From: Candidatus Obscuribacter phosphatis
Lineage (GTDB): Bacteria > Cyanobacteriota > Vampirovibrionia > Obscuribacterales > Obscuribacteraceae
Assembly (NCBI GenBank): GCA_001899315.1
Contig: MOYA01000001.1
Span: 2,434,529 to 2,498,528, forward strand
Length of the DNA stretch: 64,000 bases
Direction: 5' to 3'
Position 1 is the stretch's first letter. The number at the start of each line of letters is the position of its first letter. Position numbers and translations under genes: made by a program. Shown here piece after piece: positions 1 to 64,000 of this stretch. The notes under the pieces were generated by a model. The model had not been told where the DNA came from. It did not search any database and saw only the letters and a program-made list of their open reading frames with translations.

Positions 1-360
1 GGTACTTTTGACCGCAACAAGACTGTCACCGCCGGACAAGGTGAAGGCTACAATAAAAATGTCACCACTACCGGCACCACCGCCAACGGCGGTACTTTTG
101 ACCGCAACAAGACTGTCACCGCCGGACAAGGTGAAGGCTACAATAAAAATGTCACCACTGTCGGCACCACCGCTAACGGCGGTACGTACGACCGCAACAA
201 GACTGTCACCGCCGGACAAGGTGAAGGCTATGACAAAAATGTCACCACTACCGGCACCACCGCCAACGGCGGTACGTACGACCGTAACAAGACTGTAACT
301 GCGGGGCAGGGTGAAACAGCTACAAAAGTGATAACCACTAGCGGGACTACTGCTGCGGGC
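1..360 (+). repeat. 90-bp tandem repeat, about 4 units
   Basis: Units lie at 1-90, 91-180, 181-270 and a diverged one at 271-360. The first three differ at only a few positions, so the array is recent or homogenised. It encodes the 30-residue protein repeat. The array continues beyond the left edge, so the total copy number is unknown. Confidence 0.95.
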
Positions 361-396
361 AAAGAATACGAGAAAGAAAAGATCTATTCCAAATAG
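1..396 (+). CDS. 30-residue-repeat protein, C-terminal part (5' end outside window)
   Basis: The frame beginning at base 1 is open from the left edge to a TAG at 394-396, so this is the C-terminal 131 residues of a longer protein. It consists of 30-residue units that begin GTFDRNKTVTAGQGEG and end TTGTTANG. Three units are near identical, the fourth is diverged, and a short charged tail (KEYEKEKIYSK) follows. There is no cysteine, and Gly, Thr and Asn are abundant. Such composition is common in surface fibres and repetitive exported proteins, but no family is recognised. Another frame is also open across the repeats only because 90 is divisible by three; it lacks the natural tail. A strong terminator follows. 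The function is unknown. Confidence 0.75.
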   Translation, partial: GTFDRNKTVTAGQGEGYNKNVTTTGTTANGGTFDRNKTVTAGQGEGYNKNVTTVGTTANGGTYDRNKTVTAGQGEGYDKNVTTTGTTANGGTYDRNKTVTAGQGETATKVITTSGTTAAGKEYEKEKIYSK

Positions 397-439
397 ACTT
401 ATGCACAGCCAAGTTCTATAGAAATACGCTGCCTTATTG

Positions 440-484
440 AGGAAGGATGGAGTCTTCGCAAAGACTCCATCCTTCCTTTCTTTC
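440..484 (+). terminator. Rho-independent terminator
   Basis: A perfect 17-bp stem (440-456 pairs with 461-477, starting AGGAAGGATGG) closes a CGCA tetraloop and is followed by a T-rich run (TTTCTTTCTTC). It sits 43 bases after the stop of the repeat protein. Confidence 0.85.
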
Positions 485-550
485 TTCGTCTTACTGACCT
501 AAGACATAAGGCGTCACTCTCCGGTAAAGATCAAATACAAGTGCTTCAGT

Positions 551-584
551 TTTGTAAGCCAATCGATATCGATAGACTTACAAA
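551..584. promoter_or_regulatory. Palindromic operator candidate, copy 1
   Basis: A 34-bp inverted repeat in which 15 of 17 position pairs are complementary. The arms are TTTGTAAG/CTTACAAA and the centre is ATCGATATCGAT. A second copy lies at 678-711, and the centres are 127 bp apart. The size and symmetry suit a dimer or tetramer of a repressor. TTTGTAAG resembles my recollection of sites of quinone-sensing MarR/DUF24 (YodB-like) regulators, but that link is inference. Confidence 0.6.
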
Positions 585-614
585 GTCAAATGCTCACAAA
601 TTTCTCAAGAAGCC

Positions 615-643
615 TTGACCGAACTAGACGACTGGTCTACGAT
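615..643 (+). promoter_or_regulatory. Candidate sigma-70 promoter of the quinone reductase gene
   Basis: TTGACC (615-620) and TACGAT (638-643) are separated by 17 bp. They match the -35 consensus at 5 of 6 and the -10 consensus at 4 of 6 positions. The pair lies between the two palindromes, which fits control by one or both of them. Confidence 0.45.
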
Positions 644-677
644 CTACTCATCTGAAATTAGATTCGATAACAGTAAA

Positions 678-711
678 TTTGTAAGCTTATCGATATCGAT
701 AGGCTTACAAA
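678..711. promoter_or_regulatory. Palindromic operator candidate, copy 2
   Basis: A 34-bp inverted repeat with 16 of 17 complementary pairs, sharing the TTTGTAAG arms and ATCGATATCGAT centre of copy 1. It lies downstream of the candidate promoter and 41 bp before the ATG at 753, where bound protein would block transcription. Confidence 0.6.
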
Positions 712-752
712 AAAAACAGACAAAATTTTTCGCCACAGCCGAAGGAGAATAA

Positions 753-1391
753 ATGAAGACGCTAGCTGTTCTCGCCCACCCGGAAAGAAAAAGCTTCAAC
801 GGCGCCATGTATGATGTGGCAAAAGATGTCTTTAGCCAACCAGGGCATGAATTCAAGGGTTCGGACCTCTACAGGATGAACTTTGACCCGGTCTCAGACC
901 GCAGAAATTTCACCACCATTGCAGACCCCGAATACTTCAAACAGCAAGCTGAAGAAGCTCACGCAGCAAAGCACAATACTTTCAGCCCAGATATTGCCCT
1001 AGAAATTGAAAAGCTTTACTGGTGTGATCTCTTGATTTTTCAATTTCCGTTGTGGTGGTTCTCTGTACCGGCAATCATGAAAGGTTGGGTAGACAGGGTC
1101 TTTGCCATGGGCAAAATATATGATGAAGGACTCTGGTATGAGAAAGGGATTCTCAAGGGCAAGAAAGCAATGCTATCTCTTACAACTGGAGCCGGTGAAG
1201 AAGAATTCCAACCAGGCGCAGGCCACGGAGACATCAATCAAGTTCTTGCCCCGCTCAATCATGGCATTTTTGGCTTTGTCGGCTGTGAGATTCTTCCACC
1301 CTTTATCGCCTGGTCAGCAGCTCAAAAAACAGATGCTGAGCGTAGAATCTACCTAGAGCAATATCGTGAAGTTCTATCCAAAATCAAATAA
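753..1391 (+). CDS. NAD(P)H:quinone reductase, flavodoxin-like fold
   Basis: 212 residues of the Flavodoxin_2 family (NQO1/YwrO-like), cytosolic FMN or FAD enzymes that reduce quinones by two electrons. The N-terminus carries the flavin-phosphate loop (LAVLAHPERKSFNGAM). The middle has the FPLWWFSVPAIMKGWVDRVF segment typical of the family, followed by LTTGAGEEEF. Length is as expected. AAGGAG lies 5 bases before the ATG. A hexose-phosphate epimerase-like gene follows after 18 bp, so they are probably cotranscribed. Two large palindromes upstream suggest control by a dedicated repressor, perhaps sensing quinones or electrophiles. Family assignment is firm; the natural substrate is unknown. 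Confidence 0.88.
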   Translation: MKTLAVLAHPERKSFNGAMYDVAKDVFSQPGHEFKGSDLYRMNFDPVSDRRNFTTIADPEYFKQQAEEAHAAKHNTFSPDIALEIEKLYWCDLLIFQFPLWWFSVPAIMKGWVDRVFAMGKIYDEGLWYEKGILKGKKAMLSLTTGAGEEEFQPGAGHGDINQVLAPLNHGIFGFVGCEILPPFIAWSAAQKTDAERRIYLEQYREVLSKIK

Positions 1392-1409
1392 ACAAAGGAA
1401 CCGCCGACA

Positions 1410-2276
1410 GTGCATCAAATAACAAAACAGGGCGAGCTGGAGAAGCTAAAAATCAAAAATCAAGCTTGCAGTGCCGAATTATTTTTGCAAGGCGCACATC
1501 TAACAGCCTGGCAGCCGAAAGACCAAATGCCAGTCCTATTCCTTAGTAAGAAATCAGCCTTTCACAAGGGCAAAGCAATCAGGGGTGGCATCCCCTTGAT
1601 TGCACCTTGGTTCGGCGCCAGAACCGCTAACCCACTCGACAAGCGTACAGACGGACCATCGCATGGTTTCGCACGCACTTCTGTATGGCAGCTAATTGAT
1701 GCCACCACCATCGGTGACACTACCAAACTTGTACTTTCGCTAACAGCAAACGAAAACACCACATCCCTGGGTTACAGCGACTGTGAGCTAACCTTAGAAG
1801 TCGAATTGGGGCACAAGCTTTCCCTAAAACTTAGCTTTAGAAACCAAAGTGCCAAACCAATTTTTATAGAAGATGCTTTTCACTCTTATTTGGCTGTCAG
1901 CGACGTGAGAGAAATAGAAATCAGCGGTCTAAAAGGCACCACTTATTTTGACAAAACAGACGACATGAAAGAAAAAGTGCAAGAGGAAGAAAAGCTTGTA
2001 CTTAAGGGTGAGACCGATAGACCTTATATTGATACCACCAGCAAAATTGCCATCGAAGACCGAGTCTGGCAAAGAACGATTCATATTGAAAAGAGCAGTT
2101 CTCTGACTACGGTGGTTTGGAATCCCTGGCAGACACTAGCTGCCAAAATGACAGATCTAGAAGCAGAAGAATGGAAAGACTTTGTCTGCGTCGAATCGGC
2201 TAATGCTCTCAAGAACAAAATCAGAATTGAAAGAGGTTCAGTTCACACGCTAGAGACGACAATCTCAGTCACATAG
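1410..2276 (+). CDS. D-hexose-6-phosphate mutarotase-like aldose epimerase
   Basis: 288 residues of the aldose-1-epimerase superfamily, closest in pattern to YeaD-type glucose-6-phosphate 1-epimerases, which interconvert anomers of hexose 6-phosphates. Visible signatures are GAHLTAWQPK near residue 30, KAIRGGIPLIAPWFG near residue 60, the catalytic-His segment EDAFHSYLAV near residue 155, and the catalytic-Glu segment FVCVESAN near residue 265. The GTG start has AAAGGAA 10 bases upstream. The gap to the quinone reductase is only 18 bp. A 13-bp direct duplication spans its 3' end (2262-2274 and 2283-2295). Confidence 0.85.
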   Translation: MHQITKQGELEKLKIKNQACSAELFLQGAHLTAWQPKDQMPVLFLSKKSAFHKGKAIRGGIPLIAPWFGARTANPLDKRTDGPSHGFARTSVWQLIDATTIGDTTKLVLSLTANENTTSLGYSDCELTLEVELGHKLSLKLSFRNQSAKPIFIEDAFHSYLAVSDVREIEISGLKGTTYFDKTDDMKEKVQEEEKLVLKGETDRPYIDTTSKIAIEDRVWQRTIHIEKSSSLTTVVWNPWQTLAAKMTDLEAEEWKDFVCVESANALKNKIRIERGSVHTLETTISVT

Positions 2277-2304
2277 ATAATCATCTCAGTCACATGGACC
2301 ACCA

Positions 2305-3450
2305 CTATATTTCTTCTTGCACTCTTTGCATAGCACGACCAAGCAAATAGCCAGGCAAGAAATTGCGCACGGGTCTTATCTGCCTAAATATTGTTTGGCT
2401 GGCTCCTGCACCGGGGAAACTTGCGCCTTCTTTTCGACATGCAAAAATAAATGGGCGTAAACTAGGTTCGAACTCTGCTAGACGCAAACCTATCTCTTTG
2501 TCTGTCAGATGAGCAAGCGTAGCCACGAGTTCTCTCGCCCTATTTGCCTGTTTATCAAATTGCTCTCTCAATAGGCTGACAATCTGATCAAAATCCTGCC
2601 AAAACTCTTCAGGCAACTCTCGGCGAATAGATTCAAGATCAGAGCCGCTCACTAGGTGCTCCCAAATAGCCAGAGGCGTCACCCGCGAAATCATGCTGTG
2701 TATACGCAAATAATCATCGGTCTTAATTTTCAAACGCAGACCATCGGCAAAGCGAACCACAAAGCCTTCCTGTATCAAGCCCAAAGAACGCGCGCTTTCA
2801 CTCAGTTCATGCAGAGATTGAAATTCGAACCGTTTAGCCAGCGGAAAACCGAGCGCGTCGGAAACGTCCTTTAGTTGACTATAGTTCAGCTCAAAACCGG
2901 CTTCATCGTAGGCGCCCAAGAGCACGAGCGCTGACTCTTCATAGCGAATGACAATCCTATTTTCAGGATATACAGCTTCAAAAAGATAAGTTGTACCCTC
3001 ATCCAGAGATGAGAGATTGGCGCTTTCAAGACGAGACTGAGCCCAAAGTGCTTGGTCTGAATAGAAAGAACCTTTGGTGGCACACTGCCACCGCCCGCGA
3101 TGACAAAAGACGATTATCAAACTGCCATCTACTTTCTCAAAGGTCTCGAACGCGCCCAAAGGCCAGACGGAATCGCCTTCACCAAGATTAAAAAACTCAG
3201 GAAAAGGTGTAGCAATCAATCTCTTGTCGGATAAGTCGAGAATCAAGCCTCGAGCCAAAATAGAGAATTCATCCCATTGTTTCTCATAGACACACTTAGA
3301 GGTATAGACAAAAAGCGACAAGCCATCTTTGCTCTTTGTTTCGACCACACTGCCTTGCTTGCTGGCCCGCTCAAGTCCGTCTATCAGTTCAGCAAAATCG
3401 AGACAGCGAGCCTTATGAATCACAGACTGAGAATGATTAGGCTCGGTCAA
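2305..3450 (-). CDS. T4 Rnl1-like RNA ligase
   Basis: 381 residues resembling the ATP-dependent RNA ligase 1 family of phage T4, which joins 5'-phosphate and 3'-hydroxyl RNA ends. The nucleotidyltransferase core is visible. RGLILDL and ATPFPEFFNLGE precede motif I FEKVDGSLII, whose lysine would carry AMP. Motif IV is EGFVVRF and motif V is LKIKTDDYLR. A C-terminal helical region of about 120 residues follows, as in Rnl1. The TTG start is preceded by GGGAGAG. The gene is convergent with the epimerase gene. No polynucleotide kinase-phosphatase or toxin partner is adjacent, so the RNA repaired is unknown. Such genes are often phage-derived. Confidence 0.82.
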   Translation of the reverse strand: MTEPNHSQSVIHKARCLDFAELIDGLERASKQGSVVETKSKDGLSLFVYTSKCVYEKQWDEFSILARGLILDLSDKRLIATPFPEFFNLGEGDSVWPLGAFETFEKVDGSLIIVFCHRGRWQCATKGSFYSDQALWAQSRLESANLSSLDEGTTYLFEAVYPENRIVIRYEESALVLLGAYDEAGFELNYSQLKDVSDALGFPLAKRFEFQSLHELSESARSLGLIQEGFVVRFADGLRLKIKTDDYLRIHSMISRVTPLAIWEHLVSGSDLESIRRELPEEFWQDFDQIVSLLREQFDKQANRARELVATLAHLTDKEIGLRLAEFEPSLRPFIFACRKEGASFPGAGASQTIFRQIRPVRNFLPGYLLGRAMQRVQEEI

Positions 3451-3627
3451 TTAAGGACTCTCCCGATAAGAATTACTGGCACCAGCATTATTCACCGATG
3501 TATAGGCAGTTCAAACTAAAGAAGCCCCCGCTCAAGAGGGTTTCTCTGCTCAATACGCAGCCGAGACCGTTCAAAGGCAAGGCAATAGTTAGGCGCTGGC
3601 GATAGATAGGGGCAAGGGGACATTAAC

Positions 3628-4245
3628 TTGAATAGCCTACCAAGCCGGGGTATAACACTTATAAGTGCTACCAAACTGGTAAGAGCAGTGGAAGAAAGCC
3701 GAAACACCACTTACAGTTTATTGCAGTTGGTTTGTGCCGACTTAATTTTTATCCTGCACAGTATGCGCTATTTTGAGACTTTGGCACCACCTGACTGGTT
3801 CAAGTTCATTGACTTTTCAGCACTCTTGCCCGGCATGTTCAAAGAAGCTCTGGTAGTTGCAATCATTACCCCAATTGCCCTTGTGGCAATGTGGATTGCA
3901 TTTTCGATGTTTAGAGAACCGCCTAAACTAAGCTTTCACCTTTTGCAATTAGCCATTCCATTTTTGCCGGCTTTTGCCATCTTAGCCTGGGGCTTGCAAC
4001 TGGGCGTGGTCGGCGGCGATACCAGCCATATTATTGGAGCCGCCGACTTCCAGACAGCACCACAATGGCAATACGCCATCTATCAGAAGCTAATCACAAG
4101 CGCTTTCATCCCGCCTGTAATTGCGCTGATTCCAGCAATTTTTGCCCCCACTTTCAAATCGCAGAGATTGCCCGCCCTTTCAATATTAATAATAGGCACA
4201 GTAATGTTGATCGCTTTAGAAAGCGACCATCTAACTCAGCTCTAA
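3628..4245 (+). CDS. Integral membrane protein of unknown function
   Basis: 205 residues with about four or five hydrophobic segments, for example EALVVAIITPIALVAMWIAF, LQLAIPFLPAFAILAWGLQL and FIPPVIALIPAIF. The TTG start at 3628 has AAGGGG about 9 bases upstream. No family is recognised. Size, topology and the segment after the central loop (a Trp/Tyr-rich stretch, then ITSAFIPPVIALI) resemble the two membrane proteins at 11140 and 11770, so the three may be diverged paralogues. The gene stands alone between the divergent RNA ligase gene and a tandem-repeat tract. Confidence 0.6.
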   Translation: MNSLPSRGITLISATKLVRAVEESRNTTYSLLQLVCADLIFILHSMRYFETLAPPDWFKFIDFSALLPGMFKEALVVAIITPIALVAMWIAFSMFREPPKLSFHLLQLAIPFLPAFAILAWGLQLGVVGGDTSHIIGAADFQTAPQWQYAIYQKLITSAFIPPVIALIPAIFAPTFKSQRLPALSILIIGTVMLIALESDHLTQL

Positions 4246-4277
4246 CTAAAGCTCTATCTAAACTAAAGCCCTATCTA

Positions 4278-4373
4278 AACCAAAGTTCCAATCAAAGCTC
4301 CAATCAAAGCTCCAATCAAAGCTCCAACCAAAGCTCCAATCAAAGTTCCAACCAAAGCTCCAACCAAAGTTCC
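4278..4373 (+). repeat. 12-bp tandem repeat, 8 units
   Basis: Eight consecutive variants of AATCAAAGCTCC, with C/T changes at two positions, preceded by degenerate copies from about 4250. In one frame they encode Asn-Gln-Ser-Ser repeats, but no convincing gene covers them. The tract fills most of the space between the membrane-protein stop and the S41 protease start. A degenerate relative lies after katG (about 9014-9045). Confidence 0.93.
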
Positions 4374-4537
4374 ACCTACAGCTCAGTAAATAGCAAGGGC
4401 AGCGTAATCTTACGCTCAGCCGTAATCTCACCATTTTCGAGCCACGTTTCTACATCTACTCTGTCAATTGGAGTCAATAAATCAGATGGAAATAGCGGAA
4501 AGCTTGAAATAGTGGAAAGATAATAGCGGCGGAGCAA

Positions 4538-6007
4538 TTGCAATTGGCAGACTCCTATTTAGACTCTCAGAAAAGAGATGCACACCAAGCCCGCCCCGAG
4601 CAGGTTGAGGCACAAGAGAAAAAGCGAGCGGCAGAGAATCTCTATGCCGATGCCGACTTATCTGCCTCGGCAAATCAGCCCGTCAAACCGCAGGACGGCA
4701 ATAGCTGTCCCAGCTCTGTGCCATATCTTAAGCTAGTCAACCGCGCCCTCGAAAACTTTTATGACCCTTCGCGACTGACTGCCACCCAAGTACAAGAGAT
4801 AAAGAGCAAATACAACTGTTCTATCAAGAGCGATGCCGATGCCGTTAAGTATGCCGACGAAGCCCTGAAGACATTACAAGACGACTATACCGACGTAATT
4901 ACGAAGCCCGAAACAGTCGAAATTTTGCGATCTGAGAATGGCGAGATCAGTGGTATCGGCATCGAGCTCAAAGACAACAGCCCCAAGAAAGGTCCCGCTG
5001 CCCCAACTGACAAAGCAGCTGACAAAGCAGCTGACAGAGCAGTTGACAAAGCAGTTGAGCCCAATCAGATTGTCATAAACAAAGTTGTTGAGAATTCACC
5101 GGCTCTGGCAGGCGGGCTAAAGGCAGGCGACCGTATTGTCAAAGTAGACAACGAGCCAATTGACACTGAAACCGCCACTGATACCGCCAAGCTTATAAGA
5201 GGAGAGGTCGGTACCAAAGTAAAGCTGACAGTGGAAAGACAGGGCAAAGAAGAAGTAGTAGAGATGACCCGCGCCTTGATTGACTTTCCTGCAGTAAAGA
5301 GCGAAATGCGCGATGGCTATCTGCATCTATCGGTACAAACTTTCGGACAGTCCGACACATCAGATGAAGTGAAAGCAGCCATTCAAGGGCACCCCGATGC
5401 AAAAGGCTATATCTTAGACTTGCGCAATAATCCGGGCGGCTTCGTCATGGAGGCGCTTAAAACAGGCTCACTGTTTATGACCAAAGGTGAAATGCTACGC
5501 ACTCGCACTCGCGCTGCCGACCCTGATGCGGTCGATTTTGAAACAACAAACTATACCCTCAATGACAAGGGCATCCAGTTATCTAGCAAGTATGACAGCG
5601 ATCCCCAAGGCAAACCATTCGAGGGGGCGCTCATGCAGCGGCACCCCGACCTGGTGGACAAGCCGGTCGTAATTTTGGTCAACGAAAATTCTGCCTCGGC
5701 CTCTGAACTTTTGACAGGAGCCATGAAAGACAATAAAGAAGCCTATGTCATTGGAAACCAGACCTATGGCAAAGGCATAGGTCAGATCACCTTTAGAAAT
5801 GGCTTGCCCGATGGCAGCTGGCTCAAGGTAACCAACTTCCAGTATTTCACCCCTAATGGCACCTGGCCGGGTGATGCCCACAATCGTAAATATGGAATAG
5901 CGCCGGACCTAAAAGTCACCTTGCCAAAAGATGTGCAAATGAACTCGCCAGAAGACATTCAGCTTAAGGCAGCGCTCGATTATCTAAAGTCGAAAGAAAC
6001 CAAATGA
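4538..6007 (+). CDS. S41-family C-terminal processing peptidase with PDZ domain
   Basis: 489 residues in the CtpA order. A helical N-terminal region (SYLKLVNRALENFYDP-like) is followed by a PDZ domain near residues 120-240 (SPALAGGLKAGDRIVKVD) and the S41 catalytic domain. The Ser-Lys dyad is visible: Ser in NENSASASELLTGA and Lys in YGKGIGQ. These enzymes trim C-termini of exported proteins. The start is TTG at 4538 or, with better spacing from GGCGGAG, TTG at 4544; a stop at 4505 closes the frame upstream. No signal peptide is seen, which is unusual. The PDZ domain is split by a Lys/Ala/Asp repeat from four 12-bp units (5009-5056). Confidence 0.85.
   Translation: MQLADSYLDSQKRDAHQARPEQVEAQEKKRAAENLYADADLSASANQPVKPQDGNSCPSSVPYLKLVNRALENFYDPSRLTATQVQEIKSKYNCSIKSDADAVKYADEALKTLQDDYTDVITKPETVEILRSENGEISGIGIELKDNSPKKGPAAPTDKAADKAADRAVDKAVEPNQIVINKVVENSPALAGGLKAGDRIVKVDNEPIDTETATDTAKLIRGEVGTKVKLTVERQGKEEVVEMTRALIDFPAVKSEMRDGYLHLSVQTFGQSDTSDEVKAAIQGHPDAKGYILDLRNNPGGFVMEALKTGSLFMTKGEMLRTRTRAADPDAVDFETTNYTLNDKGIQLSSKYDSDPQGKPFEGALMQRHPDLVDKPVVILVNENSASASELLTGAMKDNKEAYVIGNQTYGKGIGQITFRNGLPDGSWLKVTNFQYFTPNGTWPGDAHNRKYGIAPDLKVTLPKDVQMNSPEDIQLKAALDYLKSKETK
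5009..5056 (+). repeat. 12-bp tandem repeat inside the S41 protease gene
   Basis: Four units of GACAAAGCAGCT with one or two substitutions encode Asp-(Lys/Arg)-Ala-(Ala/Val) repeats in a PDZ-domain loop. The insertion keeps the frame. Confidence 0.9.
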
Positions 6008-6137
6008 ACCAACTACATATATTGGGTTGACATCTCGTTTAATGTTAGAAATTTCGCCTGCCAGCCGACTAAAGGGGCAAAACCTTCACCCTATTTAGGT
6101 TACAGTTAGCAGCGCTCTTCCTTGACACATAACAATC

Positions 6138-6152
6138 TTAGAGTTAGTCTAA
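6138..6152. promoter_or_regulatory. PerR/Fur-box-like operator
   Basis: TTAGAGTTAGTCTAA is a 7-1-7 inverted repeat with 6 of 7 complementary pairs. It matches 11 of 15 positions of the PerR box TTATAATNATTATAA. It lies 26 bp upstream of the preferred GTG start of a Fur-family gene, which fits autoregulation. It would be inside the coding region if the upstream TTG at 6122 were the start. Confidence 0.5.
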
Positions 6153-6178
6153 ATAGTGTAACCGGAAGAGGAATATCT

Positions 6179-6601
6179 GTGGACACGGCAGAAACAGTTT
6201 TGGCTTCTCGCGGTGTTAGGCCCACTCCTCAGCGTGTGGTGATTACCGAATACCTGCTGAACACAAAGTCGCATCCTACAGCCGACCAGGTCTTGGAAGC
6301 TGTAGCTAATGCCTTGCCGGTTCAGCTTTCTAGGGCAACGGTTTACAACACTCTCCACACTCTTGTAGAAGCAGGGGTAATCCAGGAAGTCTACACAGAA
6401 CCAGGTGGTTGCGCCAGGTACGATGCCAACACTGAGCGCCATCACCATTTCGTCGATACAAAAAACGGTTGTATCTACGATATTCCTTTCGAAGCAGTAC
6501 CATCGCTAGATAAGAGCCTTGACGACAATTACAAAGTCTCTAACTACACGGTGACATTCTTTGGCGAACCAAAACAAGGTCAACCAAAACAAGAATCCTG
6601 A
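6179..6601 (+). CDS. Fur-family regulator, PerR-like
   Basis: 140 residues from GTG at 6179, which has GGAAGAGGA six bases upstream; a TTG at 6122 would give 159. The winged-helix domain is clear: ASRGVRPTPQRVVI, then the recognition helix SRATVYNTLHTLVEAGVI. The metal region has ERHHHFVDTKNGCIYDIP. It keeps the regulatory histidines but lacks the paired CxxC motifs of the structural zinc site; only one Cys remains there. Its neighbour is an exported catalase-peroxidase gene, so a peroxide-sensing repressor is the best guess. A TTGACA at 6027-6032 may be part of its promoter. The assignment as PerR rather than another Fur subtype is inference. Confidence 0.8.
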   Translation: MDTAETVLASRGVRPTPQRVVITEYLLNTKSHPTADQVLEAVANALPVQLSRATVYNTLHTLVEAGVIQEVYTEPGGCARYDANTERHHHFVDTKNGCIYDIPFEAVPSLDKSLDDNYKVSNYTVTFFGEPKQGQPKQES

Positions 6602-6629
6602 TCAATGTGGCAAAGCAAATTTTTGTACT

Positions 6630-6653
6630 GCATCGATGCTAAAGTTTCGATGC
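6630..6653. promoter_or_regulatory. Inverted repeat upstream of katG
   Basis: GCATCGA (6630-6636) and TCGATGC (6647-6653) form a 7-bp dyad with a 10-base centre, 72 bp before the katG ATG and 28 bp after the regulator stop. It lacks a T run, so an operator or a messenger hairpin is as likely as a terminator. It does not match a PerR box. Confidence 0.3.
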
Positions 6654-6659
6654 CGCTAG

Positions 6660-8948
<2,289 letters not shown>

Positions 8949-8964
8949 AAAAGAGCAACTGACA

Positions 8965-9000
8965 GGGCGCGGTTCATCAACTTAATGATGAACCGCGCCC
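8965..9000. terminator. Bidirectional terminator hairpin after katG
   Basis: A perfect 15-bp stem (GGGCGCGGTTCATCA) with loop ACTTAA at 8980-8985. Read on the minus strand the downstream sequence contains a run of T (from AAAAAAG at 8948-8954), so it may serve both katG and the convergent beta-lactamase-like gene. On the plus strand the T run is weak. Confidence 0.7.
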
Positions 9001-9086
9001 CATTTAAAAGAACAAGAAACCAAAGTTCAAAACTCAATCAAAGCAACAGCAACCACCTAGGTCAATCGCAAAGACAGTCTCGATAT

Positions 9087-10031
9087 CTAGGGCAAAGTAC
9101 AAATTGCCTTAGCCACTTGAGCAATTTTTTCTTCACACTGAGCACGACTAAGTTTTGCATCTGCCACAAAAACAGCCACTGCATAACTGTGCTTCTTGGG
9201 CGAAGTAAGTATGCCCACGTCATTAGTCGAAACACTAAGCCCCTTGGCGATGCGCCCCGTGCCAGTCTTTTCGGCAATAGTCCAACCGGCGGACAGCCCA
9301 GCCCTAAGACGATTGTCCCCGGTCTGACAACGCCTCATCAAATCTAATAGATAATTAGCCGAGGCAGGTTTCAAAAGCAGTCCCTGATGCAACATCTGCA
9401 AAAGCGAACAAATGTCTTCGGGCGTGGCACTATCTAATAGTGCGGCACCACTATTGGCGTCATCAAATGCAGAGACCTGTCTTTCATAACGGTCTACCCT
9501 GATGGCAAGAAAACCCAGTGCTTTGAAGGTTTTGTCGACCGCCGCCGGTCCGCCTAGTAAGCGTGTGAGCACATCGCTTGTGCCGTTATTGCTCTTTAGC
9601 ATAGACCGCTCAATCAAATATGAAAGCTTGAGCGACTTGGTGCCACGCGGTAAATTCTCCGGCAAAGCCGCCTTGCCAATCTCGTCAATTTCTTTAGACG
9701 ACACAGGCACATCTTGACTAAGTTTCAACTTGCCTGCATCAACTTGTCTCAATATGGCTATAGCAACGAGCATCTTGGCTACACTCTGCATACGAAAGTT
9801 ATCGCTGCCGTTCAAGAAATAAGCCTCGCCCGAATCGATATCGACAACACCAACGCCCAAGCGTCCTTTAAAAGACGAGGCAATACCAGAAATCTGCTGG
9901 TTCAATTGCTTATCTAGATTGGCCGATGCCGGTAGCATAATTTGGACAGGCGAATAGACCAGACCAAACAAGAAAACAAGGACAGTAACTACTTTGGCGG
10001 AACTCCAAATTTTCATCATCAAATCAAACAC
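9087..10031 (-). CDS. Class A beta-lactamase-like serine hydrolase
   Basis: Up to 314 residues. The GTG at 10031 opens the longest frame, but ATG at 10019 or 10016 would give a cleaner signal peptide (MKIWSSAKVVTVLVFLFG). The class A fold is clear. The active-site SxxK is SVAK in RMQSVAKML, the omega loop is RVDRYERQ (with the catalytic Glu), and KTG is in AEKTGTGR. Two usual residues differ: the SDN loop reads SNN, and the omega-loop Asn is replaced (RYERQVS). Class A enzymes hydrolyse beta-lactams in the periplasm; whether this one does is uncertain. It is convergent with katG, and no LysR-type regulator is beside it. Confidence 0.82.
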   Translation of the reverse strand: MFDLMMKIWSSAKVVTVLVFLFGLVYSPVQIMLPASANLDKQLNQQISGIASSFKGRLGVGVVDIDSGEAYFLNGSDNFRMQSVAKMLVAIAILRQVDAGKLKLSQDVPVSSKEIDEIGKAALPENLPRGTKSLKLSYLIERSMLKSNNGTSDVLTRLLGGPAAVDKTFKALGFLAIRVDRYERQVSAFDDANSGAALLDSATPEDICSLLQMLHQGLLLKPASANYLLDLMRRCQTGDNRLRAGLSAGWTIAEKTGTGRIAKGLSVSTNDVGILTSPKKHSYAVAVFVADAKLSRAQCEEKIAQVAKAICTLP

Positions 10032-10110
10032 CCAATTGACTGTCTAAGCCTACAGCACAAGCAGTGGGGCAGCAATCTGCTTTTGTTTCAGGCTTGCTAG
10101 CAAGTAGGTC

Positions 10111-11136
10111 ATGAATGACGGTCATCTTGCAAAGCAGTTAAACTATGCTGGTCGGACTAACCACGGTAAAGTCATGTATTTAACGAAAAATAGTTTCTAT
10201 GCCGCCCTAGCCTTAACGGCTCTGGCAACCTCCTCAACCAAACCGGCACTAGCCCAAGCTGAAGACCTATTTTTACTGCAAGACTCAAAACCAATGGTGA
10301 CTAGAGCAGGCGCCTGGCATACCTGGAACCATCATCTCAATCTCAAACCTGGTCAAGAAAAAGCCAAGCTCTTGCTCAGATTGACAAATGGCGCGGAAGG
10401 ACGTCCCAAGGCAAGCGACATCAAGGTCAGTCTGGCCGGTAAGCCCTATGCGAGCATTAAAGACTTTGACGGTAACGGCATCTGGGAAAGTAACTTAACT
10501 GGCAAGGTGGCAGCAGGCAATACACTCATCACCGTGCAAGCTTTTGGTCCTTCCGGTGCATGGGTCAATATGAAAGTGCATATCGAACGCCCTGTGATTG
10601 CATCAGTACAGCCCCAGCCTTTAGGTGTCGGCGAAGATATAACTATAGCAGGCAACAGTTTTGGCGAAGCCAAGGAGGCAGTGCGCGTCAATCTAGGAGG
10701 AAAGCAATTCAAACCTCTAAACGTCGCAAGCAAGCAAATTCAGTTTAAGTTGCCTAGCAAAATTGCTTCCGGAAGCCAGTCTCTGACAGTTTCAGTAAAT
10801 GCTGTTACCAGCGCCCCGTTCAATGTACAAGTCCGCGCCACTCCCAAGATCACCAATATCGACATGCTGTCGTCCCCACCGCAGCATCCAGTAATCTTGA
10901 GCGGCAGCGGTTTTTCAGCTAATGCTGCCGAGAACGAAGTAAAATTTGGCGATTACAAAGCTCAAATAGTCAGCGCCAGTCCATCGAGCATCACCTGTCT
11001 GGTGCCCGACATGCCTTTTCCTAAATGGCATGTGCCAATCAAAGTGAGCACCCACGGGCTTACTTCCACAGAGAAAATCTTCTTCAATGTCGACATGCGC
11101 ATCATACCCAACGAAGGCATACCGATTCCGAATTAA
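10111..11136 (+). CDS. Exported IPT/TIG-domain protein
   Basis: Up to 341 residues. ATG at 10174 (MYLTKNSFYAALALTAL) gives a normal signal peptide ending near PALAQA, so the first 21 codons may not be translated. After the signal come a beta-rich domain (GAWHTWNHHLNLKPGQEKA) and two immunoglobulin-like IPT/TIG units. The units are marked by VIASVQPQPLGVGEDITIAG near residue 165 and PKITNIDMLSSPPQHPVILS near residue 245. Such domains occur in cell-surface and carbohydrate-binding proteins. The next gene begins 3 bp after its stop, which suggests cotranscription with membrane proteins. The specific role is unknown. Confidence 0.72.
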   Translation: MNDGHLAKQLNYAGRTNHGKVMYLTKNSFYAALALTALATSSTKPALAQAEDLFLLQDSKPMVTRAGAWHTWNHHLNLKPGQEKAKLLLRLTNGAEGRPKASDIKVSLAGKPYASIKDFDGNGIWESNLTGKVAAGNTLITVQAFGPSGAWVNMKVHIERPVIASVQPQPLGVGEDITIAGNSFGEAKEAVRVNLGGKQFKPLNVASKQIQFKLPSKIASGSQSLTVSVNAVTSAPFNVQVRATPKITNIDMLSSPPQHPVILSGSGFSANAAENEVKFGDYKAQIVSASPSSITCLVPDMPFPKWHVPIKVSTHGLTSTEKIFFNVDMRIIPNEGIPIPN

Positions 11137-11139
11137 GCC

Positions 11140-11724
11140 TTGCACTTCAAGAGAAAGATAATAGTTCAAATAGCAGTCACGCTTGCCTCTTACGTAGGCT
11201 TTTGCGTGTATAAGCTATGCGGTCCGATTTCCGGACACCTACAGCTGCAAGTTGCTGATCTGCCCAAGCTTTTCCAATTGACTGCTTTAAGCCTGCTCAA
11301 CGGCATAGCCTATATCTACCTTCTCTTCCGTTCCCCCAACCTATTTCTAGTCACGCCAGCATTCATTTCAGCAATTATCTGCGCCTGGCACTACAGACCA
11401 AGAAAGCCTAGCAAAAGACACATACTTCTTTTATCTCCTCTTCTAGGCGCATTTCCTATAGCCGGCTGGGGGGCTTATGTTTCGATAGCTAGACAAAATT
11501 ATGAACTTTCATATTTAGGACTGAAACCCTGGGTCTCTACTATTCTTGCCTCTCTCTTTCAAGCAGCATTTATTCCTATTGCCACCATATTGGTCTTTCA
11601 TCTAATAGACAAAGAGACCAGGAGCGAAATACTCTTTGCCTTTTCGATACTAACTCTGATTGGCTGTCTGATTTACCTTCAATATTTAGCAGCAACGATG
11701 CCGACAGCCAATAGCTGGCTTTAG
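11140..11724 (+). CDS. Integral membrane protein of unknown function
   Basis: 194 residues with about five hydrophobic helices, including IIVQIAVTLASYVGFCVYKL, LFLVTPAFISAIICAW, HILLLSPLLGAFPIAGWGAY and LFQAAFIPIATILVFHLI. The TTG start lies 3 bp after the stop of the IPT/TIG gene with no strong ribosome site, so translation may be coupled. It ends with a short polar tail and Trp-Leu, as does the next gene. No family is recognised. It resembles the proteins at 3628 and 11770 in size and layout. Confidence 0.6.
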   Translation: MHFKRKIIVQIAVTLASYVGFCVYKLCGPISGHLQLQVADLPKLFQLTALSLLNGIAYIYLLFRSPNLFLVTPAFISAIICAWHYRPRKPSKRHILLLSPLLGAFPIAGWGAYVSIARQNYELSYLGLKPWVSTILASLFQAAFIPIATILVFHLIDKETRSEILFAFSILTLIGCLIYLQYLAATMPTANSWL

Positions 11725-11769
11725 TTGCAACAACAGGCTCTATACCAAACCACACAGTTTATTAAGTGA

Positions 11770-12486
11770 TTGCTGCATAAATTCAGCTCCGGCTTCTCAC
11801 ACGAGAATAGGTCAAGCAAAGCACCAGCGAGAGCCGCCATGAAATCAAGTTATTTTAAAAGAACAGGTTATTTTAAAAGACCAGCTTATTTTACAGCTTG
11901 CCTTAAAAACTTTGACTATTCCACTTTGTGCCTGAATCTTTTTAGAGCACTGCTGGCAGTAAATTTAGTTTGCTGTGCGCACGGAATCTACAAGGTTCTT
12001 CCCCAGACCTGGAACCTAAAGCGCGAGCCCCTTGTCTGGGGTTTGGACTCATGTAGAGTATTGCTTGACGGCGTGCTCGCTAGCTCCATCTCAATTTTCT
12101 CACCGGTGATGCTACCTATCGTGGTAGTTGCCATAGTAGCTCTCGTACTTACTCATCGAAAACTCGGTATCGTCGACCTCTGCAACTTGTCTAAGGCACT
12201 TGCACCCACATTAAGCTTGCCATTTTGGGCAACCTATGTGACATCGCACCGGGACCAAGATAATTCCAATCACTTTAGCTACAGTAATGAATGGTATACA
12301 AAGGTACTAGAACTACTGGCTCAGTTCTCTGAGATAGTACTTTTTCTTACAGCGCTCTACATACTTCTATCACCAAGATGGAAAGGAAAACGCTCGCCGG
12401 CTATTGCTGTGCTTGTCCTATTCCTTTGTCTTCAGATAGGTATAAGTCTCATAAGTTTCATGATGACCACAAATTTCTGGCTTTAA
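11770..12486 (+). CDS. Integral membrane protein of unknown function
   Basis: Up to 238 residues from TTG at 11770. ATG at 11839 is a plausible alternative and would remove a polar leader of 23 residues. The N-terminal part contains an 18-bp duplication encoding SYFKR/GYFKR. Four or five hydrophobic segments follow, for example IVVVAIVALVLT and ALYILLSPRW, and the C-terminus is TTNFWL. A loop between the third and fourth segments is polar and His/Asn-rich. No family is recognised; it is probably a diverged paralogue of the preceding membrane protein. Confidence 0.55.
   Translation: MLHKFSSGFSHENRSSKAPARAAMKSSYFKRTGYFKRPAYFTACLKNFDYSTLCLNLFRALLAVNLVCCAHGIYKVLPQTWNLKREPLVWGLDSCRVLLDGVLASSISIFSPVMLPIVVVAIVALVLTHRKLGIVDLCNLSKALAPTLSLPFWATYVTSHRDQDNSNHFSYSNEWYTKVLELLAQFSEIVLFLTALYILLSPRWKGKRSPAIAVLVLFLCLQIGISLISFMMTTNFWL
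11848..11895 (+). repeat. 18-bp tandem duplication
   Basis: Two full units of AGTTATTTTAAAAGAACA and a third partial one, in frame within the membrane-protein gene. They encode a repeated (S/G/A)YF(K)R motif. Confidence 0.85.
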
Positions 12487-12621
12487 GAAAAGCTGCCAGC
12501 CAATGCAATCTGAAAATCTGCAATCCGATAATCTGCAAAAAAGATGTATCATCTTGAGAATTAAGATCTGTTTATGGACCTGCTTAAAGCTATGATCACT
12601 AAAAGATAATCGGGAAAGATA

Positions 12622-13089
12622 ATGTCTCATCGCATAAGCCTCATTTACAAAACACTATTGCCGTTTATGGCACTCGCTTGTCTGACCATGCCAGCTACTA
12701 CTGCCAAAGAAACAAAAGTCAAATCAAGCAAAAGCGCACAACAAATAGATCTGACAGGAAGCTACCAAATGCGCAGCGGTAAATCGGCGGGGCTTCTCTT
12801 GATGAAAAGAATATCTGGAGAGAAGTATCGCTTTCTGCTCAATTCAACCTGGGAAGGCAGTAATGAGGGACAGGTAAATACCGGCGAAGCGGCTGGCATA
12901 ATCAATTGCCAAAACGGCGCAGCCTCCCACCAGGAAGAGGGCTTCAAACTATTCTTTATGTTCAAAAAGGGTATCTGCGAAGTCAAATGCGATAAACCGG
13001 AAGCTTTCGGCGGCATCAACGTCAACCCGCAAGGCAATTATCGATTAACCAGCAGCAAGGCACCATCAGAAGCCGAATTTATGGAATAG
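12622..13089 (+). CDS. Small exported protein of unknown function
   Basis: 155 residues with a signal peptide (YKTLLPFMALACLTMPATTA). The mature part is basic at first, then predicted beta-rich: LTGSYQMRSGKSAGLLLMKR, then GIINCQNGA and GICEVKCD. Three Cys could make a disulfide. The pattern of a small beta barrel with a Cys pair is reminiscent of lysozyme-inhibitor-like lipocalin folds, but no family is recognised. ATG at 12622 is preceded by GGGAAAG. Its last 11 bases overlap the end of the convergent gene at 13079. Confidence 0.65.
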   Translation: MSHRISLIYKTLLPFMALACLTMPATTAKETKVKSSKSAQQIDLTGSYQMRSGKSAGLLLMKRISGEKYRFLLNSTWEGSNEGQVNTGEAAGIINCQNGAASHQEEGFKLFFMFKKGICEVKCDKPEAFGGINVNPQGNYRLTSSKAPSEAEFME

Positions 13090-14671
13090 AAATGAGCTTG
13101 GTCCAGTCAGGGGCGGCACCATTATCAGTACCAAGAATATAGCTGCCGCTCGAGTCGATATAATGCTCTTGCGGACCGTATTGAACTTTGTATGCAGTGC
13201 CGCTATTTGGATCATAAACATTTTCGACACCTCTAATATAGTTGGAGAAACCGTCATGACTTCTATCCTGCGAAGCCTGTTGGTTCCAATAAGCTTGATT
13301 CATGCGTTCATTATGCGCCTGCTGAGACCAATAGCGGTCTGAAATCGACTTAGATATTTGCTGACTGACCTGCCTATAGTGATTGGAGACATTGACTGTA
13401 TTGCGCAATGAATTAGCAGCCCAAGCTTGATCGACCTCGAAAGATTGCAGCATCCGCAAGATCACACCGAGAGCCTCACTGTCTCGTTCAGCCGGCGCCA
13501 CCACTCCGGCAATCTTTGTCACCCACCACATTCCTGTACCATGGGCTACGGTCGCCTTGGTCACTGCTAAATAATAGGCGACAGCAGGAATATTTCCGTA
13601 CATGCCGGTCAACTTGATTGTGGCTGCCTCAGATCTGGTAGCACCGACAGTACCATTAACGGCGACGGCAATCTCAGGATGGTCTTGCGCATCCACTACA
13701 GTCAAATCAGAAATGAACTTACTTAAGTTGCTGCGGGCGTATTTTTCGGCAAAGCGGCGCGCCGGAATATAATCTAAGACAAGACTGCCATTATAGTTTT
13801 TGCCGCTATAAAAGCCCAAACTGCTCAGGGTGGCATTAGGCATGGTGCAAGGCGCCAACTTGCCGTCGCCGATAAAGGCAGTCACCATCTGGTCAGGCGA
13901 GACCGCCTTTACCCAGGGTCTAACATCTAATGCACTGAAACGATCAAGGCGCCCCTGAACAGTCCAATTGCTCGGTACATCAAGCGAAAAGGCGCCCTCA
14001 GCCGGGTCGGTATAGCGAGTCCAATCAGTAGCAAGAGTATTCTCAGCTGTATCATTCTGCTTGGTAAAAGCAGAATGTTGGGAAAGCGAGAAAGAAGAGA
14101 GAATCTCAGCGAATGTCTCTTTGTGGTCTGGGGCGGCTGGAGGGGCAATAAATAAACAGAGCCGACCAGAGAATGCTGACTGACTGGAATTAGCAGGCGA
14201 CAAGAAAAGCAAGGCCGAGCCTGCTTCGCTGTCACCTTTGTATTCAGCTCTATAAATCTGTTTGCCGACCAATTGCGCAGTCGACCAACTCTGCGGCACC
14301 AAAGCTTTGAGAAATAGAGAGACGAATTTCTCTGGGGGAAGTTTACTAGCTTCAGCATCTGAAACTGCAAAGAGAAGCCAGGAAAGCATGGCTCCATCTG
14401 GTGCTTTTATATCAATTCGTCCGTTCGACTTATCGAGCTTTACTTGCCAATCTTTGGGATAGAGAAAAGTCACTGGCGACTGCGCATCTTCAAATTCCAA
14501 CCACTGTTCTTCAGCCTGATCTGTAGACTGATTTGTAGACTGATCTGTAGTCTGATCTGGGGACTGGGCAAAGACCGAAAAGGGAGCATTGAATAGAACA
14601 AGAAGCAAAGAAAAAGAGCAGAAAAGTCGACTGAAACAAAGAGAAAGGGACGCCCGCGCTGGATAATCCAT
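13079..14671 (-). CDS. Exported protein with two PsbP/DcrB-like domains
   Basis: 530 residues with a signal peptide ending near SVFAQ, then a Gln/Ser/Thr linker from a 12-bp repeat (DQTTDQSTNQSTDQ). Two copies of a domain opening like PsbP/DcrB (SPVTFLYPKDWQV near residue 68 and AFSLDVPSNWTVQ near residue 228) suggest tandem lipid- or protein-binding folds. The C-terminal 100 residues are rich in Gln, Tyr and Asn (YWNQQASQDRS) and end with a YDPNSGTAYKVQYG segment seen at the C-termini of several exported bacterial proteins. GGGAGG lies about 11 bases before the ATG. The function is unknown. Confidence 0.7.
   Translation of the reverse strand: MDYPARASLSLCFSRLFCSFSLLLVLFNAPFSVFAQSPDQTTDQSTNQSTDQAEEQWLEFEDAQSPVTFLYPKDWQVKLDKSNGRIDIKAPDGAMLSWLLFAVSDAEASKLPPEKFVSLFLKALVPQSWSTAQLVGKQIYRAEYKGDSEAGSALLFLSPANSSQSAFSGRLCLFIAPPAAPDHKETFAEILSSFSLSQHSAFTKQNDTAENTLATDWTRYTDPAEGAFSLDVPSNWTVQGRLDRFSALDVRPWVKAVSPDQMVTAFIGDGKLAPCTMPNATLSSLGFYSGKNYNGSLVLDYIPARRFAEKYARSNLSKFISDLTVVDAQDHPEIAVAVNGTVGATRSEAATIKLTGMYGNIPAVAYYLAVTKATVAHGTGMWWVTKIAGVVAPAERDSEALGVILRMLQSFEVDQAWAANSLRNTVNVSNHYRQVSQQISKSISDRYWSQQAHNERMNQAYWNQQASQDRSHDGFSNYIRGVENVYDPNSGTAYKVQYGPQEHYIDSSGSYILGTDNGAAPDWTKLISIP
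14516..14563 (-). repeat. 12-bp tandem repeat encoding Gln/Ser/Thr linker
   Basis: Four units of TGATCTGTAGAC (plus-strand reading) with a few substitutions. On the coding strand they give (D/N)-Q-(S/T)-T repeats just after the signal peptide. Confidence 0.9.
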
Positions 14672-14719
14672 TACTTTGACGTCCCTCCCTAAAATTAGAA
14701 GTTCTAGACTTTAGCTCTT

Positions 14720-16063
14720 CTAGACTTTCTTGATCGCCGGCGGCACCCAATCACCGCTCAAAGCGGCAAAATCGGGAGCATAAAGGCGCATGGTCACGCC
14801 CAGCACTCCGGATGCCGGCGCAGGCAACCAGTTGGCTTCTTTATCAGCACCAGGATTCTCGTGCTGGATATAGAGATCGAGAGAGCCATCGCTATTGTAT
14901 TTGAACGGCATCCACGAGCTTACAGCAAAGCGATCTAGTGAATTAGCCACCTGGAAGCCATCGGCATCATACATGGTGACAGACCAGAAGGCTGCCACCG
15001 GGGGCAGTTGCGCTTTGTCGAAGTGCAAGACATATTTATTCTCGCCAGTGAGTGGCTTTCCATCGGCATCAGCAAAGTTCAAAGGATAGATAGCGTCTTC
15101 CGGTTGGTTGGCACCAAGACCAACAAGGGCAACAATGGCGCGTTTGAAATAGAAGTTACCGTATACACCCATTGTGTTGGTATTCATTGCCCAACCATTG
15201 ACCGGAGTACCAGTATCTTTTGTCTTCTCTTTCATGACTTTTAAGGCATCGCTGGCACCTTTCTTATAGGCAGCAACCAAGGCGGTATCCCAAGCAGAAA
15301 GGTCGAACTTGGCACCGGCAAAACCAGCACGCTTCAAGCGCGCTACTGTAGACCAATCAGAAACATGGGGTTTGTGCTTCTGCCAGAGAGTAGCGGCAAG
15401 ACCAAAATAATCATCGTGAGACATTCCGACTATGGCATCCAGCGGCGGTGTCTTCATATCTACCGAGGCATCAACTTTCAATTCGGGGGTGTAGTCATTG
15501 CCCCAATGCGATAGCGGCACCAGCTTGACCTTGTCTTGCAAGGCATGCACGGCGGCATAATCGGCCGGTCCGTCGGTCTTGATTCGACCAATCACCCAAA
15601 GATTGCTGGTGCTTACCTCAATAGGCTCGACGCCTTCAGGCAAGCTGCCTTTATAGCCAGGCATGACCAAAGCGTAGTTTTGAGGTTTGTTGCCGGTGGT
15701 GCGCCAGCCGGGAACGGCGATGACATCAGACCACATGTCCAGGATCGGCATAAGGTAGTATCTATCGCCAAAATCTGGAATAGAGAGAATGACCGGCTCA
15801 TTGCTGATATCAACCCAACCGGAACTATAGAGTGTGTCGAAATTGGGACGAACTACTGCGCGAAAATCGGCAGTAGGATAGGCGCGCATATGAGAAAAGC
15901 TATTTGCGGGACCAAAACCGGCACGCACACCGGCAGGGGCGTTAGTTGTCTGACGGCGGGTCAACTCCATCAATACCAAGGGGAAGAAGTAGAGATAGGC
16001 TTCCATACCTAGAGCGTAAGCCTGTTTTTCTGTCACTTTTTCGCAAAGAGTAGCTTGGGTCAT
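14720..16063 (-). CDS. DUF1254/DUF1214 domain protein
   Basis: 447 residues from ATG at 16063, which has AGAGG 8 bases upstream. A GTG at 16201 would add 46 residues that are mostly a Ser/Asn repeat from a 9-bp duplication. The DUF1254 part opens YALGMEAYLYFFPLVLM and contains RPNFDTLYSSGWVDIS. The DUF1214 part follows, with NTMGVYGNFYFKRAIVALVG and FWSVTMYDADGFQV, and the C-terminus is GVTMRLYAPD. The family is widespread, and the biochemical role is poorly defined. No signal peptide is seen with the preferred start. The downstream neighbour on the strand is an exported protein gene. Confidence 0.88.
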   Translation of the reverse strand: MTQATLCEKVTEKQAYALGMEAYLYFFPLVLMELTRRQTTNAPAGVRAGFGPANSFSHMRAYPTADFRAVVRPNFDTLYSSGWVDISNEPVILSIPDFGDRYYLMPILDMWSDVIAVPGWRTTGNKPQNYALVMPGYKGSLPEGVEPIEVSTSNLWVIGRIKTDGPADYAAVHALQDKVKLVPLSHWGNDYTPELKVDASVDMKTPPLDAIVGMSHDDYFGLAATLWQKHKPHVSDWSTVARLKRAGFAGAKFDLSAWDTALVAAYKKGASDALKVMKEKTKDTGTPVNGWAMNTNTMGVYGNFYFKRAIVALVGLGANQPEDAIYPLNFADADGKPLTGENKYVLHFDKAQLPPVAAFWSVTMYDADGFQVANSLDRFAVSSWMPFKYNSDGSLDLYIQHENPGADKEANWLPAPASGVLGVTMRLYAPDFAALSGDWVPPAIKKV

Positions 16064-16099
16064 ATTTGAACCTCTGTTAGAACGGTTTGAACTTATTGG

Positions 16100-16126
16100 A
16101 CTGTTTGAACTGTTTGAACTGTTTGA
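16100..16126. repeat. 9-bp tandem repeat upstream of the DUF1254 gene
   Basis: Three units of ACTGTTTGA with degenerate flanking copies from about 16081. They lie between the two possible starts of the DUF1254 gene and encode Ser-Asn-Ser if the long form is made. Confidence 0.85.
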
Positions 16127-16275
16127 GCGAGTTTCCGAGCCGATAGCGCCAAGTGCTACAAGCGGGTCCCTATTGAACCAGCCCGACCGAGAAACCGTCA
16201 CTTTATCACCTTGGAAAGCAAATTAGATTATTTCCTTCCGGAGACCTACTAATCAGGCTTGTTCATCTTAGTGGC

Positions 16276-17145
16276 TCACGGTTTGACAGGCTTTCCCGAC
16301 TCGCCAGACTTGCCAGATGACTTGCTAGATGCCTTGCTTTGACTAGGATCGCGCCCAATCTTAGATTCAAAGACGATATTGTCCATCATCGACTCAATTT
16401 GGTCCCTTTGACCGGGAGAGTAAGAAACTTCAATAAGATCAACTTTGCGCTTAAGCCCGGCAGGCACTTCAAAGTCTTTGGGGTTATAGGGAATCTTCTT
16501 ACAGCTTGTAGTATCAAGTTTAAGCAACTTGCCACTTCGCAAGTCGGCAAGCATACTGTCATCAATCTGAAAGGACATGCTCTTTGGCAGTCTTTTCAAA
16601 TCCTGACCACGCGTATAACTGTAACAGCGCAGTGGTAAGGAACCAAGCCTCGGCGAAAAGACCAGACGCTTGTAAAAATCTAGAATCGGGTCAGCCACCA
16701 AAATCTCGTCGCAGGCATAGCTCTCGGTATTTCGCACCACATATTTGGAACATTTCAGTCCACAAATTTTGCTTTCGCCGACTTTCACCCGCTTAGACAA
16801 AGCTTCTTTAGCAATCTTCCGCCTTTCTTGCTTTGGATCGATACTGGCCCAGGGACTGGTCAAAACAATCGAATTGAAATCAGCTATCTCACCAATCCAT
16901 TCGACCTTTTCTTTTGGGCGGAAGCAATGCACTTTATAGTCAGGCGCCTTGACTACGAAATGACAGCCCATTGGTTCAGTCGCTATAGCTATGGCTTTCT
17001 CGGTCAACCAAACTTTCAGATAATTGGCTTCTTGCTTTTGCTCAAGCACCCATTCTTGAGGTGCAGCAAGCACCGCGACTGATGTGCACTGAAAGAATAA
17101 CACCAGGACGAAAACCAGATAAGACAGCCGAAAGAATCTGCTCAA
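16276..17145 (-). CDS. Exported protein, paralogue 2 of a tandem pair
   Basis: 289 residues from TTG at 17145. GAGGTGGGG lies about 5 bases upstream, and this start gives a clean signal peptide (FRLSYLVFVLVLFFQCTSVA). The frame is open further, to 17202. It shares extended identity with the next gene upstream: VHCFRPKEKVEWIG near residue 75, a later YSPGQRDQIE-type segment, and a Cys-containing core (CGLKCSKYVV). The tail is Ser/Gly/Lys-rich. The fold is unknown; the beta-rich look with an early KVHCF block may indicate an envelope protein. It starts 13 bp after its paralogue's stop, so they form an operon. No family is recognised. Confidence 0.68.
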   Translation of the reverse strand: MSRFFRLSYLVFVLVLFFQCTSVAVLAAPQEWVLEQKQEANYLKVWLTEKAIAIATEPMGCHFVVKAPDYKVHCFRPKEKVEWIGEIADFNSIVLTSPWASIDPKQERRKIAKEALSKRVKVGESKICGLKCSKYVVRNTESYACDEILVADPILDFYKRLVFSPRLGSLPLRCYSYTRGQDLKRLPKSMSFQIDDSMLADLRSGKLLKLDTTSCKKIPYNPKDFEVPAGLKRKVDLIEVSYSPGQRDQIESMMDNIVFESKIGRDPSQSKASSKSSGKSGESGKPVKP

Positions 17146-17158
17146 AATAAGCCCCACC

Positions 17159-18010
17159 TCAACGATGCTCCGGTCTTTTTTCAGTCTTGCGACTGCGATC
17201 ATCTAGACGCGATTCAAATCCGACGCTATCTATGAAATCGCCGATTTGCTCGCGCTCTCCAGGTGAATAGGAAACATCAAGTAGATCGACCTTTCTTTCA
17301 AACCCCTTGGGCAGCTGGAAATCTTGAGCACTGTAGGGCACTCTCTTACAAGATAAAGTTGTCAGTTTAACAATCTTACCCTGCCGAATATCATTGGCAA
17401 TGCCGGTATTTATCCAGTTTTCCTTTGACTTGGCTGAAATAGCATGCCCTCTGGCAAAATACTCATAATAGAGTGGAATCGCCTCAAAAAAGGGAGTACT
17501 TACCAAGCGGGAATAAACCTCGCATATTTCCGGTTCAACCTTGATCTCGTCAGCCACCACAATTGAAGAAGTCTTGGTGTTGTAAATTCTGGTCTTGAAT
17601 CCGAACTGCTGCCCATTCTCGAAAGAGCTTGGCAGCCGAAAGCGCTCCACCTGCTTAGGAACGGCATAAGGATTAGTCATAACCATCGAGCTGAAGTCCT
17701 TAATCTGACCTATCCACTCAACCTTTTCTTTTGGTCTAAAACAATGCACTTTCCAGTCGGGATGACGAGCTAAAATGACGCAACCATGCGGCTGCATTTC
17801 AGCGCGAAAGGCTTTCTCGCTCAAGCGAACAGTCAAAGTGATACGAGCCTCGTGCTTTTGCACCAAAAGCCACTCTGTTTGAGCAGCAAAAGCAGGCAGG
17901 CAACTCAAAAGCACGCTGCACAGCCCCAGACTGGTCAGAGACAAAAGGCGTATGCAAGGAAAAAAACTGACCTTTTTCACGAGGCTCTTTCCGCATAATT
18001 GGGCTTTCAT
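17159..18010 (-). CDS. Exported protein, paralogue 1 of a tandem pair
   Basis: 283 residues with a signal peptide (RLLSLTSLGLCSVLLSCLPA, cleavage near FAAQ). The mature protein opens EWLLVQKHEARITLTVRLSE and has DWKVHCFRPKEKVEWIGQIK, matching its downstream neighbour over the whole length, so the pair arose by tandem duplication. Near the C-terminus both have RKVDLLDVSYSPGEREQI. No catalytic motif or known family is recognised. The start ATG at 18010 follows an AT-rich stretch. The gene is divergent from the interrupted small gene at 18040. Confidence 0.68.
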   Translation of the reverse strand: MKAQLCGKSLVKKVSFFPCIRLLSLTSLGLCSVLLSCLPAFAAQTEWLLVQKHEARITLTVRLSEKAFRAEMQPHGCVILARHPDWKVHCFRPKEKVEWIGQIKDFSSMVMTNPYAVPKQVERFRLPSSFENGQQFGFKTRIYNTKTSSIVVADEIKVEPEICEVYSRLVSTPFFEAIPLYYEYFARGHAISAKSKENWINTGIANDIRQGKIVKLTTLSCKRVPYSAQDFQLPKGFERKVDLLDVSYSPGEREQIGDFIDSVGFESRLDDRSRKTEKRPEHR

Positions 18011-18039
18011 ATATCATAAACGATACAAGAAAACGTTGG

Positions 18040-18255
18040 ATGAAATTGCAGCTGAAAAGACACCGATATTTTCTACTTCTGGCGGTTATCACTGCTCTAT
18101 TTCAGTCTGCACCCTTGCCAAGCTAGGCTGCTGCGCCGCTGCAAAAATACAAAGAATTTGAACAACTCTTAGACGCTAACAAACTAACCCAAGCAAAGAA
18201 GCAGGCTCTAGAGCGCATCAAGACTTATCCCGATGATCATCTAGGCTACCGATAG
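18040..18255 (+). pseudogene. Small exported-protein gene broken by an in-frame TAG
   Basis: From ATG at 18040 the frame encodes a typical signal peptide (MKLQLKRHRY, then FLLLAVITALFQSAPLPS). It hits TAG at 18124-18126 and then continues open for 42 codons (AAAPLQKYKEFEQLLDAN and so on) to a second TAG at 18253-18255. CAG to TAG would restore a signal peptidase-like site followed by a helical stretch that looks like the first TPR hairpin. It is therefore probably a decayed gene, broken by a point mutation and perhaps also truncated at the 3' end. A sequencing error or amber suppression cannot be excluded. The ribosome site is weak. Confidence 0.55.
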
Positions 18256-18256
18256 A

Positions 18257-19657
18257 CTACAGGGAAAGCCTAAGCACATCTTTCAGCCCACCCTCCCAAA
18301 GCTCTACTTCCACAGGTTTTCTTTTCTTCTTTACCGTGCCAACATTAGAAGGCTGCAGAAGCGGTACTGTGCCTGAGCTACTATCCAAAACAACGAGCTT
18401 GATTCTGGCATGCTTTCCTTGCCGATCACTGACAAAGATCGTGGTCGCGCCGACTCTAAGGGGCTCAATCAAGAAAGATCTTGGGTTCAACAAAGTCACC
18501 CTAGTCATCGACGGGTCAGGTACGATCACTCTAGTTAAGTCTTGATTAGAGACCACTTTAGCGGCGGAATTTTTGCTTATCTTGTAGTTATAGCCTTTCA
18601 TCCAGATGCCATAAGCAAGAGCCGGTCTATCTATATCAGGGAATTTAGATTCCGGTGCCCGCGACTGCGACTGCGAGTGAGCGGGGTTATCCATATCATC
18701 AGCTAAATCTTGCTCATCAACAGCTTCGAAGTGCAAGACAATATACTCGCCATCAACATCTTTGGCACAAATAGTCGCCCTGCCGGTCTTTTGCGCCAAC
18801 AAGAAGAGCTTGCCATCAGCACCGGTGGGAAATACAGTGTCTAGACAATCTGGATTATTGCTTGCCAGCTCAACTAGAGGTTTATACCAACGCAACATGC
18901 GCCCACTACCTACTGCAATCTTACTTTCGCCAGCGAAGGCAATTCTATCTGTCCCATGCGGTTCATAATACTTCTGACTTTTGCCCTGGCAATTCTGGCT
19001 GCTAACCTCTGCCACCCCGATGCGCTTGCACACCTCTGGCTTTTGACGAGCTCTGACTTGACGAGCAACAGCGGCGTCAGCGGCGCCTGGCGCCACCATA
19101 TGTAATACCGGTACATCATCATCGGCGGCGACCGATTCTTCTATCGCCTTTGGCTTGACTTCAACCATGAAAGCAACAATGCCATGATTCTCACCCTCAA
19201 AGAAATGACGGCTAATAGCACTCTGGGCTGGCGCCCCTTGTGCCCGAGCGCTCGCCCTAATATATACCTCAGTTTCGGCCACCGCCAGATTATCGCAAAG
19301 CAAAGGCTTATCGACCGAGGCTTGAGAGATGCGCTCCCCTAGGAAAAGACAAAGGGCTTCAGAGGGAGCCAAAGAAAGCTTCTTAAAGCTTCTCCATTCG
19401 GTCAGACGTTTGTCGACAGCCTTTTTGAGAACTGGAGTCACCAAAAGTAAAGCCGACTGAGAAGAAGACGGAAATGACACATCAGTAGAACCAGAAGAAT
19501 CTGCTTCGCCCGCCAGAGCAGGCATACCAAAAGTAAAGCCGACTAGAAAGAATAGCGACACAGCCGCTGTCTTATTTTCTGGCAAATTTCTGATATTCCT
19601 GATAATTCTGAGGTTTAGCCGAAACTTTCGCGATAACCGAGAACCACTAATAAACAT
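18257..19657 (-). CDS. Exported protein with pilus-formation N-terminal-like domains
   Basis: Up to 466 residues. TTG at 19585 gives a tighter signal peptide (AAVSLFFLVGFTFGMPALAG) and avoids overlap with the upstream gene. Near residues 365-420 there is a domain like the CpaC/RcpA N-terminal family: LTRVIVPDPSMTRVTLLNPR, then VGATTIFVSDRQGKH and KLVVLD. An earlier block (DRIAFAGESKIAVGSGRML to GRATICAKDV) looks like a diverged second copy. Such domains sit in secretin-linked periplasmic proteins of tight-adherence or type II/III systems, but no secretin or pilus gene is near. The function is uncertain. Confidence 0.65.
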   Translation of the reverse strand: MFISGSRLSRKFRLNLRIIRNIRNLPENKTAAVSLFFLVGFTFGMPALAGEADSSGSTDVSFPSSSQSALLLVTPVLKKAVDKRLTEWRSFKKLSLAPSEALCLFLGERISQASVDKPLLCDNLAVAETEVYIRASARAQGAPAQSAISRHFFEGENHGIVAFMVEVKPKAIEESVAADDDVPVLHMVAPGAADAAVARQVRARQKPEVCKRIGVAEVSSQNCQGKSQKYYEPHGTDRIAFAGESKIAVGSGRMLRWYKPLVELASNNPDCLDTVFPTGADGKLFLLAQKTGRATICAKDVDGEYIVLHFEAVDEQDLADDMDNPAHSQSQSRAPESKFPDIDRPALAYGIWMKGYNYKISKNSAAKVVSNQDLTRVIVPDPSMTRVTLLNPRSFLIEPLRVGATTIFVSDRQGKHARIKLVVLDSSSGTVPLLQPSNVGTVKKKRKPVEVELWEGGLKDVLRLSL

Positions 19658-20037
19658 GGACCACCATAGATTACATTCAGCCCAGCTTCCTTCGCCATTC
19701 TAACAGAGAGGCTACTCTCTGCACCGGGCTGCATCCAAATATCCTTGATGCCGCAATCTATGGCTTCTTGCACCAAAACCTCGGTCACCGGCGGCGGTGT
19801 AATTATAGACAAAGCGTTTTTACCAGCCGGCAGGTCCTTGAGCTTCTTGTAGGCTTTATGTCCTAAAACAGTTTCAAGCTTAGGGTTAACCGGATAGGCT
19901 AATCTTTCATTCTGCAGATAACACAAAAAAACCTTGTTGCCATACTTGCGCCGATCTTCGCTGGCACCGGCAACGGCAAAAGCCTGGCAAGAAAGAAAGG
20001 CGTCAATCTGTCGATCTAATTCATCTCTGTTGAACAT
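19615..20037 (-). CDS. CoA-binding protein, YccU type
   Basis: 140 residues with a Rossmann-fold CoA_binding_2 domain. AFAVAGASEDRRKYGNKVF near residue 20 is the nucleotide loop, YPVNPK near residue 47 is a conserved turn, and IKDIWMQPGAESS near residue 95 is typical. Related proteins bind CoA; the physiological role is unclear. It begins 9 bp after the UvrA-like gene, so the two are probably cotranscribed. The last 43 bases overlap the longest frame of the next gene. Confidence 0.88.
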   Translation of the reverse strand: MFNRDELDRQIDAFLSCQAFAVAGASEDRRKYGNKVFLCYLQNERLAYPVNPKLETVLGHKAYKKLKDLPAGKNALSIITPPPVTEVLVQEAIDCGIKDIWMQPGAESSLSVRMAKEAGLNVIYGGPCLLVVLGYRESFG

Positions 20038-20046
20038 AGCTAGATT

Positions 20047-22596
20047 CTAACCTAATTCAGCCAATTTCTCGCCAAGATAAATATAAGTCTTGCCGCCGCT
20101 GGAAGAGCCCATCTTCACTATGTCTTCAGGACAACCTTGGGCGATGAGCCGACCGCCGTTATCGCCAGCCCCAGGACCCATATCTATAACCCAGTCACAG
20201 CGACTAATTACGTCCATATCGTGTTCTACAACAATCACAGTGCTGCCGCGGTCGACCAAAACCCTTAGTTGTTCAACCAACTTTTCAACATCGGCAGGAT
20301 GCAAACCAGTGGTCGGCTCATCCAAGATATAAACAGTGCCGCCCTTTTCTTCGCGCTGCAATTCATAGGCCAGTCTAATGCGCTGAGCTTCGCCACCTGA
20401 TAGCTCGGTGGCAGGCTGCCCCAGCTTTAGATAACCAAGACCAACCTGCTGCAAGGTGGCAAGCGACCGCCTAATTGAAAGCACCGCACCACCCTTACTA
20501 TCTATAGAGGCAAAAAACTTAGCGGCGGCATCAACAGTCATATCAAGCACCGAGGCTATGGTCTCGCCCTCATAGAGCACCTTGAGAGTCTCTGCCTTAT
20601 ACCTAGAACCAGAACAATGAGAGCAGGGAGCATAAACACCGGGCAAGAACAATAGTTCCACAGCTACATAGCCTTCCCCTTCGCAGTCGGGACAGCGCCC
20701 GCCGTCTACGTTGAAAGAAAAATGTCCAGCCTTGAAGCCTAAAGCTTGGGCTGCGGCTGTCGCCGCAAAGAGTTTGCGCACATGGTCGAACAAACCTGTA
20801 TAGGTGGCAAGATTAGAGCGCGGCGTGCGCCCAATAGGCTTTTGATCAACCAATACCAAGCGTTTGACCGCCTGCAAGCCGGCGCACTTCACTTGACTGA
20901 CATCGACCAGTTCGGTTGTTTCATCATCATCTTCTTCGCTATCTGCTTCTATACTGGTTTTAGAATTGGCTTTAGAACTAATATGTTTCTGCAGAACTTC
21001 AGACAAAATCTGACTGACCAAAGTTGACTTTCCCGAGCCGGAGACACCGGTTACGGCAGTAAATAGACCGAGGGGAAAGCTGACTGCCAGGTCTTTGAGA
21101 TTGTGCCTGGTAATGCCAGAAAGCTCAAGCCAATGCTCAGGTTTAAGGCGCTCCACCTTTTTTGCTTTACTTGGCTTGGAGGGGAAAAGAAAACGCGCCG
21201 TCTGAGAGGTGCCAATGGCTTTGATACCATCGACGCTACCGCTATAAATAAGCTCGCCGCCTAGGTCACCGGCACCAGGTCCGATATCAACTAAAAAGTC
21301 TGACTTTCGCACCAATGACATTTCATGCTCAACAACAAAGACTGTATTGCCCATCTCTTTGAGGCTCTTGAGCATTTCATAAAGAGCTTCCCTATCTGCT
21401 GGGTGCAAGCCAGCAGAAGGTTCGTCGAGCACATAGACAACACCAAACAAACCCGAGCGCAATAAGCCGGTCAAGCGCAAGCGCTGCAACTCGCCGGCAG
21501 ACAGAGAGGCTGTAGTGCGCTCTAGACTAAGATAGTCGAGACCGAGCTTTTGCAACAAAGCTAATCGGGCGCAAAGGTCATCCACCAATAACTTAGCCAC
21601 TTGCAGCCGCGCCGAATCGTTCTTATCCGACTTCGCAGCCCTGCTTCCATCGCCATCCAGGTGCTTCTGCAGAATATCGGGCAAGCGCCGCAAAGGCAAG
21701 GAAGTCAACTCGGCGATATCATAACCGGCCACCTTAATCGCCAGAGCATCGGCTTTCAGCTTCTTGCCACGGCAATCATTGCAGGGGCTTTTCTCCATAT
21801 GCCTCTCGGCTCGTTTGCGCAATGCCGCACTCTGGGTGGTGCCAAATGTGTGCAGAACATAACGAGCGGCACTCATATAGGTTCCCTGATAGGGTCTTTG
21901 AATGCGGTGCGCTTCTCTTTCGGCATAAACAGTGACGACCGGCTGCTCATCAGTGAAAAGAATCCACTTGCGCTCATGCTCGGGCAGATCTTTCCAAGGC
22001 TTATCTATGTCATAGCCGAGAGTGGCGAGAATATCTCGATAATTCTTGCCCTGCCAGGCCCCCGGCCAGGCGGCAATAGCCTTCTCTCTAATAGAAAGAT
22101 TAGGATCAGGCACCAGCGAAGCTTCGCTCACAGTATGAATTAAACCCAAGCCGTGGCAGGTAGGGCAGGCACCGGCGGCGGTATTAGCCGAAAAATGATC
22201 CGAATCGATTTTGTCTTTATAGTGCTCTAGCCCATCAGGATAGTCGCCGGCGCGCGAGAAAAGCATGCGCAGTAAGTTTGAAAGAGTGGTGAGGGTGCCG
22301 ACTGTAGAGCGCTGCCCCGAACCAAACTCAGCCCGTCTTTGCTCTAGAGCCACAGCCGGAGGCAGTCCACTTATCTCTTGCACCTTGGGCGGCGGCAATT
22401 GGTCAAGCAACCGTCGGGCATAGGGGGCAATGGTCTCGAAATAGCGGCGCTGCGCCTCGGCATATATGGTGCCAAATGCCAAAGACGACTTACCCGAGCC
22501 AGACACACCGGTAAAAGCCACCAGACAATTATGAGGAAGTGTCAGGTCTATTCCTTTGAGATTGTTCTGGCGGGCCCCCCGCACCTTAATCGTCAT
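20047..22596 (-). CDS. UvrA2-like ABC ATPase
   Basis: 849 residues with the two-ABC layout of UvrA. Walker A GVSGSGKSSLAFGTIYAEAQ lies near residue 30 and a second GVSGSGKSTLVSQIL near residue 515. Signature motifs are LSAGELQRLRL and LSGGEAQRIRL. The zinc-binding pairs CPTCHGLG, CNDCRGKK, CPDCEGEG and CSHCSGS are all present. At about 850 residues it is shorter than housekeeping UvrA (about 940), which suits the UvrA2/DrrC class that lacks the UvrB-binding region. That class is associated with resistance to DNA-binding drugs or a backup repair role. It leads a transcript with the CoA-binding gene. A 40-bp repeat precedes it. Confidence 0.9.
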   Translation of the reverse strand: MTIKVRGARQNNLKGIDLTLPHNCLVAFTGVSGSGKSSLAFGTIYAEAQRRYFETIAPYARRLLDQLPPPKVQEISGLPPAVALEQRRAEFGSGQRSTVGTLTTLSNLLRMLFSRAGDYPDGLEHYKDKIDSDHFSANTAAGACPTCHGLGLIHTVSEASLVPDPNLSIREKAIAAWPGAWQGKNYRDILATLGYDIDKPWKDLPEHERKWILFTDEQPVVTVYAEREAHRIQRPYQGTYMSAARYVLHTFGTTQSAALRKRAERHMEKSPCNDCRGKKLKADALAIKVAGYDIAELTSLPLRRLPDILQKHLDGDGSRAAKSDKNDSARLQVAKLLVDDLCARLALLQKLGLDYLSLERTTASLSAGELQRLRLTGLLRSGLFGVVYVLDEPSAGLHPADREALYEMLKSLKEMGNTVFVVEHEMSLVRKSDFLVDIGPGAGDLGGELIYSGSVDGIKAIGTSQTARFLFPSKPSKAKKVERLKPEHWLELSGITRHNLKDLAVSFPLGLFTAVTGVSGSGKSTLVSQILSEVLQKHISSKANSKTSIEADSEEDDDETTELVDVSQVKCAGLQAVKRLVLVDQKPIGRTPRSNLATYTGLFDHVRKLFAATAAAQALGFKAGHFSFNVDGGRCPDCEGEGYVAVELLFLPGVYAPCSHCSGSRYKAETLKVLYEGETIASVLDMTVDAAAKFFASIDSKGGAVLSIRRSLATLQQVGLGYLKLGQPATELSGGEAQRIRLAYELQREEKGGTVYILDEPTTGLHPADVEKLVEQLRVLVDRGSTVIVVEHDMDVISRCDWVIDMGPGAGDNGGRLIAQGCPEDIVKMGSSSGGKTYIYLGEKLAELG

Positions 22597-22660
22597 GGTT
22601 GTTTTGACCGCGAATTAAGCGGCTCTAAGGGTTTAAACATCTGCCAATTCTATAATCCTT

Positions 22661-22700
22661 ACAACCTAAGACAACCTAAGACAACCTAAGACAACCCGAG
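22661..22700. repeat. 10-bp tandem repeat
   Basis: Three exact ACAACCTAAG units and one variant, in the divergent intergenic space between the UvrA2-like gene and the SGNH-like gene. Confidence 0.92.
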
Positions 22701-22753
22701 TCAATCTCAAATAAACTCGCAAACTAACAATAAAAGAGCTCAAAATTCCAGAG

Positions 22754-24088
22754 ATGCCCGAAATAGAGCCCCTAACAAAGCCAGAAATAAGGACGGAAGA
22801 GCAGCCCTGGGTAACTACTGCGCCAAACGCGTCCGGCGAAAAGGCGACATTTAAGTCTTTGGCTACTTGCTCATTTCCTCTGGCTCTCGCTATATTTCTT
22901 GGCATTAATCTAGTCTCAGGTTTTGCACGACCTCTCAAGCCGCTCTCACCTGAAGAACTGCCGTTCAAAGCCACCTGGGAATGCCAAAGAGCTAAGCGCT
23001 TTCTTGCCGACTCTCAAAGGCAAGCCCCCCAAACAGTTTTATTCGGATCCTCTCTTATGATGATCCCGACTACTTGCGCCGAAGCCGACTACAAGAAAAC
23101 ACTGATCGATCCTGTGGTTGATCCCTATTCCAGCCGCTTTGCCTCCCTGCTAAACAGTAAAGAAAGTAAGACGCAGACAGCTTTCAACTATGCCCTGCCC
23201 GGCGCCATGGTATCGGACCACTACTTTATCGAAAGAGCCCTTTTTAGCCAGACCCGTAAACCGCAAAGAGTGGTATTGGGTATCACACTGCGCGACTTTA
23301 TCGACTGCGGAGTCGATACGCCCACGGCTACGCCGGCCTACATTCACTATCGTAACTACCTTAGTGAAGAAGCGCTGGATGAAGTTTTGCAGAAAAATCT
23401 CAACTTTTGGCAAAAACGCAATTACTTTGCCGAACGATATCTTTACCTTTGGGGCAGACACAACGAGATTCAAAAGCTGGCAACCAAGCCTTTGCAAGCC
23501 ACCTACGACAAATTGGTGAGCCAGCTTGGCATCGATACCAAAGGGGTAATGGGGGCTAAGGTGCCGGAAGATAACGACAGCACCACCGGTGGTGAAGAGA
23601 CTAAAAAGGGCGGCGACAAAGTTGACGCCATCATGGCGGCCCAAGAGGTAAAGCCGGGCAATTTCGTCATTTTGCCCGAGATGAAGCTGCCGTGGCAAGA
23701 CAATACTCGCGAATACAAGAAACGCTTTGCCCACAAAAACGAAGCTGTATTCAAATCTGAACAAGCCTTCCTTGATGATCTTTTAGCATATAACAGCAGT
23801 TTGGGCATTGAAACAACCATAGTCAATATGCCGCTCACCGAAAGCAATATGAAGCTCATGCCCAAGGGCTCTTACGATGAGTACAAAGCCATGCTTATCG
23901 CCCTCAAGACTAGGGGCGCAGACGTGCTTGATCTGAACGATTCGTCTTTCGATTTAAGCTGCTTTAGAGACACTGTGCATATGAACGGCAGAGGCGGAGC
24001 CAAACTGCTTGCGGCTATCGCCAGCCACATAAACACAAATCAAGATGAATTAGCCGGTCGTAAAAACCGATACCAAAAGACTAATTGA
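22754..24088 (+). CDS. Membrane-anchored SGNH-hydrolase-like protein
   Basis: 444 residues with one N-terminal membrane segment (FPLALAIFLGINLVSG near residue 40) and a large extracytoplasmic domain. TVLFGSSLMM near residue 96 is a GDS-like nucleophile block. FRDTVHMNGRGGAKLLAAI near the C-terminus fits the Asp-x-x-His block of SGNH/GDSL esterases and of AlgJ/AlgX or DltD-like O-acyl transfer proteins. A low-complexity acidic insert lies mid-protein. It may modify a surface polysaccharide, but no MBOAT acyltransferase is adjacent. The TPR-like gene follows after 1 bp. Family placement is moderate; the function is inferred. Confidence 0.65.
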   Translation: MPEIEPLTKPEIRTEEQPWVTTAPNASGEKATFKSLATCSFPLALAIFLGINLVSGFARPLKPLSPEELPFKATWECQRAKRFLADSQRQAPQTVLFGSSLMMIPTTCAEADYKKTLIDPVVDPYSSRFASLLNSKESKTQTAFNYALPGAMVSDHYFIERALFSQTRKPQRVVLGITLRDFIDCGVDTPTATPAYIHYRNYLSEEALDEVLQKNLNFWQKRNYFAERYLYLWGRHNEIQKLATKPLQATYDKLVSQLGIDTKGVMGAKVPEDNDSTTGGEETKKGGDKVDAIMAAQEVKPGNFVILPEMKLPWQDNTREYKKRFAHKNEAVFKSEQAFLDDLLAYNSSLGIETTIVNMPLTESNMKLMPKGSYDEYKAMLIALKTRGADVLDLNDSSFDLSCFRDTVHMNGRGGAKLLAAIASHINTNQDELAGRKNRYQKTN

Positions 24089-24089
24089 C

Positions 24090-25109
24090 GTGCCGAGAGA
24101 GTCTATCAAAGAAAGAGAAGATGAGGAAGAAAGGGCGAGGGCGGCAGCTTACACCCTTGGCAAAGAGCTCAATGACAAACAAGTAGAATGGCTTGAAATG
24201 TCATTAGAAAACAAGGCAGAGGAAAGCGACGCCCAAACACAGCTGGATATTGAAGAAAAAAAGAGCCAAGAGCTAATCAGTAGATTGGAGTTACTCGGCT
24301 ACTATCAATTTCAAACAGATGCAAATGCCCCAAGCAACTGGTTCAGACATCTCTTGGGCATCATCGAAAATTTTCCCAATCAGTCCGGCTATGTCGCATC
24401 GATACTAATGAATAGCTCCGGCAGACTGAGCAGCGAACAATTTTCGCAGGCCAATGCACTCTGGCAAAAAATGGCGCAGGAGCGGCCGAAACCTAATGTC
24501 TTAGGCAATGCCGGTGCCTTTCTAATTTGGCGCGATCTGAAAGAAGCCAATCGCTTGCTGGAGCAGGCTCATTTACTCGAATCGGATAATGTGCGCTGGC
24601 CTTCACATCTGGCTCTGTTCAATTTTATGACCTACAAAAGAACGGCTGATGAAAGCCTCAAACAAGAAGCAGCCAAGATGACGGTAAAATACGGCGAGAT
24701 CACTCTAGCCCTGGGCTCGCACACCCCCTGGCTCGATCTTGAACATGTGGGCGAATGTGCTCTCTATTTAAATGACTTTGAGAAAGCAATCAAGTGCGCA
24801 GAAGATCTAGAGAACCTCAACATACACAAAGCCCATAGCCAAACGGCTAATGCTCTGCGCGGACTAGTTTTCAGCCGCCGCCACCAGCCATCACTAGCGG
24901 TGGCAGCCTTACACAAACTGGAAGAAGGCTATGGTATAAATTCGATGACCTTCAAGTTGGCGCAAGAGTTGTTCAACCTGGGTGAAATTGAAGCAGTGAA
25001 AGAATTTGTGCGCATCTATGAGGCAAAGCTTGGTCGCAAGCGCCATTTAGAATGGCTAGAGATACTTGAGACAGGTAAACTGCCTGATTTCAGCCAGGCC
25101 GATTTTTGA
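24090..25109 (+). CDS. TPR-like helical protein
   Basis: 339 residues from a GTG one base after the previous stop. No signal peptide is seen. The N-terminus is highly charged (KEREDEEERARAAAYTL). The rest is alpha-helical with TPR-like spacing: WRDLKEANRLLEQAHLLESD, ALYLNDFEKAIKCAEDLENL and LAVAALHKLEEGYG. Such repeats mediate protein contacts. The tight spacing suggests it works with the SGNH-like protein. No named family is recognised. Confidence 0.65.
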   Translation: MPRESIKEREDEEERARAAAYTLGKELNDKQVEWLEMSLENKAEESDAQTQLDIEEKKSQELISRLELLGYYQFQTDANAPSNWFRHLLGIIENFPNQSGYVASILMNSSGRLSSEQFSQANALWQKMAQERPKPNVLGNAGAFLIWRDLKEANRLLEQAHLLESDNVRWPSHLALFNFMTYKRTADESLKQEAAKMTVKYGEITLALGSHTPWLDLEHVGECALYLNDFEKAIKCAEDLENLNIHKAHSQTANALRGLVFSRRHQPSLAVAALHKLEEGYGINSMTFKLAQELFNLGEIEAVKEFVRIYEAKLGRKRHLEWLEILETGKLPDFSQADF

Positions 25110-25149
25110 AGAGCGTTAATCTTTCGCCCTTAGTTTTGTTTATTTATTT

Positions 25150-25177
25150 TGTCAATTCAAGTCTGTCAATTCAAGTC
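25150..25177. repeat. 14-bp tandem duplication
   Basis: Two exact copies of TGTCAATTCAAGTC, followed by a further TGTC, between two convergent genes. Confidence 0.9.
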
Positions 25178-25185
25178 TGTCTAAA

Positions 25186-27045
25186 CTAGTTTGCAGTTCC
25201 CAGCATCTGCTCATGCCAGAGGCATAGCTCTCTCATTTCAGTTTCAGGAGCAAAACCAACTTTCTGCATAAGGCTGAAAAAAGCCGGGCTGGCTTCTCTC
25301 AACAGGATGGGAGGTGTTATTTCTTTGTGAAAGTCGGCATTGAGTTGCCAGAGGCGGCGAGAGAATTGCAGTTCCTCTCCTATGGGCACTGAGGCTCTGT
25401 GAGAAGGCGAGGTATATGGCAAGCAATAAGGACTGCGGCAGTAGCTTCCGTCGGGAAGACTTAGAACCAGACCGCCTTCTCTACTTCCAGCCAGAAAGTC
25501 TCGACTATCTAGTATGTCTAATATGGAAGCGCCGCTCTGTCGAGCTCTAATTGTCAGGGCGCAGACTGCTCTTATCTTGACTGGCAAAGGCAACAATTCT
25601 TGTACTTGCAAAACAGTGGCACCAGAAAAGATATCATCATCAAAAAGAATATAGTCACCGCCCGGTATCTTATCCAGCTGTAAATCAATGGCTTCGGCAC
25701 CTGGGCGGGCCACCAAAAATGGTGCAGCTCCGCCATCAGACAATGGAAAGGCGCGTGAGATTTTCAGATCAATGGTACCTGGAATGCAAGGGTCAAGACT
25801 AATTACTTTCTGCCCTCTAGCAAGAGTCTTTACCGCCTCAAGCTGTTCCTTCAGCGCTAGCAAATCCACCTGCACCAGTCTTTCTTCATCCGGTTTCTTC
25901 GCAAAGCGATGGACGCAAGCGAAGAGTTCTTGCAGGTCTGTCAGAAATCTCTCTCCGGCTTCCCTCACACCCTGATGTGTTTTTTGCCAGGCACCTGTCG
26001 CCCATTCCAGTTCCTGCCGCAAATATATAATTGCCCTTTTCGGACTTGGTTCATCAATTTTTGATATCGAAAAACTCTTATCCCCAATAAGCCTGTCTTT
26101 CCAGAGCCAGAAACTGGCTGTGGTGCCTTGTATCTGCTCAGCAGAATCACTGCATCGCAACATCTGAGAAGAAATATTGCGGCTTGACTCTTCTACAAAA
26201 AGAATCTCCTCTCTTTCTATGCTCGCACTTAAAAGCGGACTCTGTCGATAACGCCAGAAGGCTTCTTCGCAACCGGGGCGAGCCACGCAAACAGCACTGC
26301 CTGATTGGCTGAAGGCGAGAGAAAAGCGGGCATTGTCTGAACCAAAGACATAGGCTACCTCCAGCCAGTCATCAGGGTCTACAAAATCAGGTAAAAGACT
26401 GCGGGGAATATTTCTCAGTAAATACTGCTTTAGGCGCGATATAACATCGGTGAAGTTGACCATACGATCGGTAGCCAGAGCTTCCCAGGAGCATTCCATC
26501 AACCAGGGACTTCCCTTCACGGCTTCTTGCACCAGATGAAGGCGATGACAGGCTCTCAAAGCCTCCTCCCGACACTTGGGCATGACATAGCTATCATGGG
26601 ACGGCGATAAATAACCTGCAATTACAATTTTTCCAGCAGCTTTCAGTGCCCGGGCAGCGATTTCCATCATCTCTATATGCCCATGGTGTACCGGACAAAA
26701 GGCCCCCGTAGAAAGAAGCACAAATAGACGACGGTCAGAAGAACTTGGGCATATATCTTGAGCGAGACTAAGGTCTTGTAGGTTTGTAGCAAGTTTGTGC
26801 AGCGGTGTGCAAAGCCAATTGAGGCGGAAATAGTCTGCTGAATTCAACTCCGCCGCTGTGGCACCGTCATTGAAGAAGCCAGCTTCAAATAGATTACGGG
26901 CCGTATCTTCTGCCCTTTCACCGGTTAATTGGGGCAGGACGAGACTGTAATAGGGGTCCAGACTGGCTCTGGCGATCATTCTGGAGGCTTGTTCAGGGTC
27001 CTCGAAATTATTCAACTGGTGAAATGCATCAATTGTCATAGCCAT
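25186..27045 (-). CDS. NMN adenylyltransferase fused to a phosphoribosyltransferase-like domain
   Basis: 619 residues from ATG at 27045; the frame is open to 27114. After about 105 unassigned residues comes a nucleotidyltransferase domain: GAFCPVHHGH at 114-123, GYLSPSHDSY near 145 as in eukaryote-type NMNATs, FGSDNARFS near 235 and the ISSxxxR end motif at 291-297. A helical linker leads to a type I PRTase-like loop, YILFDDDIFSGATVL near 465, which binds PRPP in that family. Thus one chain may form a mononucleotide and adenylylate it to a dinucleotide; this is inference. The start overlaps the stop of the NAD synthetase fusion gene by 17 bp, so translation is coupled. Confidence 0.78.
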   Translation of the reverse strand: MAMTIDAFHQLNNFEDPEQASRMIARASLDPYYSLVLPQLTGERAEDTARNLFEAGFFNDGATAAELNSADYFRLNWLCTPLHKLATNLQDLSLAQDICPSSSDRRLFVLLSTGAFCPVHHGHIEMMEIAARALKAAGKIVIAGYLSPSHDSYVMPKCREEALRACHRLHLVQEAVKGSPWLMECSWEALATDRMVNFTDVISRLKQYLLRNIPRSLLPDFVDPDDWLEVAYVFGSDNARFSLAFSQSGSAVCVARPGCEEAFWRYRQSPLLSASIEREEILFVEESSRNISSQMLRCSDSAEQIQGTTASFWLWKDRLIGDKSFSISKIDEPSPKRAIIYLRQELEWATGAWQKTHQGVREAGERFLTDLQELFACVHRFAKKPDEERLVQVDLLALKEQLEAVKTLARGQKVISLDPCIPGTIDLKISRAFPLSDGGAAPFLVARPGAEAIDLQLDKIPGGDYILFDDDIFSGATVLQVQELLPLPVKIRAVCALTIRARQSGASILDILDSRDFLAGSREGGLVLSLPDGSYCRSPYCLPYTSPSHRASVPIGEELQFSRRLWQLNADFHKEITPPILLREASPAFFSLMQKVGFAPETEMRELCLWHEQMLGTAN

Positions 27046-28855
27046 TTCTTTCAGGCATACCCAGAGGTTTAGAGATGCCCGGCGAGCGCTTTCTTGGCAA
27101 ACCGCAGCGTTCAAAAACCACGTCGGTCCTCATAATTATTTTCTTTCCCTCTTTTCCTTTCAGCGCTTGCGAATCGTGCAGTACTCGGTGGTCTATTAAA
27201 AGAGCTTCTCCGGCGCCGAGAGAAAGTGCGGCAATAACTTCATCATCCCGAGCAAGCCTTGTCCAGTCTTCATAGACACGCTGCTTTAAGGGCAGTTCAA
27301 TTTGTGGGTCTTTTATAAGTCTAGTGGCGCCACCATGGGTAGCGTCGGAGTCGGTAAGATAAAGGACTAGACTCATCATGGTGCGTTTGCCTTCATGGTA
27401 ATCAAAAGGTGCATCATAATGCGGTACCAAGAGCCCACCTTCTACATACTTTATAAAGCGCATAAGAGGATTTACCGCCACCGCCCGCCAAATAGGGTAA
27501 TCGTCCCAGTCTGCCGGGGTATTTTCTTGCATAATTCGCAGTCGCGGGAAATCAGGGCAGAGACAAAGGCGTCGAAAAACTATATTGGATAGGTCTTCAT
27601 TGAAAATAGATGCACGGTAAGAGCCGATTGGGTCAATGTCGGGGCGATAGTCTTTCAACATGCCGTTCAAGCCGACAGGCACCCATTCGAGCTTATCAAG
27701 CAAGGATACAAAACTCCTGCATTCTTCCGCCCTAAGCAATCCCGAAATAACGAAGGCCGAGTCCTCAAAACTGCTTACCGGCTTTCTCTGCGGCACTATA
27801 TTGGGCTTTAGAGATTCATCTAGTTGGTCAATTATTGGCTGCGGCAAGACAAAAACATTGACAAATTTACCTGCAGCCATACCACCCTTGAGCTCATCCT
27901 CGGTGAATTCTCGGCGCCAACCGCCCGGCACAGGTCTTTCCATAACATCTAGATGCACTGCCGTCGACCCGGCAACATATTTGTGATAGTTCTGCCGGTT
28001 TAGCTTATCAAGACGAGCTGAATATTCGTCATATTCGACCCTGGCATTGCCCCGAAGAGAATCTTTCAGGTGCCTCTTTAGTCTATCGTCTCGCAACGAA
28101 AGAAGGAGCGAGTAAAATTCTATAAAATCATAGGGCACACCGATGAGTTCTTCATCTGTTCTACCGTCGTAGATATCGCCTGTAGGGGTCGCTTCTATCA
28201 CCGACTGAGGCAAATGCAAATACTCAGCCAGCCGGCTAACCTCACTTTTGTGCAGGTCTGAAATCAATTGCAGGTCAACCATGGCGTCGGCGGCCTTGCC
28301 GAAATAGCCTATATAGCCGCCTTCATCCCTGTTTGTTGTTCCCAGCAAAATAGCCGGTTTATCTTGCATAGTGAGCAAGCTGGTCAGGTAAAAGAGTGCC
28401 GGAGTGCGTAGATATGATACTAACTGACCGGCGGCCCAGTCATCGCCCTTCTCTCCAAAAGCCCCGTCCAAGGCAGATTTCATTGCTTGAAAGCTGGCAC
28501 TGAGATCCACCTTAATGAGGTCAACAAGATTGCTATCACAGCCTCTTCTTACAGACTCAACCACAACCTCACCGCGGTCCATTGCCACCTGCTGGTTGCT
28601 TGTACCTTCTTCAATAAGATATGGAAGAAGAGCTGCAGTAATCTTCTCAATAGGAGAGTCAGGTAGTTTCGCCGCTCTGACTGCAATAGCCAGTGTAAGA
28701 GCGGAATCGATACCGCCACTGATGCCAACAACCACTGCCTTCAATCCCGAGTTTCTCAAATAACCATTGAGAAGCAGGCATTTTGCTTGCAGGTATGGCT
28801 CTTCACGAAAGCCTCTCAGTCGCCGCAAATAAGCCAGAGCTTCTTTGATCTGCAA
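27029..28855 (-). CDS. NAD synthetase fused to a 2-oxoglutarate/Fe(II) oxygenase
   Basis: 608 residues from TTG at 28855, which has GGAGAG 7-8 bases upstream; the frame is open to 28891. Residues 1 to about 290 are an NH3-dependent NadE domain with the pyrophosphatase loop VGISGGIDSALTL near 45, GTTNRDEGGYIGYFGKAAD near 185 and TPTGDIYDGRTDEE. No glutaminase domain is present. The C-terminal half has a prolyl-4-hydroxylase-like double-stranded beta helix. Iron ligands are H and D of PHYDAP near 478 and the distal His in LHDSQAL near 560, followed by the 2-oxoglutarate Arg in IMRTDV. This fusion is not one I know. It is coupled to the NMNAT-PRTase gene. Confidence 0.82.
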   Translation of the reverse strand: MQIKEALAYLRRLRGFREEPYLQAKCLLLNGYLRNSGLKAVVVGISGGIDSALTLAIAVRAAKLPDSPIEKITAALLPYLIEEGTSNQQVAMDRGEVVVESVRRGCDSNLVDLIKVDLSASFQAMKSALDGAFGEKGDDWAAGQLVSYLRTPALFYLTSLLTMQDKPAILLGTTNRDEGGYIGYFGKAADAMVDLQLISDLHKSEVSRLAEYLHLPQSVIEATPTGDIYDGRTDEELIGVPYDFIEFYSLLLSLRDDRLKRHLKDSLRGNARVEYDEYSARLDKLNRQNYHKYVAGSTAVHLDVMERPVPGGWRREFTEDELKGGMAAGKFVNVFVLPQPIIDQLDESLKPNIVPQRKPVSSFEDSAFVISGLLRAEECRSFVSLLDKLEWVPVGLNGMLKDYRPDIDPIGSYRASIFNEDLSNIVFRRLCLCPDFPRLRIMQENTPADWDDYPIWRAVAVNPLMRFIKYVEGGLLVPHYDAPFDYHEGKRTMMSLVLYLTDSDATHGGATRLIKDPQIELPLKQRVYEDWTRLARDDEVIAALSLGAGEALLIDHRVLHDSQALKGKEGKKIIMRTDVVFERCGLPRKRSPGISKPLGMPERNGYDN

Positions 28856-28938
28856 AGGTCTACTCTCCGTTCTACTCAGGACAAAAGACAATCAGGCAAT
28901 AGTGAATCACAGAGAGCACACCAACATAAGTTCAGACT

Positions 28939-29526
28939 TTACCTATTCAACCTCTGAGCATAGGCATAAATCGCCAAGATACTGAGCGCATCGGTTATCT
29001 CGCCGCTTGCCACCATCTCTAGTGCCTGCCCAAACGGCACTTTACGCAAAGCGAGGTCTTCTGTACCTTCCGGTTCTGCCTCACCCTCGGTCAAACCAGT
29101 GGCAAGATAGTAAGTAGCTTCTTCATCAGATACCGAATTAGACAAATAAGACCGGCCAAGCACCTCATAATTAGAAGCTGTCAGACCAGTTTCTTCTTTC
29201 AATTCACGCACCGCTGCAGAGAGCGGGTCTTCACCCTGGGGGCAGCCGCCCTCAGGTATTTCCCAACTATACAAATCAAGCGGATATCTATATTGCCCAA
29301 CCAGATAAGTATTGCCTTCCTCATCTATTGGCAAGACACCAATAGCTTTGTTTTTATAACTAACAGTGGTATAGGTGCCGGGCTTACCATCGGGGCGAAT
29401 CACATCGTCCTCTTGAACCCTTATCCAAGCATTGTCATAAATTTCTTTCTTCTTGAGTGTTCTCCAAGGACTCTTGACTGGGCTTGATATAAAGCTCGGC
29501 AATGGGCTTGACATATTCTTCGTCAT
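28939..29526 (-). CDS. Nudix hydrolase, ADP-ribose pyrophosphatase type
   Basis: 195 residues. The Nudix box is complete (GGCPQGEDPLSAAVRELKEE, then TGL) near residues 100-122, and the preceding LVGQYRYPLDLYSWEIPEG matches ADP-ribose pyrophosphatases (NudF/YqiK-like). These hydrolyse ADP-ribose to AMP and ribose 5-phosphate in the cytosol. The start ATG has AGGGAGC about 6 bases upstream and lies 10 bp after the permease stop. Its place before two NAD-biosynthetic fusion genes suggests a role in recycling a NAD-derived product. Substrate choice within the Nudix family is an inference. Confidence 0.87.
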   Translation of the reverse strand: MTKNMSSPLPSFISSPVKSPWRTLKKKEIYDNAWIRVQEDDVIRPDGKPGTYTTVSYKNKAIGVLPIDEEGNTYLVGQYRYPLDLYSWEIPEGGCPQGEDPLSAAVRELKEETGLTASNYEVLGRSYLSNSVSDEEATYYLATGLTEGEAEPEGTEDLALRKVPFGQALEMVASGEITDALSILAIYAYAQRLNR

Positions 29527-29536
29527 CTAAGGCTCC

Positions 29537-30925
29537 CTAAGACTCAATTCTAACTAGGTCTTGGTCTGACAGTTCCACACCAGACTGACTAAGAGTATAC
29601 GCTCTCAATTCTAAAAATCTGAGCGGCAAATAGACAAAGGCGGCAGCCAACCAAGCCTGCAAGCTGGGAATGCCGAACTTGAGGCTAAAGCCAAACAGGG
29701 GTAAGGCTCCCGATGTCAGAACACCAACTGCTATACCGCAAATGAGAGCGGTTAAGGCGGCCGGATGATAGACCTTTGTGCTCGCACTTTTCATATGAGC
29801 ATCGCGATTGACGGCAAAGACGCCTTTGCCTGTTCGGCGCGAAAGCCACCATTCGCAAAGCATCACCACAGTGGCGGTCGGCAAAATCACACAGTTGAGC
29901 GAAACAATCGCCTCAAGTGATCGAGCCGCCCCCGATATCGATAGTACGGCCGCTGTAACTGTACCCAAACCAGCTAAAATAGCCACCCAAACTCTCAGGC
30001 TCAGTTTCTTAAGTTGAATGCAAGCCTGCACCGAACCAAACAAATTAGAATCGTTGACGGCAAAATATGACACAGTAAGCACCAGCACGGCTAGCGCCGT
30101 AAAACCCCCAAAGCTATAGTCATTCATAAAGGCGGTCGCTGCACCATATTCGGTGATGCCGGTGCTGTATGCCACCATATAACCGGTTATTGGGAAAATA
30201 AACTGACCAATCAAGAGTGAAATAATCAAGGGCCAAGCGCAGGTAGAAATCTTGCTTTTGCCAAAGCGCCAATAATCACATTCATTACCCCAAACAGCAA
30301 AGCCTATGACAAAACCCGAAATTCCAGTCAAAGAAGCCGCCAACGAACATTTCTCGCCGACTTGCCAGATAGAGACAGGGCAACTGCCGAGGGTCTTAAA
30401 GAATGTATAGCCCACCCATAATATAAGCAGCGGTGCCGCCACAAAGCGAGCAAAATTAGCCACACCTTTGAAGCCAAAGAAATTATTGGCAGCCATGAGA
30501 ACGGCACAAATAGCCGAAAGCCACATCATTGGCAGCTTCAGCGAAATCAAGCCAGCCAAGCCTTCAGCCAGAAAGAGGGCAGCCAGTCCATAAAAGGCAA
30601 TGAAAATAAGCACCAGATTGAGAGCCACAAATTTGGCACCGCCCGAGCCGAAGACCAAGCGACTGAGCATGGTGTAGCTCAGTCCAGTATGGGCACCAAG
30701 CAGACCGGCGGGTATGCTGTAAGCCAGCAAAAGCAGCCCGCTAAAGACAGTAGAAATAATCACCTGGCGCAGACTATAACCTTGCTTAAACCATTCAAAA
30801 CCGATGAGCACACCGGGAAAAACGGTCACCATTGTGATCCAGAGAAGGGCCATGGTGAAGCTACTGCGCCTTGCCTCTAAGGGCACGGGGCCATCTAGAT
30901 AATCGTTTTCTGAAGCCAAATGCAC
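29537..30925 (-). CDS. NCS1-family permease
   Basis: 462 residues with about 12 membrane helices. Hallmarks of the nucleobase-cation symporter-1 family are LLGAHTGLSYTMLSRLVFG near residue 72, a helix with FGFKGVANFARFVAAPLL, and VWGNECDYWRFGK near residue 215. Members import cytosine, purines, hydantoins, thiamine or pyridoxine. Here the gene order (permease, Nudix, NadE fusion, NMNAT-PRTase fusion) suggests uptake of a base or pyridine precursor for dinucleotide synthesis; this is inference. The GTG at 30925 or TTG at 30919 starts the gene, and GGAGAAGG before it is buried in an inverted repeat. Hcp lies upstream. Confidence 0.88.
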   Translation of the reverse strand: MHLASENDYLDGPVPLEARRSSFTMALLWITMVTVFPGVLIGFEWFKQGYSLRQVIISTVFSGLLLLAYSIPAGLLGAHTGLSYTMLSRLVFGSGGAKFVALNLVLIFIAFYGLAALFLAEGLAGLISLKLPMMWLSAICAVLMAANNFFGFKGVANFARFVAAPLLILWVGYTFFKTLGSCPVSIWQVGEKCSLAASLTGISGFVIGFAVWGNECDYWRFGKSKISTCAWPLIISLLIGQFIFPITGYMVAYSTGITEYGAATAFMNDYSFGGFTALAVLVLTVSYFAVNDSNLFGSVQACIQLKKLSLRVWVAILAGLGTVTAAVLSISGAARSLEAIVSLNCVILPTATVVMLCEWWLSRRTGKGVFAVNRDAHMKSASTKVYHPAALTALICGIAVGVLTSGALPLFGFSLKFGIPSLQAWLAAAFVYLPLRFLELRAYTLSQSGVELSDQDLVRIES

Positions 30926-30973
30926 CTTCTCCGACTAGCTTTCAAACATGATAGCCAGTCTAAAGAAGGTGCA
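30921..30973 (-). promoter_or_regulatory. Hairpin covering the ribosome site of the NCS1 permease
   Basis: On the minus strand TGCACCTTCT (30973-30964) is complementary to AGAAGGTGCA (30930-30921). A further GACT/AGTC pairing lies inside, around a loop of roughly 18-20 bases. The 3' arm contains the GGAGAAGG ribosome site and the GTG start. Folding would mask initiation, so it may be a translational switch between hcp and the NAD-related genes. It lacks a T run, so it is not an obvious terminator. Confidence 0.5.
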
Positions 30974-31000
30974 AAAGGGTGAAACTACGCAGCCTTAAGA

Positions 31001-32659
31001 TTAGGACTTGCCTAAAATGGCAGCCAAGTCGGCTTCGGGCTTACCGGTCGGCTTAAGGTCATAGCCTTCTACAAGTACTTTCAGCACATTGGGTGTGACA
31101 AAGGCGGGAAGATTGGGTCCCAGTCTAATGTCTTTAATGCCCAAATGCAGCAAGGTCAGTAGAACAGCTACAGCTTTCTGCTCGAACCAAGAAATAATCA
31201 GAGATAGAGGCAAATCGTTGACGCCGCATTCAAAGGCTTCGGCAAGTGCTACAGCTATCTTCACAGCCGAATAAGCATCATTGCACTGCCCTATATCGAG
31301 CAAACGAGGTATACCGCCGATATCGCCGAATTCTTCCATATTGAAGCGATACTTACCGCAGCCGAGAGTCATGACCACACAGTCTTGGGGTACTTGCTCG
31401 GCTACTTCGCTGAAATAATTGCGAGCAAACTCAGCCCCGTCACAACCGCCAATCAGGAAGAAATGCTTGATTTGACCAGCTTTTACAGCATCGATAACCT
31501 TGTCGGCTACAGACAAAACTGCATTGCGACCAAAGCCAATCATAATCTCTTTGGCAACAGCATCTTCGCTAAAGCCAGGCGCCGCCAGGGCTGCTTCGAT
31601 TACAGGGGTAAAGTCATAGTCTTGAATCTTTCTTACACCTTCAAAGCCCACCACGTCCATGGTGAAGAGTCTGTCTTTGTAGGCATCAGCCGGCGGCTTG
31701 AGACAATTGGTCGTCATCAGCACAGAGCCTGGAAATTCGCTAAACTCTCGTACTTGATTTTGCCAGGCACCGCCATAATTGCCGACCAGATGAGGATATT
31801 TCTTCATTAGCGGATAGGCAAGCGCCGGCAGTAGTTCGCCGTGGGTGTAGACATTAACACCTTTGCCGGCAGACTGCTTCAGAAGCTCATGCAGAGAATT
31901 GAGGTCGTGTCCGCTTACGGCAATGCACTTTCCTTTTAGCGGAGTGGTGCGCACCTTGGTTGGCTCGGGATGACCAAAAGTTTCGGTATGGGCGCGATCA
32001 AGCAATTCCATCACCAGCAAATTGCATTCACCGGTGCGCAAAGCCAAAGCTAAAAGCTCGCCGAGATTCTGCTCAGCTTGGCAAATATAGTCGAAAGCTT
32101 CATAAATAAAGGCGGCGATGCGAGCATCTGTATAGCCCAATAACAAGGCATGATGAGCGTAGGCAGCCAGACCTTTGACTCCATAAGTGATTAGTTCTTG
32201 CATGCCGACAAGGTCTCTACGGGCTTCATCACCGGCAGCGGCAATCTTAGACATAATGCTTAGGGTCTCGGCAAAAGCCAAGGTCGAAAGCTTATCTTTG
32301 GGCATTGAAAAAACGGCAGGGCCGGTAAGCACTTCGGCTTCGGCATAAACAGAAAGATAAAGCTGCCTGGCTTTTTCTAAAGTAAGGCTTAGTTCTTTGA
32401 TGTACTCAATGTGTTCGTCTGTATCAAAGTTGACATTTGTCAAAGTCATAAAAAGGGCTTCCAGAACCCGCGCATCGATGGCCGCATCAATGGCTCCTTT
32501 TAAACGGGCGCGATGGCAATAGATGGAAATACCCTTACATATATAGACAATTAGATCTTGCAGAGCAGCCGTCTCAGGACCTTTTCCGCAGACACCCATG
32601 GTGTTGCAGCCGGTACCTTGGGAGGTCTGCTCGCATTGATAACAAAACATGCTGGTCAT
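31001..32659 (-). CDS. hcp: Hybrid cluster protein, class I
   Basis: 552 residues from ATG at 32659, with AAAGGAG 9 bases upstream; the open frame extends to 32788 but that leader has no ribosome site. The N-terminal cluster motif is Cx2Cx8Cx5C (CYQCEQTSQGTGCNTMGVC), the pattern of class I proteins from anaerobes. Later signatures include SGHDLNSLHELLKQ, NGEL-type YTHGELLPALAYP, FLIGGCDGAE, TLGCGKYRFN and PLSLIISWFEQKA. Hcp holds a [4Fe-4S] cluster and a hybrid Fe-S-O cluster and reduces NO or hydroxylamine during low-oxygen nitrosative stress. No separate Hcr reductase gene is adjacent. The permease gene begins 75 bp downstream. Confidence 0.96.
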   Translation of the reverse strand: MTSMFCYQCEQTSQGTGCNTMGVCGKGPETAALQDLIVYICKGISIYCHRARLKGAIDAAIDARVLEALFMTLTNVNFDTDEHIEYIKELSLTLEKARQLYLSVYAEAEVLTGPAVFSMPKDKLSTLAFAETLSIMSKIAAAGDEARRDLVGMQELITYGVKGLAAYAHHALLLGYTDARIAAFIYEAFDYICQAEQNLGELLALALRTGECNLLVMELLDRAHTETFGHPEPTKVRTTPLKGKCIAVSGHDLNSLHELLKQSAGKGVNVYTHGELLPALAYPLMKKYPHLVGNYGGAWQNQVREFSEFPGSVLMTTNCLKPPADAYKDRLFTMDVVGFEGVRKIQDYDFTPVIEAALAAPGFSEDAVAKEIMIGFGRNAVLSVADKVIDAVKAGQIKHFFLIGGCDGAEFARNYFSEVAEQVPQDCVVMTLGCGKYRFNMEEFGDIGGIPRLLDIGQCNDAYSAVKIAVALAEAFECGVNDLPLSLIISWFEQKAVAVLLTLLHLGIKDIRLGPNLPAFVTPNVLKVLVEGYDLKPTGKPEADLAAILGKS

Positions 32660-32905
32660 GATGCCTGACTCCTTTGACTTGTGTGGCTTAGGCTTCAAAA
32701 GCATGACATTTGCACCGACTGGAAACGTCGGCAAAAGGGATGAACAGCAAGGATGATTCGAGACTAACCACAGCGCCAAGATTGACACTATTACGGCGCC
32801 TTAAAAATAGGACTCTTTTATCCTGAAATACTTCTTTCGGATACTTGGCAAATCAACCAAGAGAAATCTAGATTGCGGACTTACTCAAGGTTATTTTGGT
32901 TAAGG

Positions 32906-33367
32906 TTATTCTGGGCTCTTTGTTTCGGCTTTTGAGCGACAAATCATAACGCTGCAAGGTGCCGCCAATAGAACCTTCTGAGAGACACTACCCATGACAA
33001 AACGATTGATGCCTTTGCGGCCACGGGTGCCGACAACAATTAAATCGGCATCGAGACGAACGGCCGCCTCAACAATTTCGTCAGCTGGAAAGCCTTCCAA
33101 AATCTCGCTGCTTAATCTATCGGCCGCAAAGCTTTTCGCCAGCCTTTCAAGCACTTTATCGAGCTTCTCTTTCATCTTAGCCCGCACCTTATCTCTCATC
33201 TCGCTTATCACTGGCGAGGGCAGAACACTCATATAGCTGCCTATCAGCATATTCTCAACCACAGAGATAACATGAATGGAACAGTTTTCGGCAAAAGGCT
33301 GAGAGGCGACAAAGTCGGCCACACCGTCGGCAAAGTGACTGTCATCGACTGCGACCAGTACTTTCAT
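32906..33367 (-). CDS. Universal stress protein UspA family
   Basis: 153 residues from ATG at 33367, with GGAGG 6 bases upstream. The UspA fold is evident: KVLVAVDDSHFADGVADFV at the N-terminus and the ATP-binding block GTRGRKGINRFVMGSVSQKV near residue 125, with the GxxGxG-like pattern ending in SQKVLLAAPCSV. These cytosolic dimers bind ATP or AMP and are induced under starvation, hypoxia or redox stress. It is divergent from a cation ATPase gene, 89 bp away, and may share control with it. Two further Usp genes lie at 41624 and 42175. Confidence 0.92.
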   Translation of the reverse strand: MKVLVAVDDSHFADGVADFVASQPFAENCSIHVISVVENMLIGSYMSVLPSPVISEMRDKVRAKMKEKLDKVLERLAKSFAADRLSSEILEGFPADEIVEAAVRLDADLIVVGTRGRKGINRFVMGSVSQKVLLAAPCSVMICRSKAETKSPE

Positions 33368-33456
33368 ATTTACCTCCACAACCATCTAAGCAATTGGACT
33401 GATTCGAAATGATAGCAGCTGTTGCATAATCTAAGCATGTTAGAAAGGAAATCGAA

Positions 33457-36177
33457 TTGACCGAAGCAACCAAGCCAACTATTCAGCAGATAGAAGAAGC
33501 GCAAAAGACAAGCCTGACAAAGGGGCTGAGTTGCCAGGAAGCCAAAGCACGCTTAGCCATCTGGGGCGAGAATGCCATATCGACAAAGAAAGACGGCAGC
33601 GCTCTGACACTTGCCATCAGACAGTTTCAATCTACTGTAGTAATTTTGCTCTTAGCGGCCGCGGCGGTTTCTTATTGGGGTGGCGAACATCTGCAAGGCA
33701 GCGGCATAGTGATAGCCGTCTTAATCAACGCCTTGGTGGGCTTCGCCACCGAAATGAAAGCCAAAGTTTCTCTAGAAAAGTTAGAAGCCATGGCTGGACC
33801 GACAGCCCGCGTGATTCGAGACGGTTTGGAAAACGATCTGCCGGCTAAAGAGTTGGTTCCTGGCGATCTTATTTTATTGGAAAGCGGCGACCGAGTGCCC
33901 GCAGATCTCAAAATAGCGGAAGCGGCCTCACTTTCGGCCGATGAGTCGGCAATGACCGGCGAAAGTGTCTCGGTCTACAAAACTGATAAAGAAATCGATG
34001 GTGAAGACGAAACCATGCTATTTCAAGGCACCCTGGTGCTTTCAGGAAGGGCACGGGCCATTGTCACAGCCACGGGCAACAACACCCGTCTTGGCAAACT
34101 AGGCAAATTGCTCAGCGAAGCTGTTTCGGGACGTACTCCACTAGAAGAGAGCTTGGAAGAACTAGGAAAGCAACTGACCTGGCTAACCGTGATTCTCAGC
34201 ACCATTATCGCCTTGGTTGGCATCTGGCATAAAGAAAATCTCTGGCTCATGCTGCAAACTGCTGTAGCCCTAGCGGTTGCTGCCATCCCCGAGGGCATGC
34301 CGGTAGTAGCCACCTTGGCACTGACAGCCGGCACCCATCGCATGGTCAAGGCCCGAGCCTTGATTAGACATCTAGCGGCGGTCGAGACTCTAGGCTGCAC
34401 CACAGTTATTTGCACCGATAAGACCGGCACCCTCACCGAAAATCAAATGGTGGTGACAGATATTCTTTTTGCCCGCGAACATTTTTATGTTACCGGCAAG
34501 GGTTATAACCCCGAAGGTGACTTTATTGATGCGGAAAGCGGCAAGCCCGCCAAAGAAACCGCTATAGAAGAACTAAAGATCTTGCTGCGTGCGGCGGCTC
34601 TATGCAATGACGCCAGACTTGAAAAACATGAAAATGAGAAGGAAGGAACTTGGCATGTGCACGGCGACCCCACCGAAGGTGCTCTGTTAACTGCCGCAGC
34701 CAAGCTAGGGCTGACCGCCCAAGCCGACTTTTGTGTTTGGCCTCGCCTGCAAGATTTGCCCTTTGATCTTGAGCGCAAACGCATGACCACCATTCACCAG
34801 GGTCCGCAAGGCGAGCGCTATGCTTTTATCAAGGGCTCGCCCGGCTCGGTCTTAGCCATAGCCAATCGCATTGAAATGGATGCCATCGGCGGCAATACCG
34901 AAACTTTAGACGAAGCAATGCGCAGTTTCATTTTGCACAAGAATGCCGAAATGGCTGAAAAGGGACTGCGTGTTCTGGCTATCGGTTATAAAACAATTTC
35001 CGAAAATGACACTGTCAGTATAGAAAAAGTGGAAAACGATATTGTCTTGCTCGGCTTAGTCGGTATGCAAGATCGCCCCCGCGAAGCTGTACCTGACTCT
35101 ATTGCACGCTGCCACAATGCCGGCATAAAAGTGGTCATGCTCACAGGTGATCAGCCGGCTACAGCCAGAGCCATCGCCCAAGATCTTAAGCTTATCGAGC
35201 GAGAGCAAATCTTGCTGGAGGATGACAAACGCATTCTCAGGCTTAGCGACCTCGAGCATTTAGACAAAGGCGAGCTGGCCAAAGCACTGGCGCAGGCACG
35301 GGTACTAGCCAGAGCCACACCAGAAATGAAACTGAAAGTAGTGCAATGCCTGCAAGAACAAGGCGAAGTTGTGGCTATGACAGGCGACGGAGTCAACGAC
35401 GCGCCCGCCCTGCGCCAAGCCAATATAGGTGTAGCCATGGGCTTGACCGGCACTTCACTAGCCCGCGAGGCTTCGGCTATGGTGATTACCGACGATAACT
35501 TTGCCACCATTGTCAAAGCTGTCGAAGAAGGACGCATAATCTACGGCAATATCAGAAGAGCAATCGCTTATCTGCTGACCGCCAGTCTAGCTGCCGTTAT
35601 CTGCGTGGCTCTGGCTGTACTCTTCGACACGGGGCTGCCCTTCACCCCACTGCAACTGCTCTGGCTCAATCTAATCATGCATATTTTCCCTGGCTTAGGC
35701 ATAGTGGTGAGCCGCACCAGATGCGATGTCATGCATATGAAGCCGCGCCACCCCAAAGACAAGCTGATAGATAAAGAAACCGCTATCGAAATTGTTCTAA
35801 GAGCCTTTATTGTCGCCGGTGCCGTTCTCTACTGCGCCCACTTCCAACGCAACAGTCAGAACCTGCAAACCGTCGCTTTCTCGACGCTCTCTCTGGCTCT
35901 TATTTTGCAGTCGATTTCTTGGATGTTCAAAGACTCGCAGCTTAAGTGGAGCAATGCAGATGAAGTAAAGAAACTAGCTTGGCCGGCAGTGAATATTATT
36001 GCATCGCTTATTTTGTTGGCTATGGCAGCTTATCTCAAGCCGTTGCAAGACCTTTTGACCATGACCAAGCCAACCCCAATCGAAACTCTAATTGTGGTTG
36101 GTGTCTCTCTGGCTTCCTATACTCTTACTGAACTCTTTCTCTTTGTCTTTAGACTCTTCAACAAGACCAAAGGCTAA
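33457..36177 (+). CDS. P2-type cation-transporting ATPase
   Basis: 906 residues from TTG at 33457, with AAAGGA upstream. Order: cation-ATPase N domain; TM1-2; actuator loop TGES near residue 168; TM4 AAIPEGMP; phosphorylation loop CTDKTGTLT near residue 319; hinge MTGDGVNDAPAL near residue 646; C-terminal helices. The family pumps Ca2+, Mn2+, Na+ or H+ out of the cytosol using ATP. In TM6, SERCA-like pumps read LWVNLVTDGLPA, but here it is LWLNLIMHIFPG: the ion-binding Thr-Asp pair is Met-His. The transported ion is therefore uncertain. It is divergent from a Usp gene and has no partner gene. Confidence 0.9.
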   Translation: MTEATKPTIQQIEEAQKTSLTKGLSCQEAKARLAIWGENAISTKKDGSALTLAIRQFQSTVVILLLAAAAVSYWGGEHLQGSGIVIAVLINALVGFATEMKAKVSLEKLEAMAGPTARVIRDGLENDLPAKELVPGDLILLESGDRVPADLKIAEAASLSADESAMTGESVSVYKTDKEIDGEDETMLFQGTLVLSGRARAIVTATGNNTRLGKLGKLLSEAVSGRTPLEESLEELGKQLTWLTVILSTIIALVGIWHKENLWLMLQTAVALAVAAIPEGMPVVATLALTAGTHRMVKARALIRHLAAVETLGCTTVICTDKTGTLTENQMVVTDILFAREHFYVTGKGYNPEGDFIDAESGKPAKETAIEELKILLRAAALCNDARLEKHENEKEGTWHVHGDPTEGALLTAAAKLGLTAQADFCVWPRLQDLPFDLERKRMTTIHQGPQGERYAFIKGSPGSVLAIANRIEMDAIGGNTETLDEAMRSFILHKNAEMAEKGLRVLAIGYKTISENDTVSIEKVENDIVLLGLVGMQDRPREAVPDSIARCHNAGIKVVMLTGDQPATARAIAQDLKLIEREQILLEDDKRILRLSDLEHLDKGELAKALAQARVLARATPEMKLKVVQCLQEQGEVVAMTGDGVNDAPALRQANIGVAMGLTGTSLAREASAMVITDDNFATIVKAVEEGRIIYGNIRRAIAYLLTASLAAVICVALAVLFDTGLPFTPLQLLWLNLIMHIFPGLGIVVSRTRCDVMHMKPRHPKDKLIDKETAIEIVLRAFIVAGAVLYCAHFQRNSQNLQTVAFSTLSLALILQSISWMFKDSQLKWSNADEVKKLAWPAVNIIASLILLAMAAYLKPLQDLLTMTKPTPIETLIVVGVSLASYTLTELFLFVFRLFNKTKG

Positions 36178-36228
36178 GAAACGCAAAAACATTTCGGCAC
36201 CGTCACAAAAGCTGCAGCCAGGAAAATC

Positions 36229-37548
36229 TTAGCCCAGCCAAGAAAGTCTTTTTGATTCAAAAACCAGCTCTTCTCGAAACTTAGGATGGGCAATATTGAT
36301 CAATTCTCTAGTGCGCTCGCGTAAAGTCTTGCCATAGAGTTGAGCCACACCAAATTCGGTGACAACATAGTGCACATCGGCACGAGAGGTAACCACGCCA
36401 CTGCCCACCGATAGATTGACGGCGATGCGCGAGACAGTGTCACCACGGGCAGTGGAAGGCATGGCAATGATGGCCTTTCCACCGGGGGCTCGACTGGCGC
36501 CTCTGATAAAGTCTACCTGTCCGCCAAAGCCGCTATAAAGATAACTACCGATAGAATCAGCCACAACTTGGCCGGTTAGATCTACCTGCAAAGCCGAATT
36601 GATAGCCGTCATTTTATGATTGCGCGAAATATTGAAAGGGTCGTTAATATAATCGCTGGTTTGAAATTCCAGGGCAGGATTGTTATCTACATAGTCATAT
36701 AGGCGACGACTACCCAAGACAAAGGTAACAGCCGACTTACCAGGCAAAAAGGTCTTGGCGTCATTGGTAATCACGCCAGATTCCATAAGATCGACTATGC
36801 CATCAGAGAGCATCTCGGAATGAACGCCAAGATTGCGCTTGTCCCTCAAATTAGCCAGCACCGCATTTGGTATTGTGCCTATACCAAGCTGAATGGTGGC
36901 TTCGTCTGCCACTAGAGTCGAGACATGCTTACCAATGGCATCTTCCACATTAGTGGGCGGTGCTTCAATCAGTTCGGGCAAGGGCCTATCGGTTTCGACA
37001 ATATAATCTAGCCGGCTTACATGCACGAAAGAGCGCCCGAGGGTGCGGGGCATCTGCTTATTGACTTCGGCAATGACGACGCGAGCCTTTTTGCGAGCGG
37101 CAATGGAACAGTCGACTGAAACGCCATAGCTGCAATAGCCATGAGCGTCGGGCGGCGAGACCTGCAACAAGCAAACATCGATTGGCACTGTGCCCGACTC
37201 AAATAGGCGCGGAATTTCGCTGAGAAAGATAGGCATATACTCTGCCCGCCCTTCATTTACAGCTTCTCTAATATTGCGCCCAATAAAAAGCGCTTTCACC
37301 TTGAAGCTGTCTTGATACTCTTCTTTGGCATACTCGGCCTTGCCCAAGGTGAGTATATGCAAGAAGGTGACATCACGCAGTTCTGGCGCTCTTTTGACGA
37401 GAGCATCAATGACACATTCTGGGGCAGCAGCGTTAGACTGAACATAGATAGTGTCGCCGCTTGATACGGCACGCACAGCTTCTTCGGCACTGCACCGGCG
37501 GCTCTCATAAGTACTGCGCCAGTTGCATTTCTCTCTTGTGCCTTGCAT
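36229..37548 (-). CDS. Acetyl-CoA hydrolase/4-hydroxybutyrate CoA-transferase family protein
   Basis: 439 residues from ATG at 37548, with AAGAGG upstream and only 2 bp after the hydrogenase stop. The family fold is clear: SGDTIYVQSNAAAPECVIDAL near residue 30, QVSPPDAHGYCSYGVSVD near residue 130, LGIGTIPNAVLANL near residue 220 and YSGFGGQVDFIRGA near residue 335. The catalytic-Glu segment is VVTEFGVAQLYGKT near residue 400. Such enzymes move CoA between acetate, butyrate, 4-hydroxybutyrate or succinate. Being last in a hydrogenase operon, it may conserve energy in fermentative acid production. The exact substrates cannot be read from sequence. Confidence 0.9.
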   Translation of the reverse strand: MQGTREKCNWRSTYESRRCSAEEAVRAVSSGDTIYVQSNAAAPECVIDALVKRAPELRDVTFLHILTLGKAEYAKEEYQDSFKVKALFIGRNIREAVNEGRAEYMPIFLSEIPRLFESGTVPIDVCLLQVSPPDAHGYCSYGVSVDCSIAARKKARVVIAEVNKQMPRTLGRSFVHVSRLDYIVETDRPLPELIEAPPTNVEDAIGKHVSTLVADEATIQLGIGTIPNAVLANLRDKRNLGVHSEMLSDGIVDLMESGVITNDAKTFLPGKSAVTFVLGSRRLYDYVDNNPALEFQTSDYINDPFNISRNHKMTAINSALQVDLTGQVVADSIGSYLYSGFGGQVDFIRGASRAPGGKAIIAMPSTARGDTVSRIAVNLSVGSGVVTSRADVHYVVTEFGVAQLYGKTLRERTRELINIAHPKFREELVFESKRLSWLG

Positions 37549-37550
37549 AA

Positions 37551-38915
37551 CTACCTCTTCGCAACCCTGATGCTCACAGCGTGAGTTGCGCAAGTATTAC
37601 ATGGGTCGTAAGCTCTGACTAGGGTCTCTAGGTCAGCTTGCAACAAAGCTTGCCTGGCCCCATCCTCAACCTCGGCTATGCGAGCCTCAACAGTATTTCT
37701 AATATCAGATTCAATGCGCTGGGTGTTCTGCGCCGATGGAGTAATTAGGTCGGCCGCCCGCACAACACCTTTCTCATCAAGATCGTAATAGTGATAGAGA
37801 GTCCCTCTCGGGCATTCCACCGCCCCCACCGCGGCACCAGGCAACTTATCCAAAAGCCGGTCTATGTTAGTTTCATTCTCATTTCTAGCTTCACCTGGGC
37901 TCGCCTTTTCATCTTCCTCAATCTGCAATAAAGTCTCGCAAATTGCCTGAGCCCGATAAACTGCCTCAACAAGCTCAATTGACTGAGCCAAATTATTGAG
38001 CATAGTGTTGCATGAACCTTTGGCTAGCTCACTAGAAAGAAAGAGTTGACGGGCTTCTCTGCCTAGCTTTTCGCTATGAAAACGCAGCCGCGCTATGGCA
38101 CCCACCATAAAGGGCTGAGCGGCATTGCCGCTCTTTTTGGCATGACTGTAAGCAACCGGATACTCGCCTAAGTAATCTCGATACTCTTCAATAGAGCGCA
38201 GCCATGACTTTGAAGACTTAACTCTGGTGCCGAAATAGCCATAGGTTGGTGAATCATAATCAAGTGCCAGATACTCAGGCTCAAAAGAAGGTATGGCGGG
38301 CAGCTTGAGGTCTAAGAAAACCTGTGCCAAATAGAGGGCTTTCTCGCGAGCATCTTTCAGCCTGTGCGCCATTACATTTAGAGCTTCACCGGAGGGATGA
38401 GAAGAAAGCTTGAAGACATGCAGATTGACCGGATGGAAAGACCGTCCACCCACCATATATTGCACATCGTTGCCGAGGGTACGCAAAAAAGTCCAAAGCG
38501 CAAACTCTTCTTTATGCTTGTCGGCAAAAGAAATCAGGTCTTCTACACCTAAAAAGTCGGGCAAGACCAGAGCACAAAGATGCGTAGCATGTGATTCGAT
38601 GATCATGCCTAAATGCATCAGTTCGCGCAATAAAGTCGTTTTTTCATCGGCTTTATAGCCGAGTAAATTTTCTATGGCAAAAATGGAAGCGAGCACATGC
38701 CCGGTGGAACAAATGGCACAGATACGAGAGGTCAGATGAGCCATCTCGTCATATTTGTGACCAACCACAATCTTTTCGAAATAGCGGGTGCCTTCAAAGA
38801 CATCTAGCTTGACGTTCTCGACCTTGCCGTCCAAAATATCGACTGTTACAGCCGAGTGCCCTTCTACTCTTGTCACTTCCGGTATAACAATCGTGCTTTT
38901 CTTTATTTCTGCCAT
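37551..38915 (-). CDS. [NiFe] hydrogenase large subunit (sulfhydrogenase alpha type)
   Basis: 454 residues carrying the NiFe(CN)2CO site. The N-terminal ligand motif is RICAICSTGH (Cys66, Cys69; Ala where Gly is more common). The C-terminal motif is DPCNTCATH (Cys439, Cys442, His445), followed by a 9-residue tail that a maturation protease would be expected to remove. TRVEGHSAVTVDI near residue 15 is also typical. With beta, gamma and delta subunits upstream in the same order as archaeal sulfhydrogenase, a cytoplasmic group 3b NAD(P)-linked enzyme is likely. Such enzymes evolve or consume H2 and may reduce sulfur. No maturation (Hyp) genes are in the window. Confidence 0.93.
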   Translation of the reverse strand: MAEIKKSTIVIPEVTRVEGHSAVTVDILDGKVENVKLDVFEGTRYFEKIVVGHKYDEMAHLTSRICAICSTGHVLASIFAIENLLGYKADEKTTLLRELMHLGMIIESHATHLCALVLPDFLGVEDLISFADKHKEEFALWTFLRTLGNDVQYMVGGRSFHPVNLHVFKLSSHPSGEALNVMAHRLKDAREKALYLAQVFLDLKLPAIPSFEPEYLALDYDSPTYGYFGTRVKSSKSWLRSIEEYRDYLGEYPVAYSHAKKSGNAAQPFMVGAIARLRFHSEKLGREARQLFLSSELAKGSCNTMLNNLAQSIELVEAVYRAQAICETLLQIEEDEKASPGEARNENETNIDRLLDKLPGAAVGAVECPRGTLYHYYDLDEKGVVRAADLITPSAQNTQRIESDIRNTVEARIAEVEDGARQALLQADLETLVRAYDPCNTCATHAVSIRVAKR

Positions 38916-39688
38916 TTTTCCCCCATTGGTATCACAGCACCAAATGCGGTGAGGCGACCAAGCACCTCTTCCATTTCATAACCTTTCTCTTTCAAGATTG
39001 TTGTCATAGCGCCAATTTGAGGCTCTTCGCATGGTCCAAAACAGCCATAGCAAGCCGCCCCCATGCTCGGGCAAAGGGCGCCGCAACCAGCGGCGGTGAC
39101 CGGGCCAAGACAGGGCAAATTGTCCTCGATCAAGACACAGGGATTTTCGCGCAGCTTGCATTCTAGACAAACCGGCTTTGAGACAATGTAAGGCAAGTGG
39201 TCGCGCAATAGACTGGCCGTGACCGCCAAAAACTGACTGGCATTGATGGGGCAGCCGGAAAGTTTTACGTCTACGGCAACATGACTATCTAGCGGAGCAG
39301 CATCCATAGCCTCGGCGGCAATACTAGAGGCGGCACTACCGTAAACAGCCTCAATCATCTCAGCTGCTTTGCATTTGCAAAGCGCGCCCTTTTGCACACA
39401 ACCCCAAACAGCGCAGTTGCCCACCGCCACCAGCCATCTGGTATTGGCTCTAATGCGCTTGAGCTTTTCCAGATCGTGCTTTTGGCTGACACTACCCTCG
39501 ACAAAGGTAATGTCCACTGCACCACCTTCATTTTTGCTTTGCGCAAAAGGAAAGCGCACAACACGCACAAAAGGAAGAAGCTTATCGAGATTCTCCAGTA
39601 TAACCAAGAGTTCTCCGGCGCAACCGGTAAGTCCTTCCACCGCGATGGTCGGCAAATGATTGGTGCCGCTACCGGCTGCAGCGCTCAT
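38903..39688 (-). CDS. [NiFe] hydrogenase small subunit (delta type)
   Basis: 261 residues from ATG at 39688, which overlaps the gamma-subunit stop as ATGA and has AGGAGG upstream. It should carry the Fe-S relay to the NiFe site. Cys groups: GLTGCAGELLVI near residue 20, GNCAVWGC near residue 90, SGCPINASQF, and the run VCLECKLRENPC to GAACYGCFGPCEEP. Small subunits usually start this run with CxxC; here the second position is Glu (CAGE), so the proximal cluster may have a carboxylate ligand. It overlaps the large subunit by 13 bp. Confidence 0.9.
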   Translation of the reverse strand: MSAAAGSGTNHLPTIAVEGLTGCAGELLVILENLDKLLPFVRVVRFPFAQSKNEGGAVDITFVEGSVSQKHDLEKLKRIRANTRWLVAVGNCAVWGCVQKGALCKCKAAEMIEAVYGSAASSIAAEAMDAAPLDSHVAVDVKLSGCPINASQFLAVTASLLRDHLPYIVSKPVCLECKLRENPCVLIEDNLPCLGPVTAAGCGALCPSMGAACYGCFGPCEEPQIGAMTTILKEKGYEMEEVLGRLTAFGAVIPMGEKWQK

Positions 39689-40554
39689 TCCAGACCTCCT
39701 TGCAAAGAAGCGGCATCGCACTCTATTGCTTCGGGTACATGCTTAATTTCGGGCAAGGCAAAAACAGGTCCTGCCTTGCAATTGAATTTACCGCCGATAA
39801 AGCAATGTCCGCACTTACCGATGCCGCACTTCATGTGGCGCTCCAGAGATAGATGAATGTTTGCTTCGTCGACATTTCTTTCTTTCAAAACATCGATGAC
39901 ATACTTGTACATAACAGGCGGTCCGCAGACAGCCACACAACTATCACTGCTTATCTCAGCCTGGCGCAAGAGGTCGGTGACCCGACCAAGTTGCATGGCT
40001 ATTGGCGGCAAAGCTGGACCTACTACTTCTTCGGCGGCGATAAAGATATCGATATCGCGTCGACGCAGCAAAAACTTAAACTCTTGGCGAAAGAGAATAT
40101 CATTGGTATGACGCATACCATATATTAGTACCAATCTGCCAAATTCTTCGCGGTGATCAAGGGCATACTGCCAGACCGATCTAATCGGCGCCACGCCAAG
40201 ACCACCAGCCACCATAACCAGATCTCGCCCCTTAAAGGCTTCCATCGGAAAACCCTGACCATAGGGTCCGCGCAGACCGACGCTGTCACCTTCACTCATG
40301 TTGAAGAGGGCGCTGGTTACTCTACCGGCACGTCGCACCATCAGCTGAATCGACTCTGATACTCGCCCTGAACAAACCGATATCGGACACTCGCCAACAC
40401 CAGGCACCCACAACTCAACAAACTGACCAGGGCGACAGCCGCTCAGGCTGCCTGTTCTTTCTGTAAAATCAAAAAGATAGTTGTCTTGCGCCATGGGCAC
40501 AATCGAGCGAATCGTGCCCTTAACCGATAGATAAGGTGTTTTTCCTGGAATCAT
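39685..40554 (-). CDS. Hydrogenase FAD/NAD(P)-binding subunit (gamma type)
   Basis: 289 residues of the ferredoxin-NADP reductase superfamily. The FAD domain has RPGQFVELWVPGVGECPISV near residue 40, where the usual RPYS motif is a CPIS form as in dihydroorotate-dehydrogenase PyrK and sulfhydrogenase gamma. The NAD(P) domain has MVAGGLGVAPIRSVW near residue 113 and CGPPVMYKYV near residue 210. The C-terminus has the [2Fe-2S] ligands ERHMKCGIGKCGHCFIGGKF. It passes electrons between H2 and NAD(P)H. Its ATG overlaps the beta-subunit stop (ATGA), and its own stop overlaps the delta start. Confidence 0.94.
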   Translation of the reverse strand: MIPGKTPYLSVKGTIRSIVPMAQDNYLFDFTERTGSLSGCRPGQFVELWVPGVGECPISVCSGRVSESIQLMVRRAGRVTSALFNMSEGDSVGLRGPYGQGFPMEAFKGRDLVMVAGGLGVAPIRSVWQYALDHREEFGRLVLIYGMRHTNDILFRQEFKFLLRRRDIDIFIAAEEVVGPALPPIAMQLGRVTDLLRQAEISSDSCVAVCGPPVMYKYVIDVLKERNVDEANIHLSLERHMKCGIGKCGHCFIGGKFNCKAGPVFALPEIKHVPEAIECDAASLQGGLE

Positions 40555-41627
40555 TTAGGCTGCCCCTCATCTTTTTCTTGGCGTGCCACCTGCAAAATAT
40601 TCACAACCTTGACGATATCGTCTATGCCGGAAGGGCATGAGACTGTGCATCGGCCGCAACCGACACAGGTCTTGAAGCCATAGGCATCGTCAAAGCCGTG
40701 CAATTTATGTCTATACCAAAACTTGAGACGGTCAACCGGCCCTGGTCTAAAGTTATAGTCACCGGCTACTTTGGCAAAGCCGACAAACTGGCAACTATCC
40801 CATTCGCGCCGACGCTCTGCATCGCCCGAACCATCTTGTTTAGATGAAAGGGCCGCCACATCAACTAAATCAAAACAATAACAAGTGGGACATACAGGTG
40901 TGCAATTGCCGCAGCTCAGGCAGCGGTCGCCCAATTCTTCCCAAACAGGATTTTCCCATTCAAGGTCCATAGTGCTGCGCAAATTATCGACCTTAAAGCC
41001 TGTTTCAAAGGCTTCACTGCGATCTAGCCAAAAGCGCTTATAGCGGTCTTTATGCGCTTCCCTAGCTCTTTCCAGCACCTTATCTGCAAAGGCATCGGCA
41101 AGCAATTTCTGCCCCTGACTGCTCTTACCCTCGATGAAATAACCATCTTCAATATCAGTAAGAAAAACGTCATAGCCCTTTTCAGGACAGTCGGTCCCCA
41201 TAGACTGACAAAAGCAATGCTTATCAGGCATGCATGAAAGCCCAATGATCATACTAGTGCGACGCTTTCTAAGATAATGCGTATCACCGGGAGAATCTTC
41301 AAAGATTGTATCCATTATGCCAAGCCCGGCCAGGTCACAGGGATGAACGCCAAAGATCACCTTAAAGACCGGCTCTTCGATACACTCTTTTATTTCGCCG
41401 TCTTCAAACTTCACCAGAGTCTCGCTCTGCGGATAAAAGAACTTCTTGGGCGGCAAAATTGTGCGCAGGGCTTCAAAGGCAATCTCAGAAGCTTTCTCAA
41501 CAGCCTTAAATGAATAAGACTGTTTAGATACTTTGACCGGCGCAAAAACTTGACCAAGACTCTTCAAAGCATTGAGGAAGTCGGGAAAGCGCTCTTTCGG
41601 CAGAAAGTAAGTAGGGCTTAGCATCAC
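40551..41627 (-). CDS. Hydrogenase iron-sulfur subunit (beta type)
   Basis: 358 residues matching the sulfhydrogenase beta/AsrA family. Two ferredoxin-type [4Fe-4S] motifs are visible: CLSCGNCTPVCPTCYC near residue 243 and CVGCGRCTVSCPSG near residue 325. Earlier Cys-containing segments FGVHPCDLAGLGIMD and GLSCMPDKHCFC are also typical. It links the flavin subunit to the catalytic pair. The start is GTG at 41627 overlapping the Usp stop, or ATG at 41624. It heads the four-subunit block beta-gamma-delta-alpha. Confidence 0.93.
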   Translation of the reverse strand: MMLSPTYFLPKERFPDFLNALKSLGQVFAPVKVSKQSYSFKAVEKASEIAFEALRTILPPKKFFYPQSETLVKFEDGEIKECIEEPVFKVIFGVHPCDLAGLGIMDTIFEDSPGDTHYLRKRRTSMIIGLSCMPDKHCFCQSMGTDCPEKGYDVFLTDIEDGYFIEGKSSQGQKLLADAFADKVLERAREAHKDRYKRFWLDRSEAFETGFKVDNLRSTMDLEWENPVWEELGDRCLSCGNCTPVCPTCYCFDLVDVAALSSKQDGSGDAERRREWDSCQFVGFAKVAGDYNFRPGPVDRLKFWYRHKLHGFDDAYGFKTCVGCGRCTVSCPSGIDDIVKVVNILQVARQEKDEGQPK

Positions 41628-42163
41628 TTCGACAAGCCTGCAACAGGGCCACGCTTACCAGCTTTCTTGCCGGTTTGGCCAGCTTGACTAGAAGCTTGAC
41701 TGGCTAATTGATCAGGCTCTTTCAATCTAACTATCTGCACAGAACAAGAAGCTTCTCTTGCCACCGCCTGTGGTACTCGACCCAATAAGCGATTGGGGGC
41801 GCTGCCATGTCCACCGACAACTATTTTGTCAGCCATAAACTTGGCGGCAGCGGCAATAATTTCATCTCCAGGCTTACCTTCTAAAAGCTCAGTATGCGCG
41901 GTGCAATAAGGTATACCAGCCTCAAGCTTCTGGCGGAAATTTTGCAAAATCTGCCCGGCACTGCTTAACCTAGTCTGAAAGACTTCCAGGGCGATGCTCT
42001 TCCATTCAGGAGACATCGACTCACCGGCGCTATTCTGCCACTGAAAGGGCTCTACAACAGTAAGCACCTTAAACGACGTGTCTTTTGGCCAATGGCTACT
42101 GAGCACATTCTCCAATATCTGATCTGCGAAGGGCGACTGGTCTATGGCGATTAATACTTTCAC
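41624..42163 (-). CDS. Universal stress protein, operon copy 2
   Basis: 179 residues from a GTG with AAGGAGCG upstream. The UspA core is present (KVLIAIDQSPFADQILENVL; GGHGSAPNRLLGRVPQAVAR near residue 130), with a Ser/Gln/Gly/Lys-rich tail of about 25 residues that looks like replication slippage. The core is more diverged than in the neighbour. It overlaps the hydrogenase beta gene by 4 bp and follows another Usp gene by 11 bp, so stress-protein and hydrogenase production are tied together. Confidence 0.9.
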   Translation of the reverse strand: MKVLIAIDQSPFADQILENVLSSHWPKDTSFKVLTVVEPFQWQNSAGESMSPEWKSIALEVFQTRLSSAGQILQNFRQKLEAGIPYCTAHTELLEGKPGDEIIAAAAKFMADKIVVGGHGSAPNRLLGRVPQAVAREASCSVQIVRLKEPDQLASQASSQAGQTGKKAGKRGPVAGLSK

Positions 42164-42174
42164 TTTCGCGCTCC

Positions 42175-42633
42175 TTATTTAGTTTCATGCTGCTTGGTTT
42201 TGACAATTTCGACAGAGCAAGGGGCATGGGTGGCCACTTTCTCGGCAACACTGCCCAGAATAAATTTTTGCAAGCCTTTGCGACCATGAGAACCCATGAC
42301 AATCAAGTCGGCGTTCCAACTTTCAGCTTCATCAACAATACTCTCGGCGATAGAGCCCTCAGCCACACGGGTCTCAGCATCTATGCCCAACTTCTCTTTG
42401 ATCTTGCCCGCCACACCTATGACAAGTTTGCTTAGATAGTTTTTGAATTCCAGCCTCGCTTCGTTCAACTGCTCTACATAAGCAGACGATGTCGGTACAG
42501 CATATTCGTAATAGATGGGTTCATTAACGCTCAAGACCATAAACTCGGTGCCCTTAGCCCACAGTCTTTCTAACAGAGCGTCAACAGCATGGCTAGAACA
42601 TTCAGAACCATCTACAGCAACCAGAACTTTCAT
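42175..42633 (-). CDS. Universal stress protein, operon copy 1
   Basis: 152 residues, first gene of the apparent hydrogenase operon. KVLVAVDGSECSSHAVDALL opens the fold, and MGSHGRKGLQKFILGSVAEKVATHAPC near residue 120 (quoted across its Gly-rich ATP loop) shows an ATP-binding Usp. AAGGACGGAG precedes the ATG. The 157-bp space to the divergent TonB-C gene should hold the promoter. Two GGCCGATA direct repeats on the coding strand there (around 42673 and 42713) are possible regulator contacts, but no standard CRP/FNR box is evident. Confidence 0.92.
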   Translation of the reverse strand: MKVLVAVDGSECSSHAVDALLERLWAKGTEFMVLSVNEPIYYEYAVPTSSAYVEQLNEARLEFKNYLSKLVIGVAGKIKEKLGIDAETRVAEGSIAESIVDEAESWNADLIVMGSHGRKGLQKFILGSVAEKVATHAPCSVEIVKTKQHETK

Positions 42634-42790
42634 ATCTCCGTCCTTCTATCGAGAGTGGGGCGTCCAAACTATCGGCCCTTCCAATTTTCACCCTCCAGCC
42701 ATTATTTCGTATCGGCCAAAAGTATTACCCTCAAGGTCTAATCTGAAATAATATCTTTCGGTTAGTCAAAGAGTTAGTGGAGTAGGTTAT

Positions 42791-43348
42791 TTGTCATTCG
42801 CCGAAAATCTGAAGACAATGCTACAGCCAGTGCAAGCGGTTAGGGCATTAGCCTGGCAGCATCTACTGACAGCCGCTCTTGCTATTTCATTGCTTGTCTC
42901 AGCTGCAAAAGCAGGGGCGGCCGACATCAATGCCGACTATGCCGCCTTTATGGAAAAGCTCCAGAAGCGAATTAAGCGCAATTGGGCGCCTCCCACCGCA
43001 GGCTCAACCGGAAGGGTGAGAGCCCTATTTACAGTAAGAAAAGACGGCACAGTAAGAGCCATGCGCATCATCCAATCGGGCGGGGCTGAGGCGGACGCGG
43101 CCGCTTTGAAAGCGATTCAAGATTGCGGCGATTTCGACGCTCTGCCTGAGGGCGCCCCGGCCACTGTCGACATAGAGTTCACCTTTGACTATAAGTATTA
43201 CGGAGCCATCAAGCCCGAAGAAATAATTGCCAAGCTGTGGGAAGGGTCGGTCTCGTGCCAAGCGGAGAGACTGAAAGAAGACCTGAAAGAAAGAGAAAGA
43301 AATGAGAAAGGTAGGCAGAGCCGCCAGAGCAAGATTAAGGGGTACTAA
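42791..43348 (+). CDS. TonB C-terminal-domain protein
   Basis: 185 residues from TTG at 42791. An N-terminal hydrophobic stretch (LLTAALAISLLVSAAKAGAA) is a signal peptide or anchor. The middle has the TonB_C fold: YAAFMEKLQKRIKRNWAPP, then GRVRALFTVRKDGTVRAM and SGGAEADAAALKAI. The C-terminal 40 residues are charged and helical. Related short proteins bear a TonB_C domain without ExbBD and act in envelope links or are of unknown role. No ExbB, ExbD or TonB receptor gene is nearby. Confidence 0.82.
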   Translation: MSFAENLKTMLQPVQAVRALAWQHLLTAALAISLLVSAAKAGAADINADYAAFMEKLQKRIKRNWAPPTAGSTGRVRALFTVRKDGTVRAMRIIQSGGAEADAAALKAIQDCGDFDALPEGAPATVDIEFTFDYKYYGAIKPEEIIAKLWEGSVSCQAERLKEDLKERERNEKGRQSRQSKIKGY

Positions 43349-43356
43349 TCCGGCTT

Positions 43357-43385
43357 TTGACATCCCTGTTCAATTATGCAATAAT
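43357..43385 (+). promoter_or_regulatory. Sigma-70 promoter of the DEAD-box helicase gene
   Basis: TTGACA (43357-43362, consensus) and AATAAT (43380-43385, 5 of 6) with an ideal 17-bp spacer. Transcription would begin near 43392, about 35 bases before the GTG start. Confidence 0.65.
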
Positions 43386-43426
43386 GGCGTTCTTGCGATT
43401 CAATATGGATTTAGTTTTTTAGAGCT

Positions 43427-44680
43427 GTGATTAGTTTTTCCGAGCTTGGTCTGTCCAAGCCAGTCGTTGCCGCGTTAAGCGAATTAGGATATGAGTATCC
43501 GACCGAGATTCAGGCTGGTACTGCCCAGTACATCCTTAGCGGTCTAGATGTTATGGCCTCAGCCCAAACGGGCTCGGGTAAGACAGGCGCCTTCGCCCTG
43601 CCTGTCATCGAGTGTTTAGACGAACCCGATGAACAACCCCGTTGTCTGGTTCTTACACCGACAAGAGAATTGGCCCTGCAGGTAGAAGAAGAATTTCGCA
43701 AATTTTGCAAATACAAGAAATTGAAGACCGCCACTGTCTATGGTGGCACTGCCTTTGCCAAGCAAATCGCCGCCCTGAAAAAGCCGGTCGATGTAATCGT
43801 AGCCACACCTGGACGTCTGCTAGACTGCGTCGAACACAAATATGTCAATCTCTCGAAGGTAGAGATTTTGATATTGGATGAAGCCGATAGACTGCTTGAC
43901 CTTGGCTTTATGCCGCAGTTGCGCAAGATCATCTCAAAATTGCCTAAAGATAGGCAAACCTTGATGTTCTCGGCCACCCTTGAAGGCAAGGTTGCAGCAA
44001 TCGCCTCTGACTATATGCAAAACCCTGTCACGGTGCGAGTGAACACCGAAAGACTAGATGTCGAATCTATCGATCAACGCTTTGTGCACGTCAAAGAATA
44101 CGACAAAGACGAGAAGTTGATTGAACTTTTGAGTGCCATTCAAAGCGATAAAGATATTGAGATAGCTAAATCTGCCGCCGCCAAAGAAGCGAAAAGCAAG
44201 AAAGCCTCTAAAGATGACGAACCTGACGAGGTCGAACTGAGAACCGATTCGGTGCTCATCTTTACTGGCACCAAGCGCAAAGCCAGCTGGGTGAAAGACA
44301 GGCTGCGCGACGCCGGCATCAAAGCAGAAGAGATTCATTCGGACATAAGCCAAGCCAAACGCGAAAGCACCCTGAAGCGCTACCGCGCCGGTTCTTTCAA
44401 TGTGCTAGTGGCCACCGACGTAGCAGCGCGCGGTCTGGACATTCCTTTTATAGGTCATGTTTTCAACTATGACCTGCCCGAACTGGCCGAAGATTATATT
44501 CACCGCATCGGAAGAACAGGCCGAGCCGGGCGCTCAGGCGTGGCAACAACTTTCGTCTCAGACGAACAGAAGCATCTTCTCGCTTCTATTGAAAATATAA
44601 TCGGCATCAAGAAAGAAAAGCCCAAGCTCAGCATGGCTAAGCAAGCGGCTCTCAAGCGCTTTCATTCAAGACGTCGTTAA
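43427..44680 (+). CDS. DEAD-box RNA helicase, RhlE-like
   Basis: 417 residues from GTG at 43427. Helicase motifs in order: Q motif YPTEIQAGTAQYILSG, motif I AQTGSGKTGAFALP, Ia PTRELALQV, motif II DEADRLLDLGF, motif III FSATLEGK, then after a Lys/Glu-rich insert VLIFTGTKRKA, VATDVAARGLDIP and motif VI HRIGRTGRAGR. It unwinds RNA duplexes using ATP and is often cold-induced or ribosome- or degradosome-linked. The Lys/Ala/Asp insert between the two RecA domains (near residues 245-275) is longer than usual. It stands as a single gene with its own promoter. Confidence 0.95.
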   Translation: MISFSELGLSKPVVAALSELGYEYPTEIQAGTAQYILSGLDVMASAQTGSGKTGAFALPVIECLDEPDEQPRCLVLTPTRELALQVEEEFRKFCKYKKLKTATVYGGTAFAKQIAALKKPVDVIVATPGRLLDCVEHKYVNLSKVEILILDEADRLLDLGFMPQLRKIISKLPKDRQTLMFSATLEGKVAAIASDYMQNPVTVRVNTERLDVESIDQRFVHVKEYDKDEKLIELLSAIQSDKDIEIAKSAAAKEAKSKKASKDDEPDEVELRTDSVLIFTGTKRKASWVKDRLRDAGIKAEEIHSDISQAKRESTLKRYRAGSFNVLVATDVAARGLDIPFIGHVFNYDLPELAEDYIHRIGRTGRAGRSGVATTFVSDEQKHLLASIENIIGIKKEKPKLSMAKQAALKRFHSRRR

Positions 44681-44708
44681 AGAGAACAAGTAGTCTAATA
44701 GACAACTT

Positions 44709-45671
44709 TCACCTTGTTTTTGACTCTCGATAAAGAGACATAGCCACCTGCTCTATCAAATCCCGCATAGCAAGCACTTGCAGCCATTCCGGTGGAATAG
44801 CCTCAATGCCATAGAAAGCACCAGCCAATTGTCCATAGACAGCGGCAGTAGTGTCGGCATCATCACCCAAGTTTACTGCCAACAAACAACCATCTCTAAA
44901 ATTATCGCTGCGATAGAAAGCCCAGAGAGCCGCTTCCAAAGACTCTACTACATAGCCTGAGCCACGAATTTGCGGCGGTTGTTTGGTTTTGAAAGATCCG
45001 GCCGCCACGGCAGCGACCTCATCACAAAGTGGAATCTTCTCAAACTCAAGACAACTTTCGACAGGGCTGTAATGCGCTGACAAAAGCTCATCTTTTGCAG
45101 CTCCTTGCAAGGCACCGACGATGAGAGCGCCCAAATAGCGGCAAGCATGCAGACAGGCAAGTGCCCCATGGGTGGTGCGTGAGCTATCCTCAGAAAGTTC
45201 AATTGCTATCTCTGGATTGCGAAAAAAGAAAAGTGGCACTGGCGCCAATCTCATGATTGAACCGTTTCCTGCTGTTCTTTCGTTGAGCGTCCCGCAGTAA
45301 GGTTGACCTGTCTCGATAAACTTATCGAGTGAAGCCTGCGTGGTGCGTCCGATATCAAAACAGCGCCCAATACTGCTTAAATGCCCTTCCTTATACCATC
45401 TAACATAGCGCTGCATCTGATCTAAGGCATCAAAACCACGACATTCAAGCAGACTCTCGGCTAAACAAAGAGCCATCGATGTATCATCAGTCCATTGCCC
45501 AGGCTCAAGACCGGCCGGACCACCGCCGATCATTTCATGCACCGGGGCGAAGGTACCCGGCAGGGAGAATTCGACACTGGCGCCAAGGGCATCGCCGCAC
45601 GCAAGCCCAAACAAACTACCGACAAATCTGTCTTTTAGTGCAACCAAGTTTTGCTCTCTAGTATTTATCAA
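44709..45671 (-). CDS. ADP-ribosylglycohydrolase family protein
   Basis: Up to 320 residues from TTG at 45671. TTG at 45647 ([12 protein letters not shown]) has the better ribosome site, AGAGAG. The DraG/ARH fold is clear: [18 protein letters not shown] near residue 18, metal-binding [14 protein letters not shown] near residue 60, [14 protein letters not shown] near residue 137, [10 protein letters not shown] near residue 163 and the second metal block [20 protein letters not shown] near residue 266. These Mg2+-dependent enzymes remove ADP-ribose from proteins or small molecules. It is convergent with the helicase gene. A functional link to the NAD-related genes at 25-31 kb is possible but unproven. 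Confidence 0.93.
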
Positions 45672-45710
45672 ATCCAGAATAGCACGTAACTGTTTTCACC
45701 CTAAAGCAAA

Positions 45711-47012
45711 TCATTCGTCATTAATCTGACTCTGTAACTGCTCAATAACCTCAGATATCAGCCGAGAAAAAAGACCTGAAAATGACGTTGGACTAACAAT
45801 CTTGTTGGTCTTCAGCAATGGATTGAAATCCGCTTGGAAGTCGCCAAAGCAATCTTGATCCATAAAAATGGTTCCGAAATTTCCTTCTTTGTCAAAAAAC
45901 AAATATTCATGACAGTTATCGTCAATATAGCGAACACCAAAGGCAAAGAAATTTTGGTCTATATGCTCGATGTGTTGAGGCTTATAAAACTCTTCAAACT
46001 CTGGGCGACCGCCCCAACAGTAATCAATAAAATTGACTAGACCGGGCTTGGCTATTTGCTCTTCATCCCAGTGTTCAAGTATAGCCAGTTTAGTCTCAAA
46101 AGTACCAATACCAAAAACACCATAGTTAAGAGCGAAATCCCGCAATTGATCAGGCAGCCTGAAGCCGTTGCTAGTCTCGTGCATGACTAGCTGCTGCTCG
46201 CTCAAAAGCTTTCTGTCTTGCATGCCAAAATATTCAGCATAGTCTGGCTTTATCTGCTCGTAATACTCAAGAGCCGCTCTATACCTTGCAACAGCCTCTT
46301 CGAGCGTCTCATCTGGTGGGGCAAGCTTCAACTTGGCTTCAGGGTCAGAAGCAAAATGCGCCTCAAAATCGGCGGACCGACAAACTTCAGCCAGCTTGGC
46401 ATTATTGGTCAAAGCCTCGTGCTCTCTCTTTTTCATTTTGGTTAAGAGGTCAAATAGCTGAGCCCGATACGGGTCAGCATCAAAAGATTGAGCGGTGCCG
46501 GTTAATTCGATCAGGCGCAAAAGTACAATGGCATGGGTCTCAAAAAACGGTTGCAGCTCACTTTGATCATCAATTGGCGAGGTAATGGAAAAACAAGCAT
46601 TAATATGATCAAGAGCTATTTTGCATTCTTCTAGACTGACTGCCCTTTCGCAGAGAGTCCAGGCTAAAGTATTATGGGCCGCCCTAAGCGTCGCTCGCAC
46701 ATGCGAGTCTTCACTCAAATAAGGAAATAGGGTGGTATTTCTGAGCTTATCTATGGCGGCGCGACAGGTATCTAGAGCTTGCTCTATCTGCCCGAGCTCA
46801 TATTGGGCGTATCTTCTTGAATCATAGATCCATGCCCATGAAGAGCCAGCATCGCGACCAGCTAGACCCCCATCTAGACCACCGTTCAAAAGACTCTCAG
46901 CTTTACTGAGAGTCTCTAAAGCATCTTTGTAGCGCTTCTGCGAAATTTGCTTTTGCGCCTTAACTAGATGCTTATCAAAATCTTTGGCTTTATTTCTAAA
47001 AAATAGCGACAT
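45711..47012 (-). CDS. TPR protein with C-terminal SMI1/KNR4 (SUKH)-like domain
   Basis: 433 residues, no signal peptide. The N-terminal half is TPR-like (YKDALETLSKAESLLNG; YELGQIEQALDTCRAAIDKL). From about residue 255 it has a SUKH-type domain: ASNGFRLPDQLRDFALNYG-like segment, a GxFE strand, then FAFGVRYIDDNCHEYLFFD. SUKH proteins are common as immunity proteins against nuclease or deaminase toxins, but also act as general scaffolds. No toxin gene is adjacent. It follows the ADP-ribosylglycohydrolase region on the same strand by 40 bp. Confidence 0.7.
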   Translation of the reverse strand: MSLFFRNKAKDFDKHLVKAQKQISQKRYKDALETLSKAESLLNGGLDGGLAGRDAGSSWAWIYDSRRYAQYELGQIEQALDTCRAAIDKLRNTTLFPYLSEDSHVRATLRAAHNTLAWTLCERAVSLEECKIALDHINACFSITSPIDDQSELQPFFETHAIVLLRLIELTGTAQSFDADPYRAQLFDLLTKMKKREHEALTNNAKLAEVCRSADFEAHFASDPEAKLKLAPPDETLEEAVARYRAALEYYEQIKPDYAEYFGMQDRKLLSEQQLVMHETSNGFRLPDQLRDFALNYGVFGIGTFETKLAILEHWDEEQIAKPGLVNFIDYCWGGRPEFEEFYKPQHIEHIDQNFFAFGVRYIDDNCHEYLFFDKEGNFGTIFMDQDCFGDFQADFNPLLKTNKIVSPTSFSGLFSRLISEVIEQLQSQINDE

Positions 47013-47135
47013 TGAAAAATCCCGGTCTGCCAGTCTCTGGTTAATAATCTTTGCTTAGCAATCTGTACTTTTAATACTTTGCTTTCAATACTTTGCTCTC
47101 AACACTGTGCATGTCTTACTGCCAATGCACTTAAA

Positions 47136-48470
47136 TTAGCCGGGCAATGACAAAATCTGTTTATACCTAATGCCAGGAAAGACAACTGCAGCAAGGCGCT
47201 CATCAATTGAAAAAGTCTGTTTCATGACATCAAACAATAGGTCTCGATAATCAATCAAGACCGATAACCCGGTGGGGGCAAGAGTCAAAGAGGGATCTTC
47301 CTTCAAACCAGGATAAACCCCAACCACTCGACCGCCCTTTATGGCGCCACCACATATAATGGCGGCAAAACCCCGGCCATGATCTGTGCCCAAGGAAGAA
47401 TTTTGGTAGACACGTCGTCCGAATTCGGTAAGCACCACTGTGGTGACTTGCTTGCGCAGAGGACCCAAATCGTCTTGAAAAGCGCGCAAAGAGTTGCCTA
47501 AGTCTCTAATAAAGCCGGCTTGCAGCCCTTCCTCATTGCCTTGAACAAAATGAGTATCCCAACCGTCACTATCTATACAAGCTACTTTTAGACCCACCCT
47601 CGCCTTGATCAAGCCGCAAAGGTCACGCAAACCCTGACCAAGTTCGCTATCTGGATACTGCCAATTCGCTCCCTTCAGCTTTCTAAGATTTTCTTGCTGC
47701 TGCCTTAGCCCAAGCGCCTTAATGCGCTCAAGCATCTGCAAGGTGGAAGTAGCGGCACCGGCAAGTTCTTTATTGCTACAGGCACCATAGAGCTTAGCAA
47801 GAGTGGCCGACACCGCGGCTGTCTCTGCAGTGGGCGCTTCCAAAACCACCTCGTCTATGCCACTCAAAGCCGCTATGGAAGGAGCGCCGCGCAGAGACTC
47901 AGCGACATTGGTGCCCATCGAAACAGCGCTAAGGGGACCAAGCGGACCACTACTTAAGGCAAGCAGTCGACCAAGATAGCCGCCGCTCACAGGCTCTACA
48001 TGACCGCCCTTAAAAGTGCTTCCGTGTTCCATCTGATCTTGGGCTTCAAAATGCGAGCCCGATAAATTATCAGTACCGACTGCCTGCACAAAGCTCAGCT
48101 CGCCGCTTTCATATAAAGGCAAAAGAGGCGCCAGCTGTGGGTGCAGACCATAGGCAAGGGCACCGGGGGCGCTAGCAGGCAAGGGTAAAGACTTGCCAAT
48201 GGCAATAGTGGGACGAAAGCGATGGTAATCATCATCAAAGGACGGCACCAGCATATTGAGGGTATCGGCACCGCCGCGCAAAAATATCACAACCAGACAG
48301 TGCTCACTGGCGGCAAAGTCGACAGTCAAAGCGGCAGCGGCGCGACCACCGGGGCGAGTCTGTTGCCCCCCCGACTCAGATAAAGGCTGAGATTGAGCTT
48401 GCTGCTTGCCTTTACCTGCTGTATCTTTTGTATTTTTTATATCTTTTGAATTCTTTGTATTTTCAGGCAT
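47136..48470 (-). CDS. DUF1501 family protein
   Basis: 444 residues from ATG at 48470, which has GAGGTG 7 bases upstream (a TTG at 48485 overlaps the previous stop). The core matches DUF1501: VVIFLRGGADTLNMLVPSFD near residue 60, LPLYESGELSFVQAVG, SHFEAQDQMEHG near residue 150, and WDTHFVQGNEEG with TVVLTEFGRRVYQN near residue 330. The family is related to sulfatase/alkaline phosphatase-like enzymes and is nearly always paired with DUF1800. Unlike many members, it has no Tat signal; instead the N-terminus is a Lys/Asn/Thr repeat. It is the last gene of a three-gene operon. Confidence 0.92.
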   Translation of the reverse strand: MPENTKNSKDIKNTKDTAGKGKQQAQSQPLSESGGQQTRPGGRAAAALTVDFAASEHCLVVIFLRGGADTLNMLVPSFDDDYHRFRPTIAIGKSLPLPASAPGALAYGLHPQLAPLLPLYESGELSFVQAVGTDNLSGSHFEAQDQMEHGSTFKGGHVEPVSGGYLGRLLALSSGPLGPLSAVSMGTNVAESLRGAPSIAALSGIDEVVLEAPTAETAAVSATLAKLYGACSNKELAGAATSTLQMLERIKALGLRQQQENLRKLKGANWQYPDSELGQGLRDLCGLIKARVGLKVACIDSDGWDTHFVQGNEEGLQAGFIRDLGNSLRAFQDDLGPLRKQVTTVVLTEFGRRVYQNSSLGTDHGRGFAAIICGGAIKGGRVVGVYPGLKEDPSLTLAPTGLSVLIDYRDLLFDVMKQTFSIDERLAAVVFPGIRYKQILSLPG

Positions 48471-48481
48471 AAGAAAACACC

Positions 48482-49999
48482 TCAATGCATCTGAAAAGCC
48501 GGAGAGCAGAGTATCATCGCCAAAAGCTCCTGCTCTTTCAATTTACTTTCTGAAAATGCCTGCCGCTCGCCCTCGTCGGGTAAGCGACCCACCAAATATG
48601 GAAAAATCTTATTTTGAAATTTTGGCGGAGAATAATCGGCGTTGAGAGCCTCGCCCAAGCGAGGCAAGTCCACGCTCAAAGATTCAATTTTATTGGCACA
48701 CAAAGCCATGGCAAAGTTCCAGCGCCAAAGCAGGGTGCCCATCCAGGGCTGAGATTCCATCGGGTAGCCGTCTGGGGTGGGATACTGGAAAACAGGTTGC
48801 CCCATGCGCTCGAGATAGCGTACCAAGGGAGCACCGGCATTGGTATCACCGGCAAGAGCCCTAATTGAACTGACCATAAAGCGAAAGGGTCTCTTAAACT
48901 TAGTGGCACGAGAAAGTGAACTCTTAAATTGGTCCGAGGCTAGAGCCTGCCTCAGCATTGGTTTGATTTCACCCTTTGTCTCTTTAAAAGTATCAGCCAA
49001 TTCCTTGACCAACTGAGGGTCTGGATTGTCGCTAACAAAATAACGCGAGAGTTTGTAAGCGACATAATGTGCCGTTGATGGATGCTTCATCAAAATATCA
49101 ATGACCTGTTCTAGATCGCCTTCCCCGCCGCCGCCTGCAATAACATGCCCGAGTATTTTTTTAGGGCCGTCGTCATGACAGGAACGGTCAAAATAGACTT
49201 CGCCGCGGCGATAGCGGTCGTGCAGCTTGAAGCCAGAGAGAGCCCTTGCTACCTCATAGACATCTTGTTGGGTGTAACCACCATAGACGCCCATTGTATG
49301 TAACTCTAAGAGTTCTCTAGCATAGTTCTCATTAGGTCTATCGCCGGCTTTGCTGACATGGTTATCTTTGCCGTCTAAATAAATAAGCATAGCCGGTGAG
49401 CGAGCCGAACCCAGCACCAGGTCTCTAAAATTACCAAGGGCGTGCTTGCGTATCACATTGTTCTGATCTGCCGGCTTCAGATAAATACAATCGCCTTTAT
49501 CTATACTGATATTGAAGTGGTCGCTCCAAAATTCCACGAGACACTCTAAGAGTTGCCGTCGGCTGTAAATAGCCTTTAGCATGGTGAAACGTGCCATATC
49601 AGAACGCAAGACTTCTTTTTTAAATTCATGCATGTTATGCATATCAAATTCAAGCGACTCAAAGCGCCGCACCCTAACATCGGCAGCTTTATCATCAATA
49701 GAATCAGGATGCAGCTGCTCTTCCAAATAGCTGGCGCCCATTGCCTTCAATCTATCTAGATCGCCTGGAAAGGGACCAAAAGAAATTCGACTTAGCGTAT
49801 GAAAGTCTAAATCTACTTCTCGCCCGCTGCCGACTATGCCACTACTTTTGATACTATCTGGAATACGATGACCGAGGTTCTGCGATATCGAACTGCGCAC
49901 CAATTCGCAGCCGGTCAAAGACGCGCCGTAAAAGCAAGCAAGTACATAAAGCATGCGGCGGCGACTTATCTCTTCTCTAACAGTCTTGCTGTCGCTCAT
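48482..49999 (-). CDS. DUF1800 family protein
   Basis: 505 residues. The N-terminus has a possible lipoprotein or signal segment (RRMLYVLACFYGASLTGCEL) with a Cys placed like a lipobox. DUF1800 marks: LSRISFGPFPGDLDRLKAMG near residue 68, LVEFWSDHFNIS near residue 155, NENYARELLELHTMGVYGGYTQQDV near residue 225 (described across its conserved core), and GYPMESQPWMGTLLWRWNFA near residue 425. The role is unknown, though it is almost always beside DUF1501. Its ATG overlaps the upstream membrane-gene stop (ATGA), and the DUF1501 gene follows directly. Confidence 0.92.
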   Translation of the reverse strand: MSDSKTVREEISRRRMLYVLACFYGASLTGCELVRSSISQNLGHRIPDSIKSSGIVGSGREVDLDFHTLSRISFGPFPGDLDRLKAMGASYLEEQLHPDSIDDKAADVRVRRFESLEFDMHNMHEFKKEVLRSDMARFTMLKAIYSRRQLLECLVEFWSDHFNISIDKGDCIYLKPADQNNVIRKHALGNFRDLVLGSARSPAMLIYLDGKDNHVSKAGDRPNENYARELLELHTMGVYGGYTQQDVYEVARALSGFKLHDRYRRGEVYFDRSCHDDGPKKILGHVIAGGGGEGDLEQVIDILMKHPSTAHYVAYKLSRYFVSDNPDPQLVKELADTFKETKGEIKPMLRQALASDQFKSSLSRATKFKRPFRFMVSSIRALAGDTNAGAPLVRYLERMGQPVFQYPTPDGYPMESQPWMGTLLWRWNFAMALCANKIESLSVDLPRLGEALNADYSPPKFQNKIFPYLVGRLPDEGERQAFSESKLKEQELLAMILCSPAFQMH

Positions 50000-50484
50000 G
50001 CCTTTGCTTTTTTCTTAAAGAGTGTGCGAACAAAAATGCCAAAGCCCATGGTAATTGCCAGTGGCAAGAGAAAGAACCAGCCCACCACAGGCAAAACAAA
50101 AGAAAGCACCAAAACAAATGAGCCGGTGAGCATGTCTTTGGCACTTTCTGGCTGCCAGCCGCTATTTCTAAGCCGTCGACCAAGCTCTAAAACCAGACCA
50201 GAAAGACCTAGATTAGCCAAAGTGAGACTGATTGAAATCAAAGCGATAACAAACAAACCACCAATAGGCTCGGGCAGTTTCGAGGCTAGTCCGGCAGCAA
50301 TTGTGATTGTGACAACTATGGGCAAACCAATCAAAAAGGCAAGCCAGCGCTTTTTCGGCGCTATTTCAGCGGCAGCCAAAACCATACCAGGGAAGAGTCC
50401 ATACAAAAGCAACCAGAAAGCGGGAAAGGTTAGGCAGATACCAAGGACACTAAAGACCACCGCCATCGTATCGGCTAAAAGCAT
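49996..50484 (-). CDS. Four-helix membrane protein of unknown function
   Basis: 162 residues with about four membrane helices: MAVVFSVLGICLTFPAFWLL, WLAFLIGLPIVVTITIAAGL, GLFVIALISISLTLANLGLS and GSFVLVLSFVLPVVGWFFLL. The C-terminus is Lys-rich (FKKKAKA). GGGAGG precedes the ATG. It heads the operon with DUF1800 and DUF1501 and overlaps the former by 4 bp, so it may anchor or export that pair. No family is recognised. Confidence 0.72.
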   Translation of the reverse strand: MLLADTMAVVFSVLGICLTFPAFWLLLYGLFPGMVLAAAEIAPKKRWLAFLIGLPIVVTITIAAGLASKLPEPIGGLFVIALISISLTLANLGLSGLVLELGRRLRNSGWQPESAKDMLTGSFVLVLSFVLPVVGWFFLLPLAITMGFGIFVRTLFKKKAKA

Positions 50485-50569
50485 TCGACCTCCCGCCCAA
50501 TGAAACTCTAGAAACAGGAACTACCTTGTAGAATATGCCTCATCCCAAGAGAAACTATCTAAAACAGGC

Positions 50570-50603
50570 AATTTATCTAAGTGGACAATTTATCTAAATG
50601 AGC
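50570..50603 (+). repeat. 17-bp tandem duplication over a start codon
   Basis: CAATTTATCTAAGTGGA (50570-50586) is followed by CAATTTATCTAAATGAG (50587-50603), with a degenerate third copy before. The second copy contains the ATG of the DUF3142 gene. Confidence 0.88.
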
Positions 50604-51419
50604 ATTCTGTTTAAAGTCAAGTTTGCCCTTACGGCAGCCGGTTTTGCCATGACAATAGGTACTCTGGGCTGGCTGGGGGCGATTTCTGCAGCGGACGCCC
50701 AAGCAATACTTAACCAAAGACAAGGGCCCAAGCTAACTATTTGGACCTTTGACTATCCGCAAGACTTGACCTTTCTCAAGGACGAAAGCAGCACACAGAT
50801 AGCCTATCTAGCCGGACACGCCAGAATAGTTGAGGGGCGCGTCTATTTCAGGCGCAACAAGAAAACGCTAAAGATACCGACCCAGATGAGCAAGTTTCCA
50901 GTAATTAGAGTTGAGACTGCAGGCAAGATAAAAAACGAAGCTATTGATCCACTGGTAAAAGTTTTTCTAGATGAAGTGAAAAGAAGCGGCGCCAAGAAAC
51001 TGCAAGTAGATTTTGACGCCAGAGAAGATGAACGGCAATTTTATGCAAGTTTCTTACAAAAACTCAAAGAAAATCTCACAGTGGCTTCTCTGGCAGATGT
51101 CAAAATTAGTATTACTGCGCTAGCCAGCTGGAGTCTCGAACCTGATTTTCTGCCCTCTGTCGTGGACGAGAGGGTACTAATGCTCTTTAGTATGGGCAAG
51201 GATGAGGATAAAGTGCTTGCCGCCCTCTCAAACAAGATAGCGGGGCAGAGTGGCGGCGATGCTCTCTGTTTGGGTATAGGCACATTTGAAGGGGCAGTCA
51301 ATGAAAAGATTGGTCGGCTCTTCCCTAAATGTCGCAACTGGTATGTATTTAATGCACATAGCTGGTCGGAAGCAAGCTATGCCCGAGCCAAGAAATTAGT
51401 CAAAACACTAAGCAGGTAA
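50598..51419 (+). CDS. DUF3142 domain protein
   Basis: 273 residues with a signal peptide (FALTAAGFAMTIGTLGWLGA, cleavage near ADAQA). The DUF3142 domain shows LTIWTFDYPQDLTFLKDES near residue 45, PVIRVET near residue 100, VQVDFDARE-type LQVDFDAREDERQFYASFL near residue 138 and ITALASWSLE. The domain looks like a TIM-barrel hydrolase, but the activity is not established. It starts inside a 17-bp duplication with no strong ribosome site and is followed after 2 bp by a large exported protein, which suggests a joint role. Confidence 0.85.
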   Translation: MSILFKVKFALTAAGFAMTIGTLGWLGAISAADAQAILNQRQGPKLTIWTFDYPQDLTFLKDESSTQIAYLAGHARIVEGRVYFRRNKKTLKIPTQMSKFPVIRVETAGKIKNEAIDPLVKVFLDEVKRSGAKKLQVDFDAREDERQFYASFLQKLKENLTVASLADVKISITALASWSLEPDFLPSVVDERVLMLFSMGKDEDKVLAALSNKIAGQSGGDALCLGIGTFEGAVNEKIGRLFPKCRNWYVFNAHSWSEASYARAKKLVKTLSR

Positions 51420-51421
51420 AA

Positions 51422-53824
51422 ATGAAGCGCAACAAAAAACTAGTCACCGCCCTGCTCATGGCGGCGGTCTTGCAAACCTCCTTGCAAGCGATAGTGCCAA
51501 GTCAAGCCTGTGCTCCAGAATTTCCCTATGCAGTTTTCTATAATGTTAACCACCCCGACCTACCACTGGAAAGCTTTGCCAGAGGTAATCTAGGCATCTT
51601 GCAACGCAGCTATGCCAAGTCTTATTTGATTGTCGCCTATCGCTATCTTGAGGGTAAACCCCTAAGCGACACCGAAACCGCAAGCATCATGCGCCTCTGG
51701 AAAAATCGCCTGAAAGAACTAAACGGCGAAGGCACATATTTTTGGAACCAAGCAGACAACTTTCTTGCCCTGAGAGAAAAGGTGTTAGGGCCAGGCGACA
51801 AAACCAGCAAAAAAGACAATGCACCCGCTTTCTACTCAAACGAGAACTTGACCGGCGCCTCACTTGCTTTTGCCACGCAAAACCTAAGCGATATTTTGAA
51901 GAGAACAGCAGCAGGGGGCAAAGCCGGCACATCTAGCGAAGCCAAACAATGGCTGAAAAATCAAGAAATTGTTTTCAAAACTGCAGCCGGAGAAAGCGCC
52001 GGCAATTTAGTGGCTCCACCGGCTACAGCATCGTCTGATGCCAAGAACGACTTCCTTTATCAAAAGGCGGCGCTGGCTTTCTATCAGAAAAAGTATAGCG
52101 ATGCCGAAAAGCTTTTTGCTACTCTGATTGCAGACGACGGTAAAGGCTCTGCCGAAAACAAATATGGCAAACTTGCACTATATATGATGGCACGCTGCCA
52201 ATACCAGGCCGCGCAAGAAGGTCAAGTAGAAGAGGCAGAAGCAATTGAAAAGATTGAGGCACTGCTGAAGAAAGTCGAGAAGAATCGTTTTGAAGAACGG
52301 CAAGAGATGCTCGATCTTTTGCAGCCTTTGGTTTATGACAAAGATGGACTAAAGCGTCGCGACATCGTTAAGGCAACCGCACAGTCGATAACAGCCGCCG
52401 ATGCTGAAAATTTCGGCACAAAAGTGGGCGACCTCACCTATAGCCTAGATGAAATGTCGGACGACGGTGAAAGCCAGTCTGAACCAGAACCGTACAACGA
52501 GAAGGAAACTGACGAAGAGCGAGCCCGGAAAGAGAAACTGCGCCTAGAGAAAGCTTACAAGCAGAAAAGAGAACTAGCGGAATTGACCGAACTGAGCGAT
52601 TGGCTAGAGACAATACAGCAAAGGCTAGATGCTTACAGCTATGATAGCGTCACCGAAAAAGCATTCAAGAAAACAGTCGAAACCCAAAAGAGTGCCTATG
52701 CCCTGAGCAAATTCAAAGACAAGAAAACCCTACCCTGGCTTGTGGCGGCAGTCTTGACAGGCAATTTAGACAAGTCTGAGGTGCTTGAGGCGGCAAAGCA
52801 AGTAAGCAAAGAAAGCCCAGCCTACAAAACTATTTCTTTCTATTTGGTGGACCATTACATAAAGACCGCTCAAAAAGAAAAGGCGCTTGAGAGACTGGCA
52901 ACGGTTTCAGGCAACAACCTCGAAAGTACCGAGAATTTATTCAAAGCGCAGAGAATAGCGCTTGCAGACGACATCAAAGATTATCTCAAGGCCGCGGCTA
53001 TGAAACCAGCCGAAACCAATACCTATACGACCTATGTCTCGCCTGACTGGAAGAAGCGTCTAAATAGCAAAGGCGAAAGTAACAAAGAAAGTGCCTCTAT
53101 CGACGAGAGAGTGGCTGAGATTCTCAATCAAGATCTGCCGCTCAAATACTGGGTTGACTTTATGAAAAACACAAACGACAAGGGTCTCAAGGCAATTCTT
53201 GCCCGCACAATCTTTGTCAGAGCGCAAATATTGAGCAATCAAAGCGCCAGAGCAGAAGCTCTCAACCAGCTGGCGGTGAGTGATGCGAAACTATACAACT
53301 CTTTAAAGACAGTAGATGAAAGCAAAGGCGGACGCTACAACTTTGCAAAAATCTGCCTGCAAAACTTTGGGTTGAGGCCTTATTTAAAAGGCGGCACTGA
53401 AAGACATGGCCTCGCTTATGGCGAGTTTGACTATTACAACGACAATTACTGGACCTCTGAAAAAGACAGTCAAGATGAAGAAACTGAGGACTACAAAGCA
53501 GACAACTTACAAGAGCAGATGCTCAAATCTTACTTAGCCAAATTGCCGCCGCTCTCTCAAGAGGATAAGCAGCAAGCTGCTAAAGAAGCCAAGATCATAA
53601 AAGCTAATCCTGCCGCCGTATTTTTGGGTAATGCCGTATTTGCCCGACTGAAAGAGAATCCTGCTGATGCATCGCTGCCGGAAACGCTCTATCGTTTGGT
53701 CAAACAAGCGAAGTGGAGCCAGGGCGGTGCCCTCGCCACTGAGTATTCGAAGAAGGCACACAGCGCTCTACACAAGCAGTTTCCTCAAAATAGCTGGACC
53801 AAGAAAGCACCGTATTATTATTAA
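51422..53824 (+). CDS. Large exported helical-repeat protein
   Basis: 800 residues with a signal peptide (LVTALLMAAVLQTSLQAIV). The mature N-terminus reads ACAPEFPYAVFYNVNHPD; similar acidic/aromatic openings occur in proteins encoded beside DUF3142. The rest is alpha-helical with TPR-like units, for example FLYQKAALAFYQKKYSDAEK near residue 205 and LGKLALYMMARCQYQAA-like text following. A strongly charged stretch lies near residues 350-385. No enzyme motif is seen. It begins 2 bp after the DUF3142 gene, so the pair is an operon. The role is unknown, perhaps scaffolding in the periplasm. Confidence 0.75.
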   Translation: MKRNKKLVTALLMAAVLQTSLQAIVPSQACAPEFPYAVFYNVNHPDLPLESFARGNLGILQRSYAKSYLIVAYRYLEGKPLSDTETASIMRLWKNRLKELNGEGTYFWNQADNFLALREKVLGPGDKTSKKDNAPAFYSNENLTGASLAFATQNLSDILKRTAAGGKAGTSSEAKQWLKNQEIVFKTAAGESAGNLVAPPATASSDAKNDFLYQKAALAFYQKKYSDAEKLFATLIADDGKGSAENKYGKLALYMMARCQYQAAQEGQVEEAEAIEKIEALLKKVEKNRFEERQEMLDLLQPLVYDKDGLKRRDIVKATAQSITAADAENFGTKVGDLTYSLDEMSDDGESQSEPEPYNEKETDEERARKEKLRLEKAYKQKRELAELTELSDWLETIQQRLDAYSYDSVTEKAFKKTVETQKSAYALSKFKDKKTLPWLVAAVLTGNLDKSEVLEAAKQVSKESPAYKTISFYLVDHYIKTAQKEKALERLATVSGNNLESTENLFKAQRIALADDIKDYLKAAAMKPAETNTYTTYVSPDWKKRLNSKGESNKESASIDERVAEILNQDLPLKYWVDFMKNTNDKGLKAILARTIFVRAQILSNQSARAEALNQLAVSDAKLYNSLKTVDESKGGRYNFAKICLQNFGLRPYLKGGTERHGLAYGEFDYYNDNYWTSEKDSQDEETEDYKADNLQEQMLKSYLAKLPPLSQEDKQQAAKEAKIIKANPAAVFLGNAVFARLKENPADASLPETLYRLVKQAKWSQGGALATEYSKKAHSALHKQFPQNSWTKKAPYYY

Positions 53825-53913
53825 AGACTCGGCGCCAATCTTCTAAAAAACATGTCACCAGACCGACACAGTTCGGTGCTACTTTCAGCGCACTGATTTT
53901 CTTACTAAGCGCG

Positions 53914-54642
53914 GTGAATAGCATGGACAGACTTGAGAAAGATAAGCCTGCAGAAAATGCAATGGCGTTTGACTTTGCCCCTACAAAAGAAGAACTGGCA
54001 GAGTGCAGAGAAATGATGAAGTATGACTTTGGACCGACCAAAGAAATAGAAAAGGCGACAATGTCATATTCAGCAAGCGGCAACAGCAATGGCGTTCAGA
54101 GCGAAGAAACACGAATCGACGGACTGAGACTGCCGGACCAATCTAAAGATGATCCGACCAGCTATACTTTCACCTATTCTGAAGATCACCAAGAGCCGAA
54201 TGTTAAAACCGCCGTCTTTAAACGCAACCAAGACGGGCAGTTAGAGCCGGTTACAGACGAGAACATCAAAGCCAATATCAATGAATTGGCTGGCTTTATG
54301 ATGAATAGAGAGTCAATGCAAAGGGCACAAAATCTTTGCCGAAATGTTCTGCTCGATGCAGGCGAAAACCCTGATAAATACTTACCAAAACTAGATGCGG
54401 ACTTTCTCTCAGAGGACGCTCGCCCTGTGCCGTTTTATGACAATACTATTTATCCGCCAAACTCAGACGCAGACTTAGGCGCAGCCGCTGACAAGTCTGT
54501 GCCCTTTTATGACAATACGATTTATCCACCAAACTCAGACGCAGACTTAGACTTAGCCAAGACTGTGCCCTACTATGACAATACTATATTGCCGCCGGCG
54601 GCACCGCTAGGTAATCAGAAGAGCGGTAGACCGAACTGGTGA
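53914..54642 (+). CDS. Protein with three C-terminal VPFYDNTIYPP repeats
   Basis: 242 residues from GTG at 53914, or ATG at 53923. The N-terminal part is acidic and mostly helical (APTKEELAECREMMKYDFGP). From residue 170 come three repeats: VPFYDNTIYPPNSDADLG twice and a shortened VPYYDNTILPPA. No family is recognised. Upstream of the start the same frame stays open and encodes a hydrophobic stretch (FSALIFLLSAV) without a start codon. An ATG at 53852 lies in another frame, so the N-terminus may have been changed by a frameshift. Confidence 0.6.
   Translation: MNSMDRLEKDKPAENAMAFDFAPTKEELAECREMMKYDFGPTKEIEKATMSYSASGNSNGVQSEETRIDGLRLPDQSKDDPTSYTFTYSEDHQEPNVKTAVFKRNQDGQLEPVTDENIKANINELAGFMMNRESMQRAQNLCRNVLLDAGENPDKYLPKLDADFLSEDARPVPFYDNTIYPPNSDADLGAAADKSVPFYDNTIYPPNSDADLDLAKTVPYYDNTILPPAAPLGNQKSGRPNW
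54425..54609 (+). repeat. Imperfect 66-72-bp repeats, about 2.6 units
   Basis: Units starting near 54425, 54497 and 54563 encode the VP(F/Y)YDNTI(Y/L)PP motif. The spacers differ in length, so the array is older or has suffered indels. Confidence 0.75.
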
Positions 54643-54760
54643 GCGAACTGAAGAGCGAAGCCGATTGACCGGGGCATTTTGTTGAAGAAAGGACGGCATA
54701 CACTTCAGAAACTGTTGCTTCAGAGTTTGCGCAGTAAATGGTTCGCGGTCTAATAGATGC

Positions 54761-55804
54761 ATGAATAGACCTCGACTTGCCTTAGCGCTGACTGCGGGCA
54801 TAACTAGCTTTGTCGCTTCACTTTTGACCGCACCTGAATCTGCGGCCAATTCTACAGCTGTTTCTACAAATAATCCGGCAAATAATCCTGCAGATATTGC
54901 AGCAGCTAAAGTGACGGAGCAAATTGCGACAGAGCAGATTGTCTCAGAGCAAGCTAATCAAGCAAATAAAGAGCTGGCGAAGAAAGCGCAAAAATCTGCG
55001 CAAAGAATGAAGCCCGGAAATATAGAAGTACATGTGCATGTGCCGGCTGCAGTAAAAAAAGGCAATGAGAAAGTGCCACTATTTGTGGTACTGCATGGCG
55101 GTCTAACAAACTGGTTAATTGTCAAGCTTGACTCACAGATTTGCAAGCGCGCCGACAAAGACGGCTTTATAGTTGCCTTTCCCCAAGGTACATTCCTTAC
55201 CTGGAATGCTGGTCAATGCTGCGGTCCAGCAAAGTGGCGGAGAAGCGATGATGTCGCTTCAGTGAATGTCTTAATTGATGAACTTAAGGACAAATACAAG
55301 GTAGATCCTAGTCGTGTTTATGTGGTTGGCTCATCGAATGGAGCCATGCTTGCCCAGAAGTTAGCGATGGAAAGTCCTGAAAAAATCGCAGCGTTTGCCT
55401 CTGTGTCCGGCTGCCTCTATCAGAGCAAAAAAGAATCGACTGTGCCCATAAGCGCCTTTCTTATGAACGGAGAGAACGATAAGGTGGTGCGCTTTCAAGG
55501 AGGCAGAGGGGGACTGCCAATATATCGCTTTGATTCAACCCCGGCAGAAATGGCACTGCAGTATTGGATTGAACGCAATCAATGCCAAGTTAAAGTACAA
55601 GAAGACAGATCTGAGTATCTCATGAAAGATTATTGCGGAGAGGCAGATACCGAGGTGCTCTACTATCAGGTAAAGAAAGGGCGGCATACCTGGCCCGGCG
55701 GGCTTCACGCCCAAATAGCCGGCGCAAAAGGCGACCGCCTCTTGAACGCCACAGACCTGATATGTGATTTCTGTCTCAGACACAGGCGGAAACAATCACC
55801 CTGA
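54761..55804 (+). CDS. LpqC-type polyhydroxybutyrate depolymerase-like esterase
   Basis: 347 residues with a signal peptide (LALALTAGITSFVASLL). A low-complexity Asn/Pro/Gln/Glu linker follows, then an alpha/beta-hydrolase: FVVLHGGLTNW near residue 107, GFIVAFPQG, the LpqC mark NAGQCCGPAKW near residue 150, nucleophile elbow GSSNGAM near residue 195, and the catalytic-His segment KGRHTWPGG near residue 310. The family includes extracellular PHB depolymerases and feruloyl or acetylxylan esterases; the true substrate is unknown. It has no obvious operon partner. Confidence 0.86.
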   Translation: MNRPRLALALTAGITSFVASLLTAPESAANSTAVSTNNPANNPADIAAAKVTEQIATEQIVSEQANQANKELAKKAQKSAQRMKPGNIEVHVHVPAAVKKGNEKVPLFVVLHGGLTNWLIVKLDSQICKRADKDGFIVAFPQGTFLTWNAGQCCGPAKWRRSDDVASVNVLIDELKDKYKVDPSRVYVVGSSNGAMLAQKLAMESPEKIAAFASVSGCLYQSKKESTVPISAFLMNGENDKVVRFQGGRGGLPIYRFDSTPAEMALQYWIERNQCQVKVQEDRSEYLMKDYCGEADTEVLYYQVKKGRHTWPGGLHAQIAGAKGDRLLNATDLICDFCLRHRRKQSP

Positions 55805-55874
55805 TAGAGAGTCTTGCTTTATAGTTAGCCTTTAGAGCTGGATTTGCCAGCACTTTCTCTGACTCTCAGATTAA

Positions 55875-57617
55875 ATGAAATCCCTCCGTTACAGCTCCAT
55901 ATTGCTTTCATTTACCTTGCTGCTTGCCCAGCCCGGTGCTTTCTGCCAGGCAGAAAAGACAGTCCAGCCAAGCGATAAAGCCGAATTAGCTGAAAGCGCC
56001 GTCACTGAGCGTGACGCTAATCTGCCTGCACTGCCCGCTCTGCCCGGCAGCGAAAAGCCAGCGCCACTCAGGGGTCCTCTGCCCAAACCCTCGCCAAATG
56101 CCACACTGGAAGAGCTTTACCCTGAAGCGAATTCGAAGGCGCCCTATGATGCCAGTAAGAATGATCCTAACTTGACCGACAAACAAAAGAGCGAAGCTGG
56201 ACAAGTGCAAATCGCACCGGTGCCGGTATCTGAGCTTTTGCCTATAGGCGGAGGCAAGTTGCCGCCTATCCAACTGGAAGCCTCGTATAACGAACCGATA
56301 TCGCTTAAAAAAGTCCTCGACCTAACACTTGAAAACAATTTACCGATTCGCATTTCCCAAGCCGGCTTTGAGTCGCAGCGTTATCTTTATTATGGCGCCC
56401 TAGGCAGAATCTTGCCCGACCTGATTATGACCTATAGAGGTCAGCGCGTAGATAGCGCCACCGCGCCGCCCAATACCGTTTTCACCACTTCGACAACGGT
56501 GCGTTATCCGGTTTTCCAGGGTGGGCGAGTGGTCTACGGCGCCCAGTCTGCCCTTTTTCGCAGTCGAGCAGCAAAGAATGCCTATTATGCTTCGGTGAAC
56601 GATGCCCTCTTGGACGCTTATCGCAGCTATTACAATCTTTTGCTCAATCAAACCCTCTTGCAGATCAGGGTCAAGTCGGTGGAGTTGTCGCGCACCCAGC
56701 TCAAGCTAAACGAACAACTGAAAAACGCCGGAGTGGGCACCAACTTTGCCATTTACCAGTCGCGCACCCAACTAGCCCTAGACAAACAGGCGCTCTTACA
56801 ACAACAGGTAATCTTCAGACAATCGGCGCTGGCTCTCGCTCGAGTGCTCAACACCAGCATGATAATCAATTTTATACCGCAAGAGACTGTTGTAAGAGAG
56901 CTCAAATTAATTGACCCAGACATTAATGTAGAGGCACTGGTCGATGCAACCCTCAAGTTAAGACCTGAGCTGAAACAATTCGACAACCTCAGGCTGGCAG
57001 CCAATCGCAATATACAGGTGGCACAGGCGCCGCTTTATCCTTCTTTTCAGTTTTTCACCTCAATCACCGAATCCAAAAGCGGCGGCAGAGGCGGCTCCGG
57101 CAGCCTGGCCGGTTCGACCGTGGTCATCCCAACGGGCAGTTCCGGCGCTGGTATAGGCATTAGCGGCGCCGGTAGCCGCTCTTTCTCAGCCGGCTTCGAC
57201 CTTAACTGGAGCCTTCCTTCTATGGGCGTTCCCGACACCTTCAATACTCTTTCGGCAAGAGCCCTGGCTAGGCAGGCGCTCTTGCAATCAAACCAGCAGT
57301 ATCTGACAGTCATGCAAGAGGTGCGTTCATCTTATTTGAACATGCTCACCGCCAGAGAGCAGGTAAAGGTGGCGGCTGAAGCAGTGGTCTCGGCCACAGA
57401 GCAGCTTCGCTTGGCCAATCTGAGAGTAGCCTATGGACAGGGCATCAACCTGGAACTTATTCAAGCCCAACAAGCCTATGTCACCGCCCTGACTAACCAT
57501 GTGCAGGCAGTTATCGCCTACAATATAAGCCAGGCACAACTCTTACGAGACAGCGGTCAAATTTCGGTAGAGACTCTGACCAAAGAGATAAAACAGCCGA
57601 TAAGTATGAAGCCTTGA
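55875..57617 (+). CDS. TolC-family outer membrane efflux protein
   Basis: 580 residues with a signal peptide (ILLSFTLLLAQPGAFCQA). A Pro-rich region of about 120 residues precedes the two OEP repeats. The first has ISLKKVLDLTLENNLPIRIS near residue 140 and LLDAYRSYYNLLLNQTLLQI; the second has SAGFDLNWSLP and VMQEVRSSYLNMLTAREQVK near residue 480. It forms the outer membrane and periplasmic channel of tripartite pumps. A Gly/Ser-rich insert near residue 400 is unusual. It heads a cluster with an adaptor and a MacB-like ABC pump, 185 bp before the adaptor. Confidence 0.93.
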   Translation: MKSLRYSSILLSFTLLLAQPGAFCQAEKTVQPSDKAELAESAVTERDANLPALPALPGSEKPAPLRGPLPKPSPNATLEELYPEANSKAPYDASKNDPNLTDKQKSEAGQVQIAPVPVSELLPIGGGKLPPIQLEASYNEPISLKKVLDLTLENNLPIRISQAGFESQRYLYYGALGRILPDLIMTYRGQRVDSATAPPNTVFTTSTTVRYPVFQGGRVVYGAQSALFRSRAAKNAYYASVNDALLDAYRSYYNLLLNQTLLQIRVKSVELSRTQLKLNEQLKNAGVGTNFAIYQSRTQLALDKQALLQQQVIFRQSALALARVLNTSMIINFIPQETVVRELKLIDPDINVEALVDATLKLRPELKQFDNLRLAANRNIQVAQAPLYPSFQFFTSITESKSGGRGGSGSLAGSTVVIPTGSSGAGIGISGAGSRSFSAGFDLNWSLPSMGVPDTFNTLSARALARQALLQSNQQYLTVMQEVRSSYLNMLTAREQVKVAAEAVVSATEQLRLANLRVAYGQGINLELIQAQQAYVTALTNHVQAVIAYNISQAQLLRDSGQISVETLTKEIKQPISMKP

Positions 57618-57802
57618 GGACAAGGACTAATAGACCGAAGAGAAATTGAGCCAAAGACTTGAAAGAGAAAGACTAAAGACCGAAGAAATCAGAACTAAAG
57701 ATTTGAAAGAAGAGAAAGAAAAGAAAGGAAAGAAAAGAAAGAAAGATCTCAAAATAACCCCGAAATATCAAACTAATTTGTACGCCCCTAGAATAATTAG
57801 AT
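57618..57802. other. Purine-rich spacer between efflux genes
   Basis: No gene is seen. From 57705 to 57746 the plus strand is 42 uninterrupted purines, and most of 57610-57750 is made of short GAAAGA/GACTAAAG-like units. The adaptor promoter may lie near 57760-57800 (TAGAATAATTAGATAT is AT-rich). Confidence 0.7.
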
Positions 57803-59341
57803 ATGCTTACTGATATGACCAGCACCCAAAACGAAACCAGCAAACTGAGCAATCCCAGAAACAAGAAGAACTGGGTCAAGAAAAGCTTGGTCGGGGCACT
57901 TCTGCTTAGCATCGCTGGTGGTGGCTATTATTTCTTTGAGCAAAACAAAGCTGGTCACGAGAAAGAAGAAATCAGCAAAAATCTCATTTCTGTAAAACGC
58001 GGTCGCGCCAAGATTTATGTTCTGGCGACTGGACTAATCAAGCCCATACAGGAAGTAAAAATCAGCCCCAAACAAACAGGCTTATTAAAGACCCTTCTAG
58101 TTAAACAGGGCGACCGAGTAAAAGAAGGTCAGCTGATAGCAGTCATGGACGACAGTAATTTGTTGGGTGACGCGGCGGCAGCAAGAGGGGCTTACCTAGC
58201 CGCTCTCGATAATGTAAACAAGCTTGAAAGCGGTAATCGCCCGCAAGAAGTCGCCCAGGCGCGCTATCAAGAATTGAAAGCTAAGAACGCCGCCCGCCAA
58301 GCCAAGGAAAACATACAGAGACTGGAAGCACAGGTTGAAGCCCTGACCATTCAGCTCAGTCGCAACGAAACCTTTGCCAAAAGACAGACCTATCTGGCGC
58401 AGGAAGGAGCAGTTTCCGACCAAGCCGGAATCGATGCCGATACGCAGGCGGAAGTAACCAAATCGCAGCTCAGGGCCGCCAAACAAGAGAAAGAGCAGGC
58501 GGAAGCCGCTCTGGCACAGAGCCTTGCCGAAATGAACGCCATCGCCGAGCAGCATGCTTTGATGCGCGCCGGCTATCGCAAAGAAGATATAGAAGCGGCA
58601 AGGCACAGCGCCATGCAAGCCAAAGGGCAGTTGATGCGCGTGGAAAGCCTGATCAACGACACGCGCATTAAGGCTCCTTTTGCCGGAGTAATCACGCAAA
58701 AATACACCGACGCCGGAGCAATTGTCACACCAACAACTTCGGCAGCTACCACTTCGGCCACATCGAGTTCGATTGTGGCTCTGGCAGGTTCACTAGAAAT
58801 GGTGGCACAGGTTTCTGAATCAAATCTGCCCAAAATTAAGTTGGGTCAGCCAGTAGAAATAACTGCCACAGCCTATCCTGACAAAATATTCCGCGGCAAG
58901 GTTACCCAGATTGCGCCGGCGGCAATAGTGACATCAAACGTCACCACATTTGAAGTGCATGCCGAGCCCCTCGACCAAGACAGTCAACTTTTGGCCGGCA
59001 TGAATGTCTCGGCGAAATTTATCGTGGGCGAACTAGATGACGCCATCACTGTCCCGACAGTTTGCGTCATTTCCCGGAAGGGACAAAGCGGCGTCTTCAT
59101 GCCGGATGCCAAAGGCGAACCAGAATTTAAGCCGGTCAAAACTGGACCGACTACAGGCAGAGATATAGTGATTACTGAAGGTTTGAAAGACGGAGACAAA
59201 ATATTCCAGGGACTAAGTCGCGAGCAACTGGCCAAAGAAGGCTATGGCGGCAGACAGCAGACCGGACAGGGCAGTGGTCCAGGGGCTTCTGCCATGCGCA
59301 TGGGCGGGGCAGGACGCATGACCAGAGGCTTCGGCAATTGA
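57803..59341 (+). CDS. Periplasmic adaptor (membrane fusion) protein, MacA-like
   Basis: 512 residues from ATG at 57803, or ATG at 57815. One N-terminal membrane helix (KSLVGALLLSIAGGGYYFF) is followed by the biotinyl-lipoyl-like lower half (IKPIQEVKISPKQTGLLKTL), a long coiled coil near residues 115-265 (ARQAKENIQRLEAQVEALTI), and the closing half (IKAPFAGVITQKYTDAGAIV). Beta-barrel and membrane-proximal domains follow. A Thr/Ser/Ala insert after the lipoyl part and a Gly/Met-rich tail are not typical. It bridges the inner-membrane ABC pump and TolC. It lies 28 bp before the permease gene. Confidence 0.93.
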   Translation: MLTDMTSTQNETSKLSNPRNKKNWVKKSLVGALLLSIAGGGYYFFEQNKAGHEKEEISKNLISVKRGRAKIYVLATGLIKPIQEVKISPKQTGLLKTLLVKQGDRVKEGQLIAVMDDSNLLGDAAAARGAYLAALDNVNKLESGNRPQEVAQARYQELKAKNAARQAKENIQRLEAQVEALTIQLSRNETFAKRQTYLAQEGAVSDQAGIDADTQAEVTKSQLRAAKQEKEQAEAALAQSLAEMNAIAEQHALMRAGYRKEDIEAARHSAMQAKGQLMRVESLINDTRIKAPFAGVITQKYTDAGAIVTPTTSAATTSATSSSIVALAGSLEMVAQVSESNLPKIKLGQPVEITATAYPDKIFRGKVTQIAPAAIVTSNVTTFEVHAEPLDQDSQLLAGMNVSAKFIVGELDDAITVPTVCVISRKGQSGVFMPDAKGEPEFKPVKTGPTTGRDIVITEGLKDGDKIFQGLSREQLAKEGYGGRQQTGQGSGPGASAMRMGGAGRMTRGFGN

Positions 59342-59369
59342 CATTTAGCCATTTACAAGTTTCTAGATA

Positions 59370-60614
59370 ATGAAATCGCTGGAAGATATCTCTGAGTTAC
59401 TCGCAATAGCCTGGCAAGGTATTCTCAGTAACAGATTGCGTAGTGCTCTAACCGTGCTTGGCATCGTCATTGGTATCGCCTCAGTGATCACGCTTTTGGG
59501 AATCGGACAAGGAGCCAAGCTAGAGGCAGAAAAGCAAGTACAGAGCCTTGGCGTCAACTTGATTTATGTCCGACCAGGAGCAGCCAATCTCTCAAGTATT
59601 TCACAAGGTCAGGGCTCTGCGGCAACTCTTACCTATGACGATGCCCAAGCAATAAGAGAGACCTGTCCAGCAGTTGAAGATGTGGCGGCCCAGTACAATT
59701 CGGGCTTTCAAGCGCAATACGGCGAGCAAAACACCAGCACATCTGTGGTAGCAACAGAACCGTCCTACGTCGATATTCGTAATTTCTATCCAGCCAAGGG
59801 ACGTTTCTTCAGCAACACCGACATGAAAGAAGCGAGTCGTGTCTGCGTTCTAGGTGAAACTGTCGCCAATAATCTCTTCGGAGCCACAGGCGAAAACCCA
59901 ATGCGCAAGCAGGTGCTGATCAGGGGCGAGCTCTTCGAAGTTATCGGAGTAATGGAACACAAAGGCGTTACTCAGATGATGGATATGGACGACCAAATTT
60001 TCATTCCATTGACCACAGGCTATGCCACCCTGGTCGGACTCAATGCCGTAACCGGCAAACAAGTAAAAAGCATCTTGGTGCGTGCCAAAGAAAACGAAGA
60101 TTTGCAGGCGCAGTTCCAAATCACCAACTTGCTTAGATTGCGCCACAATATTCAAAATCCAGACAGCGATGATTTCACCTTGCGCACCCAAGCCGACATC
60201 ATGCAAACCGCACAGTCGATAACCGGTGTCTTCAGCCTTCTGCTCGGTGCCACTGCCGGCATTTCGCTTTTGGTCGGAGGCATCGGCATCATGAATATCA
60301 TGCTCGTCTCGGTCACCGAGCGAACCAAAGAGATAGGCATACGCAAAGCGATTGGCGCTAAGTACTCAGAAATTCTCGCCCAATTCGTCATCGAAGCAGT
60401 GCTGATGTCCCTGACAGGCGGCATACTAGGCATCGGACTAGGTGTGGCAGGGGCCTCAGCCCTGAGCCAATTTGCCAACTGGAAAACCGATGTGACACCA
60501 GCTTCGGTTGTTCTTTCTTTCTGTGTTTCGCTGGCTATCGGTCTATTTTTCGGCATCTACCCAGCAAGAAAAGCTGCTCGACTCGACCCTATCATTGCCC
60601 TGCGCAGCGAGTAG
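59370..60614 (+). CDS. MacB-like ABC transporter permease
   Basis: 414 residues: TM1 (SALTVLGIVIGIASVITLLG), a periplasmic MacB_PCD domain of about 220 residues, and three C-terminal helices with FtsX fold (GGIGIMNIMLVSVTERTKEI near residue 305). Unlike E. coli MacB, the ATPase is a separate gene just downstream. Such pumps export macrolides, peptides, haem precursors or lipopeptides. The C-terminus ends ARLDPIIALRSE, as in the family. Spacing to neighbours: 28 bp from the adaptor and 10 bp to the ATPase. Confidence 0.94.
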   Translation: MKSLEDISELLAIAWQGILSNRLRSALTVLGIVIGIASVITLLGIGQGAKLEAEKQVQSLGVNLIYVRPGAANLSSISQGQGSAATLTYDDAQAIRETCPAVEDVAAQYNSGFQAQYGEQNTSTSVVATEPSYVDIRNFYPAKGRFFSNTDMKEASRVCVLGETVANNLFGATGENPMRKQVLIRGELFEVIGVMEHKGVTQMMDMDDQIFIPLTTGYATLVGLNAVTGKQVKSILVRAKENEDLQAQFQITNLLRLRHNIQNPDSDDFTLRTQADIMQTAQSITGVFSLLLGATAGISLLVGGIGIMNIMLVSVTERTKEIGIRKAIGAKYSEILAQFVIEAVLMSLTGGILGIGLGVAGASALSQFANWKTDVTPASVVLSFCVSLAIGLFFGIYPARKAARLDPIIALRSE

Positions 60615-60624
60615 CAATCGAGCA

Positions 60625-61317
60625 ATGACAAAAGAGCCTGAAACCGTAATCAAACTAAGCGAGATTGTCAGAACTTACAATCTCTCGGCCGAACCGGTTT
60701 ATGCCCTGCGCGGCGTCTCACTCGAAATCAAGCAGGGCGAATACGTGGCAATCATGGGCACATCGGGCTCAGGCAAATCGACTCTCATGAATATAATCGG
60801 CTGCTTAGACAAACCAACTTCAGGCACTTACACTTTAGACGGTCAAGACATCACAACCAGAAGCGACGACGAATTGGCAGCCATTCGCAATCGCACAATC
60901 GGTTTTGTCTTTCAACAATTCAATTTATTGCATAGTATGACCGCGCTGCAAAATGTCATGCTCCCTCTTGTTTATGCAAAGGTCCCGAAAGTAAATCGCA
61001 AGGTCAAAGCAGAACTTGCGCTAAGTGAACTCGGCTTGAGCAGCCGCATGGAACACAAACCAAACGAACTATCCGGCGGACAACAACAGCGCGTAGCCAT
61101 AGCCCGAGCCATCGTCAATAGTCCGCGCATTCTCTTGGCAGACGAACCAACCGGTGCACTAGACAGCAACACCGCCCGCGAAATAATGGGTCTCTTCAAT
61201 AGACTGATGGAAGAAGGAATGACTGTCATCATCGTAACCCACGATCCCGAAACAGCATCACATGCCAAACGAGTTATAAAAGTAAAGGACGGTCTCATTC
61301 AGGAAGATACATTATGA
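60625..61317 (+). CDS. ABC transporter ATPase, LolD/MacB type
   Basis: 230 residues from ATG at 60625; the frame is open to 60508, inside the permease gene, but only the shorter start gives the normal family length. Walker A is MGTSGSGKSTLMNIIGCLD near residue 48, the Q loop is FVFQQFNLL, the signature is LSGGQQQRVAIARAI near residue 149, and Walker B is ILLADEPTGALD near residue 170. It powers the permease encoded 10 bp upstream. Its last four bases overlap the start of the next gene (ATGA), so that exported protein probably belongs to the same pump. Confidence 0.95.
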   Translation: MTKEPETVIKLSEIVRTYNLSAEPVYALRGVSLEIKQGEYVAIMGTSGSGKSTLMNIIGCLDKPTSGTYTLDGQDITTRSDDELAAIRNRTIGFVFQQFNLLHSMTALQNVMLPLVYAKVPKVNRKVKAELALSELGLSSRMEHKPNELSGGQQQRVAIARAIVNSPRILLADEPTGALDSNTAREIMGLFNRLMEEGMTVIIVTHDPETASHAKRVIKVKDGLIQEDTL

Positions 61318-62048
61318 TGGCGAAGCGTAGAGCCAAACGAAAAGACAGCTGCAGCTTCTTCAAAGCCAGTCAAATAGCGATACCGCTATTGGTGCTAGCC
61401 TTGTCGTTTTATAGAGCGCTTCCGGCTCATTCGCAAGAAAGAGAAGACCCTCTTTCCAGCACTATTCTGGCGCCCGAGAAGAACAAGCTGGACGCCCCCT
61501 TAAAAGAGGGAGAGTTACTCGGAGAAGCAATTTCATCCGAGGACGGCAAGTCAATTACCGTATCGTTTCAGAGCTACTCAGAAAGAGCTTTGTTTGTCGA
61601 CGGTGACAACGCCCGCCTCATTGCTCAGTTTGAAAAGAATCAAACTAAAAGAGTGCGCCAGTCCTCGAAAGCCACACACACTGACGACAACCTGCCCAAG
61701 CAGCTAAACGACATCATCTCGGCACCTGCCAAAGTCAATATTCCAGGCGATAGTGCTTTTGTACTGAGCTCAATCGCAACCATCGGCGCAGGACCTCTGT
61801 CTTTCGACTTAAACAAGTCAAAAAAATCACCAGCACATCTGTATTACGGTAAAGACCAAGCAAGACGAGAATTGGCCGGACTTATATTCGGAAACCGAAT
61901 AATCTTTCCAGGAGAAAGAAGTGCTGGAAAGATATTCCTAAAGAGCAAGACCGATAGCGATGCGACACTGAAGCCTAGCATTATTTTTCAAATCAAAAGT
62001 TATCCTGATCAAAAGGCAATCGGCACAATCGCCTTACCAATTAAGTAA
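61314..62048 (+). CDS. Exported protein linked to the ABC efflux operon
   Basis: 244 residues. The start overlaps the ATPase stop. A Lys/Arg-rich n-region and hydrophobic core (IAIPLLVLALSFYRALPA) make a signal peptide with cleavage near AHSQ. The mature part is beta-rich and polar, with DGKSITVSFQSYSERALFVD near residue 80 and RELAGLIFGNRIIFPGERSA near residue 185. No family is recognised. Being last in the TolC-adaptor-permease-ATPase cluster, it may be an accessory or substrate-binding component; that is inference. Confidence 0.68.
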   Translation: MMAKRRAKRKDSCSFFKASQIAIPLLVLALSFYRALPAHSQEREDPLSSTILAPEKNKLDAPLKEGELLGEAISSEDGKSITVSFQSYSERALFVDGDNARLIAQFEKNQTKRVRQSSKATHTDDNLPKQLNDIISAPAKVNIPGDSAFVLSSIATIGAGPLSFDLNKSKKSPAHLYYGKDQARRELAGLIFGNRIIFPGERSAGKIFLKSKTDSDATLKPSIIFQIKSYPDQKAIGTIALPIK

Positions 62049-62129
62049 GACTGCAAGCCAAAATCAGACAATGGTTATGTACGAAAATTTCTATCTAAAA
62101 GACTAAAGATCAAGCGAAGATACTCAATC

Positions 62130-62690
62130 CTAAGACTTCCACTTGATGTTGCAACCAAGACTCGGTTTCTGGTCTTCCATACAAGGATGACCGCTCATAG
62201 TTGCTTCAATTGCTTCTTTCAGATCCTTGCCGGTCACCGGTATGTCTAGAGAAGGTCTACTATCATCGAACTGCCCTCTGTAGGTCAGCCTGAGATTCGA
62301 GTCAAACAGGAAAAAATCTGGAGTACAGGCTGCATCATAGCTCCTAGCTACTGATTGCTCACCGTCAAAGCAAATCGGAAATTTGTATCCCTGTTCATGG
62401 GCAAATTCTTTCAGAGACTGCGGAGAATCCATCGGGTAAGCAACTGCATCGTTACTTGAAATACCAATCACTGCAAGCCCTCGCGGCATATACTCACTCG
62501 CGAGTCGTCCAAGTTCCTCTTGTAGGTGCTTAACGAAAGGACAGTGCCTACAAAAAAATATTAGGAGAATGGCTTTCTGACCAATAAAACCACTCATTGA
62601 AACTTCAGCGCCGGTAACTACGTCCATGAGGGTGAAGTCTGGAGCTAAAGAACCGATAGCCATTGTCATAGTGGAATATGTTCTTGCCAT
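62130..62690 (-). CDS. Thioredoxin-fold redoxin (AhpC/TSA-like)
   Basis: 186 residues, no signal peptide. The redoxin domain opens IGSLAPDFTLMDVVTGAEVS and has LLIFFCRHCPFVKHLQEELG near residue 45, where CxxC is the likely active pair. Later GLAVIGISSNDAVAYPMDSP and RSYDAACTPDFFLFD (cis-Pro segment) follow. The RGQFDDSRP segment and the tail SLGCNIKWK match a subgroup of redoxins with this CPFV pattern. It is likely a cytosolic peroxiredoxin-like or thiol-disulfide enzyme. AAAAGG precedes the ATG. The preceding efflux cluster is convergent. Confidence 0.88.
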   Translation of the reverse strand: MARTYSTMTMAIGSLAPDFTLMDVVTGAEVSMSGFIGQKAILLIFFCRHCPFVKHLQEELGRLASEYMPRGLAVIGISSNDAVAYPMDSPQSLKEFAHEQGYKFPICFDGEQSVARSYDAACTPDFFLFDSNLRLTYRGQFDDSRPSLDIPVTGKDLKEAIEATMSGHPCMEDQKPSLGCNIKWKS

Positions 62691-62822
62691 CGTTGCTTAC
62701 CTTTTTGAGTGTTCGTGAATTAAACAAAGATAGAAAAGACTATTGTACGCGCTCGGATGCTTGACAACAGGGCTGTGGAATGTTTTTCGAAATGAATCTT
62801 TGGGCTGTAGATTGATTCTTCA

Positions 62823-62860
62823 AAGATCGCAAGAATTTCCCGGGAAATTCTTGCGATCTT
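62823..62860. repeat. 38-bp perfect palindrome
   Basis: AAGATCGCAAGAATTTCCC (62823-62841) is followed with no spacer by its exact reverse complement (62842-62860). It lies in the 294-bp gap between the redoxin and DUF6088-like genes. No T run follows on either strand, so a terminator role is doubtful. An operator, a remnant of a mobile palindrome or a cruciform site are alternatives. Confidence 0.9.
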
Positions 62861-62984
62861 CCTAAACAAGATTGAGGAAACGTTTAATCTGAATTTTGGT
62901 CAGCCAAATTGAACTTTTTCCGAGCAGATCACGTCTTACATAGTAGGAGCCCATATCACATCCAACCGTAATGGAGAGATGCTA

Positions 62985-63767
62985 ATGCGCAGGAAACAAA
63001 AACCTATAAAGGACACAAAGAGTGATACACTCGCCCTCATTTACGTAAAGCGCTACATCGCAAGTGCGCCATACAATTATATTTTCACGACAAGAGAACT
63101 ACTACAGCTGATCAAGCTCCGCGCCACTCTAGACTCATTTCTAAGCAGACAGGCAAAAGCTGGATATCTAGAGCGGCTTACTTGGGGTGTCTACAGAAAA
63201 CATGATCCTCGAAACAAACCTGTTCCAGAAGAAAGGCTCGCGGCAATAAAGCGCAAGGCCTTCGCCGGCGATATGGCAACTACAAATCAAACAAGAACCG
63301 AACAAGTACAAGAGAAGTCCTTGTTTAGAAGAAAAGCCGGAGTCCTACCGGGGAGACATACTCGCTTTCTCTGCAGAGGCGTAAAGTGTGGATTCAAGGC
63401 AGAGCAGATAATCTTCGATGCCCAGCAAGGAATAGGTTATTTGAGAGAAGCTAGGGTCAACTTCAAGGCAGTGGGAAATCGTAAGATTGCGCTAGGTGAA
63501 ACAGAGGTAGGTAGAGCATTTAGAGAACTCTGGCTTTTGGGAAAGGCGTACGCATCGAAGAAAGTTGTTGAAGGAATCTACCAAAAACTCACCAGAGAAC
63601 AACGTTTGTTCCTGCCAAATCTAAAGAGGTTTCTGCCTCAATGGATAAGCGACAAGCTACCAGATCTTCCGACCGAGGCTATCATGACTATTCTGGAGAT
63701 ACCAAAACTAAAGAAAAGAAACGAAATCAAGAATTATAGAAAACCAGGACGACGGAGAGTCTACTAA
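62985..63767 (+). CDS. DUF6088/AbiEi-like winged-helix protein
   Basis: 260 residues from ATG at 62985, with GGAGAG six bases upstream (ATG at 62979 abuts the site). The N-terminal part resembles type IV antitoxin or DUF6088 winged helices: TTRELLQLIKLRATLDSFLS, then KAGYLERLTWGVYRKHDP near residue 60. The middle has FDAQQGIGYLREARVNFKAV and a Cys pair (FLCRGVKCGF). The C-terminus is very basic (RKPGRRRVY). Homologous modules repress toxin genes, but no nucleotidyltransferase toxin is adjacent in the window. Base use is more AT-rich than neighbours, which hints at transfer. Its stop overlaps the convergent panE end by 4 bp. Confidence 0.62.
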   Translation: MRRKQKPIKDTKSDTLALIYVKRYIASAPYNYIFTTRELLQLIKLRATLDSFLSRQAKAGYLERLTWGVYRKHDPRNKPVPEERLAAIKRKAFAGDMATTNQTRTEQVQEKSLFRRKAGVLPGRHTRFLCRGVKCGFKAEQIIFDAQQGIGYLREARVNFKAVGNRKIALGETEVGRAFRELWLLGKAYASKKVVEGIYQKLTREQRLFLPNLKRFLPQWISDKLPDLPTEAIMTILEIPKLKKRNEIKNYRKPGRRRVY

Positions 63768-64000
63768 TTTGGTGAACCTTGCACAAAGGGCGAAAGAATA
63801 GCTGAAAGAATCTTGCAAGCTGGCACCGCTAGCGGCGGTTTTGCTGCGGCAGCCATATCGACCACAGCGCCTGCTAGCCAGGGTAGCTCCAGTCGATTGC
63901 CCATGCGCAGGTCATATTCCATAGAAGCTGTGACATCTGGTGAAAGACTATCAAGGTATTGCATGAGGTCCTCGACAATATTCTCTGGCAAAGTGATGCC
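63764..64000 (-). CDS. panE: 2-dehydropantoate 2-reductase, C-terminal part (5' end outside window)
   Basis: 79 residues are visible, and the frame is open through base 64000, so the gene continues to the right. The C-terminal helical domain of ketopantoate reductase is recognisable: TASMEYDLRMGNRLELPWLA, then GAVVDMAAAAKPPLAVPACK. These match the usual S-S-M...D...G...E...NGAVV and P pattern, although the usual Asn before GAVV is Ala (LAGAVV). The family reduces ketopantoate with NADPH in pantothenate (CoA) synthesis, but many members act on other 2-oxo acids. A TTG at 63991 is an internal Leu, not the start. Confidence 0.72.
   Translation of the reverse strand, partial: GITLPENIVEDLMQYLDSLSPDVTASMEYDLRMGNRLELPWLAGAVVDMAAAAKPPLAVPACKILSAILSPFVQGSPN

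Follow-up and report, generated by a model that had tools for sequence, protein, structure and literature searches.

The window, by which we mean the whole stretch of 64,000 nucleotides that was analysed, carries two overlapping genes for a NadE-type ligase fused to a 2OG/Fe(II) oxygenase and for a eukaryote-type NMNAT fused to a divergent PRTase. In our best explanation, to which as a whole we give a probability of about 0.5, these belong to a horizontally mobile accessory module, widespread in giant phages, plasmids and some bacteria, in which the NadE-type ligase, an oxidative enzyme and NMNAT-PRTase would make an amidated and oxidatively tailored NAD-type dinucleotide, beside the host route, in NAD-centred phage-host conflict. 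The computation gives the identity of the module, the co-occurrence of its parts, its patchy distribution and the conservation of its motifs, and in the sampled records its 2OG and radical-SAM proteins are mutually exclusive.

The locus and its limits

An ORF check of the window found the four minus-strand genes of a preliminary description where it had placed them. The genes and domains are as follows.

25186..27039, minus strand, NMNAT-PRTase gene; conserved start Met26 at 27039, alternatives ATG 27045 and TTG 27114
25189..26028, minus strand, putative divergent type-I PRTase domain; FDDDIFSGAT (25615-25644) and conserved DILDxRDF...GGL...RxPY
26110..26733, minus strand, eukaryote-type NMNAT domain (PF01467); GAFCPVHHGH at 26677-26706, ISSQMLR near residues 314-320
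27029..28891, minus strand, NadE-2OG fusion gene, 620 aa; likewise a fusion in L029/G002 and G008, but a pair of adjacent genes in plasmids
27086..27889, minus strand, 2OG/Fe(II) oxygenase domain, residues 335-602; HYD at 27413-27421, His of LHD at 27176-27178, Arg588 at 27128-27130
27890..28891, minus strand, NadE-type domain, residues 1-334 (PF02540, E=1.8e-27); SGGIDSA at 28700-28720, GTTNRDEGGYIGYFGKAADAMVD, GRTDEELIG
28939..29526, minus strand, Nudix hydrolase gene (NudE-like); flank, outside the cassette, adjoins the permease gene in cassette-free G001
29537..30925, minus strand, NCS1 permease gene (cytosine-permease-like); flank, outside the cassette, with synteny in G001

The permease and Nudix genes (Pfam, 3e-11 and 1e-15) are ancestral, conserved flanking genes outside the functional unit, since in G001, a genome of the same genus without the cassette, they are adjacent in the same order, and the genes that flank the pair on either side are the same. 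The insertion point of the cassette is between the Nudix and TPR genes. A permease homologue is present in 34 of 40 family genomes irrespective of the cassette, and in G008, which has the cassette, the permease and Nudix homologues are on contigs other than that of the cassette. None of the plasmid or phage copies examined had an NCS1 permease next to it. The flanking genes in the window are those for P-ATPase, UspA, Hcp, permease, Nudix, TPR, DltD-like and UvrA-like proteins. GC is flat across the locus (0.47-0.49), so that composition marks no edge, and a search for inverted repeats at the insertion edge found none.

The two cassette genes do overlap, but the 17 bp first given holds only for a Met24 start (ATG 27045); the overlap is 11 bp from Met26, the start conserved in a close relative, and 86 bp from the longest ORF (TTG). 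The search for homologues and comparison of neighbourhoods that had been proposed as a check found the same architecture in L029/G002 (94-95% identity) and in G008 (about 42-53%). The fusions therefore did not arise from a sequencing frameshift: three assemblies share them, one of which has no more than about 42-53% identity. The NadE-oxygenase fusion is thus real in three Obscuribacterales genomes, but it is local, the plasmids having two neighbouring genes instead. The NMNAT-PRTase architecture is the same in the two other Obscuribacterales, four plasmid lineages and jumbo phages.

Domains of the two proteins

The preliminary description was correct in reading 27029-28891 as NadE plus 2OG/Fe(II) oxygenase, and in reading the gene at 25186-27039 (or to 27114) as eukaryote-type NMNAT plus a PRTase-like domain, which we take to be divergent and probably of type I. 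The motifs it named for all four domains are present in the window proteins and are conserved in most relatives.

NadE domain. The PF02540 match covers residues 34-261 of the fusion protein, and the domain passes the family cut-offs for both PF02540 (96.5 bits against 21) and TIGR00552 (92.7 against 63.65). The PP-loop SGGxDS and the conserved GTxNxxE...GY..K..D...D are present, with invariant residues over the domain. In a tree the cassette NadE proteins form one clade (support 100/100) that excludes housekeeping Gln-NadE and in which phage and bacterial rows are mixed together. The best PDB match of the family profile is 3fiu (E=3.5e-29), which we take to be the enzyme from Francisella that has been reported to be an NMN synthetase.

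2OG/Fe(II) oxygenase domain. The window protein falls under the Pfam cut-off (PF13640, 4e-4), and its homologues exceed it. The H, D, H and R residues are invariant among the aligned homologues (alignments of 7 and 11). An AlphaFold model of the domain (pLDDT 80) matches 2OG oxygenases in the PDB by Foldseek (E=4.8e-7, probability 1.0), and the domain has the HxD...H...R/K triad on a predicted double-stranded beta-helix.

NMNAT domain. The eukaryote-type NMNAT 9rpk is matched at E=5.8e-11 by sequence and 4.8e-22 by family profile, and both motifs, GxFxPxHxGH and SSTxxR, are in the window protein and most relatives. However Paenibacillus has a degenerate NMNAT motif, the second motif is incomplete in G008 and L058, and the domain is absent from phage ME3, so adenylylation may not be universal.

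PRTase domain. There is no Pfam call for this part of the window protein. A profile of 11 relatives matched mostly type-I PRTases in the PDB, the best being 4rqa, a hypoxanthine PRTase (E=7.7e-4), with further matches to APRT, HGPRT, OPRT, ComF and PRPS. ME3 has a stand-alone homologue (E=2.4e-13). In the PRPP motif (hhhDDxxxTGxT) the second acidic position varies, being H in ME3 and S in phage X1. A fold search, made with a model shortened at the N-terminus, gave matches that were not significant.

Distribution of the module

Both fusions are found together in three Obscuribacterales genomes, and the distribution is patchy, with the cassette in 3 of 60 relatives and the PRTase in 1 of 386 genomes of the phylum. 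The module is also present in plasmids of Streptomyces, Paenibacillus, Variovorax and Leptospira and in jumbo phages. Outside Obscuribacterales nadE, the 2OG gene and the NMNAT-PRTase gene are separate and mostly adjacent; in the three Obscuribacterales and the four plasmid lineages the parts are always adjacent and their order is constant.

Among the 15 phage records searched, 14 have NMNAT-PRTase (PRTase alone in ME3), the exception being a 33-kb fragment, and 12 have the 2OG gene. Two additional records, L117 and L118, hold both. In L040-L044 NMNAT-PRTase is present but located elsewhere in each genome.

A RaSEA-like radical-SAM protein was found in two of 19 records, L046 and L048, both large phage contigs without 2OG, and in none of the 17 others, which points to a RaSEA-type protein as an O2-independent substitute for the oxidative step of 2OG. 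The apparent replacement is seen in two contigs, of which one is 95.7 kb and possibly a fragment. The two proteins match TIGR01210 over nearly their full length at 167.4 and 165.4 bits, under the curated cut-off of 212.15, and on these scores are best described as relatives of RaSEA and not members.

Genomic company

The Obscuribacter genome has a separate housekeeping operon on contig C5 with Gln-NadE, NAPRT, PRPS and NadD. A separate complete nadD/nadE set, combined with a cluster that is not expressed, had been named beforehand as counting against the proposal; half of this applies, in that the NadD/NAPRT/Gln-NadE operon exists, and it argues against a housekeeping NAD role of the cassette but not against an accessory one. 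The cassette is neither the only nadD/nadE set of the genome nor an essential one, and the operon rules it out as the housekeeping NAD route.

In phages L048 and X1 the module is beside a standard NAMPT and NMNAT salvage pair, so that its role probably goes beyond remaking NAD. The Leptospira plasmid has an NrtR gene directly upstream of the module, L046 has NADAR, and the ME3 copy is accompanied by macro, TerF (TerF-vWA) and TerC genes. The carriers of the module, jumbo phages and plasmids, and its neighbours there, which include NAD-salvage, NADAR, macro, NrtR and Ter genes, suggest that it takes part in NAD-centred phage-host conflict. PADLOC defence models gave only generic 2OG and Nudix matches, and a known antiphage defence system was rejected as a candidate on this ground.

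Proposed function and alternatives

The choice of base, the step order, the end product and the biological role are our inferences. The PRTase would join a base to PRPP to give a nucleotide, which NMNAT would join to AMP as an NAD-type dinucleotide; NadE would then amidate a carboxylate on the dinucleotide through an acyl-adenylate, and the 2OG/Fe(II) oxygenase or RaSEA-type radical-SAM enzyme would tailor it oxidatively. The module would run beside, and not instead of, the host housekeeping NAD route, possibly to maintain a dinucleotide pool that is usable or resists NADases in phage-host conflict. What counts against this explanation is the high divergence of the PRTase domain, with its variable PRPP motif and no significant fold match, the uneven conservation of the NMNAT domain, and the number of contigs, two, behind the radical-SAM replacement; in addition, no gene identifies the base.

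It is possible, though we think it rather unlikely, that the module simply replenishes NAD, with PRTase, NMNAT and NadE as a compact Preiss-Handler-like route (nicotinate to NaMN to NaAD/NMN to NAD) and the oxygenase merely preparing or repairing the base. There are candidate domains for all three steps, the motifs of NadE and NMNAT are for the most part intact, the profile places 3fiu closest among NadE structures, and there is phage precedent in NadV and NadM/NadR (PMC9503650). However L048 and X1 already have NAMPT and NMNAT, the PRTase appears to be type I, unlike the known nicotin(am)ate PRTases, and the near-universal oxidative enzyme and its radical-SAM swap are left unexplained.

A speculative and unlikely proposal is synthesis of the amide of an NAD-type coenzyme independently of ammonia and glutamine: the NadE-type ligase would couple the amine of an amino acid to the carboxylated dinucleotide, and the 2OG/Fe(II) or O2-free RaSEA-type enzyme would cleave off the carbon skeleton or leave a hydroxylated analogue of NAD unusable by host NADases, the whole being spread by jumbo phages and plasmids against NAD-depletion immunity.

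A related reading, in which an amine such as that of lysine replaces ammonia on a nicotinate-type carboxylate and oxidative C-N cleavage leaves the amide, by analogy with ArcS/RaSEA, seems to us doubtful. N-dealkylation is common among 2OG enzymes, and oxidative C-N cleavage could be the common outcome of the two interchangeable oxidative enzymes. RaSEA acts on a lysine adduct, and its ligase uses no NH4+, Asn or Gln in several archaea (PMC11298593); the RaSEA-family match is nearly full length at 165-167 bits. The NadE is single-domain, without glutaminase, and earlier genome-context work found no partner subunit for single-domain NadE (PMC3376133). Against this, other single-domain NadE enzymes use ammonia, the RaSEA-like scores are under the curated cut-off (212 bits) so that the chemistry may differ, and no lysine-handling signature was identified.

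Synthesis of a signal nucleotide related to the Ter biosynthetic module, and not to NAD metabolism, is very improbable. The ME3 copy is indeed among TerF-vWA and TerC genes, in a Ter system described as having signal-biosynthesis PRTases (PMC7824862), but Ter genes were neither annotated nor detected around the other copies examined and the PRTase matches no Ter PRTase family in Pfam.

The four-gene operon of the preliminary description, with base import by the permease, ribosylation, adenylylation, amidation and Nudix recycling, has the common strand and short gaps in its favour but is hardly credible, as its import and Nudix steps are ruled out by the synteny in G001, the separate contigs in G008 and the lack of an adjacent NCS1 permease in the plasmid and phage copies examined, and what stands as the conserved unit is the two fusion proteins with their PRTase, NMNAT, NadE and oxygenase parts.

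Comparison with known systems

The pair of fusions had been thought undescribed, and in the families and papers searched we likewise found no prior description of the NadE/2OG/NMNAT-PRTase combination. To our knowledge phage NAD pathways end at ordinary NAD. An amidating ligase with a near-constant oxidative step, and an apparent swap between O2-dependent and radical-SAM enzymes, would imply an unknown NAD-type molecule or unknown amidation chemistry, in a module that occurs in jumbo phages and plasmids of several phyla. As two Obscuribacter proteins carry all four predicted activities, the reactions are directly testable.

With regard to NadE, the cassette protein has the family and catalytic motifs of NH3-dependent NAD synthetase and of the Francisella NMN synthetase (3fiu), its best PDB matches; NMN synthetase activity of the Francisella enzyme has been described (PMC3376133). 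It differs in being a family of about 320 aa with a conserved C-terminal HKY...GGW extension, in its link to 2OG or radical SAM, and in its clade separate from housekeeping Gln-NadE.

The L046 and L048 radical-SAM protein is of the RaSEA family type (TIGR01210, archaeosine synthesis), but it sits with NadE and NMNAT-PRTase. The Ter stress/defence module is likewise a nucleotide pathway containing PRTases, and the ME3 cassette copy is embedded in a Ter cluster, but the PRTase family is different and the window cassette is not part of a Ter system.

NARP1 (Adps and Namat; PMC12774641) shares the idea of phage-encoded NAD reconstitution, with no common sequence or architecture apparent in a comparison made without a profile. 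NARP2, in which phages rebuild NAD with NadV and NadM/NadR (PMC9503650), is closer, having the same logic of a phage-borne PRTase and NMN adenylyltransferase, and it adjoins the cassette in L048 and X1. However the window cassette has neither NadV nor NadM/NadR, both functions being separate genes beside it in those two phages, where the cassette exists in addition to NadV/NMNAT. The cassette PRTase is probably type I and not type II and is fused to a eukaryote-type NMNAT, and the cassette adds NadE and an oxidative enzyme.

The cassette and its flanks

The preliminary description joined four minus-strand ORFs in one NAD pathway: an NCS1 permease, a Nudix hydrolase, a NadE-2OG/Fe(II) oxygenase fusion and an NMNAT-PRTase fusion. 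All four are present where it placed them in this Candidatus Obscuribacterales window, and the NadE, 2OG oxygenase, NMNAT, Nudix and NCS1 permease identities are backed by Pfam, NCBIfam, PDB and fold searches. The fusions are genuine, as both genes recur together in the window's own genome and in the relatives G002 and G008 (just 3 of 60 relatives). Identity to the window is 95% for NadE-2OG (locus L029) and 94% for NMNAT-PRTase in G002, and 53% and 44% respectively in G008. A PRTase profile search of a 386-genome sample of the phylum matched the window's own genome only. Such sparse occurrence is typical of a unit gained by horizontal transfer.

The permease and Nudix genes are flanks and not part of the pathway. 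The cassette-free genome G001, of the same genus, keeps the order P-ATPase, UspA, Hcp, permease, Nudix, TPR, DltD-like, UvrA-like, CoA-binding, with Nudix leading directly to TPR. G008 has the cassette on contig C5 but its nearest homologues of the permease and Nudix genes on C13 and C10. The core unit is thus nadE, oxygenase and NMNAT-PRTase. Close to the insertion edge, between the TPR gene and the cassette 3' end, there is a perfect 14-bp tandem duplication (window 25150-25177, TGTCAATTCAAGTC twice).

Copies on plasmids and in phages

The three parts are adjacent genes in identical order, mostly with overlapping ends, on plasmids of Streptomyces, Paenibacillus thiaminolyticus, Variovorax (four strains) and Leptospira interrogans; in Paenibacillus one additional small gene separates nadE and the oxygenase gene. 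Viral contigs L055, L058 and L059 have the same three genes near one another, and L057 has them within about 7 kb; in L040-L044 NMNAT-PRTase lies away from the others in the same genome. Xanthomonas phage X1 has all three in a different order, and in Variovorax phage V45v66 a weak NMNAT match lies close to 2OG and NadE. Phage and bacterial proteins intermingle in the clade of cassette NadE (support 100/100), which is separate from the housekeeping Gln-NadE domains; Acinetobacter phage ME3, X1 and V45v66 are long branches of uncertain placement.

Features of plasmid and phage copies
L033 11208-11909, Leptospira plasmid: NrtR-type regulator (Nudix plus winged helix), directly upstream of cassette
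L033 16696-18694, Leptospira plasmid: TIR-domain and putative abortive-infection genes, downstream of cassette
L032 11327-11968, Variovorax plasmid: Asp/Glu racemase-family gene, sharing 4 bp with the start of cassette nadE
L037 9918-16352, phage ME3: PRTase-like domain on its own (ME3_299), together with NadE and a macro-domain protein, inside a Ter cluster (TerF-vWA, TerC)
L048 6072-8439, jumbo-phage contig: NadM-Nudix and NadV (NAMPT) genes, immediately upstream of cassette nadE (from reading translations)
L046 5376-6473 and L048 11873-12991, jumbo-phage contigs: RaSEA-family radical-SAM proteins (165-167 bits, under the equivalog cut-off)

On Gordonia and Mycolicibacterium plasmids (L035 7755-9499, L036 7749-9532) a relative of the cassette's NMNAT domain stands alone, its gene paired with one for a phosphotransferase-family kinase; this is possibly a separate kinase and NMNAT unit. 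Two huge-phage loci have a short NMNAT-like gene (L119 7974-9308) and a 2OG-like gene (L074 6773-9138), each beside or near a SIR2-like gene.

Relation to ordinary NAD synthesis

The host genome has a separate, complete nadD/nadE set, a finding that the preliminary description had itself named, together with lack of expression of the cluster, as telling against its proposal. This housekeeping salvage operon on contig C5 comprises Gln-NadE (a 968-aa ORF), PRPP synthetase, NAPRT and NadD (PRPP synthetase and NAPRT assigned by reading translations), and the genome has further NadD paralogues. It rules out the cassette as the host's housekeeping route. X1 (per annotation), like L048 (from reading translations), has a separate NAMPT and NMNAT beside the cassette. 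Given the operon and these two phage copies, the cassette as sole NAD route is excluded, and it is probably not simply another one.

G008 and the window's own genome each encode a tandem two-domain NadD-like protein. In G008 its gene immediately follows the cassette (L039 6360-7661); in the window's genome it precedes a probable NAD kinase gene (G000:C3:665109-666371, L071).

Proposed activity

The most likely scheme from the domains present runs from PRTase through NMNAT and NadE to 2OG or radical SAM. The PRTase would make a nucleotide from PRPP and a base, NMNAT would join this with ATP to give a dinucleotide, NadE would acyl-adenylate and then amidate a carboxylate, and the 2OG or radical-SAM enzyme would carry out an oxidation.

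Type-I profile matches and a PRPP-loop-like motif uphold the PRTase assignment, but the window domain has no Pfam call and a structure search gave no significant match, partly because the query domain was cut short. A profile of 11 relatives matched mostly type-I PRTases in PDB (best hypoxanthine PRTase, E=7.7e-4), and the stand-alone ME3 homologue was found at E=2.4e-13 with a profile made without it. YILFDDDIFSGAT is compatible with a PRPP loop, the second acidic residue of which is not constant (it differs in ME3 and X1). We consider PRTase identity likely.

The window NMNAT has GxFxPxHxGH and SSxxxR; these motifs are degenerate in Paenibacillus and incomplete in G008 and L058, and ME3 lacks the domain. 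Cassette NadE retains the PP-loop and Lys/Asp motifs common to solved NadE enzymes. Its best PDB profile match is 3fiu, which we take to be the Francisella NMN synthetase, so NaMN may also be a substrate.

The oxidative step is apparently interchangeable. In L046 and L048 no 2OG gene of the cassette family was detectable in the whole record, and RaSEA-like genes adjoin nadE and NMNAT-PRTase; their proteins are 38% identical and both have CxxxxCxxC. No RaSEA-like protein was found in 17 other records searched. A match to the PRTase protein was found in 18 records (14 phage, 4 plasmids); 16 of these have 2OG without RaSEA-like and two the reverse, a split with a random-placement chance of 1/153 (0.0065) if kinship of records and fragment ends are ignored. 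The alternation resembles other pairs of O2-dependent and O2-independent enzymes, and suggests C-H activation common to both versions.

In archaeosine synthesis lysine is ligated first and RaSEA then turns the lysine adduct into product (PMC11298593). On this precedent the 2OG enzyme could be an O2-dependent counterpart of RaSEA, cleaving C-N via hydroxylation, and the NadE-type ligase would take an amino acid and not ammonia. Such amino-acid-donor amidation followed by oxidative C-N cleavage is speculative and rather improbable.

Role and comparison with known systems

The neighbours include NrtR (Leptospira, where TIR-domain and abortive-infection genes are also close), NADAR (L046), macro and Ter genes (ME3) and NAMPT/NMNAT, from which we read the cassette as probably working in NAD-centred phage-host conflict. 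The viral NAD systems surveyed in 2022 (PMC9503650) include NadV, NadM and NadR; neither NadE nor 2OG turned up when the text of that survey was searched. The combination of parts is undescribed in the family databases and literature searched, and to that extent the earlier statement that no description was known holds. The module, the PRTase-NMNAT fusion and the interchangeable oxidative partner appear to be new. The individual components are already known, and the cassette may be seen as a variant of mobile NAD-metabolism modules.

Follow-up and report, generated by a model that had tools for sequence, protein, structure and literature searches.

What would a single protein make that joins a NadE-like amidotransferase to a 2OG-Fe(II) oxygenase? 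This question is raised by a gene of Candidatus Obscuribacter phosphatis that lies in the window, the 64,000-nucleotide stretch of DNA analysed here. The fusion gene, its partner (gene A) and two neighbouring genes are all on the minus strand, with the following features:

27029..28855, minus strand: fusion gene, NadE-like amidotransferase plus 2OG-Fe(II) oxygenase (alternative start at 28891)
27887..28792, minus strand: NadE-like domain, residues about 34-335 of the 620-residue frame (Pfam/NCBIfam profiles, alignment, subfamily signature)
28703..28720, minus strand: ATP-pyrophosphatase P-loop SGGIDS, residues 58-63 (SGGxDS in 17/17 module members)
27104..27775, minus strand: 2OG-Fe(II) oxygenase domain, residues about 373-596 (profile matches, alignment)
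27413..27421, minus strand: predicted iron ligands H491-Y-D493 (17/17)
27176..27190, minus strand: distal histidines H568 and H572, one of which is the predicted third iron ligand (both 17/17)
27128..27130, minus strand: R588, with K/R584 a candidate binder of the 2OG carboxylate (R 17/17, K/R 17/17)
25186..27045, minus strand: gene A, an N-terminal helical part, a eukaryote-type NMNAT and a PRTase-like domain (the ORF may begin at TTG 27114)
26140..26745, minus strand: NMNAT-like domain of gene A, residues 124-325 of the TTG-start ORF (profiles, predicted structure)
25195..25818, minus strand: type-I PRTase-like domain of gene A, residues 433-640 (PRPP-loop-like FDDDIFSGAT)
28939..29526, minus strand: NUDIX hydrolase, 10 nt after the permease gene (of the relatives seen, only G002 keeps it next to the module)
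29537..30925, minus strand: NCS1-type nucleobase permease (kept only in G002)

The interval 27029-28891 (minus strand) is a single uninterrupted frame encoding 620 aa from a TTG at 28891. The other possible start, TTG 28855, is preceded by a GGAG-like site and was the one chosen in the initial annotation. The fusion is retained in G002 (95% identity), G008 (53%) and also G071, and therefore is no sequencing join. The dN/dS values of its halves are 0.17 and 0.23, indicating purifying selection on both. A chance or assembly join is excluded by this selection, by the four chromosomes and by homologues encoded as separate genes. The joining of an oxygenase domain to a NadE-type domain, as first described, is confirmed by the single frame, the profile matches and the fusion in relatives. 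An AlphaFold model of the fusion alone, with no alignment supplied, had a pLDDT of 32.6. Virus contig G453 was rejected as a second fusion (668-aa frame) because the ORF listing gives two separate ORFs.

The NadE-like half matches Pfam NAD_synthase (PF02540) over residues 34-261 with 96.5 bits (cut-off 21) and TIGR00552 (nadE) with 92.7 bits (cut-off 63.65), and profile matches of the module NadE to known NAD+ synthetases reach an E-value of 1.5e-37. The cut-offs of the NCBIfam NAD+ synthase equivalogs were missed (PRK13980, 98.6 versus 255 bits; PRK00768, 64.1 versus 250 bits). The module proteins share the PP-loop SGGxDS, TNxE, Lys and the catalytic layout with NH3-dependent NadE (PDB 3fiu, 2e18). 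They differ by a GK within the loop that precedes the conserved Asp, by NxHKY at the C-terminus and by a C-terminal extension, and in bacterial members GQ replaces the EN of ENxxxR. The loop reads FGK or YGK in 16 of 17 module members and in 0 of 11 non-module sequences, a comparison set for which 17 ordinary NadE rows had been planned from relatives and 11 of them dropped; NxHKY is likewise present in 16 of 17 members. Judged from its sequence, the NadE half is a divergent subfamily with all catalytic motifs. Its initial description as a complete NadE thus holds for the catalytic motifs, every one of which is present, but not for its kinship, given the scores below the equivalog cut-offs and several positions unlike ordinary NadE. 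Cyanophage NadE-like genes, which sit in sugar/glycan clusters and do not carry the signature, were not accepted as module members.

The oxygenase half scores below the Pfam cut-offs for 2OG-Fe(II) enzymes (PF13640, 21.6 versus 27 bits; PF05721, 20.2 versus 22 bits), and the stand-alone homologues from Variovorax and Streptomyces score 32.8 and 33.8 bits against PF13640, above its cut-off of 27. PDB profile matches are weak and are to prolyl 4-hydroxylases (E-values 0.00017-0.0057). H572 lies 81 residues past H491, and an invariant Lys or Arg follows twelve residues past H572 in all 17 aligned oxygenases. The intact 2OG/Fe(II) triad noticed at the outset (HYD, a distal His about 80 residues on and an Arg) is borne out, with all residues present in 17/17. 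The same conservation of metal and co-substrate residues excludes a decayed oxygenase. The HxD...H triad and the downstream Arg/Lys are common to PhyH/prolyl-4-hydroxylase-like oxygenases (PF13640, PF05721), from which the module enzymes differ by two invariant distal His, an invariant DW motif and a NadE-like partner. Nostoc plasmid oxygenases were not accepted as members; the similarity is weak (25-27%), and the one opened of two has no annotated nadE nearby.

Gene A starts at ATG 27045 or 27039, so that its first 17 or 11 nt are shared with the 3' end of the fusion gene. Its structure model (pLDDT 78.3) best matches the Arabidopsis NaMNAT 9rpk (Z 19.8, 2.4 Å, 204 residues aligned); further matches are other eukaryotic NMNATs, and NMNATs fill the list. 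On this predicted structure, the NMNAT domain resembles true NMNATs most, ahead of other nucleotidyltransferases. The fold, the HxGH-type motif, SSxxxR and DxWE are common to gene A and the eukaryotic NMN/NaMN adenylyltransferases (9rpk, human NMNAT1 and NMNAT3). His-Gly-His is found in 15 of 16 module NMNATs, the exception being the Paenibacillus NMNAT half, and the Trp of DxWE is kept in 14 of 16. The Arg of SSxxxR is replaced by L in G008 and K in G071, in an alignment where 6 more rows are gapped there and 1 is misaligned; in another gene A alignment, its S and R are present in 12/12 rows. NMN is described as flanked by Trp residues in NMNAT in the part of the source consulted (PMC12606303). 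The gene A proteins differ from the eukaryotic enzymes in the fused PRTase-like domain and in a shorter loop at the second NMN-flanking Trp, by about 11 residues relative to NMNAT3. Phage ME3 encodes the PRTase-like half only (212 aa); judging from this and from the Paenibacillus protein lacking HxGH, not every carrier needs a dedicated adenylyl transfer. Plasmid NMNAT-like genes of Gordonia and Mycolicibacterium match the NMNAT half only and are followed by a phosphotransferase gene (one of two Gordonia records opened); they were rejected as members.

The second half of gene A appears type-I PRTase-like, mostly from its loop motif (the PRPP loop DDxxxTG is found in most members) and from weak profile matches to adenine and hypoxanthine PRTases in the PDB (E-values 0.0018-0.005). 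Two better-ranked matches, designed repeat proteins with no significant stretch, were discarded as spurious, and hhalign gave weak scores against two further PRTases. The PRTases known to use nicotinate or nicotinamide belong to another fold class.

The NadE-like protein and the oxygenase also occur as separate genes beside gene A. The three genes are adjacent in the order nadE-2OG-A on all four opened plasmid records (Variovorax, Streptomyces, Leptospira, Paenibacillus), and on three more Variovorax records (unopened) the 2OG match directly adjoins the A match. Phages X1 and V45v66 have contiguous A-2OG-NadE genes, gene A was found in 11 IMG/VR records, 7 of which carry all three, and gene A is next to the fusion in 4/4 chromosomes. 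The distance matrices of the three proteins are strongly correlated (Mantel r 0.912, 0.935 and 0.879; 16 records; 0/5000 permutations each). The search covered a Cyanobacteriota sample, plasmids, phages, IMG/VR and one narrow scan of genome contigs. Gene A was not found in the 385 other Cyanobacteriota genomes sampled, and a scan of viral contigs with A1 gave no match. Among the window proteins, PADLOC component profiles matched nothing beyond a generic 2OG hit (22.8 bits) and a short stretch of the NUDIX protein (21.3 bits). No account of the trio was found in the open-licence literature searched, and the three-part gene set is apparently undescribed.

In Leptospira, an NrtR gene (PF21906, 96.8 bits, cut-off 27) lies directly upstream of nadE. 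NrtR is a repressor of NAD synthesis genes that is released from DNA by ADP-ribose, according to the part of the source consulted (PMC6800001), and its position next to the operon is therefore a pointer to NAD metabolism. About 1.6 kb separates the same operon from a TIR-domain gene, and in two virus contigs NAD-dependent DNA ligase genes occur no more than about 4 kb from the trio.

Our preferred reading, which we consider about evenly balanced between right and wrong, is that these genes form a mobile biosynthetic module whose product is an NAD-type nucleotide, amidated, oxidised and different from NAD itself, the amidating and oxidising steps being united in the present fusion. In the first step, the PRTase-like domain of gene A would couple a carboxylated aromatic base, possibly imported by the NCS1-type permease, to PRPP. 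The NMNAT-like domain would adenylylate the mononucleotide, a step that host NadD could take over where this domain is missing or broken. The NadE-like domain would adenylate the carboxylate and then amidate it with ammonia, and the oxygenase would then hydroxylate or oxidise the base or ribose. In Obscuribacterales, these last two enzymes would act as one fused protein whose gene overlaps gene A. Co-inheritance by itself does not order the steps. Also weighing against this reading are the ME3 gene with no NMNAT half, the HxGH loss in Paenibacillus, the replaced Arg in G008 and G071, the dependence of the PRTase assignment on a loop motif and weak profile matches, and the different fold class of the nicotinate and nicotinamide PRTases. 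By alignment, the changed NadE and NMNAT residues lie near the pyridine site, with the catalytic motifs kept. The initial idea of a hydroxylase that modifies the dinucleotide is supported to the extent that the oxygenase, a NadE-like amidase and an NMNAT/PRTase-like protein are inherited together as a unit.

A rather unlikely alternative is that the product does not resemble NAD but is some other oxidised nucleotide bearing an amide, such as a signal or antimetabolite of the sort proposed for Ter operons; the NadE-like enzyme would amidate another carboxylate and the NMNAT-like domain would be a general adenylyltransferase. The G071 fusion adjoins a Ter-type nucleoside pathway (ATPgrasp_Ter, 117 bits; C-C_Bond_Lyase; StiP; PRTase_2+TRSP), and PRTase_2 also occurs in G002, G008 and phage ME3 (12 genomes or records were searched; G000 lacks it, and none of the remaining 7 exceeded the cut-off). 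The missing NMNAT part in ME3, the broken one in Paenibacillus and the unusual NadE and NMNAT pockets fit this alternative as well, whereas the kinship of the gene A domain to true NMNATs and the Leptospira NrtR argue against it.

It is improbable that the module simply replenishes NAD lost to host NADases while the oxygenase supports or regulates this supply. Such a role would suit the presence of the trio on plasmids and in large viruses, carriers for which NAD reconstitution is described in the parts of the sources consulted (NARP1, PMC12774641; PMC9503650), as well as the nearby TIR-domain and ligase genes. However, the oxygenase equals the other two proteins in conservation and in fidelity of inheritance, and is mostly a separate enzyme. 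Phage X1 additionally encodes NAMPT and NMNAT-Nudix, and the host genome encodes a second, glutamine-dependent NadE (968 aa) that includes a nicotinamidase-like part and lies beside PncB, together with a PRPP-synthetase-like gene and NadD; the module is therefore redundant for plain NAD. This second NadE excludes the fusion as the host's only one. Nor is the suggestion in the initial annotation that NAD output responds to oxygen, iron or 2-oxoglutarate supported, given this second gene, the usual occurrence of the oxygenase as an enzyme of its own rather than as a regulatory domain, and its fully kept catalytic residues. It is more doubtful still that the substrate of the oxygenase, whether a protein, a nucleic acid or something else, has nothing to do with the NadE product and that the fusion is operon compaction only. 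The weak prolyl 4-hydroxylase matches would agree with this but reflect the general fold, and the oxygenase is nearly always found with the same two nucleotide enzymes.

NAD is a battleground of many anti-phage systems. If the module does make an NAD variant, its use may lie in the contest between virus and host over NAD: such a cofactor could withstand host NADases, supply NAD-using virus enzymes or jam NAD-based immunity. It is possible, and we propose it only tentatively, that an altered NAD is produced by large viruses, plasmids and a few bacteria themselves, through a full base-to-dinucleotide pathway in three genes (two in Obscuribacterales). The co-inheritance of NAD-pathway-like enzymes with an oxygenase across unrelated hosts and large virus contigs would then represent a new way to alter the NAD pool, and possibly a new natural NAD analogue. 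One purified fusion protein should perform both amidation and oxidation, so the product could be searched for directly by mass.

Among known systems, the Ter-associated nucleoside pathway (ATPgrasp_Ter, C-C_Bond_Lyase, PRTase_2-TRSP, StiP) is PRTase-centred, as the trio may also be, but it adjoins the fusion only in G071, where the Ter genes seen include no NadE, NMNAT or 2OG oxygenase. The PRTase_2 profile has no match in G000, gene A of that genome included, and the ATPgrasp_Ter, PRTase_2 and TRSP combination that marks a Ter operon was not found there. Phage NAD reconstitution is represented by NARP1, described in the part of the source consulted as Adps (PRPP-synthetase-like) plus Namat (NAMPT-like) (PMC12774641), and by NAMPT with NadM/NadR. 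Domain scans of the trio for Adps and Namat detected neither. These systems and the trio both place NAD-pathway enzymes on large phages, but the trio consists of a type-I PRTase-like domain, a eukaryote-type NMNAT and a NadE-like protein with an oxygenase, none of which belongs to those systems as described in the parts of the sources consulted.

The fusion gene occupies the minus strand of the window, and the start of gene A, the next gene downstream, falls within its end.

27029-28891, minus strand, fusion gene, single open frame of 620 codons
25186-27045, minus strand, gene A

The N-terminal part of the fusion protein is a NadE-like amidotransferase and the C-terminal part is a 2OG-Fe(II) oxygenase. 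The initial annotation, which described an oxygenase joined to NAD synthetase, set the start at 28855, a TTG with a GGAG-like site upstream. Gene A combines a eukaryote-type NMNAT with a domain bearing the PRPP-loop motif of type-I PRTases. Upstream of the fusion gene, on the same strand, lie genes for a NUDIX protein and an NCS1 permease. These two genes are retained beside the fusion only in the close relative G002 and are absent there in the related genomes G008 and G071, and were therefore not counted as module core. A 433-aa protein with a tandem pair of nucleotidyltransferase domains adjoins gene A in G008 (L027:6360-7661).

Of 50 genomes in the family, four carry the fusion gene, the window's own among them, and gene A adjoins it in all four chromosomes, the G071 copy running off its contig. 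Sampling 386 genomes across the phylum recovered gene A from the window's own genome alone. A tblastn search retrieved gene A from 10 of 72,556 plasmid records. Three matches cover the NMNAT half only, and seven reach the PRTase half (four Variovorax with near-identical scores, Streptomyces, Leptospira and Paenibacillus). The adjacent order nadE, 2OG oxygenase, gene A occurs in the four of these seven plasmids that were opened, with one small ORF interrupting the row in Paenibacillus; in the other three, seen by search matches, the oxygenase match adjoins the gene A match. Phages X1 and V45v66 carry contiguous gene A, oxygenase and nadE, and phage ME3 has nadE and the oxygenase together with an isolated PRTase-like half of gene A, all inside ~3.5 kb. 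Gene A was also identified in 11 IMG/VR records, nine of which are contigs of 110-465 kb. All three genes are present in seven of these records, gene A and the oxygenase in two, and gene A only in two, one of them a 9-kb fragment.

Pairwise distances of the module proteins are correlated across the 16 records holding all three (Mantel r 0.912 for NadE-2OG, 0.935 for NadE-A and 0.879 for 2OG-A), with 0 of 5000 permutations reaching the observed r for each pair. Because of these correlated distances, the NadE-like protein, the 2OG oxygenase and gene A are regarded as one module. Between the window and G002, dN/dS is 0.17 and 0.23 for the two fusion halves and 0.21 for gene A, indicating purifying selection. 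Synonymous distance drops stepwise over window 25186-32788: it is 0.45 in the neighbouring hydroxylamine-reductase gene, 0.26 in the permease and 0.10-0.14 in the NUDIX gene and the module, which suggests that the module was recently transferred or underwent recombination.

On the Paenibacillus plasmid, gene A is followed by the gene of a ~210-aa protein with no Pfam assignment over the cut-off; in several large virus contigs this protein is encoded a few kb away from gene A. It is a possible fourth module component.

L047:8686-9309, ~210-aa protein
L042:8596-9276, ~210-aa protein
L043:9786-10451, ~210-aa protein

In plasmids of Gordonia and Mycolicibacterium (L050:5755-7499, L051:5749-7532), a phosphotransferase gene comes after an NMNAT-like gene, which makes a further NAD-like pair carried by mobilizable plasmids. 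In cyanophages Bellamy and P-TIM68 (L084, L083), NadE-like genes are located within glycan or sugar-modification clusters, and their products perhaps amidate something other than NaAD.

The oxygenase HxD, both distal His, K/R and Arg are each conserved in 17/17 aligned module members, as are the NadE-like SGGxDS, T-N-E, Lys and D..G. The NadE-like proteins also share FGK or YGK in the loop preceding the conserved Asp and a C-terminal NxHKY, each in 16/17 with ME3 as the exception; neither occurs among the 11 NadE sequences compared, which are ordinary ones or from cyanophages. In gene A, the His-Gly-His of the HxGH motif is found in 15/16 and the Trp of DxWE in 14/16, and one Asp and the Gly of the PRPP loop in all 15 rows reaching that region, where G071 is cut off. 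The AlphaFold model of gene A (pLDDT 78.3, built from 12 sequences) matches known NMNAT structures with Z up to 19.8, most of the matches covering residues 102-319. The module NMNAT is ~11 residues shorter than NMNAT3 where the latter has its second Trp near NMN; Trp residues are described as flanking NMN (PMC12606303). The changed NadE-like motifs and the shortened loop may be signs of an altered base pocket.

Besides the identity of its domains, several loci link the trio to NAD metabolism. On Leptospira plasmid p1, an NrtR-type regulator is located directly upstream (L046:5485-6186), and a TIR-domain gene and an abortive-infection-annotated gene slightly downstream (L046:10973-12445). NMNAT-Nudix and NAMPT genes lie 2-5 kb from the trio in phage X1, and NAD-dependent DNA ligase genes within ~4 kb in two virus contigs. 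The window's host has a housekeeping-type NAD locus on contig C5 (L029), with PncB-like, PRPP-synthetase-like and glutamine-dependent NadE genes and NadD nearby, so the module is redundant for plain NAD in this host. The host NadE (968 aa) is fused to a nicotinamidase-like part; the names PncB and nicotinamidase are our own reading of the sequences. A T4-type RNA ligase gene is also found at this locus. The PRPP-synthetase-like and NAPRT-like pair there might be compared with NARP1, a phage NAD reconstitution pathway. NadD-type matches are unusually many in this genome (nine over several contigs), two of them within one 652-aa frame on contig C3.

Beside the observed architecture, residues, linkage, co-inheritance and selection of the module, a pathway can be proposed. 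The PRTase-like half of gene A would join a base and PRPP into a mononucleotide, the NMNAT-like half or the host would transfer the adenylyl group, and the NadE-like domain would amidate the product, with adenylation-amidation chemistry as described for NadE (PMC3376133). Oxidation by the 2OG domain may come before or after amidation. Counting against this pathway, ME3 lacks the NMNAT half, Paenibacillus has a broken one, and the PRTase assignment of gene A is weak. The product may instead be a non-NAD nucleotide, as Ter-type nucleoside biosynthesis genes adjoin the fusion in G071.

L052:3668-8848 (G071 contig C63), directly beside the fusion gene: ATPgrasp_Ter, C-C_Bond_Lyase, StiP-PELOTA, PRTase_2-TRSP and one ORF without a Pfam match

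NAMPT, NadM, NadR, Adps and Namat are covered by two surveys on NAD systems and jumbo phages (PMC9503650, PMC7824862) and by a NARP1 paper (PMC12774641). A term look-up in the main text of PMC9503650 returned neither 'oxygenase' nor 'NadE', and no description of the trio was found in the open-licence papers searched. Since its parts are known folds and its product is only putative, we place the trio among the mobile NAD-pathway gene sets, within which the combination of NadE-like protein, oxygenase and gene A appears to be new.
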